64,000 nucleotides of DNA from Nautilus pompilius. Its lineage: Eukaryota > Mollusca > Cephalopoda > Nautilida > Nautilidae. Numbering within the stretch: position 1 is the first letter of the stretch; the number at the start of each line of letters is the position of its first letter. The stretch is taken from the NCBI GenBank assembly GCA_018389105.1, contig JACATO010000120.1:1174001-1238000 (forward strand), given 5' to 3'. Below are positions 1 to 64,000 of this stretch, piece after piece. The notes under the pieces are model-generated. The model ran no database searches, was not told where the DNA came from, and saw only the letters and a program-made list of their open reading frames with translations. The translations under genes and the position numbers were made by a program.

Positions 1-1124
1 TCTCTCTCTCTCTCACCCCCTCCTCTTCACCAAGTCTTATTTTTCAGTTGATGTTTAACATCAAAGTCTAAAAAAGGTTTCTAGACAATTGAAAATATTT
101 CATGAATTTTTTTTTAGAAACTGTGAGAAGGAAAGTAATATATTCAACCTAAAATAGAGCAACAGTTTATATGCATTTTTTAAAAAATAATCTTTATGTA
201 TTTTTTAACTTAGAAATCTTATGGATTAATCTCAATGATTAGCTTGAGATTAAAAGTGTTGAATATTCACCACTAACTTTATAGTGTTTTGGAAGTATGC
301 AGAACTAATATTAACAGATGTACATTATTATATGGGTCAGATAATGTCAGTTAATTCATAAAATATTTTTAATATTTTCACATTCAGCCACCTTTATACA
401 AAGCTGTCTGCTGTGCTACAAAAGTAATGGTACTTGATTGGTTTTTTAGTTTTATAAAGCATACAGTATAGACTTGTGCTATTTCCGATAAACTGACACA
501 CTTTCAAGGTATGTAGCTGGACTAGATCACCTTTTAGCTCAGATGACATTTGACTAAATACCCCTTCCCCTACTGTATTTCAGCATCAAGTTGAAAGCCA
601 AAGTTTACACAACAGCAAACTCTGTGCTTGACATAAGGAAGGAACAGAAGTATGTGATCATAATCATGTTCTGTATACATTTCACAGGTGAACCTACATC
701 TCATAAGTTAAGCACCACCCTAATTTGTTGTCAGAGGAATACAATCCTTTTATCAGCACTCAGGTGAGAAGAAGCATTGCTAACTGACACATCATAGTGG
801 GTATATATATATATATAATAAAAGTAAAAATATAAGATTTGCAGAGCTTTATTTTATTTATTTATTTATTTATTTATCATCACTACATATTTTTTTTAAG
901 TTTTGCCTTCCAGAGAAAATGAATATGTGAACTACACTATTTGATCTCTGTCAGTGTATCAGAAATTTTTCATTAGATTAGGAAAATGTTTATGTATATA
1001 TATTCACATTCTATATATTATATATTTTGAAATATTGAGCCACAAGTTTAAAGACTATAGGGCTTGTGATATACAGTCAGATATTACACAAATAATAGAG
1101 TATAATAGAAAAACTGTGCAGTGT
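1..1124. other. AT-rich non-coding stretch with simple repeats
   Basis: No gene or transposon is recognised. It opens with a short TC microsatellite (1-14), and holds a TA run near 801-817 and a TTTA tetranucleotide run near 853-878. The 63-codon open frame at 954-1145 is AT-driven, resembles no protein I know and overlaps the start of the next element, so I do not call it. Confidence 0.6.
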
Positions 1125-2850
1125 CATTTTGGTCAACAAAATTAAATGTATTATACTCATTATGAATGCAAACCAACTTTTTTAGACTAATTTTTCATGC
1201 TGATTTCAAAATTTCACTCCATTTGTATGCAGCACGTATCAGTTTTTCAGTAGATACATGCAAATATTTACATATTTGTATATATGAAATCATTAACGTA
1301 ATAAATAAGGACATATTATTTTTAGAAAGTAAATGAGTTTATTGAGTTAAAAATCATCGCTATCATTCTACAAAGAATGAATACACAAAAAATGGGTCAG
1401 ACAAAACAGACAAAGTTAGAACAACAGAGTGAGAAACATTGTGATTTGGATTTCCTGCGGTGTTCCTGATCTGGTTGATCACGGTAAAGTGTCCAGCAGT
1501 AGTCAGCCAGCATACTGTCATTCCAGAAGCCTTGGTACTGTTTCTCCATAGCACTAATGTCATGGTGAAATCTTTCACCATGTTCATCAGACACTGCTCC
1601 AAGGTTATCTGCGAAGAAATCCAGATGGGAGTCCAAGAAGTGAACTTTCAGTGACATGTGACAACCCATTGCTGAGTAACATTTCAGAAGATTCTTGATG
1701 CCATCCTTGTAGTCCATTGCCTTCTTGTTGCCCAAGAAATTCTCACAGATTCAAATGAAAGCATTCCAGTTCATCCAGTGTTGTCTTGAAGTTGACATCT
1801 TTGAGTCTTCTCTAATTTGGGGTCCGACAAAGATACCCTCTTTCAACTTCGCCTGTGTGATTTTGGGAAACTTTTCTACAATATACTCAGACCCTCTGGC
1901 ATTTCTCTTCCCTAGTGTCTTTACAAACTGTTTCATCAGTCCAAGCTTTATGTGCAAAGGAGGCAATAGGACATTACATGGATCTACAAGAGGTATATTC
2001 TTGACGCTGGACAGTCCTGGCTGGTATGATGTTCTTGTCTGCCAGTTTGATTCCGAATAATGTCTGTCAGTTGCCCGACTATCCAATAGACACAAGAAAC
2101 AACAGTATTTTGTGAAACCTGACTGCATTCCCATTAACATTCCAATGACTTTTAAATCTCCACATATTTCCCATGAGTATCTTTCATAGGCAATGGCATG
2201 AAGTAAAAGTTCCATATTCTCATATGATTCATGAAGATGAATGGAGTGTGCAATAGGAATGGAGGGCTTCAAATTACCATTATGGAGAAGTACAGCTTTT
2301 TAAAAAAAATATCTATAACTTATAAATCTTCTTGATCTCTGGTGTTATTGTACGTTTTTGAGCTTTCACAATAAATTGTCCACAGACATAACAAAACACA
2401 TCAGGAGGATTTCTACACTGTCTTGACATTGTTAACACTGTAAAACAAGTAAGGAAATAGATACAAACAGTTATACTTATATTGAATTTGAGATGATGAA
2501 ATATTTTATCAAACCAATTATGACTGGACAATTTGAGATGTTGAAATACCTATTTCATCAGACAAAACTTGATTGGTTAATTTAAGATGATGAAATATTG
2601 CATCTGAGCTATGCAGCAATGAATAATGTAGTTTATTTTAAAGGTGTGTTTCCATGATGTAAATGAAATACATGCATACACGTCATTAATTGGAATTTCT
2701 ATATAATGCATGAGCTAAAACCAAAAAACTTTCTCATCTTGAAAACTGTACGTGATGTCAAAAAACTAATTGTATATTTGAAATCAGCATTAAAAACTAC
2801 ACTAAGTACACCTTGACATATGCTTGATGAAAAATACTTGTTGACCAGTG
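1125..2850 (-). mobile_element. CACTG-ended DNA transposon, copy A (internally deleted; CACTA/Chapaev-like)
   Basis: The right terminus reads TTGACCAGTG then TTATTAACC, the inverse of the CACTGGTCAACA terminus seen in two other copies here. The left terminus is degenerate (CATTTTGGTCAACAAAA, from about 1125), so no target duplication is proven for this copy. Subterminal GCTGATTTCAAA motifs lie inside both ends. The coding strand is minus. Bases 2313-2850 are the reverse complement of 63272-63806 with no difference seen by eye. The flanks differ, so these are two independent insertions and not a segmental duplication. Relative to the 22.7 kb copy, about 680 bp of the protein-coding centre is missing. 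Assignment to the CACTA/Chapaev group rests on the CACTG ends and the 3-bp duplication seen in the copy at 43202, and is inference. Confidence 0.8.
1397..2429 (-). pseudogene. Transposase-like gene of copy A, centre deleted
   Basis: This is the defective protein gene of copy A. The N-terminus starts at 2429 (MSRQCRNPPDVFCYVCG) with a C-x2-C pair and runs to IKKIYKL, where it stops after the deletion junction near 2313-2330. The protein resumes in another frame with a segment encoding AVLLHNGN, then ICGDLKVIGM, a C-x2-C motif ending in DSRA, LPPLHIKLG and GIFVGPQIR. After one in-frame TGA near 1750 it continues with LHFLDSHLDFFADN, SDEHGERFHHDI and MLADYCWTL. The last motifs are diagnostic of a large family of 'uncharacterised' proteins expanded in several invertebrate genomes. 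The Asp in GDLKV and the acidic residues of SDEHGERFH are candidate catalytic residues, which is inference. It cannot make a full protein. Confidence 0.75.
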
Positions 2851-5800
2851 TTATTAACCTTTTTAAAAAAAAAATTGATAATCATTTTACAATAATGCTT
2901 TATGTATTAAAGCACATATTTATTTGTGGAATCCAGCTATAAAATTTTAAAATAAAGGATATTCTTTAAAAATAATTTTTGAAGTATTTCATGATTTTGC
3001 ATTAATAAATGAAAATGAACTTTTTTTTTCCCTTTGAATACTGCCTATTATATAAATAAACTAGCATTTGAAAGAACATGTGTATCATTCCACAAACATA
3101 TTTATATTCAAATTACTTGAGCAAATAAAAAGTATTATTAGAAAATATGCCAAACAGAATCTACTTTGTTTTATTGAATCTTTGATGGTAATGTCATTTT
3201 TAGATGATATGGTGAAGGATGTTTAAACTTTAAATTGGCAATATGAAATATTCATGTATTAATTATGTATTATAATAAAATAATAAGTAAGTTGGGAACA
3301 ACATGTTATCTATCAATCTGAGTATGATAAATGATACATCATTAATGCAGCTGTTTGTCTTTACTAAGAGTATCCTGACAACTGTATAAACTAAACATAA
3401 ACATGTCTAAAGAAATCTATGTTTGAAGAATTTAGAAAACTTATTTTAATGTTCTGTTTGAAAAATTGCATGCAATTAGAAAGAGACTGAGATACCATAA
3501 AAAAGTTACATTGGAATAAATGAGAAATTTCCTTAACTCAAGTCATTTTCAAAAAAATTACTCTAGTCACATTTTTTGGCAATAAGTACACATTGCTTAA
3601 TTTTCAATTAAGTGTTTGGAAAACAAACAAGAAATATGTTGTTTTTCATGGTCTACAGTACACCAATTAGGCTGCAGTTATGATATGATGCTAAGATTAT
3701 GCATTTGCTATTACTTGATAAATGTTTTTCATAAGTTCAACAAGATTTGATAATATTATCAAATATGTAGTGTCATATGTCAATATTTTCTTTTTTGGTT
3801 CATTTATTTTTATGGCACTAGTGCTGCTGAGAACAGCTATAGATTTTATTTTTGGATATAGAAAATAATAATGATTTCCTAAAAAATTAATGTTATTTTA
3901 AAGATCTACCTCAAATGATAAAGATGTCATTGCTAGAGTAAAGAGATAGAGATTGGATGGAAACCTTTCTCAAAGATAGGCCACAGCTTGACTGGATGAT
4001 CATGTGTCCATCATAATTTTCTTGTATCTTGATGACATCTAGCTACAAATAAAACCATTAATTAATATAGGCTTGATCCAACCCATGTTACAATGTAACA
4101 TCAGTTGATAATTGCAGCTACTTTATTTATGGAATTGCTACTTAACAGACCAGGTGTACCAGAATACATCCATTCACCATCATCAGCAGATTGAGATTAA
4201 ACAAGACATATACTTAGCATACCAGATTTTAGGCTAATGTTGTTTTCTCAAATGATTCAACTGTATTAAGTATATTTAAAATCAGTTAGTTTGTCTGTCA
4301 TCTTTGCCAGCATCAAGTCATACTGCAGTCTCACAAGCAGAATTACAACAGGAGTGTCATGGTATTTCTATAGCCAGGATATGCTGAATATGCCAGTCTT
4401 TGAGTAACAGACTAAATAATTTCATTACTGCATGATAATATAAATGTATTATAATTAATTTGTAACCCTGAATGTAATAAAACTTTGGCAAAAATCTATA
4501 GAATTTCATTATTTTTTTTGTTGCTTAGTATCCTGTATAGTTCACCAGTCTATAGGGCCTTTTGAGTTTCTTTAAAATCTGTTCACAAATGCACAAATAA
4601 AATCAATATTTATTCATTAATTACCAGATGGGTCCTGTTTATGAATGGTGTATAGTTCCATCATGACTAATGAAAAATCATTCATCTCAGTGAATTATAT
4701 TCATACTGCAAAAAGGCATCATCCATGTTTGTAACTTAGTCAATATTTAATCTCTGTATAATAATAATAAAAAAAAAAGATGCTTAATAAGACTAGTTTA
4801 ACTATTGGTTATTTTTCCTATTACTACAGTGGGAAAATAAATATCTAATTTATGATAATATATTTAGTGCAGTAACATCTCCCATCAAGCAGGAAAATAA
4901 AAAAGTAACTGCTAACACATCTATTGTAGTAAGAATATCCAATTTTCAGTGGAAACTTGGTTTCTAGGTAAACCAGTAGCATCTGGTTTTGACTGCACTA
5001 TACATTTTGGGCAATGTTTTAATTTTGCATTGCTAAAAAAAATAGATTTTATGAAAATTAAAGATCTTTCATATTGCAATGACTTGATAAACATATATAT
5101 ATATATTTTACTTTCTCTAAAAATGTACATTTTTTTGATGACAAACATATCTTGTAGTAAAAATTAGTACACAAGTTTTCATAATGGTTTTGTATAAACT
5201 AGAAATAATCTATACTTTCTGTCTATTAAATATTAACATTAATAATAAATAACTTACTGTGACTTAAACCTTGTTGCATATATTCTAAATGATTAACACT
5301 GGTATTTGATATATATTTCATCATAAAATCTCTTGGATGTGTATATATATATATATAGCAGTAATTGTTATGATGAACAAGCACAATATAAACTCGAAAA
5401 ATTTATAAAAATTGCTTTGCTGAGAATTACTAAAATAAACCTGAGATAATGCCAAAAATGTGTAACTTTATATGTGGTTTAGATAATTCAATTTACTGAG
5501 TGCTTGGATAGTGTTAAAAAACACTTTGGCAAAAGTGAGATACAAAGACAAGTGAATAAAATAATAAAACATCCACATAAACAAATTATATCTAAAATGG
5601 AAGCAAATAGAGATATTTTGTACTTGTGAATATTTTCAAAACGGGATAAAGTAGTGTAATAGACTTTTAAATGTCTCAGTAATATATTCTAATTAATAGC
5701 AACAAAAAGTAATTTTTTCTTTTAAATTAGAATTAAACAATGAACTTAAAACTACTATCAGAATTGTTGCTTTATATTAAAAATTAAATTTTTATTGTAA

Positions 5801-6410
5801 ATGTTTTTTTCAAAAAACTATATCTTGGCAAACAAAACTCAAGTTGACATGGATCACCTCTCATAGTTAAAATTAATACTGAGTAATCTGATGTCATTTC
5901 CCTTCCACTCCCATATATATTTAACAAATATAGAAAAATTTATTTCTATGCAATGGAAACAAAAACATTAAAAAAATTATTTGATCAACATAATTTCAAT
6001 CTTAATTAGTAGAATGAGAAATGAATCTTTATTGTGGCTTTTCTGTTTGTCTACGAATTGAGAAGCATTCTTTTGATGTTTCACATTTCAACAATAATTA
6101 ATTACAAATTACTGGTCCGGGAAATTGAATGTATCTTCCTTGGTCTGAAAATCAACAAATTAAATGTTAAGTGCACATTTTTTTTGTTGAAACAAAATTT
6201 TCGTACAATATGTAATAGCATTATCTTTCATCTTTGTGTACCTTGGTAATGGACCAATATTGGACAATCACCTTTCACCATATAATCTGTATTCATAAAT
6301 GACAATTAGGTGGATAGATTTCACTTAAGAACATGCTGTTTGATTTTGTATAGGCAGATATGGTTCTATAATATACTCATTATACTAAAGAATTTCCTGC
6401 TACATAATTA
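2851..6410. other. AT-rich stretch, no feature recognised
   Basis: No protein similarity, RNA gene or terminal-repeat pair was found in this 3.5 kb. Short TA runs occur near 5093-5107 and 5342-5357. The open frames at 4921-5167 and 6034-6249 are low-complexity and hydrophobic or Lys-rich, as expected from AT-rich DNA. This could be intron or intergenic sequence. Confidence 0.5.
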
Positions 6411-8049
6411 CAGTGGTGTGCAAAAGTTTTGCATAAAAATAATTTTTCCTGTAAATTAGCTTGCATTTTGTCGAAAGCAGTTGTTATCAAATCTTGTTCA
6501 TTAAAGTATTTCTATATTACTGTTGTGCATCTATTTCAATAATATCAAGCATATTGTTTCATTGTAAGAAAAGTTATAATTTTTAGAAAATCATTTGCAT
6601 CAAATCAACGTGTGCAAAAGTGTTGCATAAAATCTAGACAGCTATCTAATCAATTCAGATTCAATTCCAATTATGCAGAAAGTGATCAGATCTATAAATA
6701 ATGAGTAGAATATCTGAAATTCTTGATAACTTGTTGACAACAACGAGGCATGCTGGCTACCAAATGCTGACAATTGTCACTACTGAACTCCGACCAGGCT
6801 TCCTCGATTTTCCGTTTCAAATCGGTTTTATTTTTCGGATTTTTGGCACTAACACTGAGTTTAATCAAGTGCCAAATGTTTTCGATGGGATTGAGATCTG
6901 GGCTTTGGGCCAGCCATTCGAGGAGGGGGATTGGCAACTCTGCCATCAAGGCCTTGACACTCCTAGCTGTGTGGATGCAGGTGTTGTCCTGCTGATAGAT
7001 GGCCGTCAGGGGCATGTGGTCACAAATATACGGTTTGACAATGTCCGAGACAATCTTAGCATAGTCATGAGCATTCATTCAACCCTCCACGTGATACAAC
7101 CGATCGACACCGGATGATTGAAAACAGCCCCAAATCATGGCCGAATCTCCCCCTGCTTGCAGAGTCAGTCAAATGCAACTAGGATGGTATTCCTCGGACG
7201 CTAATCGCCAAACTTACACCCAACCCACCAAGTGGACTCTCACAAATTTGCTTTCATCGGAAAACAACACTCAGGCCCACTGGGCCACAGTCCAGTGGAG
7301 ATGGTCGTGAGCCCACTGCAGTCGCTTTTGACGATTGTCCAGGCTGATGAACGGCTTCTTCTGTGCCGATCGCCTGAACAGTCCCATGTGGATCAAACGC
7401 CGTCTGATGGTGCACGAGGCCAACTGGATCCCATGGTGTCTTGACAAAGCAGTCTGGATGTTGGTGGAAGTGCGGAATTGGTCCAAGTTCGACATGCAGG
7501 CGATCAGACGATCCTGTCGAGCTGTTGTTTTCCGTAGTCTGTCGGCTCTGCGTTTTGAAATTAGGCTCCCATCAGCTTTCCAACATTTCAGGGTGCAAGA
7601 TATCATTGACTGATTGCAACTGATACGATCTGCAGTGACCCACTCAGTTTCACCATCTTTCATGCGAACAATTGTGGCCCGCTGTTCATGGGTCAAATAT
7701 CGGGCTCTTGGCATCACTATATTGAACAAAAATGAATCAGAATAGTGGAAAATGGCATATTTTCATATTTATATTCTACTATCCTAAACTATTATAGCAC
7801 AAAATATATATTCTAATATTTTGTAGTTTATGCAACACTTTTGCACATGCCAATTTCATGCAAATTATTTTATTAATATTTAAATTTTGACTGTGCAATT
7901 ACAAAGTGGATCTTAGTGTTATAAATCATTTAAAGACACTGATACCTTTCAATTAAAACAGAAAACATACAATAGTTACTAATTTCTACAAAATAAGAAC
8001 TCATTTTCTGAGTATAGTAATTTTTATGCAAGACTTTTGCACACCGCTG
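6411..8049 (-). mobile_element. Tc1-like transposon with doubled (IR/DR) terminal repeats
   Basis: A TA dinucleotide flanks both ends (6409-6410 and 8050-8051). The outer terminal repeats are CAGTGGTGTGCAAAAGT at the left and the inverse of it ending in GCACACCGCTG at the right. A second, inner pair (GTGTGCAAAAGTGTTGCATAAA near 6609, inverse near 7828-7848) gives the IR/DR arrangement of about 220 bp per arm known from Sleeping Beauty-type Tc1 elements. The total length of 1,639 bp and a single transposase gene on the minus strand fit a complete-length Tc1 element. The arms differ at several positions, so it is not a fresh insertion. Confidence 0.93.
6692..7729 (-). pseudogene. Tc1-family transposase (DD34E), full length with in-frame stops
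   Basis: This is a cut-and-paste transposase of the Tc1 family, about 345 codons and the usual length. The N-terminal helix-turn-helix region begins with MFNIVMPRARYLTHEQRA (an internal Met at MPRARYL is the alternative start). It is followed by a second HTH (TIRRRLIHMGL) and the DDE catalytic core: FSDESKF carries the first Asp, QQDNTCIHTA the second, and NPIENIWHLIK the Glu, with exactly 34 residues between the last two. The reading frame is continuous over its whole length. It is interrupted by about four stop codons (at 7271-7273, and three more between there and 7079), all in the stretch around and after the first catalytic Asp, with no net frameshift. Host silencing or simple age would explain this. 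The protein is inactive, although the ends might still be mobilised in trans. Confidence 0.93.
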
Positions 8050-8412
8050 TACATAAAACCAATTGGATGCCTATTTGATTGTGTGGAAGTTTGCCTTATG
8101 CCAGAATTTTAATTTTTAGAAAATTATTAAACTGTATAATTACTATAGTTGAATTTTAAAAATAAATAAGAGAAATTGATAGGTGTCATTTTTAATTCTT
8201 TTTTTTTAAAACATTGGCATTAAAATTAAGATATATTTTGTATGAAGTGCATATAATTAATTATAGTTAATTTAAGATGGAAATTTGAAGATCCTTTGTT
8301 TTGCTTAACTTATGCATTCTTAAAATCACTACATTTGTTTACTGTATGATATTTAGAAAATTCATGCATTAACTACCAACTCTACTGCTGAAAATCAATT
8401 TATTAGATAATA
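8050..8412. other. Short AT-rich spacer between two transposons
   Basis: This 360-bp stretch lies between the Tc1 element and the Tigger-like element. Nothing recognisable is in it. Confidence 0.5.
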
Positions 8413-8651
8413 CAGTAATCCCCATGATACAGAAATGATGTGTTCCTGAAAAGTTTTCTGTAATGTGAATTTCCATAACGTGAACCTAATTTTGATGTTT
8501 ATTATATATTTGGAGATGCATTCCTATGGAAACATCTTTTACTAAAGAAAGTAATAAAAACACTCTTACGAATGAAAATAGACCTTTTAAAACACATCTA
8601 ATAGATAATTGATTCTTTGTGATATAACAATATTACACAAAAGAAATTCAT

Positions 8652-9480
8652 TTAACTCACCAAAAAAGATGTTGATTGGTGAATGAAGTGATACTGACCA
8701 GGATATCTTGCAATGGGAATTACTGGGGGGGGGGCAGTACTAACTTCTGCCTCATCCTGTAATTCATCATCTTGTGATTCAGGCTCTGCTCCTGCAACAA
8801 AAAATGTAGCCAAAGTTGTTTTCAGTTTACAGTGCATCTTCTCTTTATACAGTTCCCTGTAACAGTTTAAGTCATCATTAACTACTCTTGCTACTTTATG
8901 ACTACATTCACAATTGAGGTCATTAACGGCAAAGATTTGCAGTCCTTCTATAAGTGCAAAGGCCTGGGACATTTGCTTTGTAGTCAACTCAAGTTGGGCA
9001 TGTGGAGCTTTTACACTCCTCTTCTCTAAGCTCGTTCTTGTTCCACCAGAATTAGATCCTCATTGGACAAACCTTCTCCATGAGCCTGTAGCAATTCAAC
9101 CATATCATCTTCTATGACATCTGTAAAGCCAACATCTTTTGCAAGTGTCACAATGTTTTTTTAAAACTTTTTGTTTGCTTTGTGTTTGGGGAAAACCTTC
9201 AAAGTCGTGAATACACTCTGGCCATATATGTTTTTATGCACCATTCCTAGCCGATTGTTTCACTTCACCCCACGATTTGGCGATATTGTTTAGGGCATCT
9301 ATGACATTGTACATTTTCCAGAAGTTGCAAACTAAGTTTGTCTTCCCCTTCAATTGCTTCAAAGAGTTGTCAAAAAATTCTTCAAAGATAATACGCCTTG
9401 AAGTTGGTGATCACCTTAATCCATTGGCTAGAGCAAGGCAGTTGAGTTTTGGGGGATGTACTCCACTCTGACATTGTCAG
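8652..9480 (-). pseudogene. Tigger-type transposase, C-terminal remnant
   Basis: The best-preserved piece is a 111-codon frame at 8652-8987. It contains TTKQMSQAFALIEGLQIF, then KVARVVNDDLNCYRELYKEK, which match the C-terminal tail of Tigger (pogo-family) transposases. Going upstream on the minus strand there are fragments in other frames. One reads DDMVELLQAHGEGLSNEDL and one reads FFDNSLKQLKGK followed by a DALNNI-like segment. These correspond, from memory of the family, to the region after the third catalytic residue. No catalytic DDE motif is preserved. There are several stops and frameshifts. Not functional. Confidence 0.75.
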
Positions 9481-9634
9481 AAATATCATTCAATTTTACG
9501 CTTTCCACAATATTTTTCAACAGCAGGGCAAAATGAATTTTAAGGCATAATGCAACCACAAACATATGTGTACAGACTTTAGCCAGAAGAAAACAAGATA
9601 ATGATGGATGAAAGTCATAATGCTACACATTGTA

Positions 9635-10925
9635 CAACATCTATCCAAAAAGAAACTGAACTTTTTAAAAAACAAATTTATTGCTTTACTTACAATTTAA
9701 TCAGACTTGTCTCCTTCAAAATAGTTCCTCCACTGTTGATACACTGCCCCCCCCCCTCCAGCATTTTTTCCAGTTTTGGAACGCATTTTCAGGGATAGTG
9801 CATAGTTCTCATAGTGAATTTTCTTCGATCTCTTCTGTCGTTTGAAATCGGTTACCTTTCAGGATGGATTTAAATTTTGGGAACAAAAAAAAGTCCGCAG
9901 GAGCCAAATCTGGAGAGTAGAATGACTGGAGGATGAGAGTCATCTCGTTCTTTGCCAAAAAGTCACAGATTAGGAGTGAATCATAAGCAGGTGCGTTGTC
10001 GTGGTGCAGCATCCAGGTTTTGTTTTTCCATGCCTCAGGCCTCCTTTGCACTGCCTCCCTCAACCACCTCAGGACATCTAAGTAAAACTCTTTATTGATC
10101 GTCTGACCACGTGGAACAAACTCATGATGAATAATGCCCTTCCAATCAAAAAAGATGATCAACATCACCTTCACATTTAAGCGATTCTGACATGCTTTTT
10201 TTTGGTTGCTGCGATGACTGCCTTTTTGTTTTGACATTGTAGCTGTACACCCATGTTTCGTCACCTGTTATGATACTTTTCAGAAAACTTTCATCAGCAT
10301 TCGAACGATCAAAGAGTTCCTGACTGACTGTGACTTGGTTCTTTTTGTTTATCTGTCAGCAGACGCAGCACAAATTTTACGACTACACGATGCATGTTCG
10401 ATTTTTCTTTTAAAATCATGTGGCACGAACTTTTACAGATGCCTACTTCGGAAACTTCACGGACAGTCAGGCGACAATTTCCACGGATCACAGCACACAC
10501 TTTCTCAATGTGATCATCGTCCATTGTCGTGGAAGGTCGTCCAGATTTGGGATTGTCTTCAGTGGATGTTCTTCCCGATTTGAAATGCTGGTACCATTGC
10601 ATATGGCTCAAACAATCCTCCTCATAGGCCTGTTACAACATTAGAAAAGTCTTCATAAAAGGTTTTCCCAATTTGAAACAGAATTTCACACAAACACGTT
10701 GCTCTTCAAGATCCTTCATTGTTCAACTTGTGACAAATCGCCAAGTACACTAAACATACGTTCACTCTAGCACATGTAGATTGATGACTAACTGACTTGG
10801 TGTGATGCAGCTATTATTAGACTGAAGGTCAAGGTCACCAATACACAGCACTGCAGTTGCGAGCACGCTGCAGTGGCTGGTTGGCATGCTGTTTTAAGAG
10901 TTCGGTTTCTTTTTGGACAGACTTG
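9635..10925 (-). mobile_element. mariner transposon nested in the Tigger-like element
   Basis: The element is 1,291 bp with TA at both flanks (9633-9634, 10926-10927) and about 30-bp terminal inverted repeats sharing TCCAAAAAGAAAC and GAACT (left at 9645-9665, inverse at the right end). Length, TA target and a single transposase gene are classic mariner features. It inserted after the surrounding Tigger-like element was already in place, so it is the younger of the two. Confidence 0.93.
9697..10719 (-). pseudogene. mariner transposase (DD34D), broken
   Basis: The start at 10719 (MKDLEEQRVCVKFCFKLGKT) and the end EGDKSD give about 340 codons, the normal mariner length. Domains in order: HTH region with HFKSGRTSTEDNPKSGRPST and an 'EVSEVGICKSSCH' helix; TGDETW with the first Asp; DWKGIIHHEFVPRGQ; HHDNAPAYDS with the second Asp; and YSPDLAPADFFLFPK with the third Asp, 34 residues on, giving DD34D. 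At least three frameshifts (near 10612-10660, 10264-10309 and a G-run near 9750) and two stops break it. All three catalytic Asp codons survive in the DNA. Confidence 0.92.
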
Positions 10926-11117
10926 TATATCCATGCTTTCAAGCAAATGTGCAAAATGTTATATTATTCTTTGGTGTGTTTTTAAAATGTTGAAAATTTT
11001 CTCAATTTCCATAAATGTGAATTTCCAGGCCGTTTCCCGAATTTGGTGGTGATGATTTACATTTTGCATAAGAGCAAATTTCTGTATCCCGAATTACCGT
11101 ATCGCGGGAAATTACTG

Positions 11118-11650
11118 TAAATGAATCCTACTTTTTGTAATATGATTCATATATGTATGTATGTATATATGCATGCATGCTTGTGTTGTATTGTATTGGT
11201 TCTAATTTCTGCTCCTGGTTCAATAATTGCTCCCTACACACTTAAGCCACAAAAATTTATTTAAAAAAACACTCATTTATCTACATTCATAAATATTCCA
11301 CTTCATTTATTGAAGAATTTACTTTGTAGACATGATAACCCTTGATCATTGCATTTACAGATACTAAATGAAATCAGCCATTTTAGTTTAAGTCAGTTGT
11401 AGCCTTCTTGAATGTCCTTTTCTTCATTTAAGTATTGATGCCAGGGATGAATATAGATTGTTTATTTATGATGTTTGTTGATGTATTTCTCTACTTATGT
11501 AGTTACATAGGATTCATGAGATATCACTGAGTCTGGTAATGCTTGTATTGAAGTGATTCATGTGCAATGACTATATCAGATTATCCTTTGCTGTGCTGTA
11601 CTTTTACCACATTAGGTTTTTTTACTACTGTATCTTGTGGAAGATTTAAA
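11118..11650. other. AT-rich spacer with a short TGTA/GCAT repeat
   Basis: A tetranucleotide microsatellite (TATG/GCAT type) lies at about 11153-11184. No coding or mobile feature is recognised in the rest. Confidence 0.5.
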
Positions 11651-11689
11651 ATGTAAAACAGAGAAAGTTACATGATCAGGTTCAGTCTA

Positions 11690-13060
11690 CATGCTACAAA
11701 CTATGTAGAATCCACAATGGCATGGAAATTTGTTATGGATAGAAAAAGAATTTGAGAGTGGATAAAAACAACTTGACATGGGAAAATTGATTATGGACCT
11801 GTTCAATACAAGAAACTGGCTATTTAGGGGTAATGAGAAACTGCAAGATGCTAAAACAGATAATCTGGTATACCAAATTTCATGATTGTGGCTTATTAAT
11901 CACAGGAAAACACAAAACTTGAGGCACAGGAAATTTTTTAATCTCTGCTTGTCACAGAAATTTTCAGTATAAGCATTATATGGCTTTGCAAATGGCTAAA
12001 GTACCACATTGCCTCAACTTGAGGTAGAAAATGTGGAAACATTTCAACATCATTAGAATGTGACAGCAGACAAGTAGTTTATTGTCAATGTTGAAAACAT
12101 GGATAGGACAGCTGTCTATTTTGACATTCTGGACAACTTAACTCTGTACCACTTCAGATAGAAACCATCTTAATCAAATCAACTGAGTATGAGAAAGACA
12201 GCATGACAGTCATGTTCATTGTGATGGCATTGGGTGAAAACTATCTTTTGCTGTGCCTATGTTTTTGAAAGGGGAATGAAAATTATCTGCTTTGTCAATT
12301 GTTTTAGTTTTAATCAGAATGAGCTTAAATGCTTGGCTAAATGAAGACCATTCTCTACTGGTTGTGAAACATGTGCGGTTGGCATACCCAATGGACACTT
12401 CTTGTTTGGGACTTGTTTAGGACATAGCACTGAAGCAGTAAAAGAGATGGCGAGCAAGCATGTATGAGGTTGATGCAATTCAGATGTTGCGTTGGTTCCA
12501 GATGATTACACTGGCTTAGTACCATCAGCTGATATATAGGCATATCTCTTATAGTGCTCAGGATGTGTTCTTGTTAAATGGAACACTATACGAAACAGTG
12601 CTATAGGAGGTCATCATAACATTTAGGAATTTTTCTCCAGGATAAAGAGCATTATAAGGAAACAGTGCTATAAAAAGCAACACTATAGGGGGGGGGCATG
12701 CCTGTATCTTGAAATTGGCCATCCAAACAAAATGACCAAGACAAATTGGATGATTAAATGGTAAATACAAAGCACAGCTACGTGAAAGGTGGGCATATGA
12801 AAAAGTCTTGAGCCTTGCCTCTTCTTTCATTGACTCAAGAATGCATAGAATTCCTTTTTTATGAATGTGATCACAAAAAGTTTCAAGATCACCGGCATAT
12901 CTAATGCTTGGAACATGGATTCTAATTCAGATGAAAATGGATTGGAGATTCCAGTAGTATTCATGTTGCAGGAGTGCAGAGTGTCAAACACGATGTGAGA
13001 AATGATTATACCTGATGTGGAGAATGAAGAGCTAGAACAAATATTGCAATGATGAAGTCT
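11690..13060 (+). pseudogene. Decayed pogo/Tigger (jerky-like) transposase remnant
   Basis: Plus-strand fragments in changing frames match the DDE region of Tigger/jerky transposases: NMDRTAVYFDIL near 12100 (first catalytic Asp region), DSMTVMFIVMA near 12200, then EMASKH and a PDDYTGLVPSADI segment near 12440-12535, where the family has its second Asp and the 'LQPLD' segment. A C-terminal fragment near 12890-12960 reads SNAWNMDSNSDENG, like the family's tail. Between them, about 12540-12690, is a stretch with repeated CACTATA/AGTGCTATA motifs that does not fit the protein and may be a separate small insertion. Many stops and frameshifts. Family assignment is from remembered similarity and no terminal repeats were found. 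Confidence 0.5.
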
Positions 13061-14850
13061 AATGAATCTGTAAAACCAAGTTCAGTTGGTTTGTGTCTAT
13101 TTGCATTTTTTTTTTTTTTTCCTGAGAGAGGCAAAATGTTTCCAAGACAGTTCGCTTGTTCAGATTATGTTTGTTGTGTGATATTTTTTTCTTGTTGTGT
13201 GCCACTGATAAAGCAACTGCAAGTAGAATTGTTTCAATGATGTTTTAATGCTTTTTTTTCACATTTTCATTACATATAAGATCTATGCTGTTCATCATGT
13301 GTGTTCATAGCCACGTCATCTGGAGATGTTCTCACACAGTTTAGCTACCATACTGACTGTTGCTGACTGTGAAGGTTTGGGTTTCATTTGAAATTTTCAG
13401 CAGAACCCCCCCCCATTCTGTTTTTTTTGGTGGAGATAGAAACTATTAACCTCAGCATATAATGGAACCTGTCTAGGAAACTGACCAACAAAGAATGGCT
13501 CTTACACTGTCTGCTAGAACAACTTTAGGTTAATTTGTGTTTTGGTTTACGTTTTTGTTATTTTGTGCACTACTGTCATTCATTAACAGATATTGTGTAT
13601 AATCAATCTAATTGATATTTACACCAGCTACATAACACGACATAACTGATTTTAACAGGTTGTATGCAGTAATAATATAGCGGCATTATAATTAAAAGCT
13701 GCTGTGGCTTACATGAAAACCTTTTTAATTAAGCTGTTATTTTATCTTGTAAACCTAGGTGAATGATGAAAGAGTGGACAATCCCAGTTGCTAAACAGAA
13801 AGTTGTTCATTTCCTTGAAGCTTATGTGATTTGGCTAAAGACTGGGTGTATTTTGACTTAAAGACAAACATTGCATGTAAAATGTACATACCAGGCAAGC
13901 TAGACATTAAACAAAGAAAGAAAAAAAACAGAGAAAATAGAATCATGCCATTTTTCAGTTTTTAAAATCAGTGATAGATTTTGTTGCCTTGACAAGAAAG
14001 TGTGGAAAATATTGCTGCAAAGTGGGAGATTCATACCAGACCTTTGCAAATTGTTACATCACACAAATAGTTGTTACATTTGTGTTTTTAAGTCCAACAT
14101 ATATTTTGTATAAATATAATACTTAAAAGAAAATTGTTTAATATTTTAAAGAATTATTTAGTAAAATACTTTTTGATAATTGTATGTTTTTTTTTTTTTG
14201 TATAACTGAGATAGCATTACAACAGCAGTAGTTTATCTGGCTTGAAGTTTTACGATTATATTAACGACTTCTACCATTTTTTGCATGCCTTATCAGAACA
14301 TAAACTATATGTGACTAATCTGAATAGCTATTAGATCTAATGAAAAACCACTGCTCTATAGCATGATATTTTGCTGCATCCACTTTCAAAATGTATACCA
14401 AAATAAGTTTTCTTCTGTCAGTGTTGTCTAAGAATATTTCTGTGTCCATCATTGACCTTTGACTTCCTGGTTCTGTAGCAGTCATATTATTTAAATGATT
14501 CTGAGCTTACAGATATTGGAGATAAAACAAACAATGATCATCATTTTGCACAGATTACAGTCAGTATGAAATAGCTAATGTTTCAAAGACTTGTATTAAA
14601 ACAACTACCAAAAACCTTACAAAATGTTTGGTAAAAGATAAATTTAGGTTTGGAAATTAAAATAGATGAGGAATGATGACGATATCCTTCAGAGATGGCT
14701 ATACCCAGGTCTTAGCTAGCAGAGTATCTTTTTCAAAGATAGCACTGGTACATAAACCAGCCCTTTTTCTGGTTTAAAAATAATTTACTGAAGTTTGATT
14801 AAATGAATGCATTGCTTCTAAGAAGCCTTTTAATCAGAGCTACAAATAAT
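13061..14850. other. No feature recognised
   Basis: AT-rich sequence with homopolymer runs (T14 near 13107, C9 near 13406, T12 near 14189). No protein match, RNA gene or paired terminal repeat was found. Confidence 0.45.
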
Positions 14851-15355
14851 ATCAAGAGATAGGTATAAAGCGGACAAGAATCACAAGAACTGGACTGAGA
14901 AATTCGTGTTATGAGTTAACGAATCCAGGTTCAAGCTTTTTACTTTCAAGATGAATCAGTATCACTCAACTTTCTGGAAACAATTTTTCAAATTATTTTC
15001 TGGTACCCAATGTTAAACATGGCAGAAGTTCCATGACCTTTATAATTTTGATGGAATTCTCAACTATGTTTAGATACAAAAGCATCATTGCTATACCTTT
15101 GTGGTCAGTGTCTTATCAGTTTCAATAAACAGTCATTACAAATACACCACAGACGTTGGCAAGGCATGTTTGCTCGCAAGAAAGATACTTGTGAAATGGC
15201 CTCCGCAAAGAAGTGCAGACCTAAATGTCATCAAAACAATAAGAGATGATTTTGATGGTAAGGAGCTAAAAGCTTGTCCAATAATCCAGGATGAACTTTG
15301 GAGAGTTTTAGAGACTGCCTGGAAGAATATACTTCATAATGTCATCAAGTAACAC
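14850..15355 (+). pseudogene. Tc1-family transposase remnant
   Basis: Plus-strand fragments follow Tc1 order. NHKNWTEKFVL, a stop, then VNESRFKLF carries the decayed first catalytic motif. A 'VKHGGG'-like segment has decayed near 15010-15030. The last 83 codons (15101-15352) include VKWPPQRSADLNVIKTIRDD, matching the family's 'WPSQSPDLNPIENLWDDL', then ELWRVLETAWKNILHNVIK, the usual C-terminal helix. The catalytic Glu is replaced by Lys in NVIKTI, and there are several stops upstream. No terminal repeats were identified. It is an old, inactive copy. Confidence 0.72.
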
Positions 15356-18300
15356 TGCTCTGCTGTAAATAAATGCATCCCGACAGTTCTGTGCTAAAGG
15401 GGGAGGCGTTAAAAATATTGATTTCTAGTTTCTGATACAGCTTAAATAGCTCTACAAAAATGTTCTTTCTGTAATGGAATAGTTTACTGTTATCTTAGAA
15501 ATTTTCTCTAACTTAAACAAAAATTAAATTTAAAGAATTTGATTTTTTTTAAAAAAATATGTATATAATTTCACCTAGTTAATTCACAATTCTTAACTTG
15601 CTGAATTTTGCATAAATTTTTGTTAGTAAATATATGATTTCTGTTTCTCACAAAATTTTAACTTAGAATAATTCTTGAAAACTGATTAAAAATGAAATTA
15701 AAGTATAAAAGCTAGCTTCTGACCATATTGAAAATAACAAAAAAAAAACAGCATTAAAATGTTTATTGGCAAGGGTAAAACAGTTGATCACTTTTAGTTA
15801 ACAACAAAGTTTTTTGACATCATTATTAATAATATTTCATACATTAATTCAAAATAGTTTACATGGGTTGGATATTCACATAAACAAACTAAACAGATTA
15901 TTGTTGCCTTCTTGCTGAAAATATAGTCTTCCATTTTATAATTTAACTATGGTATTTTAATTAATTTTTTGTGCAGTAAAAAAAAAAAAGAATTGACTAC
16001 AGAAGGTTCCAACAAAATGACCATTTTAGTAGTGAAACATAGGTGATCATTTTCTGATTCTTCCATTATTAAATAAATTAATTTCCAGAAAATATCCTTT
16101 TTGATAGTGTGTCACTTATAAGATTTAGTTGATTTTATCTTCCAGTGAGAAAGCAGTAATAAATTTTGTTTCAGAGAAATGTTCAAGTTAATCTCCAGTC
16201 ATAATCTAGATCATTTAGAGAATGTGAGGTTAGCAGAAACAAAGGGATTTAAAAAGTAAAAATTAAATCTGATTATGGATTAATGCCATTAGTATATATT
16301 GTTTCTTCTGTTGTTTTTTTAATATCTTGTTTTCATCTCTTTTGTCAAATGACTAAAAAACATCAAAAAACCATTTACCTTGTCATTATTTCTGTAAGTT
16401 TAATAGAACACCATTAAGATTTTAATAGTGAATGAAGAATTTTGAAAATAAACTGGATGCAGTATCAACTCTTTTGGTGCTTGTATAATTTTTATTGAAA
16501 ATTCAAATTGAAACTGATATTGTAATTTTTCTTCTAATGCATGTAATATGTATTACATGTACCTTGTGATGATCATTTTGCATTGCTCACTGATAAGTTT
16601 AGCTACACAATTTCAGTCAAACTACAGGTATAAAAAAAAGTTAAATAAAATGTTTTCATTGCAGAAGTCTTTTAGTTGTGCATGATTGCAGGTATCTGTG
16701 TACCATTTGTGAAATTAAATCCTAAAATTTGTATAAATGTAGTATTTTTCTCAAATACAATGTTTGTACATGTATTTTCTGATCCACTTTATGTATGGAT
16801 ATTGTACATTTTTGGCAACTTTTTATTAGTTTGTTTGTTTCTTTCTTTCTAATTTAGATTCATAAAACTATAGAAAAAAGAAAGTAATTTGTAATTAATT
16901 GCAATTTTATTAGAAACTACAATATAATAATTAATATAAAGTTTTATCAATTCTGTTTCAAACATTTATTTATGAAGTAAGTTATTGGTTTTAAAATAAT
17001 TTGGAATTCCTATGTGTTCCTACTGATATGTAAAGCAAAAATTCTATTTATCAATATGTCATTGTTTACTAGGCTATAGCAAAGGTGTATACATAATTGT
17101 GGGACAGTCTTCTTATATATATATTTGTTGTTGTTGTTTATGCATGGATGAATCATGTTATTTTTGTTGTAAAAAAAATCAAAACATCCAAACAAATTAT
17201 GCTTATAGAGAGATGATGATGAAAGCACGAGGGCATTGCAGTCGTGGTCAACAAGAAATTTTTGTTATTGAAAACAGGAGAATAAACACACAAATTTATT
17301 GGAGTAAAACTTTGTTTTATCATTTGTGGAAGGCACTCTGGACTAACACAGGTGTGACAATCCAGAGTGAACGAAGTAAGAGAAGGAAACAAACTTTTTT
17401 TTAAATATCAGCTTAGTCTGAACATCATCATTTATCACCATGACAACAAAGGTAGAGTACTTTTCACTCACATATCTTAATAGATCATACAATATCACAA
17501 TATTTGTTTTTTATAAAAAATGTTAAAAAGCAAACACTAGTTTTTGTTTAGTTTTCAAGAAAATAACTCAAAGAAAGACATTTTGTCTATGGGTTTTTTA
17601 ATAATAAATTGCTGATGAAAAAAATAATAAAGAAGGGTTGTTGTAAGAAAAGCATTGGTTGTCCAGACTAGACCGAAAAAAAAAGTTTAGACCTCATAGA
17701 GAGAATTTAACTGCTCAGAGATAAGCAAATGTGCAAAAGATTTAAAATGAAAGATGCTTAATTATACATGTTACAGTTAATAACTTTAGGATGCTTTCAA
17801 TGGGGAAGTACCAAATTACAGCAAGAAATAAAATCTAGTTTAAACCACATATGACCCTGATTTGTACAAGATTATGATACTACTTTCTTAACTATTAAAT
17901 ACAAAATGGATAGACAAAACTTCAGACGTAACTCATTCCAACATTTCTACCATTAAAAAATCAAAGAAAACAATATACATGTAGATATAGTAATTTATGA
18001 TTAAGCCAGTTGTGAAGTACCTAACTTTAATAACACTTCATTTGACCATTTAAACTGTGGCAGTGCAAAAATCAAAACAAACAACTATCATTGTTCTTGA
18101 AGGATACTAACTGCCTGCTGCTGCTAAACATCCATGGCAAGAGCTATTATGTGAGAGGGGAGAAACTACAGAAAGCCTTGCTATCATATCATGAATATTA
18201 CATGGAACAGAATGTTGAAAAACCTTCTGGCACAATACAGAACAGCAAGCACTCAAACACAATCTAGCAAACCAATATTGATTAGTTATCAACCATCTTC

Positions 18301-20560
18301 GTGTACTGACCCATTATTTGGTATTGTACAATAAAATATCAGCAAGCAGAAAAACATACTGCATTATCATAGATTTTTAAAATATATTTCTTTTTAATTT
18401 TATAGAATCAAAGGCAATTTATGCAGAACTCTGATAAATATAACTTCTAGCAGACAAGTTTGATCTTGTTTAAACCAAAATCAAATTAGCAATTATATTT
18501 GAGTTATAGAGTGATGATGTGGATTTGAGGAAAAAATCTCCTCTACATCTGGTTTTAGCAACAGGAGCATCGATTCAGATTACAACAATTCATATAATTA
18601 CTCTATTATCACAAAAAGAAACCAAATTTTGGCAAACAAACAGAGCCATGATTTTTGGGAAGAATCACTGGTACCATAGCCAGAAGCACAGTGACAGTAG
18701 ATAATTGTTTCCTGCACAGTTTACTATTATCTACACAGCTATATATCTGTTCCCCTTATCTCTGCAATAATTCCAGATTATTAAGTGATCCATCTTTATT
18801 GATGCATATTTTTATTTCTTCAGGTATTATAAAAGGTATTTCTAGGGCTAATGGCTATAACTGATATGGTTAATAAATTGAGGATTACATAATCCACCAT
18901 CTGAAAACTTACTGTAGGTCAATGAAGCTAATAGTTCAAATTAATGCTCACTGACAGATTTTAGATACAAGAAAAATGTCATTGATATACAAATCAGACT
19001 TCCCAGAGCTAAAAAATTTACTGAATTTAAAATATACTTTTTTTAACACAAAAATTCAACCAGCTGAAGATAATTTTAAAAAATAAAAAAGAATTTAAAA
19101 ATATAATCAAAATCTCACATTACACATGGAATAATAGAGTTGCAAATTTTAAACAATTAAAAAAAAAGAAATTTGACTGTGCTTTTGGTTGATCTGCAGA
19201 TATTTATATTTACTTTCAAATGATAAATTTTAATCTTAATATTAATAATAAACTATTTCTTCTCAAAAGTAAACAGAAAATTGACATTTTTATATACAAC
19301 TCATGTACTCAAGCACTTGCATAGATTCACTGTAGTTTGAAATCGTGACTATAGCAAATGAATTAATGGATTAAGATTATTATAGTTAACTTTAATGATA
19401 AATGCACTTGTTGTTAGAAATTTATGGATTAGTGAAGCTGAAACTTGCTATGTCTAACTTTACTGAAGGTTAGTACATTGTGAAATATAGCTTTGTGCTG
19501 AAGATCTACACTTTGCTGCGCATACAACACTCATTTTATTAGTGAAAAGTTTTAAATTGTTAAAGTTGGGCTTTCTTTTTTTTTGAAAGTTGAAAAAAAG
19601 TTCAGAAAAAATACTTTTCTTGTTTATTTCTGACTTGAAAGGAAATGCAAATTCTTTATTAAATTTTAATGATATGATAGTGTTTCACCTCTCAATTCAA
19701 CTTTAATTGATTATAGCCTGCCTTTAAAGGCAGAACCTAGTTTTAATTTCTCTTTATTACATTATTTACTTTAGTTAAAAGTACATGTACAAATCAGTCT
19801 AAAAGAAATTTGTTTTTTTTTTTTTTTAAGTAGCTGCATCCCTGCAATTAAATCTATTTATACCAAAGGGAGGTAATTTTATTATAACAGGAGGGTTGCT
19901 AAAACATTGCACTCATAGTGACTGATTTAGAAGTTAACTCAAACACATTTCTGATCAAGTTATAGTTACTTGGTTTTCTCATATGTACATTTATCCTTTT
20001 TTCAAAGAAACCATAACAGGAAAAGAAAGACGAGTTCAAACATGTGTTTATATTTTGTTTATATACTAATTATAAAGTTTATTTTCGTTGACTAAGCAAA
20101 GGTACCACTACTTTAAAAAAAGTATTCCAACCTTACATATATTAACAAGAAATACTGGTTTATATAGCTTTCACTGTGAGTTAAATATTTCTAACTACTA
20201 GAATATAAAACTAGATAGCTCGTTAAAATAATTATTCAACTATTCTGATACAGTGTAGTATTTTATAAGGACACTTTTATCAATTTAGTTAGTAAATATT
20301 TATCATATTGATTAAAGCATTGTTATAAGTATTTTAATGAGGAATTTTGTTGTAGCTCAGCAGTTATAGTTGAGGTCAGCTAAAAATTTCACCTGAGAGT
20401 GCAGAAAAGCAGATGTGATATATAAAGAAATAGCGAAATCCAACTGCTGTCTTAAAACATGACTATGACGACCTTCTTAGCTAAAAAATATCAAATTGCA
20501 TTCCTTGAAAGACATGGTTGATCTAATAAACTACATATTTGGGACTGGTTTGACAACTTA
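15356..20560. other. Long AT-rich stretch without recognisable feature
   Basis: This 5.2 kb holds only homopolymer and short tandem runs (for example a TTG run near 17126-17138 and T16 near 19813). Open frames at 17010-17404 and 18107-18864 have no recognisable similarity and no exon-like composition. The block near 18100-18330 is slightly less AT-rich than its surroundings but has no coding signature. Intron or intergenic. Confidence 0.45.
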
Positions 20561-20589
20561 AAATAATATTATTTCAGACTTTTTCTCTA

Positions 20590-21050
20590 AAGACTTCAAA
20601 TGGAACATGCTACATTACAATAGCTGTTCAAAATGTCTACTGTAGCATCTGACAACAGAGCAACACATAGCAGAAGCACACATTTTCATAAGAAGCATTA
20701 ACAGTTCTTTGTTGAAGTTTGTGAATGGTAGCTGTTTTGTGGTGTACACTGTCCTTCAAAATGCCCTAAAGGAAAAAATCTGACGATATGAGATCTGGAG
20801 ACCAAAACAGGCAGATATTCAGCTGATCTGCTTTATCCAATTCACCTTCCAGTAGTTTTCATTAAAAAATGTTCTCCTATTTTATCACACACTAAAAACA
20901 TATGAAATCAGTGATATGCTGTTGTGTTGCATGGTACTATCACCTGTGAGTTTCTGAATGAAACTTAATGTTGATAGGAAAAACATCTTAGTATAGTAGT
21001 GTACAAATATGTGTAAACATCATTTTGGAACACCCTGTACATATAAACAA
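20590..21050 (-). pseudogene. mariner/IS630-type transposase remnant
   Basis: On the minus strand, about 20700-20830 encodes FWSPDLISSDFFL, a stop, then GILKDSVHH and TATIHKLQQRT. This matches the segment around the third catalytic Asp of mariner-type transposases ('SPDLTPCDFFLWGYVKD...'). Near 21028-21044 the sequence GGAACACCCTGTAC looks like the terminus of such an element, similar to the end of the MITE at 39408. The other terminus was not found, and several stops are present. Short and old. Confidence 0.5.
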
Positions 21051-22369
21051 ACAAAAAACAACTAATCATTGGCACACTTTTTACATGAAATGAATTTTTA
21101 ATGATTATCTGTGATTCATAGGTAGTAAAAAGTGAACAAAAGACCAATATTTTATGATATGCTTTCCTAGATTTAAGCTTTCTCTGAAAATTGATGATTT
21201 CTTTGTTTTCTGTACCAAAATAGGAATTTTCAGCCTTTTCTTTTTTTTAGAAAAAAAAAAATTAGGAAATTATTATTTATTAAGAATATATCAAAATGCC
21301 ATGCTGCATTTATTTTCATTTTGTATTTTTATAGACATAAAATATATACTTCAAATGTCTATAATAGTAAATAAAATAAACAAAGTGCCTAAAAACCAAT
21401 TAGTCTATAAAATTCATTAAAATGTGCATTTGCTTGTTTAAAAAAATACAAAGATATTTTTAATGTGCAAATGCAGTAAGTTCCACATAGTAGTTTTAGT
21501 GCATTAAAGATTTTGAATGATTTTGTTTTTGACTTTATGAATAGTGTTAAAGCTAGTATACTACGCACTACTGATCAACTTTCGTTTATAGTTTTGATAA
21601 GGTTTTCTATTTTATAATTCTTTTTTAATTTTTCAATTTTTAAATTATTATTATTATCTAATTTTCTAGTGATGGATTTGAGATGATTTCCTGGCATTGT
21701 TTGATTCTCTGAGTGTTGATATTGGTGTCAAAGATGTCACACAATGCTGTAAACTGGCTTTCTCATCTCTTGTTAAAACAACTTTATTCTGTTTTTCTGC
21801 TTTCATCAATGCCAGCTCAGCAGCTATATTTAACCTAACTAAAAGCTAAAGGCACATTTTGAACTTGTGTCAGATTAAAAGGCTTTCAGTGCACAAGTTT
21901 CTGCTATCCTTGAACATTAACTAGATTATGCTTTTTTCTTTTTTTATGGCACACATGCACAAAAAAATAATAATTTAAGCAAATTTTGTTCTTTTACATT
22001 GATTACATTCTTTTAGTCTGAGAGGAACCATAATTAAAATTAAATGAATTTTATAATTTAGAAAAATAAAGAAAAACTGCTTGTTTTTATTTGGTTAAAA
22101 TAGGAAAATGCTATTAATCTTTTAAAAAAAAAAAAAGCGTTTAACCCTGTCAAAAATGTTCACATAGTGAAGTTACCAAACATTGAAAGTATGCCGCTTT
22201 GCAATATACCAATGAGCAGTGATATCCAACCATTGCTAAGCTATGGAGACCAGAAATAGGCAGGCTGCTGAACTCTTGACCAGATTGCACAAAATCAGCA
22301 TCCCTGACACTAGCACACTATAGGGCGAGACTGGTGCCCGCTAGAAACTTGAACCAGGTTATCTTTTCT
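21051..22369. other. AT-rich stretch, no feature recognised
   Basis: A frame at 21154-21420 encodes a Phe/Ile/Lys-rich polypeptide with no recognisable motif and a poly-Lys/poly-Phe tract from an A-run and T-run. I see this as compositional. Nothing else is seen up to the Tc1 scrap. Confidence 0.45.
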
Positions 22370-22430
22370 GATGACAATAAATTCAACCTTCACTTTGCTG
22401 ATGATCGTTAGTGCTTGCATTTGCCATTTT
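22370..22430 (+). pseudogene. Tc1 transposase scrap around the first catalytic motif
   Basis: A short plus-strand frame reads NLNQVIFSDDNKFNLHFADD. This closely fits the 'VLFSDESRFNLSFADGR' motif that carries the first catalytic Asp of Tc1 transposases. The preceding 200 bases (22170-22370) are less AT-rich and probably belong to the same element but are too decayed to align by eye. A stop follows directly. No termini found. Confidence 0.5.
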
Positions 22431-22695
22431 TATCTTTCCTTTCCAAATATCCATAAATATTCTTTGGTTCCAGTTTACATGTTTATGTTGCAATTGACTA
22501 AAATATTGTCAGTGTCAAAAAAGTATTGTTGATATAGTCACATTATGGATGCTACATCATTCTCTTCTTTAGATGAAATGTTTAAACAGTTTGCAAAATA
22601 AAATGTTCATAGTCAGCAATATTTGACTTGCTTTGTTTTTCCATGTACACTTTCTATAAACACAATGATTGTTTCTAACTCAGTGTTACTAATTA
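22431..22695. other. Short spacer before the second CACTG element
   Basis: AT-rich. A 30-bp piece at about 22531-22562 (TATTGTTGATATAGTCACATTATGG...) resembles a piece at about 28093-28124 beside the Gypsy fossil and may be a bit of related LTR. See findings. Nothing else is seen. Confidence 0.35.
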
Positions 22696-24715
22696 CACTG
22701 TCCAACAAAATTTGATGAATTTTCTTTTACATAGAATGTTAAATGTGTATTTTATTAATATATTTTTATATTTTTTTAGACAATCAAGACAAAGAGGCAA
22801 TGGTTAAAAAGTGTATTAGGTTAAACTTTAAAAGTGTTTGGCCATGCAGGATCTTTTATGTGAGACAAACTTGGTATCACGCACTAGACACCAACAGTAG
22901 TCAGCAAGTAATGCTGGCAAAGGCTTTCCTTTATACCGTGCTTCCATATCACTAATTTCCTGATGAAATCTCTTTCCGTGTTCATCAGATACATGAGACG
23001 CATTGTCAGGAAAAAAGTCTAGATGAGAATCAAGAAAATGAAGTTTAAGTGACATATTACAGCCAAGTTTTTCAAAGTTTTTAATTAGATCTTTGACCAG
23101 GGATTCAAAATTTGAAGCTTTATGTCTCCCAAGAAAGCCACTGACAACATTTCGAAAAGAGCACCATGCTGCTTTTTGGACAGGGGTCAGAATGTTTTCG
23201 AAGCTTTGATCATTTAACAACTGCCGTACCTGTGGTCCAACAAATATGCCTTCTGTAATTTTGGCAGTGCTAAGTTTTGGAAATTTTGCCTTTAGAAAGT
23301 TCATTGCCTCACAGTCTTTATCAAATGCCTTCACAAACTGCTTTATAACTCCTAATTCAATGTGAAGGGGTGGCAGAAGAATCTTATTTGATGGCACAAG
23401 TGGGGAATTGGCAATATTCTTGAGCCCCACTGTTAATTCCTTGCATTAGTGGCCGTCTTTTGCCCGTGAATCCCAAAGGCACAAAAAACAGCAAAACTTT
23501 GTATATCCAGTTTGTAGTCCAGTTAACATTGCAATAACTTTTAGATCTGCACAAATTACCCACTGATGTTTATTGTACTGAAGAGCATTTAGAATAACCT
23601 TTAGATTGTTGTATGTTTCTCTTAGTACCATGGAATGCACAACAAGAACAGATTGTAATTGATTCCCATTATGCAGTAATTCAGCCTTCACACTGTACTT
23701 TGAGGCATCAATAAAAAGGCGCCATTCAGAAGGATCATGTTCCAATTCCAAAAAATAAAATAGGCCTTTGATGTCATAGCAAAAACAGAGGTCATACTCC
23801 ATTTTAAAAAAAGACTCTAAATTTTGTGAACATTTGCAATAAAATGATATTTTAGCACCTTTTCAAGTACATTTTTCTCCTTAAGTCTTGATGCCAGAAT
23901 TTCACTCTGTTCTTTATTCAACTTAAGATCTTTTATCAAATCACTTAAGTCATTCTGTGTAAAAAGTTGTGGTCTCTCACCTAATTCTGACGCTGATGCA
24001 ATGAATTCGGGATCTTTGTTCATAGTGCTGCTTTCATTTTTGGTGTCTTCAGAATCAGTATCTTTGTCTTCAGGCAAGAAATCAGGTTTCTTGGGCACTG
24101 GAATCGAATGTGAATGCTGTACTGGACGAGAAGCTGACCGAAAATTGGGATAATATATATTTCCAGTTCTAATGCCAGTGAGAGCGACATTAGTACAACA
24201 AAAATAGCAATCGTCAATGTGATTTTGTGGTTCTCGCCAAATCGTGGGAATACCGAATGGCATAGAGTAGCCAGTGTTGAGCCACATGCTTAGCCTTGAA
24301 ACACAGTTTGTACAACAATATTGCGGTGCCCAACTTGCCGAATCCACTTTTGTATCAAAATAGGCTGTATAGAGATTTCTAATATGCTTATTTATTACAT
24401 GCTGCTTCTTTTTAGCAACATATTCACCGCAGATGTAACAAAAATTATTCTTGTCATTCTTACAGCAGCGACCAGAAGTTGAAGTTGCCATTGTATCATT
24501 TATTCTTATCTAAAAATAAACAATATAGAGTTAGGTAAGTGAGTAGTAATCTTATAATTATAATAAGCTCAAATGTAAGTCTGTAATTAATAGTGATTTG
24601 CTTTTGAATCAGCAATAATCAAAATCTTAAATTTACACAAAAACTACCCGTTAAATGTATAAAAATAAATGCATTTCCGTAATCCTCGTAAAATTTTAGT
24701 TTGGAAACATGCATT
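22696..24715 (-). mobile_element. CACTG-ended DNA transposon, second copy (near full length)
   Basis: The left terminus is CACTGTCCAACAAAA at 22696, preceded by TTA (22693-22695), the same 3-bp target as the copy at 43202. The gene is on the minus strand and spans 22828-24491. The right terminus is not clear: a subterminal AATCAGCAA motif near 24608-24617 fits the family, and the end probably lies within the next 60-110 bases (24680-24715). The coordinate is therefore approximate. Of the copies in the window this one shows the protein most completely. Confidence 0.78.
22828..24491 (-). pseudogene. Transposase-like Cys-rich protein, one frameshift and one stop
   Basis: About 550 codons. The N-terminal part (24491-23817, 224 residues, start MATSTSGRCCKNDKNNFCYI) has C-x2-C pairs at FCYICG and CCTNC, then MPFGIPTIWREPQNH and DDCYFC, an acidic Ser-rich linker (residues about 125-165) and a Lys/Leu-rich segment. 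After a frameshift near 23805-23820 it continues as MEYDLCFCYDIKGLF, FIDASK, ELLHNGNQ, WVICADLKVIAML and CCFLCLWDSRAKDGH. One in-frame TAA (near 23446) stands where relatives carry Tyr. The remainder has LPPLHIELGV, GIFVGPQVR, FLGRHKA, LHFLDSHLDFFPDN, SDEHGKRFHQEI and LLADYCWCL. The paired cysteines suggest zinc-binding DNA recognition. The conserved acidic residues in ADLKV, DSRA and SDEHG are candidates for a DDE-type active site, which is inference. Proteins with these motifs are common but mostly uncharacterised in invertebrate genomes. Confidence 0.8.
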
Positions 24716-24949
24716 ACATGTAGTTAATAACAGTTCCACTGGGGTTCTGTTTGGTACTGTGTATGATGTTCTTTATGTTGCAAGATAGCAAGTTAATACT
24801 TTTAGTCATTTCTGGTCCTCTGCTTGCAATATCTTCATGCTCTTTAGCATTGTCCAGTTTTGACCAATTTTTATGTTTTATCTCATTTATTTATACTCAA
24901 AACAGTATAACTTGCTGGTGAATAATTATGTTGTTTTTCTTCTTATAGT

Positions 24950-27900
24950 GGTTGAACTTATCAGAAATTAACTGGAGCCCATTATTAATGGTCAGGGTTA
25001 TAGGCAGACGTTAACCACTAACATTTTATCTAACTGATGGTGTGATCCATGATGTCACTGTTGATGTAATCTCCACTTCATAACTGTGTGTGTAGTATTT
25101 CACCACAACAAAGAGAAATTAATCTGCTAACATTGATCCAAAGAGATCAATCACTAAATCTTGCCACTTGCCCAGGCCAATTTTGTTGACATAAGAGACT
25201 CCATCTGGATACTTTTGTTCATCCTGGTTAATCCATGGCCACCACACTTTTGTCAGCAAAACTAACTTGCTGAACTCACAGTTCAACTTGCACATGATTA
25301 TACTTTATGCTCCTCATGTCAATTTAGTTATCCTGCAATATGCATATTTGAACCTTTGACAGTTCAAGAGCTTGAGAGTTTCCTTCCACCTTGTATGTCC
25401 TCATAACTTTGGGTGTGACTTTCTGTGTGCTGACTTTCTCATATTCATTTGCCTCATTCTGGGGCTTACATTAGCATGCTGTTGTTGTTGGGCTTACATT
25501 TTACACTATAGTCATATGCCTGCAATCATTATACCCACTGCTTGATTCTGGTTGATGGCTTAAATTTTGTGGAGTGCAGGATCTCAAGTGGTTTATGATC
25601 TATAACAAGCAAGAACTTTGTTTCATACAAGAAGATGCAAAACAATTTAAACCCTATGGTACCAAGGACCTTTTCTATATGACTACCTTCTTTTGACATC
25701 ATTTAAGCTATAGCTTGCATATGTGATGACAGAATTTATTCTTCTGGTTTTGTGCAATCATTGCACATAGCTCCAGTGGGCTTGCATCTGTAATGGCATA
25801 CATCTTTGCATTTCTTTCATATTACCCAAGTATGCCAGCATTCTCTAACTCTGTTTTTAGGTTTTCTTTAAACATCCTAGCTTATTCCTGTCCCCACTGG
25901 AAATTAACTTTTTTTAAAGTCAGATGACAAAATGGTTCTGACACTATCATCAGATTGAGAATTAAATGTGCGCTATAATCAACCTCTGTCATATTTTGTA
26001 GTTTTCATCTATCTACAACTGCTTTGGCTTTGACCTTTCCTTCTGATGTACCAACTATGTGTGCTTACAACACCATGCCATAGAAACTCATTTCATTTAC
26101 ACCACAGTGACATTTTAAATTCTGCATTAGTCTTATGTCATTCAAGTGCTGCAATACTTTATATAACCTTTTGCTGTGCAATGTGTTTTTATTTAACTTT
26201 CCAGAGATATGTCAGAGATGTTGTGCACATCATTGATTTCCTGAATAACACTTGGATCACCTGCTGACAAAATATCAAACATAGGATGCTTATACTGGTA
26301 TTATCTTTATGTGTTATAAATGTTGTGTTTATGTGTCACTCTTCTTTTAGTTTGATGTAGTGATATCCTCATTTAAAATCTAATCTACTCAACCATTTGC
26401 TTCCATTAAAATTTTTTAAATGTTCTTTCATATTGGGGATTGGATATTTTCCATGCTTCACCACCTAATTTGCTTGTCACAGGAGGATACAATCTCACAT
26501 CTTGATTCTTTTTTCAGTAGTACTATATCTCCATGCTCTCTAATTTACAAGCTTTCTTTATTTTGTCTCTCACACTAAATGGTGGTCTTACTGGTTTAAT
26601 GTCTTTGTTTATATGTAGCTTTAACTGATAGTCTTTCAGGTTACTGATACTATTGAAGTCCACTTTGAATTCTTGTGCAAAATTTGCACTAACATCACTC
26701 ACTCGGTAGCACAGCTTCAAAACACACAACTCATTTGCCATGGTACACTGGTATAAACTGGCCACTTTCTTTGATAATAGTAGATTTGGTGATTGAAGTA
26801 CTTTCCCCATGTGTCATCTTTGCAGTGAAGCTGCCATTGACTTCATGGGGTTTGCTACTACTATATGCATATAGTTTCTTATCACATTTTGTCAACAAAT
26901 ACATAACTTTTTGTTGTTCTTTGTTTGGATCAGGTCTCACTGTCTATCACATTTGTGCTTGCACCTGAATCAATTAGCACGTAGCACTATGAAATCTATA
27001 GTCACTCTAACATATCCTGTGGGCTTATTAATATTCACTGCAAAGGTGTGCTCATTTTCACTACCACTTGATTCATTATAGCATTTACTTGACCTGTTGC
27101 TTGTTTTTTTGTGCTGGCTTTGCTTTGCTACCACTGGCATTTGTTTGCACTCTTGTGCTTTTTTTTTTCAGATTTTGTTCTAGATGTTACACAAAAATTT
27201 ACAATCTTGTGGCACCTATCACACTCTGCTGCTTTTACAGAGCAACATTTGTTTTTTGTTATAATTTCTTTCTTAATTTCATTTTTAACATGTCCCTTTT
27301 TTTTTGCTTACTTGACCTGGCCCTGCCAACACCCACCCTGTTCACTGTTTTATCACCACTCATTTCTTTCATTTTAATTTTGATAATTTTCTCTACTTTC
27401 TGGGAAGTCATTTTCCACTTTCCAAGAAGTTAGCATCTTAGGAGTGATGAATAACATTTATCAATTACCTGATTACAAATGTTTTCTGGATGGTTAAAGT
27501 TATAGTTATTTGCTTGTTGGCTTATCTACTGTCTCCTCATCATTCTGTGTTGTATATTTGTATAAGTGTTTTTCATATGGAGTGTTCACCTGGATCACAA
27601 AATGGTCATCAAAATTACCTAGATCTTTCATAGTCTGTGCTGTGATTATCTACTTCGGTTATGGCTTTACCTGTTTTCTCTTGCTTTTCCAGCAGTCTGT
27701 GATCTACTAAAGTGTCAAACAGGTTTTGGACATCAATACCTATAGTGCAAAGTAGCAGCACTTTTTTTCCCTCTGTTGTCAATATCTTTTGCTACAATAG
27801 AGTATTCAAACACTTTGTGCCATACTTATCTCAGCACTAGTGTGGCAGAGTCTCCCTTGCTGCTAAGTGGCAGTATTCCTCTAACCTTGATATTTATTGC

Positions 27901-28100
27901 TACCATTTTGATTGCACACTATCTGCTTTACTTGTTGCCAAGGAAGGAATCCTATTTTTTCCCAATGAATTTAGACGGAACAGATTTACCTTGGATATAA
28001 TCACACCAATTCACTATCTGCATTCATCATCTTTATTTTCTTCCACAGATAATCATATGTACTTTCCAGTTTTTAAATATTTCCAGTCAGAACAGTACTG
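24950..28100 (-). mobile_element. Gypsy-family LTR retrotransposon fossil
   Basis: This is an old, heavily broken Gypsy-type element on the minus strand, with many breaks throughout. Its parts lie in the expected order from high to low coordinate. A gag-like region with a decayed zinc-knuckle segment lies at about 27100-28000. A protease-neighbouring region (KCDKKLYAYSSSKPHEVNG) is at about 26730-26940, and the start of reverse transcriptase (LKDYQLKLHINKDIKPV) at about 26523-26810. RT thumb and RNase H (ITDASPLELCAMIAQNQ; VTDHKP-like) are at about 25540-25930. The integrase core (LGKWQDLVIDLFGSM) is at about 25020-25260. No LTR pair could be matched by eye, so both ends are approximate. Family placement follows from the RT-RNase H-integrase order and the motifs, and resembles Gypsy elements annotated as K02A2.6-like or KRBA2-like. 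The open frames on the opposite strand here are shadows. Confidence 0.8.
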
Positions 28101-29879
28101 TTGTTATAGTCACATCATGGATACTAAAATGTGATTAGGGTATTAGGTAATGGCTATTCATTGTCATTATGTCATTGAATCATTGAACAATATCCAAATA
28201 TTGCACAAAATAAAAATGAACTTTATGTGAAAGTTTATATTCAATTTTGAATTGTGTGTAAATGTTTTATCTTCAATAAATTCTTACAATTTTTATCACA
28301 ATATTCCTATATTGTTTTCATCAGTATACAAATGAGTAATAGTTGCAATTTTACATGTAGATACTGAACCTGTTTTTTTCTTTCCCCAATCTTTTGTGTT
28401 AATAAAATTTTTTTAATGAATTAATAGTCATAGGACTATATTTATTTTAGAAAATATGTCAAACATGGTTTTAAAATTACTAAAATCAACACCTTTGTTT
28501 TTACTACATGGGGTTAAATAGTGTATATTGAAAAAAATCATGAAACTTCCAAGCCTTCAAAAAATAATTATTTAATATTTATTTATTTATTTTAATCCAG
28601 TGATGTAAAGTTGATAAATCAAACTCTTTAAGATTATGCAACAAACTCTGATCATCAGCCTTACTATTGATATGACTTGTACAAAATGTTTCTTAAAATG
28701 GCTAAATCAAATCAGGCCAAAGTGGAAAAAAAATTACAAAAACTGATCATGTTACCTTTTCTCAACAAATCTATTGATTTGTTAAAAAAATATGACCAAG
28801 CTATTTTCTAATTATTTCAGGCCATATATCTTATTTTTCCATCTTTTAGATAAATTGAATGTGCCACAGTCTTTTCTTGGATCACTCTCAGATAATGCAA
28901 AAGGTAAAGTGTAAGTTTTTTAAAATCCTAAAATAAGTGGTATTTTTGTGTTCATATGAATGTAAAATCATGAACAAAACCTCTGGGGTGATTCTTAAGA
29001 AGTTAATGACTGGGAAACTAAATAACAAAAAATATTTTTGCAGTGTTTTATTTTATCAATTATCATTTGTAGCAAAACAACTTTGTTTGCTAATCATACT
29101 TTCTATTCACCTTATATCTATATTGTTTGTGTGTGTGCGTGCGTGTGTGTGTGTGTGTTTCTTTACAGTAAATGTGGATAATCAGATAATATCATGGAAC
29201 AAAAAAGTCATTTTAAGTTCATTCACTGATTGCCATAAAGAACCAAAAAAAAAAAAAAAAAACATATTTAGTTGATACGGTACATTAACTATGACTTGTA
29301 GTAGTTGAGTAAATTCCATGTAAAGATGCTTTTTGGTTATTTGACTTATTAATGAAGAAGTCACTTTTTTCAAGTGCATTGTTTAACCAGAAATGTTTAT
29401 GCTATTATTGTATGTATTCCTGATTTATTAATGGAATGTACATATTACTTCAGTTTTCCCATTAATACACATATATTACAGTATATGATTTCTTAGCTCA
29501 TATTTTAAAAAGTTCATCTGAAATATAATATGATTAACTGTGTTTATGTTATACACATTACATATGCACTCTCCAAATAAATATAGAAAGCAACAAATAC
29601 ACCAGTTTTTTTTTAAGTTACCCTAATTTCTGGTTTGTAAGTTGTTGCTGGTTATAAAACAAATGGGCTAAATTTCCAATTTTTCTTAACTTTATTCATA
29701 AATAAGACAATCCTAGATAAGATGAGATAGTTAACCAAAACTAGCAGGAAAATCCTATGAAGTCTTGCAAAACAGCAAAAAAAAAGAATATCGTGTATGG
29801 TACTATCATACTCATTAATATTAATAAGCTCTTTTGAACTTATCATTGAATTACTTTGTGACAAATTTTTGAAAATTAT
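28101..29879. other. AT-rich stretch with a GT microsatellite
   Basis: A (GT)n tract with GC interruptions is at about 29128-29158 and a poly-A run at about 29247-29264. Open frames at 28937-29275 and 29652-29864 are low-complexity and unrecognised. Confidence 0.5.
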
Positions 29880-30635
29880 CTAACTTCTCTTCGAAGTCTT
29901 TAGGCAGTTTATGTGATATGGTTGTGTGCTGCCTGCCTTTTTCTATGCATAAAGCAGAAACACCACAATGGAGCATACGCAATTTTCTACTCCCAACTCA
30001 GCAGCGATTTGTTTCACTTTTAATCTCACTTGAACACTGTTAAGTCCACAATACGCAATGTGTTGTGTTAATATATATTCTTCTAGCTGTCTTCATTGTT
30101 TTTCCATTGAGGTATACATCTGTGATTTGCCTTTTTAGTTTTCTTTGTCATGCACAAAGCATCCTTTGTCTTGCATTATTCCTGGACACATTTTTCACTG
30201 ATACCATACTTGCAATGAGCAGCCATATTCTTTAGCAAATTTTACGACTTCCAGTTTAAATGCTGCTGTGTAGGATTTATGCAATGTAACAGGTAGCATT
30301 TTGAAAATGAATAGAGTTTTTTGTATTAGGGGTTTTTATAGTCACAATTAAGATTGAAGTGGATCGAGATGGTGGTTGCTTGTTATCGATTGGATAATTA
30401 AGCATACTTTAATGAACAATGAACACTGGTCCTACTGAAATAAAACTTGTGTTTACCAAGTAGTTTCATATTACTTTTACAGCCAAGTTTTTGGATTTTG
30501 TACATTTTTTTTTTTTTTCAATATTGAGAAATTTTAATTTTATCTGTGTATATGTCAATTTGAATTATAAGACAGTAAGACAAGGCTCAGATTGTTGGTT
30601 TTAAAAAGTCTCATCTTATAACCCAGTAATTACAG
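29880..30635 (-). mobile_element. pogo-type transposon remnant (N-terminal transposase end)
   Basis: On the minus strand, 30300-29900 encodes pieces typical of a pogo transposase N-terminus with a CENP-B-like HTH: SYTAAFKLEVVKFAKEYGC, then LEEYILTQHIA, then VRLKVKQIAAELGVEN. The right terminus reads CCCAGTAATTACAG followed by TA (30636-30637), a plausible TA-flanked pogo terminus. Its inverse starts CTGTAATTACTGGGTTATA. The other terminus was not found, so the element is probably truncated around 29880, and no DDE core is visible. Several stops break the frame. Inactive. Confidence 0.6.
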
Positions 30636-31007
30636 TATCTTGGTTTATTCAGGTTATCTTATTCCAAAATTATCTCTAAATGTTCTTAACAAAGTCAAAA
30701 TATTTGTTGAGAGAAACAAAATGTCCCACATGAAAATTCTTACATGACACTATATATATGAAAGCTGGTAAGTATCATGTGAATGCCACATAAAGTTGAT
30801 GGTTTGGTTCTTATGACAATTCTGAAAAATGAAGTCAAGATATATTTTCACCAAGTGTTATGAATACTGACATCTTCCTATTGCATTGAATTACAGAAAA
30901 AAAAGAATCATTGGAAACGAGCGAAGAATAGTAGTGTACAAAAAATAAAAAGTTTAGGAACTTTTATTGGCTAAAATAATGCTAAGAGGTCATGTCATTA
31001 TTTACTA
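30636..31007. other. Short AT-rich spacer
   Basis: The stretch between the pogo remnant and the next Tigger-like element holds nothing recognisable. Confidence 0.5.
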
Positions 31008-32403
31008 TACTGGTCCCTTGATTTAACACTGAGTTTGAGGGACATTAATACTGACCGTGTTATCAGTGAATCCATGTAAAATCGAGAATAGAGCAATCTG
31101 GACTTGGGAAGTAAATCCTGATAAGCCTACAACTGAAACCTGGATGTAAAGGCCTGTTGCTGATCATAATTGTTGATAATTGCAGATATATATATCGGTA
31201 GTATTCCTTGTTGTGTTGATTAAGTAATTGCTGATATTACATCATGGAAAAAATTGAGGACTGTCTATACTGTCGCTAGCAATGGTCTGGTTTTATGATA
31301 TAATTATAAAATAATAAAGATCAAACCATGCTAGATGTAGTGATATGTGCACGACATACTCTGTTGTTTAAAGAATAAATTTGAACAAACATTTGTAAAC
31401 CTTTGAAATATACACATGTATATATTTTCTATATTAAAGTCTATGGAAATTTAAATAAAAATTTATTTTTTAATGAAAAAGTCTGTTACTTTTTTATTGG
31501 ACCAAAATCCCTTGACTCAAGCCACTTTAGTCCAGTTTCCAGGCAAACACTATCTTCAGAGCACCTGGTATGACCGTCTCATCCGTATCACTCATGTCAT
31601 CAGAGTTGGACATCTCCATTGGCAAATTCACTCCATTTTGAACAGATTTCATGATATCACTCATGGAAAGCACCTAGCTAGTTGGCATTTCTTCATAATT
31701 TTCTAGCTATTTATGTACTTGGGCAGATGAAGCTTCCACTTCTGCACTGTTCAAGTGTTGTTCAAATGTGTCTGTATCTGCATCATCTAACAGATCCTTC
31801 CACTATCTTCAGGTCATGGATACACTTGCCTGACTCTGCTCCTTTTGCATCTTCACAATTACTTTTAGCTTCTCATCAACTGTATAAACTTTTCAGTTTT
31901 TGGACAACATCATAAGGGTACCAGAATTGAATAATTTTTTTTTAGATTTAAACAAGAAGTAGAACTGTTTTCAAATACATGCCATTTTACAGCAGACTTC
32001 AAATGGCATCTGCTACCACCTGTTGTTCTGATGTCTGAACACTAAGCAACAAATGGGAATGTGCTTTTGAGGCTGAATAGTATGCATTTATAGAAAGAGA
32101 GGTAGAAAATAAAACTATCAGTATAACATTTTATTGGTTTTCAATGGACATTACCAATGATAATCGCAGAGACAAACAACTATGCATGGCTGGACACAGG
32201 AACAAAGTGTACTGAGATGATTGGTAAAGGCTTTTTACCATGCTTACAGTGTTTTACATTGTTAATAACAATGTTTAATCCTCAATTTCTTGCTTTTTTC
32301 TGCGAAATACCTTACTATTTCAAAAAAATATGAGAGAGACAGCCTACCCGTGTTACATTGGATTCCACACTAAATTGATCCGCAATAAACCAAGGTACCA
32401 GTG
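31008..32403 (-). mobile_element. Tigger-like transposon, internally deleted
   Basis: TA flanks both ends (31006-31007, 32404-32405). The left terminus TACTGGTCCCTTGATTTA matches the inverse of the right terminus (CACTGGTACCTTGGTTTA) at about 80% over 18 bases. The minus strand between 31920 and 31470 holds two pieces of a Tigger/jerky-type protein. One is an HTH segment, KVYTVDEKLKVIVKMQKE followed by SQASVS. After it comes an acidic region with DLLDDADTDTFEQHLNSAEV, which looks like the distal part. The DDE core is absent, so this is an internally deleted, non-autonomous copy of 1,396 bp. Confidence 0.72.
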
Positions 32404-35400
32404 TATTATGAAAGTTAACTTAGTCATGTGCATTATGCACTCTACAGTAGTTCACATTAAGTATACTAGGAAAAATACAAGTGTGGAGAATAAACACTTT
32501 TAATCGGAAATTTTTTTTTGTAGATAAGGGTATATGTTGGAGAGCAATATATGTTGTTTTTAGATTGTGTCATTTTAGACCTTTCATGGACTTTATAAAA
32601 GCAGAATGTTTTTGAAAAAAATATACGCATCAAGAATTTGGAACATTTAACTGTTTGGACTATTCTATTATACAGAGCCTCAAAAAATCCAACTCCATTC
32701 CATAACAGCTCACAGTAGCTGCTCATACTATAGAAATCAAATAATATTTTAGCAATGCTATAGCTAAATAAATCTGATTTGTTTACATTGTTTATTGCAG
32801 TTAACTTTTTTAAACAAGACTAAAAAAAGCATTCCTTTGATAGATGAAAAAAAAATATATATATATATATCAGTGTTTATCTACTGTTTTCATTGTACTT
32901 TTTTTTTAATTCAAGATTTTCCCATAATCACATTTTATTTTGAAAAATTCTTTACTAATTGACCAGGATAGGAATAGAGTTAGGAAACTTATTTGTTAAA
33001 TATACAAATGGGAGATAATCATAATTTCACAGGTTTCTGTGGATATCTTCTCAAAGTAGATAATACTTGCCATTATTATTTACACAGCTGGTTGTGTACT
33101 TCTCTCATTATCTGCCTATGACATAAGGTAGAAGCTTTCTGCTGTTGATAACAATTTGTATGTGATATTGGTAGACAGATGAATTTTACTTGGAACTTTC
33201 CTCCAAATGTTAAATAAATTTCTTAATTAGATATGAATGGAGCCTACAATGGATAGTCATGAAACTGAACTGATAGCAGTTGGGATTAAAATTCTGTTAC
33301 CTATACACTAAGCTAAGCTTTATCCATATACAGATTACCTTTTAAGAAATCTTAGATTCAACTGTCACTTGCCTCGCAGTCAAATTTAACCAACATAATA
33401 TAAAAATCACTACATGTATACTGTATAAACTGCAGACACAGACACAATTATTGCTGGTACATTAGTTTTTGAAAATAAGAAGTACATATTTATATGTATA
33501 CTCAGCTAGAAATTAGTGAAGAGTAGTATGTATATGGCATTAAAACTGTCATATTTTATGTTATTATTTTCATTATTTCACTGAGTAATCTCTCTCAGGA
33601 CAGTGTTCAACAATAGAATACTTGTGTAATGTATACTCTAGAGATATCTTTATTGATAAGAAGAGGCACCAAGGTAGGTGATTAGTACTTTCTGATTTGG
33701 TTGATGCATGTCTTCTCTGTGATCATTACAAAGTTGTTATGTTTAACCTGTCTGTCAGATTGGCAGATTTATAGAAATATTAGTTATTATACTCAGTTTA
33801 TGTTGACAATTATATATTTATCCAGTTATCTGATAATATAAATACAGCGATGAGACTAAATTATGATAAAAAAGATTGATTTTAACTAAAAACTCTTTGT
33901 GCTGGTAAACTCTCAGAAGAACCTGTGGCTAACATCTGACAAAGATGGTGGGTTCTAGGAAGCTCTATAAGACAGCTTCATAGATCATATCATCTTCATG
34001 GGCTTTTGACCTTTGGTTGTGTTCATACTGATGTTAGGCAGATGCGAATCTTGGAAGAATTTTAAAATATATAATCTTTTTCTGCCTTTGTTTTTCACTG
34101 AAAATTAAAAAGAAACTGCTTGTATGAGAAGGCATACAAATAAAAACCAGAATGATTCCCAAATTAACAAATAAATAAAAATTAGAGATAGCAAGAACAA
34201 AAGGAAATCCAAGAAATTTGTATACATTCTGAGAGAAACCAAAAAGTAGATAAGTAACAAAGTTTGTCTGTTTGTTTTCACAGAATTATAGATAAAATAC
34301 TTAACAAAACCAGAGAGTAAAAAAAAAAATTTTAAAAAAGAAAATATATTTAATAAATTTTTGTAGGTCACATTTAAATACTAAGTCAGAAGTGTATACT
34401 AGTATTATGCAGCATCCAGAAAGTCTAAAAATCTTATTGTTGTTTTTTGATTTTTTTTACAGTAGAATTATCTGGTAAAAGCATGATTTAAAAAGAAATG
34501 TATGTTTGTTTCATTTGATCAAGAAAAAAATTAAATTAACATTTTTGTTTTTTTTATTTTTGATTATATAGTTATTATCCAGTGGTAAAGTTGAATTGTT
34601 GTTTCTTCCTTTCACACTTATGTAGTCTGAAGAACAATATTCAATTATTGTCTGCAAATATGAACTGCCTCTTGCTCCATGTATTGTTGACAGAATTATC
34701 TGCTTCAAATAGCTTTTGCTAGCTTCATGATGAAACATTTATCACCTTTCTTTATCATGCTTGTCAATCATATTGCTGTATAATTTATCAAGTGATAGTG
34801 GTCTCCCCTGAAGCACTGCACTGTTGATTGTTGCTGAAACAATTCAAACTTCTTTGCTTATTTAACCATTTGTTTTGCATATTTGTTTAATTGATATTGT
34901 ATCATCATTATCCTTGTTTACCTTTTACAAGCAATCTTTAATTAACAGCTGAGAGTAATGAGTTACAAATGAGAGCATCACTCCAGGTCACTGTTATTAT
35001 TACTTTCTGATTTGTTTGACTGTTTTTAAAGAAAAATTTGTTCATACTCACTTTAAAGCTTCTTACAGATTAAGGGCGAAAACAATTATTTGTACACTAT
35101 ACCTAGCATTGCTTTGGGATATTTTTTGTTTATTTAACTGCTACAATTCAAATTACTTTTCAAATAAGTAAAGTGCAGTTTTATTTACCTTGTTTCAAAA
35201 CTGTAAACAACAAATAAAACTCACCATTTTACTATTTATATTGAGTGGCTAACAACACAAACTGCAAATAGATTCAGAATTGTATAATTATAGTCATTAA
35301 TCTTTGTATGACCAATGATAGTCTCCAAGTATGGATAACTGATCTTCATATTTAAAAACAATTACTTATGCAGCACTGGAAAAGATGGAAAATACATTGA

Positions 35401-36149
35401 AGCCTAAGAACTAGATAAAATCTTAGGAGTAATGAACTAATTTTTTTGTTGGCTTAAATAAGATTTTAATAAAAAACAAAGAAAATTAATGGAAATTATC
35501 ATGATCAACTATATTTGTTATTCCATTGTCAGTAATCTACCTGATTTTTTAATTCATGTATCATTCATTGTGCCATTATATCTTGAAAGAAAATCTGGTT
35601 TGCCAATGATGCATTTGTAACCCCTACAATTATTTCAAAAAATTTTAGGTACTCTATACATCAAGGAAATAACAACATTAGTATAATTGTACTGTTGGCA
35701 TGAGCATACATTTTCCATACTCACACTTATCTAGTTAGTCCTTGTTTAATAGAACTTACTGTTGAATCAATTACAATTATAAATCTCACAAATTTGGCAT
35801 ACTACTTTCACTGTTGTATTCAGATAACTTGCACCATTTCCCTAAGTATATATATATATATAGTAAGAAATCATATTTTAGCAAACTTATTAGTTGAACA
35901 TATTTGAGAAACCCATAACATAAAACAGGTAAAATTTGTGTTGTGATATAATTCTCAAGAAAAACACAGGTTTGAAATTTGAAGCTTCATCAGTTTAGAA
36001 ATGGGGTTATTAATTTATCCATTTCTAATATTTAAACATGTAAATTCTTAGATATTGGCAATTTTTGTTGTTTTTTTTTTTAATTACACTTAGTTTTTAG
36101 AAATGGCTACAGTACCAGTGCAGTTTAATGTAAATTATTATTATTTGTG
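32404..36149. other. AT-rich stretch, no feature recognised
   Basis: This 3.7 kb has AT runs (for example 32855-32870 and 35848-35862) and homopolymers. Open frames at 32466-32726, 34105-34371 and 34511-34738 are AT-biased (Phe/Leu- or Asn/Lys-rich) without known motifs. Confidence 0.45.
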
Positions 36150-36850
36150 TTTTTTATACCTGGAGGCCATGATGTATCCAGTAGGATACCACATGGCTCA
36201 TTTCTTGGCCTTATTTTCTTTGTAATAGATACATACAATGATATTTCCAATGATATTATGAGATTTAGGGTATATTAAGCTGCATTGTGGGGATAAAGAT
36301 AGCAGTGGTATTGCAAATAAAGAATCCAATTTAAATCATTTATTAGATTGATCTAAAAAAAAGAAGCAAAAATGGCAAATGAAATTTAACGATTTCAGGT
36401 GCAGTTATTGTAATCTTGGGTGTAAACTGTTCATATTAGCTAGAATGTAACATCATAAAAATGATGACTAAAGACTTGCAACAAACATAAGCATCGTAAA
36501 AGTGTGTTGTTACTTATTACAAATAGGCTTGTTAAACCATATTGTAAGTTGGAACATTACATAATTTCTAGTTCTCTATAAATTATTTGTTGGACTCTTT
36601 TTGGAGTATGCAGTTTTGGGATGGAACCCTTATTATGCAGAAGTTGTAGATATTTTGGAAAATGTTCAACTGTTAATGAAATCTCAGTTATGAAGAAAAA
36701 CTAACATGTCATTCTTTGAGGTGGTGTATTTGAAGTACCTAATCTATTTTTTTCAAGAAAAGAACACAGTGACAGATATGGTTTTAATATAAATATCACA
36801 TCATATGATACCAGAATCATAAGTATAAACTAAATTTTCTTAAATATTCA
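36150..36850 (+). pseudogene. LINE reverse transcriptase remnant (CR1/Jockey-like)
   Basis: Plus-strand fragments in several frames follow the order of a CR1/L2/Jockey-type reverse transcriptase. VSSRIPHGSFLGLIFF (family 'SGVPQGSVLGPLLF') is near 36175. A segment decayed from 'FADDTKL' follows. WQMKFN (family 'KWQMKFNVDKC') is near 36370, and FLEYAVLGWNPYYAEVVDIL with NVQLLMK (family '[27 protein letters not shown]') is near 36590-36690. Multiple stops and frameshifts are present, and the FADD catalytic motif is lost. No 5' end, poly-A tail or target duplication is evident. Typical of a 5'-truncated, old LINE copy. Confidence 0.72.
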
Positions 36851-37964
36851 GATATTAGAAAATTTTTTCTCAAAAATTTGTGTAGCCGTAGCTGAAAATG
36901 CTTTACTAACCAGGTACCTGAAACAGAAGGCATTAAAAATTTTTAAATAGATTTTTGCTTTGTGTTTAATATGTTAGAATTTATGCATAGGCTTTTTGTT
37001 TATTTTTCATATTTTAGCTTCACTGAAAAAAAAAATCTGTTCCCTTAAGTATGATTAGTTTTTTTTAATAAGACTTTACTTTGAAAATATTATCATTAAT
37101 TTCCAATCAGTGTTATAATTTTGATTTTCTTTAAAGAAAATTGAAACAAATAATAAGAAAATGTGAAATGAATGAGGAAATTTTGTTGGTAAACAAGGAA
37201 TAAAAGTGAATAAAAATTAAAGTAAAAGACAAATATTTCAGTATTAAAATATAAAACACCTCTATGTACACAGAACAATAAAATGCTGTGATATATGGTG
37301 ATCGTTACATTGAAAATACTTGAACAAATGTATTATTTTAGGTTTAGAATTATTGAAAATGATTAATGTATAGAAATTAAATAATATGTAGTTTGGAATT
37401 AGAAAAAAATTCAAATAAAACTCATGATCAAAATGTAATATTTACATTTAAAACAATTTTGTGATTTTGATTGCTTTCTTTCATGGATAATATGTGGTTG
37501 GACATAACTGACATCACAGATAATAATGTTTCCAAGAAATATATTTCATTTTTAGGAGGAAATGCATTAATTTTGCAATTATACCCCAAAAAAACTTTTG
37601 GGCATTTTTTAAAATCTAAGGATAAAACTTTTCACAAAATCAGAAAGAAAAGAAATGACTTTTCGTTACATAATTTAATAACACTTCGGAGGGGAGACTA
37701 TTATCTAGTAATAACTGGTTGATTTATTCTTTTTAAAAATATGATTTTAACTTTTCAAAATTCACTTTGGGTTTATATTGAATTTTGGTCTGTCTCCTCT
37801 TCATTAAACTTTTTATTTTCTTCTGTAAAACCTTTTTCTTAATGTTTTTATCATTTTTTTGGAACATCTGCTAAATGCAGTGCTTCTTTTTTGCTCTTTT
37901 CTACAGGGCTCAAACTTACTGACCCTAACATTCAACATATGCAATGCTTGTGTTTGATCTATAG
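36851..37964. other. AT-rich stretch with an unassigned 83-codon frame
   Basis: An open frame at 37471-37722 (plus) encodes a polypeptide starting MLSFMDNMWLDITDITDN and ending RRGDYYLVITG. It has less biased composition than most chance frames here, but I recognise no family, and no ribosome or splice context supports it. The rest of the stretch is featureless. Confidence 0.35.
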
Positions 37965-38735
37965 CAGGGGTTGGCAATTTCTCGGACACCTGGGGCCAAA
38001 TTATGGGCCCAAGATCACCTTGCGGGCTGGAGTAAAAAGAAGGACACTTATAAATGCACAAACATATTTATTGCTTTACTACTGCGTATCAGCCTTCTTA
38101 ACACAATGAGAAACATGATGGTGCTTTCGCTGTGAACACAGAGATGAAATATCCGGTGAAATGCTACAAGATTTCAAAGCAAGGATATCATTGAGGTGAC
38201 TATCAGTCAACTGTGCACGAAAGAGGTTCTTGGCGAGCTTCATTTGAGAAAATAATTGTTCACAACTATAAGTCGACCCAAACATCGACATGATGACATG
38301 AACCAGGCCCACAATTCCAGGAAAGCGACCACTGGGAAACATAACATCCCTGAAGAAAGCGGCGGGAGGCAATGAAGAGAAGCGAGAACGAAGCTGGTCG
38401 TCACTCTGCAACTCAATAAGCTCCATTTGGGGATCAGTAGGGGCATCGTCCACAACAATGTCAAAGGGCAACGAAAAGAACTTCATCTTGCCAGCTCGCC
38501 TGCGATAAATATGAAGCACTTTCTTACTCACCTGTGCTGGCATCGATCTTGAAGAAAATGAATGGTCGATATCGGTGAATTGCCCGCTCTTTACCGAGTT
38601 TCCTATAGCATTAGTGTGTTGGTTAACTATTTTTAGAAATGACGAATGACGACTTTTTTAAGAAAAGACTGCCCGTGGGCCGGATTCTATATTAATATGC
38701 GTAAAGGCTCGCAGGCTGCCAATTGCCGACCCCTG
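37965..38735 (-). mobile_element. hAT transposon, short internally deleted copy
   Basis: The left terminus CAGGGGTTGGCAA at 37965 and the right terminus TTGCCGACCCCTG at 38723-38735 form an 11-of-13 inverted repeat typical of hAT/Charlie elements. The 8-bp flanks ATCTATAG (37957-37964) and GTCTACAG (38736-38743) agree at 6 of 8 positions, fitting an aged hAT target-site duplication. Length is only 771 bp, so most of the transposase gene is missing. GC content is clearly above the surroundings. Confidence 0.9.
38079..38543 (-). pseudogene. hAT transposase C-terminal (dimerisation) domain
   Basis: A single 154-codon open frame fills most of the hAT element. The core reads FPGIVGLVHVIMSMFGSTYS, CEQLFSQMKLAKNLFRAQL and TDSHLNDILAL, the hAT C-terminal dimerisation domain in the version found in GTF2IRD2-like (Charlie8-type) proteins. 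The RNase H-like catalytic core and the BED zinc finger are absent through internal deletion, so this is not a working transposase. The frame itself is uninterrupted, notable for a non-autonomous copy. It could reflect recent deletion or chance preservation. Confidence 0.85.
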
Positions 38736-38743
38736 GTCTACAG

Positions 38744-39407
38744 CAATGTCCTCTTTATTATTATTATTATTATTATGGAACTTTGTATGTTTTAACTGGT
38801 TATCATTTGCCACTGATAAATTTCCTAAATTATCAAGCCTACCAGAGTTCTAGTGGAAACTTTTTTTTAATTCATGGTCTCCCACACTGAGAAGTGGTCC
38901 TGCAACTTACTCAGTATGTCAACATATGATCCCTCATCTAATCTGGTAACCAAGATAAGGATCTACAACTCTGGTTACCAAGGAAGTGTACAATGATGAC
39001 TAACATTTTTTAATTCTAACCTTGATTTTTTTCATTTTACATTACTATCTCTTACTTTATTGAGGATGAATATTCTGTGCTCTTAGCAGATTTGCTGTTA
39101 TCATGTTTGACATGTCAACTGATTTTCTTCATGCAGTAGCACTTTCATGAATCACTTTGGTATTGGGCTTAGATACAGAGTTGGGACAGGCATCTCAGGG
39201 GGTTGATTCCTAATTATAATTTTACTTCTTCACTTGGACTCTCTCAGGTGATTAAGTACTTAGAAAACTGGATACAAATTGCTTCTTTTTCTAGTTTAAC
39301 TTTTTCAACTCTTACAAGTTCTTAATAATTTCTTTCTTTATGTTTTTAATTTGATATTGTTGAAGTCTAGGTATTGTCTATTGTGCCTCTGCTTTCTGTG
39401 CTATCTA
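38744..39407. other. Spacer with an ATT microsatellite
   Basis: An (ATT)n tract is at about 38757-38776. Nothing else is recognised. Confidence 0.5.
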
Positions 39408-39632
39408 CAGGGTGTTCAGAAAGTCACTCTGCACTTACATATTTATTAACAGACATGTTTCAATATAGAATACAGGAGGTAAATATGTATGACAATTATA
39501 AACAATGTTGAAAGTGACCCCCGTTAGCATCAATACAGGTTCGTCAGTTGTTAAAACCATATTGGAATCAAAATCTGAAATATAAAAAAAAATATGATTA
39601 GAAAAGTTCACAGTGACTTTCCGAACACCCTG
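39408..39632. mobile_element. 225-bp Tc1/mariner-type MITE
   Basis: TA flanks both ends (39406-39407, 39633-39634). The terminal inverted repeats CAGGGTGTTCAGAAAGTCAC and its inverse (GTGACTTTCCGAACACCCTG) agree at all but two of 20 positions. Internally, about 39505-39545 on the minus strand gives a fragment like the extreme C-terminus of a mariner-type transposase (CIDANGGHFQ-like, here decayed). This suggests a deletion derivative of such an element. It is too short to encode anything. Confidence 0.88.
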
Positions 39633-42600
39633 TATTAATCAGTTTGTCATCTTTCATGAAAACTAGAACAACCATAAAATAAAAGCTAATTGTTTGATTT
39701 AGTCTTTATATTGTGAACTAATTTCAATACTTTTAAATGTTATAGACTTCAGGCCTGATTTTCCTTATTGTGTGGTCAGATGATAATTTTTTTGGCTTCT
39801 TATGCTGTTTTTAAAACAACAGCAGAATTTTTTTTTACATTACTCTCTATAACATTGCTTAAGACAAATTAGTTGAAGAACAAGATTATGGAAGAAGCAC
39901 CAATTAAATCTTCATAAATAAATAAATAAAACAAATAAAACAAAACAAAAGTACATTTTATTCCTTTTGAAAATTTTTTGTTTATAAATTTCAGAGTTCT
40001 TAATACTTATGTCTATTTACATATAGAAAAAGAAAGTTAATTTTTAAATTCTGTTAATAGATGTAAGGCATAAGATAAAAACAAAGTTATTGGTGGTGTG
40101 TTATTTACAGAAAGACAGAATTAGTTAATTTCCATCATCAGGGAAATATCACCAAATAGTGGGTTCATTCGTTAGTTTAATTAAAGTAGTTGTAAATTCC
40201 CTAAACAGCCTTCAGTTTTAAGTAAGATTGACTGATTTACCTTGACTGGGAAGTAATGTTGATGTTTTATCAGATCATGAATAATGTAGCAGCAGCTGCA
40301 GTAAATGCATATCATTATTTCTGGTCATGCTAATCATTGTCAATCACTATTTTTGTTTTCATCTTTATCAATAATTAAATACAAGTTACTGTATTGTGAG
40401 AATTAAAGGTTTTGGATAGTGTTTATATTAGATTTTCTTTAAATTCCCAGTCTTTATTGTCACTTGGCCTTCAGTGATTAATACTGATTTTCCAATTAAA
40501 AATACACACAATCTTTAGTGTTATCTTTAATGTACAATAGTTTTATTTGATAATATTTTTCCATAGCATTTTCAACTTTTGTTCTTGCCATCAAGTGTCC
40601 AAGAAAATTTTTACTCTCAAGTTGTCTATTTCTAAAAAGATAAATAATGTTTATGAATTAATTTAACTGTAAATAAGATTAGTTTTAATGGTATCCTTTA
40701 TACTGGTGCTGTCTTTAAAATATGTATATAACTGTTGCTCTTCACTTTTGCACTATAAACATTTAATCTGAATACAATTTTACTCTGAGAGTTAATTGTA
40801 AAGATTTTCTGACTTTGCTAGGTAAGACCAGTGTCAAAATTATTCCACTGATGAAGTTTCAATCACTATTTTTGGTAGAATTGAACAAGAGTATGGTATC
40901 TAATTGGTTTTTATTTGAGATTTACATGTATTTTTTTTTATATTAAAAAAAAATCGAGATAAAATGTCCTTAAACTTTTTCATACACAAATGAAATTATT
41001 TAATTAAGAAATTTAGTATATTGATTATAAGTTACATAATAAAGTAAAATTATAGACCTTATGCATAATAATTAATAGTGTGTAGCAGAAGCTATTTAAA
41101 TCCCCTATGAAAATGTTATATTTAAATTGATTCATGATACTTTTTCAGAATATTCGATAAAAGAGCAAAATCAGATCAGCAGGTACTCAATATAAAGTGT
41201 AGATATCTCCTGTAGTACTTGAACTTGAGCTCTTCAGCTTTGTTTTTCTATTGTTTGTTTGGAATATACATATTAGCTACTGTATAAAATTATTTGCAGA
41301 AATGGGTATTGTTTTTTTTAAAAAATATTTAAAATTAAAAATAATAAAACAAAATTTTCTTTTTTTCTTGACAATTTTATAACCTATCATATTAATGTGA
41401 ATTATTTGTAAATTTTCCTGAAATTCTACTTAGTATATGTTTTTAAAAATATGCTGCCTACAAGAAACAGAGAGCATCCCAATAAAAATACAATTACTTG
41501 GTTTCAGATTCCTTTGGTTTGATTGATTTCATTCAAATTGCTGAAGCTGATTTTTTTAATTTAACTTTTATCAGTGGTTATCCAAACAGTTAAATGATCA
41601 GTTGATAAATGAGGCATTAAGTAAAATTAGGACAACACTTCCATCTTCTTTAAATTCACAGGCTGATTTCTAAATTGATCATTTTTAGTGACATTTACAT
41701 TGATTATTTGAACATCCATTTTATAATTGTTTATTTTTTAAATTGTTTAATTGATTAACAAAATGAGATGATCAATTTTAACATGTTGGTGGTGTCTGTC
41801 TGTATGCAATTTTAAAAAGTATTTAATGGATCTGTTGCAATTTTAGTAATTAAATGCTCACCAACTCAAACCATGAAACTGGGCTGAGATGGCCTGATAC
41901 CCAGGCTAAGATATTTAGTAGTGAATGCAGTAATTGGTTGGCCCCAAATGCTGCAACAGAGAATTTAATCTTAATAGACTATTCTTGTGTAAATTTTGTC
42001 ACTGCCAAGAATTGTGTGTGGGTGGGGGGGGGGGGGGTAGTAAACAAACTAAAACACTGTGTGGGTTGGAGCACTAACATTAGGAATGAAGTCCTATTGT
42101 TCAACAGGAGGCAATGAATGGGAGCATTTCTGTTCCACCAGAGATAGGTTTTTCAGCACTTTGCTCTTACATTCTTCTGCATTGTTTGGGTTTATTTTAA
42201 ATTCTTTTAAAAATTAAACTGGTTTAAAATTCACTACTAGATTTTAAAACCATGAAAGCTTGGTTTCAGGAAAGGATAATTTACACGGTAAAACAGAGGA
42301 CATTTTATTGTGATTTTCAAATGAGATCAGATGGATCAAAACAAGTTGCACCTGGTCTTGAATTTATAAAACAGTCACATCAAAAAATATTATGAAATGA
42401 AATAAAACTATTCAGGATCAGCCAAGAATAGTTAATTACCTACTTCCAAAAAATTTTTTCTGTCTGAACAGTGAGAGAAGTTTGTTTTGTTAATAAAACA
42501 GTGAGTGAATTTTTTTCCCCATAAATTAATATTTACATAGCCTGATTCATATTTGTTACATAAAATCTGTAGAAGGAAAAATCTTTCATTTATTTTCAGT

Positions 42601-42729
42601 CTCCATGGTAAAGCTAAGATTATATTATTGATTTAACCACTCTAAAAAATTTCTAGCATTAGTGATCAATGAAAACAATTAAATGTTTTTTTTATCTAGG
42701 GGTCAGTGTAATGATTTAAATCATACTTG
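39633..42729. other. AT-rich stretch, no feature recognised
   Basis: This 3.1 kb has nothing recognisable. A poly-G run of 14 at about 42025-42038 lies within an unassigned 87-codon frame (41854-42117) whose Gly tract comes from that run. I do not regard the frame as coding. Confidence 0.45.
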
Positions 42730-42980
42730 GGCTGCTGGTAACCCAGTGGTTAGTTTACTGAACTGCCAAGACTGAGGACCCAGAGTTGGGTCAGCTCAGT
42801 TGGTGTACTTCCATAGCATGGTTCCTTCTGGCTCTTCTTCATCAACTGTTTTTTTTAGGGCTGACCCTGCTGAAATTGAAAGTGCCAAGCTAGTTGTGGC
42901 ATTGGATATGCTCTCTAGTGTGTAACTGTGACACTATGCTTCTCTCACCAGGTTGTCTCCCTTGTAGACATTGGCATAAG
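42730..42980 (+). mobile_element. tRNA-headed SINE
   Basis: The head GGCTGCTGGTAACCCAGTGG contains an A-box-like pol III promoter (TGGTAACCCAGTGG). About 50 bases on, GAGTTGGGTCA sits where the B box (GGTTCGAnTCC) should be and is degenerate. The body has two conserved blocks, TACTTCCATAGCATGGTTCC with CTCTTCTTCATCAACTG, and near the 3' end TTCTCTCACCAGGTTGTCTC with CCTTGTAGACATTGGC. The same blocks recur in order in the copy at 51178-51995, which proves a repeat family. Length is about 250 bp. No clear target duplication or tail was identified. Confidence 0.75.
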
Positions 42981-43201
42981 AAAATATTCTAAAACCATTC
43001 TCTACTTCTTCAGATTTGAATAATGCTTTATATACCAAGAAAACTAATCAGTTGGAAAAGTAACCCATTTCTATCGAAATCAAACAAAAATGAATATAAG
43101 AACATAATTTTGGAGAAGCTATTATTAAATGTGGAGATAAACTCTTCCTTCTATCTATTTTCATGTCCTTATTAGTTATGTTAGATGGCATGAAAAGATT
43201 A
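42981..43201. other. Short spacer
   Basis: Nothing recognised. It ends with TTA, the left target duplication of the next element. Confidence 0.5.
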
Positions 43202-45482
43202 CACTGGTCAACAACAATAAAAAAATTTTTTCTGCATCGCTGAATTAAACACCTGATAATAACTAAATTTTGGCTGCTGATGACAAATATCAGTGGTTCT
43301 GCTCTATCAGATCGGGATTTTGAGATAACTGGTTCTAGTATCGAGAATATTTTGCTTCTATGATCCAAAACTTAATTTATAATATCCGCTTATTAATAAA
43401 TTAAAAAATAAAATGAATTAAAGCTTGTAACTTTTATTTCAGAAAGGCTTAACAAAAAATTGTCAATTCAACAATAATCGTGTTTTGCATGTTCAGAGAC
43501 AGGAATTATTTGTTCTTCATTTAAAATCATCACTAGATGTTTCTCTTCTGAGCATCCGGCAGAAGTCTGCCATCATTTTTGGATACCATTTCCTTGAAAG
43601 TATTTTTCTATTTGTGAAATGTCTTGGTAGAATCTCTTACCATGCTCATCAGAAAATTCTCCAAGATTTTCAGGAAAAAAATCGAGGTGACTGTCCAAAA
43701 AGTGATCTTTTAAAGACATTTGCACTCCCAGAACTTTATAAGCATTCAAAAGTTCCTTAATGATTCACCTATAGTTTTTGGACTTATTTTTGCCCAGAAT
43801 TTTCTGGCACTCATAATTCCTTTCCTTCAAGATGGTTCAAAAACACTTCATCGTTGTGGAGAGTTCTTATTTGAGGTCCAACGAAAATTTCCTCCTTTAA
43901 TTTGGCATCATGATGTTAGGAAACTTCTCACTAAGATATTTAAATCCACATCTGTCCTTGTTTTTGGCCTTAACAAAATTCTTCATAAGACCAAGCTTTA
44001 TGTGGAGGGGTGATAACAATACATCTCAACTAATCACTGATACTTCACATTTTCCTGACCATGGAGCAAATTTTCACAAGGAGACCAGTCTTTCTTTACA
44101 TAATGTTCCTGGGTAGCCCTGCTATCCAACAGGCAAAGGAGAGCAGCAATATTTTGTAAATCCATTTTGCATTCCAGTGAGAAGACCAATGACTTTTAGG
44201 TCTCTACAGATTTTCCATTTGTATCTTTGATATTGAATGGCATCAAGAAGAATTACCATATTTTCATGTTTCTTTTAGATGACCCAAATGACCAATTGGA
44301 ACACAGGTATTTATTTCTATTATGTAAAAGTACCACCTAAGTCGGTAAAAAGATGCCAATCGTTTGGATTATGTTTCATTTCAAAGAATGCAAATAAGTC
44401 TTTGATGTCACAACAGAAACATAGTTTATTTACAGTTGTAAAACAACTTGCTAGGTTTGATCTTCTTTTTTGAAAGAATGTTATACATGCATCTGAAATC
44501 ACCAAATTCCATTGTTTAAGTCTTGAAGCTAAAAGCTTAAACTAAGATTTGGATAGGTACAAGTCCCTTACTAAGTCATTCAAACAAATCTTGTGTAATG
44601 AAATTCTGATTGTTTTCACTAGAAGGATGAAATTCCACATCATCAGGTTTGTCTTCATTTTATTCATCATCAGAAGAAAAATTCAGCACTTTTTTGTGCT
44701 TTTGGTGACGTTGGAAGTGGAAGCTCATCACTGTGGGGAACTTGCTTAATAGCTGATTCCACCACAGGATAAGCAATCTTCTGTCTGTTTTTTTTAAGTG
44801 AACCCAGCTATTTTGGTCTGGCAAAAGTAAATCATCAAAATGATTTTTCTGCTCCCGCCAAACCATTGGCACTGCGAACGGCCCTCTTTTTTGCCTACTG
44901 TTTAATCGGTCCCTTGACTGGCATGTACATGTATTGCAGCAAATGTGTGGTGCCCAGCTCTTTTCCTGATCTCCTATTTTGCACCCAAAGTAATGAAAGT
45001 AATCTGTTCTTATAAATGGGGTAATGTTTCTTCATTGAGATGGTGAGATCAAAAGGCCACAGATATAACAGAATGAGTCTGCACCATTGACACACATCGA
45101 GTAGCCATTATTTTGAAATAAAATATTACATAATATTATTGGTTGGTTAATTCCAGAATATTCCTATATGATCTGAAACCAAAAACAGTTGAAAATCAGT
45201 CACAATTTGAATATAAATTTGAAAATACTATTTTATATTTACTATTGTAAGTAAATTATGATAAATATTCAGAATTATGAATACAGATAATTATAATTTG
45301 AAGGGTTTTTTCCCTGTAGACTCAATATACCAATCACTATTTTGGTAAATGAGCCAACAACTTATGCGTAGAAAAATCTAGACCTGATATATAAAAATGG
45401 GGTTGATTTTCAGAATCAGCACCATCAGATTAGCAAAGTGCAACCATACTTTAGTTTGGTGCAAAAACATTGTTAACCAGTG
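43202..45482 (-). mobile_element. CACTG-ended DNA transposon, third (oldest) copy with both ends
   Basis: The left terminus is CACTGGTCAACAAC and the right terminus is the inverse, TGTTAACCAGTG, a 12-bp terminal inverted repeat with one mismatch. TTA is duplicated at both flanks (43199-43201 and 45483-45485). Subterminal motifs TGCTGATGACAAATA (near 43275) and, inverted, GATTTTCAGAATCAGCACC (near 45400) lie about 60-75 bp inside each end. This is the copy that defines the element limits: 2,281 bp with a 3-bp target duplication. The gene on the minus strand is badly decayed. Confidence 0.88.
43490..45105 (-). pseudogene. Decayed transposase of the third CACTG element
   Basis: Minus-strand fragments match the protein of the copies at 22.8 and 1.4 kb. 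Near 44900-45105 is the N-terminal zinc-pair region (CCNTC-like, decayed). MPMVWREQKNHFDD is at 44872-44830 (family MPFxIPMIWREPxxH). KLCFCCDIKDLFAFFEMKHN, followed by DWHLFTD, is at 44440-44330. Fragments related to the C-terminal half (LHFLDSHLDFF, SDEHG, KRFYQDI-like) lie at 43540-43720. Numerous frameshifts and stops are present. Open frames on the plus strand here are shadows. Confidence 0.7.
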
Positions 45483-45485
45483 TTA

Positions 45486-47802
45486 TAAGAACCCACTATA
45501 CAACTACCCTTGTTAGTCTATATTAGATTATGAATGAGTTATTCAGGACTGTTAATGTTTCTAATAGTTCACCTGTTACTCATATTTAAAAATCTAAGTA
45601 AAAAGGTTTATAAATTTACTGGCCAAAAATTACATTTTGTTTTTCTAAATAAAATAGTTTTTAGCTTTACCTACTTGCTGTGGAAACATTTTAAATTAAA
45701 ATTATTGATTATGTAATAATTTTATTTTCAGTTCTACTTTAAGTGTATTTTTTGTTTGCTGGTTTTTTAAATTAGTTTTTAATGTTTTTGTCACATATAA
45801 ATGGGCAACACTGAAATTTAGTTAAATGCTTTAAAAATAGTATCTATATATTTTTTGTAAAAATTATAAGCAATTTATGATAGCAAATGTTACAACTCTA
45901 AAATTGGAAAAGAATTCACTATGCAACTCCATTGTCATATGTTCTGATATTAGTCATCCTCATTCCTGCATCTAATATATATTTTCAAGTGTTTGTGCTT
46001 GTGCGGGTTTTTGTTATTCCATTATGGCCAAACTGTATCATCTAGAGGCTCCAAATTTTTGGTGTAGGTACTTCAGAATCTGGGCAAGACTTTAAGCTAC
46101 TGCACGTTGGACTTAAAGGCCATTTTGAGGCCTTCAAGGGCTGTTTTTCAAAAGCTTGCACTCATTCAAAATAGGTGACCTAGCAGCCTCAACTTATAAT
46201 GAAGGTTCCTCAGGATCCAAGGGTATCAGAGACTGGCCCCATAGGCCAACAAAGGCTACCCCTTTCAAGGTTCAGAGCTACTACAGCTTTGCAGTACTCA
46301 TTCAACTTAGAAATGACCACAGATTTCAATTTTTCAACAGTCAGCCTTGAAAGTAATTTGAGAGCCACCAATGGCAGTTTTTGATGTCATGACTGTATAA
46401 CTTTGAAAACTAAGAATAAAAATTAATGTACTGGTTTGCTACATAGTTTGTCGTCATCTTATAAACCAGTCTCGTATTGGTCGGGCACTTTTTCAGATTT
46501 CCTAAAGAAGGCGGCTGAAACATAACCATTATGGAATTCTAAAAATTTATGTTTTCTCATGATTCTTTTTTCAAGATAATAATAAGCTGGGTTCTTATGA
46601 AACAAAGTTAAATTTAATTGTACAGCTTATAGAATATTAAGGAATGCATCCTTAGCATCAACTCAATGATTGTGTTCTTAAACAAATAAAATTTTTGTTC
46701 TTCAAATTGATATAGTCTTTTTTATAAAAGCCATTTTTTCTCATGCAGTGCCGGGTACCCAAATTAGATCTAAATAATAATAGCCAATGTGTTATATTTG
46801 TAAAAATTGGAAAAAAAGGGTTTATTATAGACAGGAACTTAATACATTAGAAGTGAAAGAGAGTATATGCTGTAAAGCCAATAGGTTGCTAAGTATTTTA
46901 AATCACTATTTTTTTCAAAACAGCAGACATTCTGTTTTTCTTGTATAGATCACTAATGATATCCATCTTGGAGCATTCAGCCCAGTCACAGAATGTGTGA
47001 TGCTTATTTAGTGCAGGTTGGAGGATCTAGTGTGTGCAGTAATAATTACCAAGAAAGATTGCAAAGGCTTGTTTTTGCCCAATTTATACTATCATTTTTA
47101 AGGGGACTGAAATATTTCATTTTTTTTAATAAAGAGAAAATATAAACAGATTTTTTTAAATTTGATAAACACTCCCTATGGCACTTACATTTAGCAGTAA
47201 AAAATAAGTAAATATCATTTGATATTGGATGTTAAGAAATTCTTTTTCTTCTGTTGGTTGTTAATTGCTGATAACACTTTACCAATCAAATGGTAGAAAC
47301 AATTTTTTTTTAAAATTTTTTTTAAAACTTGAGCTAGGATAAAACATTTGTTTTCTTATATGGAATGAATTTCCACCCCTAACAAAACACATGTAGCATA
47401 TAAATATCAATATTAGAATTGTATTTCTGCATACATTATAAAGAGTATCCAATGAACAATATCAGCAAACAATTTAATTTTTATCTGAAAGGTTGAAAAG
47501 ATTTGGTCTTATTCTAATCTGACTGCATCCATAGGTAGATATTTCATGTGAATAATGTAAGGACTTTGGGCCCAATGCTTACAGCAGGACTCTTGTTTAC
47601 CTTGATTGCAATTTCAAAAGAAAAATAAAATTTTCTCATAAAATAAACATTTGGTTAAAACCCATAGACTACTCAATATGAATGTTAGTTAAGATCTTAA
47701 TTTCTGTTTTGGATAACATCTTTTTTGTCTTACTATAATTTTAAGTTCATTTGAACTATCTTTAATTGAAAAAATTAAGTTCTGGTTTTATAGTATGCAT
47801 TA
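45486..47802. other. Stretch with one GC-richer unassigned block
   Basis: Most of this is plain AT-rich DNA. Bases 46040-46420 are markedly less AT-rich, with short open frames (46156-46384), and about 46465-46530 contains GTCGGGCACTTTTTCAG followed by CTAAAGAAGGCGGCTGAAAC. I recognise no protein in it. It may be a non-coding transposon remnant or a host exon/UTR piece. Confidence 0.4.
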
Positions 47803-48315
47803 CAGGTTGAAAATCCCTTATCCAAAATGCTTGGGGCCGAATGTGTTTCAGGTTCCAGAATTTTTCAGATTTTGGAATATGGATATACTGGCATAATTTG
47901 GTAGCTAACGCACTGGGGAGTTGGGACTGGGCACAAGTTCATTTACAACATTATATGGATACATATAGCATACAGGTAGTTTTATGCAATATTTTAAAAT
48001 CATTTTGTGCATAAAACCAAAAGAAAAAGGTGTACATTTAACTATCAGAAAGGTAAGGTACCACTACGGTAGGCTTACTGGTACTGTAGGGGTATTTGCA
48101 GGCTTTTTCGACATTTTCAAAGTATATTCACACCAGCAACAAAGCACAGAAAAAGCACAAAAATTACGGTGAGTAATGCATGTACATCAAGCATGTTGGC
48201 AGCCACACATTGCTCAAGAAACCTTCTGGAATTTTCCACTGAAGATGCTCCAAAAATATTTCAGATTTTAGAGCTTTACGGTTTTCAAAATTTCAGATAA
48301 GGGATTCTCGACCTG
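47803..48315. mobile_element. Tigger-type MITE
   Basis: TA flanks both ends (47801-47802, 48316-48317). The terminal inverted repeats are GTTGAAAATCCCTTATCC (left, starting CAG) and the inverse, GGGATTCTCGACCTG (right). The similarity extends inward: 'aaaatgcttgg', 'ttcagattttggaata' on the left and 'aaatatttcagattttagagc', 'ttttcaaaatttcagataagg' on the right. The terminus strongly recalls the Tigger/MER-type repeats of mammals, from memory and not from a search. At 513 bp it encodes no transposase. The 62-codon frame inside it (47984-48172) is not a known protein. Confidence 0.85.
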
Positions 48316-49214
48316 TACTGTTGTTTTTTTTACTTTGACATTTTTCTTAAGATTTAAATTTTGTTTTCTATCATTTAATACTAAGTAAGGATTATTGTGA
48401 ATGTTTATGCAAAATCAGGCACCAATTTAAAAAGTAAGTAAATAAAATAAAAAAGCATTAATTTACAGTAAGTAATTATCATCAAATAAAATAATATTTG
48501 AAATACAGTCAAAATAAAAATAGATTTTATTTTTTCAAATGTAGTGGAGAAAACTATTATCTGACTCTTTAACACACCATGTTATTATGATAAAGGCTAT
48601 AGGTAAAGGAGTGTAGTGGCTGCATTTCATGAACTTACATGTTAATATTTTACTGGTTTGGGAACATTTTTGTGAAAAGTAGTAGATTGTCACTGTGGAA
48701 GATTGGAGTATTTGATAAGGTTTGTGTTTTTACACTGTTTTAAATAAAATCTTTTCATATAGACTTGTTGCAATTACTACTTATAGCCATGATTAGTGTC
48801 AGAGCTAAAGTGGCTGCTCAGAAGCAATAGCCAGATAATCCATTAGTTTTTTTTTTTTAAATTTTTTCCAGTGGTTGAGTTCTTCAAAGGGATAATCAGA
48901 TGTGATAGATTTTTAGTGTTCAAATTGTTTATTTTATATGAGACCAATTTTTAGTTTGTGGAAAATTCTTCCAGAAGAAAATTACTCTATTAGTAATTTT
49001 GCTGTATTTATTGAAGAATTTTCAGCTAGCCCCAACCCATGTTTAAGATCAAAGCATTACTTTGAAAATATCAACAAAAAAAAAGACATTGACAGCCAAG
49101 AAAACAGACAGCTTAGTTTAATATTTATAATATAAGTAAATCATAGAACACAAAATTTTTGCTAGAATAATTTTTCTTTTTTGTTGTTGTTTTTAGCTAT
49201 GGTGAATTTCAGCA
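48316..49214. other. AT-rich stretch, no feature recognised
   Basis: Nothing recognisable. The frame at 48938-49135 has no known motif. Confidence 0.45.
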
Positions 49215-49430
49215 TCTTTTTTGGCCACCACATTTGCCATAACTTGACTCCTCAGAGAATCTTTGAGATGAGTTGAAACATGCATTTTATGTCATTACCT
49301 AATTTGGAGACTATATTGTTTGGTAAATTGGAGAAACTGAATTGAAGCATGTGTCATCAAGAAATTTGTTAAATCAATGCCATAGCAATCTGTGCTATCA
49401 ACAGGTTGTTTGTGGAACAAAAAAAATACA
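49215..49430 (+). pseudogene. Probable Tc1 transposase C-terminal scrap
   Basis: Plus-strand fragments: FWPPHLP, a stop, LDSSENL, a stop, DELKHAF near 49216-49290 fit the Tc1 'WPPxSPDLNPIENLWDELK' motif. CVIKKFVKSMP near 49345-49382 fits the C-terminal 'LVKSMPKR' motif at the right distance. Stops and a frame change are present. Short and weak, so family-level only. Confidence 0.42.
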
Positions 49431-51177
49431 ATATTAGGTTGGGGCTCTACATTTTTAGGTCTGTATTATGAATCTAAGTTTCTTTACAACCACCATCAGT
49501 ATTAGCTATTAGGATTTTATAATGTACAAATATTGAATTGTTTTATTTGCAGTAAACTATTGATTCATTATAGGCATTGCCATTTTTATTGATTTTTCAG
49601 TGACTCAAGATAGTCCCAGATTCACAGTCTGTTGTTCACTTCTTTTGATGATTTTTTATCAAAAATATTTTGCTAGCTGTGATGTAATTCTAAAAGTAAA
49701 ACTATAAAAAGAGAAATATGAAATATCTCAATTCAAAATTACTAAATTAATTAGGCTAATGTTAAATGCAGGTACTATAGCATAGTACTATGAGTAAACA
49801 TCATTTAGGTGAATGTGCAGCAACAGACAATTAAACATTGGTTCAATCTGAGTGTGATGTAACTATGAGATGCATAAAGTCAACCTCTTACTATAAGCTA
49901 TATACCATATCCTGAATGGTACAATTTTAGTGGTATTTGGAACTAGTATTAGTTTGTTCATTAATTATTCAAATGTGAACATGTCCAGACACCTGAGTTC
50001 TGGCAGTATTTTCTGCTGGCTGTAAGCAAACTATATCTTTGTTTCTAAACTTAGCAAAATTTTAGTATATTTTATATAATAATGTCCTGGCAGTTTAAAA
50101 TTTTTTTGTGTTTTTGATTTTGGCATGTATTAAGTTACATTTATTGTTTTTTTATAAGCGTGGACTGTCTGATTATTTTTATGTATATTTATAGTATTTT
50201 ATTGCTGTGTGAAAACAAAGAAATTGTACAAATTCTGAAGCTGATAGATGAATAAAATGGTACATAATGGGAAAAATTATCAGATATTAATTTATAACAT
50301 GCTTCATAGCCAGCAGCTGGTAGTGATAGCTGAAATTATTTTCTTACACACTTCTATGGCTTCCAAATAACCTGAATTATAATTCTTAATGAGGAAAAAC
50401 TTTGTAGTCAAGAGTGAGATAGAATTTTCAAACTATATATTTCAAAGGACAGTTAGTAAAGTTATAAGATGAGGGTTAAGGAAAAAAACAGCTATTTCAC
50501 TTGTTAAATACATTCTTATCTATGTGAAGATATACTCAATTGTCTTTCAATGTAGAAAAATTTAGGTAAATCCAAATGTTTGTAGTGTATCAAGTAGATC
50601 AAACAGATACTTTAGAGAATTGATGAAACAGTTAACTGTATCACTGACACTCAAAATACTTGCTGTTTTGAGGTCTGTGGTTGTTCCATTTCGAGACACT
50701 GCAAGCTTTAGTTTCAAGTCATGTTTGGTTGCTGTGTCTATAAGCAAAACAATTTTTTCATACCTGAATAGAAATTTAGTTTTATATTATTTCATGCATT
50801 TCTCAAAAAGTTTGATCAAATTTTGGTCCTAGTCAACAATACATCTTACATTTTTTCCTACATTTATCAGTGAACAATTAGCTATTATATTCACAATAAG
50901 AAGAATAACATTCTTATTCTCAGTTTCTGTTGAAAGTATTCCACTGCAGGTGTAATGCCATCAGGCAAAAGGATAAATTGCCAATATCTCTAGGGTAGCT
51001 AAGATTAAGTTGGAAACAAATCAAACTTACATTACAGAAAGACTTAATTGGAATAAACCTTTACTTAAAACTTTCATATTAAGGAGTTTTGATTATACTT
51101 TATAATCTTAGTTTCAAATAAAAATCATACTAGTACACTTGTTTAAAAGTAGTATACACCATTAATACAACTGAATT
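49431..51177. other. AT-rich stretch, no feature recognised
   Basis: Nothing recognisable. Overlapping open frames at 50562-50832 on both strands have no known motif. Confidence 0.45.
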
Positions 51178-51995
51178 ATTGTGTTGTACAGCAGTGCCCA
51201 CAAGGGAGAACCCTGCTGAGAGAGTGTAATACAGTTGTCCCCTGGTATTCGCGGGGGTCACGTTCCTAGAGCACCCGCGAAGAGTGAAAAACCGCAAATA
51301 TTGGACGTGGTCCATAAAAATGCCTCTAAACGTCAAAATATAACATAAAATATAATAAAAATATATAAGTAAATATATAATAATAATTTAATAAAAAATA
51401 CAACACACAGAGAAACACTCGAGATAGCTACACGCGGTTAACTGGGATGATGCTGGGCTGCATCTGCCTGAGACAGCACCTCGTGGGCAGCAGCCAATCA
51501 GCAGCAAGGATAAATGAACAACGCTCTCGGATTGGCTACTTTCAAACCTCCAGCCAATAGCGTTTATTTTATATTCATATTTTGCTGAATTTACGTTAGT
51601 ATTTATATTACAAAATTAGTAAATTATATTGTTACTAATAATTTAGTGTTAAAAAGCGTGAAAAAATATATATTGCCACGAAAAAAGCCATAAAAAATTG
51701 TGGAAGATATTTGCAATTCCGCGAATATGCGGTGGTTTCCACAAACAATTATTAGTTAGGTTCTAAAGAAAATTCTGCGAATAACGGGGCTGTGAATGCC
51801 GAACCGCGATTACGCGGGGGTCGACTGTACTGTGATTGTCTGCTATGATGAGTTGCCAATCCTGTGCTGTTGTTGAAGAGCAAAAGGAAACCATGTTAAG
51901 GAGGTATGCTAAACTAAACTGGTCCCAGTTGAATTTGAACTTAGGTTCTCAACCTAGCAGTTTATTGGCTACTACTTTACCACTGAGCTGCCCAT
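51178..51995 (-). mobile_element. tRNA-headed SINE, split by a Tigger-type MITE
   Basis: On the minus strand the head at about 51995 reads GGGCAGCTCAGTGGTAAAG (A-box region). AAGTTCAAATTCAACTGGG follows about 50 bases on (B-box region). Then come GCATACCTCCTTAACATGG with CTCTTCAACAACAG, corresponding block by block to the SINE at 42730. At 51828 it is interrupted by a 596-bp MITE and resumes at 51231 with ACACTCTCTCAGCAGGG, TTCTCCCTTGTGGGCACTG, matching the 3' block of the 42730 copy. SINE sequence is therefore 51828-51995 plus about 51178-51231. Confidence 0.75.
51232..51827. mobile_element. Tigger/pogo-type MITE inserted in a SINE
   Basis: TA flanks both ends (51230-51231, 51828-51829). 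The terminal inverted repeats are CAGTTGTCCCCTGGTATTCG with CGGGGG (left) and the inverse of CAGTCGACCCCCGCGTAATC (right). Length is 596 bp. GC-rich ends with CpG dinucleotides and an AT-rich centre are typical of pogo/Tigger MITEs. No transposase is encoded. Because it splits one SINE copy cleanly, it is younger than that SINE. Confidence 0.9.
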
Positions 51996-54900
51996 GTTAG
52001 TACATTTTAACAATTACAATTACATAAGTTTTTGATTTCAACAAAATCTCATGCTATTGCACCTTCTTTAAAAGAGAGGATTTTCATGTATTCTGATTTA
52101 GATATGTTGATTTTATAATTTAGAAATCAAGAATTTAACTACTAATTAAAACATTACATAATAGAGTTCAAAAAGTTAAATGTGATACTATATCTGAGAT
52201 TATATTTATCATCAGTTTGGTGCAACATGTTCAGTTTAAGGGTCTATCTTTTTGTGTGTAAGATGATGATACATGTACATCTAAGATTATACATGTAGTC
52301 TGGCCATATTTATGGCTATTGGTATCTAATATTTTATAGTATAAATGTCTTAGCATGAATTACTTATATTCATTAGACATTTGTGTAATAACCATAGTTG
52401 GAGATGAAAGAATCTAGAAGTTACAGTGGATAACATCTTTAAAAAAGGAAAAATATTGAGAGCCTATATCTCAAAGTTATTAAAAACTTAACAGTTTTGA
52501 TTTTACTGAGTAAATTATTGGTCCTTTTGGAATATGTGACTTAGGTGTGGAGTGCATATTATGCAAATGATATCTAAAATTACAGAAAGTTTACTAAATT
52601 AGGGGGCATTGTTTACAGCTTGCATGAAATAAGTCAAACAGCATACTGCAAGTTTGTAGTACAGTTGAACAGGTGTCATAGCAGATTTTTAAAAAAAAAC
52701 ATTGATTTTAATATAGGGAATATACCCCTTAATAAATTCTTGGAAATTAGATATATTTTTGTGTAAAATTCAATACCTTACTTCTCAGACTTTTTGTGTA
52801 CTCAGAAATGTTTATGTCCATAGATTATGGGAATTAAATAACAATAAATTAACTAAAAACTTATTCATGAGCTACCATCCAGTACTATTTGCTTACTAGT
52901 GTCAGGAGACACCTCTAACATGTTGATACAATGCCATAAGCTTCCTAGAGACCTTCATACCTCATATCAGATACATTCCCTATGGTCCATTGACTCCATA
53001 CTACACTTAAAAAAATAGAAGAAATTACTATTTATACTTTTCTTATAAGAGTTTTAGATAGCTAAGACAAACACATACCTGCCAAGCCATCTTTGTATTT
53101 TAGGTCATTTAACAGACTGCCCTTCCTTTGTGTACAATAAACTCAAAGATTTGAGAAAACTCTTTAAATAATGCTGAATCTGCAAGAAAAGACAATCATT
53201 TGCTTAAAACTGTTGCATACAATAGTTTAAAAGTAAGCAGGCATGTTTTTCTTATCTGCAGACTCGCCATAGATGAGTTTGTAAAGGACTAAAGTAGAAA
53301 ATCACAAATTTTAATATACAGTAGTTGATTGCATTAACAAAGTCTATTTGAATAATTTTCTTGTTCTTCTGCAACAGTCAAGGCTTAGTGTTGTCTTATT
53401 ACCAAGATAATGCTCATAAATTATATAGGAAATGATATCCAATAGATATAATATGAGAATATTATAAAGTTTGTTTACAAATTTTGCATTTAACAGATTT
53501 ATGTAGTTTTTTCGTGTTTAGCTACCTAGTGCAATTATAAAAAATGTGAAAAAGACTTCTGGTTATTAAATAATAGTTAAAGGTTTTAATAATCTTCCCA
53601 TCTGTCATTGTGAGGAGGTGCAGCTGACATGCATGTTAAATTATGTACGAGTTGGGAGCTTTTCTTTTTATTCTTACCAGTTTCATTACTACAGTGGATA
53701 AGATGAAATGACAAAAGTTAATTTTATTAATTTTCAAAAAAAAATTAACTAGGGGTATTGTCTGAACATACTACTTGAAAGAAATTTCTGACTTGCAATC
53801 TCAAATCCAGCAACTCAATCCTTTTTTTTACTGTTAGTTAGTCAATTCATTATAACACTGGGTCAGTCTAAATCTCCCAGGAGTACAAACACTGTATAAA
53901 ATTCATATAAATAATTTTCCTTTTAACATAAAAAAAAACTGAGATTTACATTTCCCATCAGAAAATTAAGATTAATTGAGTTGAATGTCATTTATTATAA
54001 ATGTCTATGTAGGTTAAATGTTTGAAAACAATTTTTAAGTGTTAAATCTTAAACATTTGAAATTTTTCACTATTGGAGCACAAAATTAGCAATTAGAATT
54101 TTGTCAACTTAGTTTTTTGCCTGAGCTCTTTATTTTTATGCCACATCTTGCTGGAAAAACTTATTGTCAAAATGGCATTGATTCTGCTGTTATTGTTGAT
54201 GGCCAGTTGTTCAAACTATGACCTTTCTTGGTCAACAATAACAATACCAATTTTCACAGATTTATAATCATAAGAATTTATTGCCAAAGTCACTAATGTG
54301 AATAATGCTAAAGGTTTATTTTCTTGTGAATAAATAAAACTCTCATAAAGGTTCATTGATGATAATATTTTATGTCATCCTATTCCTTACCCAGGTCTCA
54401 ACTGTAATCAGCTACATTGCATTTGTGAAATCAGCAAAATCATTTCCAGGCTTGGTACTTCTGTCAGAAGTTCATTTTCACTGCTACTTTATGTGATTGT
54501 CTCCATTGTAGTAGTAATCAGGCTGTGATGTATTTTCCATTAATTACTATGCTAACTGTCCTAAAGCAGCAGTCTTGTATGAACTCATTTCAACTTTCTA
54601 CACATTGATATTTTATTCACATCAAGAAACTGAAAAATTACATCCAAAATTTTGGATTCTCATTTATGATTTATTTTTATTTTGCTTCTTTGCTTTTTGT
54701 TTTTTTGTTGTTGTTGTTGTTGTTTTGTTTGTTTTTATTTTTCCTTTTGATACAAATGTTTTGTTTTAAATAAAATATTTTAAGAGTATTGTTTAATGAT
54801 TAAGCCTAAAATAGGTTTCACTAAATACATTGTATTTAGCTCTGCAGGTACATTATATTGTGTTCTCACTGTCATTTAGCATCTGACAATGATAGGCTTG

Positions 54901-57281
54901 GTAAACAGATTCATTGACTCTTCACATTTTTTGCCTCTATCTGTATTATTTCTTACTTACTATATAAGAAGGTATTAAGCATCTGAACCCTTTAGTAAAT
55001 TTCCTTTGACTACTAAGAAACAGAATCTATCAGCAAATCTTCTTAGACACTCCTGGACAGGCTGTAGAATTTATAATGTAGACATTTCTAACTCCATTTC
55101 ACTCCCTGGAGGTGTGGACCAGGGGTGAAGTTCAATACAGGGCCAGCAAACTCACTTACAATACAAAACTTAGGTTCTGCTTGTGATTGCCAGGAAACTT
55201 GTTTACTCTAATGTGAGGAGGAAAAGAAGAGGGGAGGGGTAGGAAGGAATTATAACCTCCCCATATGGTCTCAGATAAATCATTCATTGTGTTATTTCTT
55301 TCTAACCTGAGGCATTGCTGGCCTGTTTCCAGTCACTGCAGGTACTACCTGTTGACAATAGAATTAAAAGAACAACACACCTGGTGGCTATGTCAGGTAC
55401 TGAAGGCAGCATTCTTTTCAATGCAGTTCACACAGTCAATGTCTCTACTTTTCTCTCTCTTTTCTTTTCTGTTTATTTTCACTGCTCAGGTATTATATTT
55501 TTCTCTTGTTTGTATGTAAGTAATACCATCTTACCCCACCCCAACAACTAAATGTATACATAAGTCTTTTCATAAAATCCTAACAAAACATGAAACTATA
55601 AGCTGCAAGCAATTTGGCATCAGAAATTATTTCAGTAAGATTATAATTGATGTATTGTGGTTAGAAAAATAGTTAGTGTTGTTTGTTTGTTTTTTAAGAC
55701 TTAAGAAGCATGACTCTTTGTTTGTTTTATCCAAAGTCACGAAGTGCTTCAGTTCAGTTTTGTTTATTTAACCTTGGAGTGTATCTTTGTGTGGATTCAA
55801 ACCTAAAACTGACAGGTATAGAATATGGTAACTGTTTACTGTTTACATTGTTAACATCTGGGTGCATATTACAGTTACAAGTTGAAAAAGTTTTTTTTTT
55901 TTAAATTCTTTATATATAACTTTTTTAAGAAAAGAAAAATTATGCATCTCAACTTTGTTGGACACAAAACCAGAATCATGTTAAACATTCTTTTAAAGAA
56001 ATATTTTGCAAAATATATGTAATATAAGGCAAATCAAGTAAATGCTGATATTGCTCAGTTGGACTGTACACTGAAGCATATTGTATGATTTAATGGTTCT
56101 ATATTAATGCATAGTAAAATCAAGTAATTTACTGTTTATAATTTCCTTTTTTTTTAAAATGCATATAGGCATTAATCTTGGAAATTAATTCTCAGTTCAT
56201 GAGCAGATTAGAACAGTTAATACTACAAAAAATCAAAACTGCAGCAGGCAACATTGTACTTTGTTGTATTTTGCAATGGTTATAGATTGTGGATTTTGGA
56301 AGTTATGTTTCATGTTAATAATACAAATGCTACTGTTATATAGCACAAAGTATTTTTTAAATTAAATTCAATAGTAATTACAAAATGTTTTCTATGTTTT
56401 GTTTTTTTTTAAATTTACAAATTACTGTACCCTTTATCACCAAAATGTACTTTAATTACTATAAAGAGTTAGGGAAGCAATTATTATGAATGCACATCAG
56501 CATGATTTTTCAAGTGATTACATCTTTCTGTTATGCTATAATTTAAACTGAAATTGCCAAGAGTTAGGGGGTATAATCAGTTAAGAATATTTTAGTAAAA
56601 CTAACTCTGTAGTGGAAGCACAAATGATATGTAAAGAGAGCTTTTTTTTTCCGTTGTATTTTAATCCTAGTAGTCTATATTTTTCAGCTTGCCTTTGTAC
56701 TAAAATATATTGCTGAAAAATTGTAGAAGCATTTTTATTTGTTAAAATATTATATTATTTTATAGTTGGTTATAAGGCAGATGATATTATTGTAATTGAT
56801 TATTCATATATGCACCTTAAGTTACTTATTTCTTCTTAAGAGGACTTGTATGCATGATAATTAGTGAACATTAAAACAGAATGTATTTAAAGATACTGAA
56901 TGGTTTTTGGGACAGTGAAAAAAAAAATCTAAAGAGACTTTTTCTGCAAACATGTAAATTACAGAAATTTCAACAGGGCAGGAGCATTGCCACTATTGGC
57001 TATAGATTTAAGAAGTTTACTTTCTCCCTTTGTCTGTTTTTATCTTCAGCACTTTCTGCATTGATATTCAGATGTAAAGGTATGTCAGATCTTTATCTTG
57101 TTATGCATTTCAAACTTGATGTTTTGAAATAAATGCAAAATCCTCAAGATTCTTCTCTACTATGATTACCCATAGGAGTATTATCTGTGAAATGAAAGCC
57201 AATCTAATAAAGTCAGGAGATTAGAATAGTGCAGGTCCAGAAAAGGGTGCAACTCTGTTTTTTTTTTTTTTTTTCCATTTA
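51996..57281. other. Long AT-rich stretch, no feature recognised
   Basis: This 5.3 kb has TTG and TTTG runs at about 54703-54735, T/A homopolymers, and a slightly GC-richer patch at 55080-55260 without any motif I can name. Open frames at 54575-54769, 55265-55551, 55710-55904 and 56881-57132 are hydrophobic or low-complexity and unrecognised. A poly-T run of about 17 immediately precedes the next element. Confidence 0.45.
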
Positions 57282-58838
57282 CAGGTGCATCTCAAAAAAT
57301 TTGAATATTTTTGAAGAGTTCATTTTTTTTCATAATTTAATTCAAACAGTGAAACTTTCATATATTCTAGATTCATTACATATAAAGTGAAATATTTCAA
57401 GCCATTTTTTGTTGTTTCAATTTTGATGATTATGGCTTACAGCTCATGAAAATCAAAAGTCCACTATCTCAAAATATTAGAATATTTCATAAGATCAATA
57501 AAAAAAAGGATTTATAATATAGAAAATTTGAACTTCTGAAAACTATGTTCATTTATGCACTAAATACGTGGTCGGGGCTCCTTTGCACGAATCACTGCAT
57601 CATTGTGGCGTAGCATGGAGGCGATCAGCCTGTGGCACTGCTGAGGTGTTATGGAAGCTCAGGTTGCTTTGATAGCGGCCTTCAGCTCGTCTGTATTTTT
57701 GGGTTTGGTGTCTCTCATCTTCCTCTTGACAATACCCCAAAGAGAATCTATGGGGTTCAGGTCAGGTGAGTTGGCTAGCCAATCAAGCACAGTAATACCA
57801 TGGTCAGCAAACCAGTTGCTAATAGTTTTGGTACTGTGGCCAGGTGCCAAGTCCTGCTGGAAAAGGAAATCAGCATCTCCATAAAGCTTGTCAGCAGACA
57901 GAAGCATGAAGTGCTCTAAAATCTCCTGGTAGACGGCTACGTTGACTTTGGACTTGATAAAACACAGTGGACCAACACCAGCAGATGACATGGCACCCCA
58001 AATCATCAGTGACTGTGGAAACTTCACACTGGACTTCAAGCAACTTGGATTCTGTGCCTCTCCACTCTTCCTCCAGACTGTGGGACCTTGATTTCCAAAT
58101 GAAATGTAAAATTTACTTTCATCTGAAAAGAGGACTTTGGACCACTGAGCAACAGTCCAGTTCTTTTTATTCTTAGCCCAGGTAAGACGCTTCTGAGCTT
58201 CTGACATCATCTCTGGTTCAGGAATGACTTGACGCTAGGAATGCGACACTTATAGCCCATCTCCTGGACACGTCTGTGCGTGGTGGCTCTTGATGCACTG
58301 ACTCCAACCTTAGTCCACTCCTTGTGAAGCTCCCCCATGATCTTGAATCGGCTTTGATCGACAATTCTCTCAAGGCTGCGGTCATCCCTGTTGCTTGTGC
58401 ATCTTTTCCTACCACACTTTTCCCTTCCAGTCAACTTTCCATGAATATGCTTTGATACAGCCCTTTCAGCAATGACCTTCTGTGGCTTAACGTCCTTGTG
58501 GAGGGTGTCAGTGAGTGTCTTCTGGACAACTGTCAAGTCAGCAGTCTTCCCCATGATTGTGGTTGTGTGTACTGAACCAGACTGGGAGATTCATGGTATT
58601 TATACTGCATAAATAGTGATTTACTCAAACTCGAAATGGAATATTCTAATATTTGGAGATACGTTTTTCTATTTTTTTAATCTGTAGGCCGTAATTATCA
58701 AAATTAAAATGAAAAAATGCTTGAAACATCTCAGTTTACATGTAATGAGTCTAGAATATATACAATTTCCACTTTCTGAAATAACTGACAAAAATATTGA
58801 ACTCTTCCACGATATTCTAATTTTTTGAGATGCACCTG
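57282..58838 (-). mobile_element. Tc1-like transposon, complete length, of a type known from fishes
   Basis: The left terminus CAGGTGCATCTCAAAAAATT at 57282 follows TA (57280-57281). The right terminus is the inverse (AATTTTTTGAGATGCACCTG), followed by TG, a decayed TA. Inverted similarity extends for about 200 bp per arm. An inner repeat of the terminus (ATCTCAAAATATTAGAATAT near 57467, inverse near 58640) gives IR/DR-like arms, and subterminal tracts such as 'gatgattatggcttacagc' are present. Length is 1,557 bp. Both termini and transposase resemble, from memory, Tc1-like elements abundant in teleosts and lampreys. Confidence 0.93.
57560..58554 (-). pseudogene. Tc1-family transposase, broken, third catalytic residue changed
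   Basis: The start at 58554 (MGKTADLTVVQKTLTDTLHK) and the end RAKEPRPRI give about 330 codons. There is an N-terminal HTH with ERAVSKHIHG, where relatives carry about six more residues between ERA and VSK, so an 18-bp in-frame loss is likely. GREKCGRKRCTSNRDDRSL is an AT-hook-like linker. A second HTH follows with ATTHRRVQEMGYK. A frameshift near 58207 precedes EAQKRLTWAKNKKNWTVAQW. The catalytic core has FSDESKF (first Asp), QQDLAPGHST (second Asp) and DLNPIDSLWGIVK, where Glu is expected 34 residues on but Asp is present. An in-frame TGA at 57659-57661 replaces a Trp codon, and the C-terminus continues beyond it. Inactive. Confidence 0.93.
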
Positions 58839-60506
58839 TGTGTTCAGATATTTTCTTTTTTTAGAAACATCTGGCATCACATTAGATTGCTAAGATGCAT
58901 TGTCATTGTGAGGTATGTAATTTAGTGATCCATGTAATCCTCATAAAAAGCTTATTGATTTGGATTTCAAACATTTAATGATGATTATAAATGAATAACT
59001 GGATTGTACATTGTATAATATGTATACTTGTCATTCAGTAAATGATGATGCATCAAATGTTATGTGTATGACAAGGTTATACATAGTATAGGAAGTGGGA
59101 GAAACAGGATTTACTTCCCATTGACTTAATTATAGAGGACCATTTCATTAGTGATTTAAGGTTAGTTACAAAGGGGTTAATTTTGATACTTTTAAATTGT
59201 AAGTTTGTCAAGGAATCCATTTCTTATCAGAAAATGAAGCAGATAAGTATAAATTAACAGAACCATTGAATACAGTCAGCTTTCCATTTGTATATTGATT
59301 TTTTTCATCAAAGAATGTTATGGACATCTGTCTTCATAAATAGTGGTTAGAAGCATTACTATTGTCAGACCTATAACACTTTCATGTTTCACACAATGCC
59401 TTGTAAATATCATAGTAGTTTTCTGTTTCCATGTATTAGCAGATAGAAAACAAGAAACAAAACAATGACAAAATAAAATCAGCCTTTTCATACCTAAAAT
59501 TTATTTATGGTTTATTATTTAGTTGAACAGCTCCTCCCATTTAACTAAGCAGCTTGATTTTCACATAATGGATATTACATGTTTTAAATCATCTTAATGA
59601 AAGCTTTATCGTGCTTAATATGAAAGAATAGTTTGAAGTGTATAATGGCTTGGCAATAGTAAAAATATTAAATCTGCATGGTTTCTCTCATGGGTTATCA
59701 GGAAACTACTGTGCACTGAGTTATTGTATTATCACAGAATAAATAACATTAGTATCATACTCCCTTTAAAATTTTACATATATAGGTTTATATATTAGAG
59801 GTAACTTATATATTTTTTAAATTTGTAACTTGTCTTTCTCTATGTTAAGAAAAATTTAGCACACATGTATAGAAATACTTTTTAAGTATATTCTACTGAC
59901 TTGTAATCCTCGATGAATTGTAGAAACTGTGACCATCATCAGATTTTGGTCCACTGTGTTTTAGTGTGGACTTACAATAGTAGAGAAGAGGGGGGAAAAA
60001 AATGCATCATTGACAAGGATTTAATTTTGGACTGGTTGAATGAGGATCAATAAAGAATGCATTGTGGACAAACTGATTTTGTGCTTTGTCTATCATTACA
60101 ATTTTTTTTTAAGGAAAAATATGAATAGTATTTTGCCTTTTCTAGATTACTGCAGTACTTTAGCCATGAGTTTTTTTTTTCTTTTTTTTGAACTCATATT
60201 CTGAATGTAGATTTTTTTTGCATTTATACTTTTCTTTTTTTTTAATTAATTGTTTTTGTTTTTATAATTGCTCAACTTTACTACCAATAAAATTTGTTTC
60301 AAGCAGTTTTGTTAAAAGTACATTGAGTCTAGACAATCAGCAAGCTCATTTAGTACATAGCCAACAGATTGATTACTATGTTTACAAAAACAACAGCAAA
60401 CATATCTTTTTTAAGTGCTTAGGTTATTTCATTTTAAAAAGTTATTTAGAAGTCAACCCATTCGTGTACTTTATATATATAACGGTGAACCATCTTTACA
60501 GATGTA
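58839..60506. other. AT-rich stretch, no feature recognised
   Basis: Nothing recognisable. The frame starting at 60188 is Phe-rich because of T-runs and overlaps the next MITE. Confidence 0.45.
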
Positions 60507-60844
60507 TAGCTATAGTCAAAAGTTTTGCATTACCCTAAAATTTCTAATTTTGCTTAATAAAGTTGAATTAAACCTGCTAAATTTACATTATGATGTTACA
60601 TTAACATATTGAAGTGCATACTACTTTGTAATTTTCCATTTAATGGAACAAAAAAAAGTATTGAAAGTTGAGACAATTTGAAATCTGACATTACAACTAT
60701 AAGATTTTTGAAAATCCTTATAATCATTATGATGTGTGACTGGGAAATTAAATTTGGTTATGGATACAATATCAAACTATGAGCTTGAAGATAGATTTTG
60801 CTATTATTATTTCTAGGGTGATGCAAAGCTTTTGGTCATGCTTG
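60507..60844. mobile_element. 338-bp Tc1-type MITE
   Basis: TA flanks both ends (60505-60506, 60845-60846). The terminal inverted repeats are TAGTCAAAAGTTTTGCATTA with CCCTA on the left and the inverse of CAAGCATGACCAAAAGCTTT with GCATCACCCTA on the right, about 75-80% alike. The centre is AT-rich and encodes nothing. A 'CAAAAGTTTTGCAT' core also occurs in the termini of the Tc1 element at 6411, though the rest differs, so they are relatives at best. Confidence 0.82.
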
Positions 60845-63271
60845 TAGATTACAACTTAAAAACATTTTAATCTAAGGAGAAAATATTAACTAAAATTACA
60901 TTATGAAATCAAAATACTCTTTTAAAATGTGCTGCTGTTGTTTATGAATTCCATGCATAAATAAGCCATGCAAAATATATTCTGGGAGAGACACAAATGA
61001 CTAGGTATTCTTAAAATGAAACTTTTTCTAAAAAAAATGTTTTTTAATTTTTTCAACTAAAAAGTTCTGAATATTTAACATCTTAAAGAAAAAGGTACAA
61101 TACTACTTTAAATTATTTTCTTTCTAGAATTTAGGACAGGAGAGTAATATTCATATAAAATTTTGTGCGTGTGTAAAGATTTGAAAGTTTACAGAGAAAG
61201 TATACCATCATTTTGTTAAGAATGGCCTGGTAATGTTTTAAAATTCTGCTGAAGCTACTACTATAAAATGGAAATTCTTAAATGATTCACAGTGCTTTCT
61301 TTCTTGCAGACTGATCATGTATATCTTTATAGATCTTGAGGTTGCTTGAAGTATATAACAAGAATGCATTTTACTTTTCTATATCTAAAAGAAATTTTAA
61401 AAAAGAGCATTTATTTTGCTGTAAATGAATCCCAAAAGTCCCATAGCATTAACCACACAAATTATTAAATTCAGATTATTTTATTTATTTACTAAAAACT
61501 GTTTGTTTCATTATTTTAACAAAAAATATTACTGGTATATATAGCTTCCATTTATTTCCCAATTCAGTAAAAGATGCATAACTATAAAGTATTAATTTTT
61601 TTTGAGTAGTATTAGTATTTAGTTTACAAAGAGAAAAAAGAAACTTTTTAAAACTTATTCTTAAATCATATAATCTTCTTGTGTAGTATTATAATCATTC
61701 ATGCAACATGAAACTTGGTGATATTAATGCTGTTTACTGGATCTTTTTTTTAAAAATATAGTATTTTAATCACTAAAATTAACTGTTTATGAATAAGAAA
61801 AAGAAAAAAGAATTTTGTTGGCTTACTTTTCTAGATATGGTAGAGTCTTGCATCTTTTATTGAAAGCTTGCAAATACTTTGTGTTTTTTTTTAATTTATT
61901 TCTGGTGAAAATTGTTCAGCTACTTGTCGTGTTTGGCCTTTGTCCAAGGTCAGGATAATCTTCAGATAAAGTTGTCAGTTATGTTAGTGCACATTACTTT
62001 GGTGGGCTAGCATTACACAACCACTGGGTTTCTCACTGTCTGACTTGGTGCAAATCTGAACAAATCAACAAGAAGCTGTAACTCATTCTGCTATGCTGTT
62101 AAGGAATTGTATTGTACCTCAGAGAGAGAGAGAGAGAAGAAGAAAAACAAAAGGCTATTCAGCAGACATAACTGAAAGTCATAAACAAAAAAAGAACAGA
62201 CAGAGTTTCTTCTATAAACTTTTCTTCGGTTTTTCCTATTGCATGCCAGAATCTTTTGTTGATGTGGTGTTGTTCAAACTACACTGATTGATGACTATTA
62301 CACTTTAAGCTGTTGCATCATTAAACAAGTTTTTTTTTTCAAATAATTAAAATTCTTTCTGTTGGAAAGATAGATCCAATGAAGACTTCAGAGTATTTTA
62401 CAGAAATTTATGTAATAGTATCATCAATTTCTGGTGATCATTTTCATAATGAGGACCTTTTGCCAAAAGTTTTTTTTTTCTTAAATTTTAAAAACAACAA
62501 ATATAAGATTAACATAAGTAACTAAACAAATCGTGCATAAAAGTTTGTTTAACAAGACTTTAAAAAACAAACAAAAAACTTTTTAAAAACAAAATTACAT
62601 GCATAGTAATTTATAAAACGGAGCAAATATTTGTATAAAGTTTGCGTAACTTACACCTAAAATTTTGGTAATATGCATATGAATGTTCAGGTCTGTTTTT
62701 TACACATTTTTACATGGGTAGCTTGATTATGAGTGTTTAAGCTTCATGTAAATGTCTAGTACACCTGCATTTTACATACATACCTAATACACCCATGAAA
62801 ATCTATTTGCTCATGTGTAATACATGGATTCTCTGTGGTTTGAACTCAAATAGCCTACACCTTTCATTTGACAAAGCTGCTTCATGAATTGTGAGTGGTG
62901 AATGCCAAAGTCATTAGTTTGTATCACAGAGATTCCATTGGATCACACAAATTTTACGTTATAAAATTAATTTTCATTTATTCATGAAGAAAAAATAAAT
63001 CTCGTATACATGTGTGATAGATTTGTATTTTTGTTCATGCAACTGGTGTATCTCATATGTGGAGTGTGGGTATTGTCTGATCTTGGATGTTCCTTGACAC
63101 CAGGTTACACTACTTAAAAGTGTGGTTGTTATGTGCAGCAGCTCTTACACTATAAATGAACTTATATACCCAGATGCTCATATGTGATTTGTGAATGGCC
63201 ATCTTTGATTATGAGGATAACCATTATTATTATTATTATACACTAATATTTTATGGTTGTAATCTTGACTA
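60845..63271. other. AT-rich stretch with AG and ATT microsatellites
   Basis: An (AG)n tract is at about 62120-62136 and an (ATT)n tract at about 63222-63240. Otherwise nothing recognisable. The 64-codon frame at 62093-62287 starts in the AG repeat and is not a known protein. Confidence 0.45.
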
Positions 63272-64000
63272 CACTGGTCAACAAGTATTTTTCATCAAGC
63301 ATATGTCAAGGTGTACTTAGTGTAGTTTTTAATGCTGATTTCAAATATACAATTAGTTTTTTGACATCACGTACAGTTTTCAAGATGAGAAAGTTTTTTG
63401 GTTTTAGCTCATGCATTATATAGAAATTCCAATTAATGACGTGTATGCATGTATTTCATTTACATCATGGAAACACACCTTTAAAATAAACTACATTATT
63501 CATTGCTGCATAGCTCAGATGCAATATTTCATCATCTTAAATTAACCAATCAAGTTTTGTCTGATGAAATAGGTATTTCAACATCTCAAATTGTCCAGTC
63601 ATAATTGGTTTGATAAAATATTTCATCATCTCAAATTCAATATAAGTATAACTGTTTGTATCTATTTCCTTACTTGTTTTACAGTGTTAACAATGTCAAG
63701 ACAGTGTAGAAATCCTCCTGATGTGTTTTGTTATGTCTGTGGACAATTTATTGTGAAAGCTCAAAAACGTACAATAACACCAGAGATCAAGAAGATTTAT
63801 AAGCTATACTTTGACTGTCCTCTTGGAGATCAGGACAAGTTATGGGCACCACATTTTATCTGCTCAGCTTGCTCAAATGGCTTACGTGACTGGTTCAATA
63901 AGAGGAAGAAGTCCATGCCTTTTGCCATTCCAATGATATGGAGGGAGCCGAAAGACCATTTTAATGACTGTTATTTTTGCAAAGTAAATGTCACAGGATT
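63272..64000 (+). mobile_element. CACTG-ended DNA transposon, copy B (start; runs off the window)
   Basis: The terminus CACTGGTCAACAAGT starts at 63272, preceded by CTA. Bases 63272-63806 match the reverse complement of 2313-2850 without a difference that I can see. Sequence outside the terminus is unrelated to that outside copy A, so the terminus is a true element boundary. A pyrimidine-rich tract ending in AG (TTACTTGTTTTACAG, to 63684) just before the start codon could be a splice acceptor of a 5' leader intron, which is inference. Unlike copy A, the coding sequence continues open to the window edge. Confidence 0.9.
63693..64000 (+). CDS. Transposase-like protein of copy B, N-terminal part, open at window end
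   Basis: The first 102 codons are uninterrupted. The start MSRQCRNPPDVFCYVCGQFI carries a C-x2-C pair. Then come IKKIYKLYFDCPLGDQDKLW, APHFICSACS with a second C-x2-C, MPFAIPMIWREPKDHFNDC and CYFC with a third pair. The arrangement aligns position by position with the N-terminus of the 22.8 kb copy (FCYICG, CCTNC, MPFGIPTIWREPQNH, DDCYFC). The three Cys pairs suggest a zinc-binding DNA-recognition module. The Met at 63693 is chosen because the same start is conserved in copy A (2429). Catalytic regions would lie beyond the window. It may belong to an intact, autonomous copy, but this cannot be judged here. Confidence 0.8.
   Translation, partial: MSRQCRNPPDVFCYVCGQFIVKAQKRTITPEIKKIYKLYFDCPLGDQDKLWAPHFICSACSNGLRDWFNKRKKSMPFAIPMIWREPKDHFNDCYFCKVNVTG

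Follow-up and report, generated by a model that had tools for sequence, protein, structure and literature searches.

The 64,000-nucleotide stretch of Nautilus pompilius DNA analysed here (the window) carries the same transposon end near both of its limits, in opposite orientation and about 60 kb apart. The question that this arrangement raises is whether the two copies record recent transposition, or whether duplication of a larger block, the assembly itself, or repair of an old copy explains them. The features of the right copy (A_R) and the left copy (A_L) are as follows.

63272–64000, forward strand: A_R, 5′ end of a Chapaev3 transposon with terminus CACTGGTCAACAAGTA; its open reading frame is open to the window end and its body continues past the window
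63272–63692, forward strand: 421 bp of A_R made up of its terminal inverted repeat and non-coding leader, with no difference from A_L
63518–63637, forward strand: three degenerate subterminal 26-nt repeats in the A_R leader, spaced 49 and 45 start to start
63693–63998, forward strand: N-terminus of the A_R transposase, in frame for 102 codons and still open at the window end, with a zinc-finger-like CxxC...CxxC
2851–2854, reverse strand: A_L 5′ flank ATAA (A plus TAA), the expected Chapaev3 target-site half
2319–2850, reverse strand: 5′ part of A_L (terminus, leader and the first 37 codons), matching 63272–63803 without a difference
2300–2318, reverse strand: A_L internal deletion junction and filler, at most about 19 bp with an uncertain inner edge; the frame of the start codon runs straight into a stop
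1400–2299, reverse strand: A_L transposase second half, interrupted by a single in-frame TGA and with no frameshift seen; it carries C(2)C, LH and H(4)H
1130–1246, forward strand: A_L 3′ terminal inverted repeat, beginning TGGTCAACAA, without an adjoining CAC or duplication

Extent of the identical inverted pair

The initial annotation had described an inverted pair identical over about 530 bp, and base-by-base comparison confirms it: 63271–63803 is the exact reverse complement of 2319–2851, a run of 533 bases. The right-hand interval given at that time, 63272–63806, starts correctly and ends three bases too far, as the exact run closes at 63803. The first base of the run is a flanking A common to both sites, leaving 532 element bases, of which 421 belong to the leader and 111 (37 codons) are coding, with no difference between A_R and A_L, which places the 95% upper limit of their pairwise divergence at 0.56%. 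The identity comparison spans these 532 bases, the second half and 3′ end of A_R being beyond the window. Self-comparison of the window returns the arms as 2314–2851 and 63271–63808, the only long perfect inverted pair in it at the thresholds used, and perfect identity over 532 bases cannot have arisen by chance. The match starts at the element terminus. Inward it stops because A_L has an internal deletion with a short filler, so that its inner end is structural rather than a gradual divergence; transposase homology in A_L restarts near 2299 in a different frame.

The earlier statement that sequences outside the termini differ is borne out as well. The 1-kb outer flanks of A_R and A_L reach a best local score of 34, within the range of 200 block-shuffled controls (mean 29.7, maximum 50; 22 of the 200 reached 34). 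By raw count the 3-kb flanks have 13 12-mer pairs in common, and seven of the ten listed fall in an ATT repeat. Under very permissive BLAST scoring the match reaches into the flank by about 50 bases, at 95.9% across 592 columns, and we take this extension as background in AT-rich DNA. These comparisons bear directly on a segmental inverted duplication of a larger block, which would also leave inverted arms. The chance of such a duplication appears negligible, because the two flanks bear no relation to each other and the outer boundary of the match coincides with the transposon terminus; for the 1-kb outer flanks it is rejected, their similarity being no greater than that of shuffled sequence.

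The inversion of the copies and their position close to both window ends could also point to an assembly artefact, either a misjoin or polishing that equalised two slightly different copies. Against this, each copy has its own unrelated flank from the transposon terminus onward, only one of the two has the deletion junction, and polishing would be able to mask only a small divergence. We consider an artefact highly improbable.

Relatives in the window and family assignment

Searching the window with parts of the A copies found two relatives.

22696–24491, reverse strand: copy C, a third Chapaev3 lineage, with 3′ terminus CACTGTCCAACAA followed by TAA-T
43202–45482, reverse strand: copy D, a badly decayed relative of 2281 bp, with CACTGG at both termini and a TAA duplication inside A...T

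C is less decayed, with a single TAA stop and a single apparent frameshift in the part of its transposase that was read; no 5′ terminus of C was found within the window. Across 277 aligned codons A_L and C differ 111, 87 and 184 times at positions 1, 2 and 3, respectively, and this third-position excess is as expected if the lineages parted under selection on the protein.

CACTA elements have CAC-type termini, and target duplications of 2 and 4 bases occur in other CMC groups; D differs from those groups in its 3-base TAA duplication, as in Chapaev3. According to PMC4079192, Chapaev elements are recognised by 5′-CAC/GTG-3′ termini and by a transposase bearing C(2)C, LH and H(4)H, and Chapaev3, a group that includes the families Merrow, Garfield and Conan, by a target-site duplication of TWA between A and T. 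PMC4411706 gives an N-terminal Chapa zinc-finger domain as a Chapaev3 feature. CAC...GTG termini are present at both ends of D, at the 5′ ends of A_L and A_R and at the 3′ end of C. The TWA duplication inside A...T is seen in D (A-TAA on one side, TAA-T on the other), the one copy of one that can be read on both sides; of the flanks readable on a single side, A-TAA of A_L and TAA-T of C fit, and the visible A_R flank, ACTA (A-CTA), does not match the ATWA target of Chapaev3. A_L contains CFLC, PPLH and HGERFH, and C contains CFLC and PPLH, with HGKRFH in its translation; such short patterns recur within the same fragments (in A_L, LH in four places and H(4)H in three), and the occurrence taken as the motif is our own assignment. 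In A_R the motifs are not visible.

On these grounds (CAC termini, the TWA duplication between A and T on D, and the transposase motifs) we file the A_R/A_L element as an ordinary cut-and-paste transposon of the Chapaev3 type (CMC group), a type known in animals, the named families being compared by description only. Its earlier designation as a CACTG-ended transposon is supported. The hallmarks are spread over different copies, with the termini and duplication on D and the motifs on A_L, and two features do not fit, namely the ACTA flank of A_R and the A_L 3′ end, which has neither GTG nor a matching duplication. Garfield and Conan resemble A_L in having internal-deletion derivatives, and Merrow and Garfield differ in having a two-exon gene (both from PMC4079192); a two-exon gene is not seen here, and the stretch of C coding sequence that was read shows no apparent intron. 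The likeness to other CMC elements (CACTA, Mirage and Chapaev proper, the last as described in PMC4079192) is in the CAC-type termini.

In the Pfam scans that covered them, none of the four copies (A_R, A_L, C, D) had a match reaching the cutoff. The CxxC...CxxC region of the transposase N-terminus is accompanied by weak zf-AD matches below the Pfam cutoff, in C at 24279–24440 (reverse strand, E 0.0047) and in A_R at 63780–63905 (forward strand, E 0.054), and a literature search for a link between this N-terminal region and zf-AD found no paper. The structure model of the N-terminal region (mean pLDDT 38.5) is too poor to use. That of the C catalytic region, where a Chapaev3 transposase would have a DDE triad within an RNase-H-like fold, has a mean pLDDT of 43.6 and a pTM of 0.37; in its first part strands and helices follow an order like that of RNase H, at a confidence too low to use. 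Profile searches of solved structures returned chance-level matches only (best E 0.76 and 0.23). Pattern scans of viral_contigs gave 0 and 174 matching stretches and those of genome_contigs (prokaryotes) 9 and 107, none of them confirmed by tblastn; absence from these collections, which hold viruses and prokaryotes, says little about a eukaryotic element. No RNA families or tRNAs were reported in the window.

The leader looks free to change, with no apparent functional constraint, because D matches its first part at 61.9% over 113 columns, four of which, at the start, are the A-TAA flank, much as the same permissive settings align flanking DNA to D at about 60%. A more tolerant aligner could follow the match of the A leader with D inward for about 240 bases, and had to open many gaps to do so. 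The three subterminal 26-nt repeats are possible transposase-binding repeats. Near-matches to the terminus number six in the window against 0.65 expected by chance: three are element ends, one lies inside the C coding sequence, and two are a motif just before the start codon in A_R and A_L. This motif (63671–63686 in A_R), which resembles a terminal inverted repeat, was considered as an internal transposon end and rejected, as it coincides with a good splice acceptor. Acceptor-like sequence precedes the start codon in A (63665–63684, forward strand) and C (24510–24530, reverse strand) and is absent from D; a donor search of the leader with four patterns found one site, at 63443. We infer that the motif is a leader-intron acceptor, because it is a good acceptor match and C also has an acceptor-like sequence.

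Since a leader that seems unconstrained is identical at two sites with different flanks, the A_R and A_L stretches were probably copied recently from one common source.

Damage to the left copy and its origin

The initial annotation had gone further, holding that both copies moved recently. Recent copying (0 of 532 differences) is upheld. Movement of both as whole units is not shown: A_L has lost an internal part, contains a stop codon and is disturbed at its 3′ terminus, and A_R is cut by the window end. Judged against C, A_L lacks the protein from codon 38 to its middle. This deleted stretch includes the region of the first of the candidate acidic catalytic residues, an aspartate, which we assigned from the sequence of C. 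A_L cannot make the whole transposase, because its middle is deleted, a stop follows the junction, its second half lies in a frame other than that of the first 37 codons, and that half contains a TGA. The second half is otherwise little decayed, with one stop and no frameshift seen in 289 codons. The 3′ repeat has no terminal GTG beside it and no matching duplication abutting it. ATTACAC occurs at 1083–1089, 40 bases outward of the repeat; a match within 60 bases was found in 1.15% of 2000 shuffles (2.6% for the shorter TTACAC), and it is possible, though unproved, that a small insertion displaced the 3′ terminus outward to this point.

Internal deletion with filler fits aborted gap repair, as in other DNA transposons. 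By analogy with its family, the transposase is expected to cleave the element at its CACTGG ends, and insertion at A-TWA-T sites would duplicate TWA. The filler junction suggests that A_L is a non-autonomous internal-deletion derivative that would have formed by aborted gap repair after excision, and it most likely arrived at its present site recently, with transposase provided by another copy. We consider it probable that the two Chapaev3 5′ ends have a very recent common source and that the A_L derivative moved in recently. The light decay of its second half favours a young A_L, and the 3′ repeat without terminal GTG or duplication is unlike a clean recent insertion.

Alternatively, A_L could be an older copy of which only the 5′ part was rewritten, 532 bases having been copied from a fresh sister (A_R or another) to mend a break in A_L and joined by filler to the old half, through aborted gap repair or gene conversion. 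The identity ends exactly at the deletion/filler junction, as such rewriting would have it, and the stop codon of the second half and the disturbed 3′ terminus favour this repair model. An exact 14-base run is also common to the junction and the 5′ flank of A_L itself, though it is poly-T/A and recurs at 15542–15555. We nevertheless think it unlikely that A_L is old, as one stop and no frameshift is a light load for such a half, and a derivative moved in trans can carry a stop. The more specific proposal that A_L is a frozen repair intermediate, with a fresh 532-base 5′ end taken from a sister some 60 kb distant, a filler partly templated by the flank and an older second half, is speculative and looks decidedly doubtful; if true, A_L would document naturally occurring aborted gap repair of a Chapaev3 transposon.

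Other transposons and possible recent activity of the family

The earlier view that decayed elements fill the rest of the window largely holds: the remaining transposase-like open reading frames recognised by Pfam are split or partial, and C is less decayed. A Tc1-type transposase in two open reading frames (6692–7762, reverse strand) matches HTH_Tnp_Tc3_2 and DDE_3, both above the Pfam cutoff. A second one, in two overlapping open reading frames of different frames (57659–58590, reverse strand), has DDE_3 above the cutoff and HTH_Tnp_Tc3_2 below it. A mariner-like transposase in two frames (9809–10632, reverse strand) has Transposase_1 above the cutoff and HTH_32 below, and a C-terminal hAT transposase fragment (38079–38657, reverse strand) matches Dimer_Tnp_hAT at the cutoff score. 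The open reading frame at 8652–9059 (reverse strand), which we presume to resemble the end of a tigger/pogo-type protein, has no Pfam match up to E 1.

The A_R/A_L pair is the kind of trace that recent transposon movement commonly leaves, and no new system. Its two copies suggest that Chapaev3 was recently active in this genome, and the same 64 kb also holds C and D, Chapaev3 lineages in a more decayed state. A_R may be a fuller copy whose body lies beyond the window. Should an intact copy lie there, the family could be regarded as a candidate for an active CMC element; otherwise the finding would be routine.
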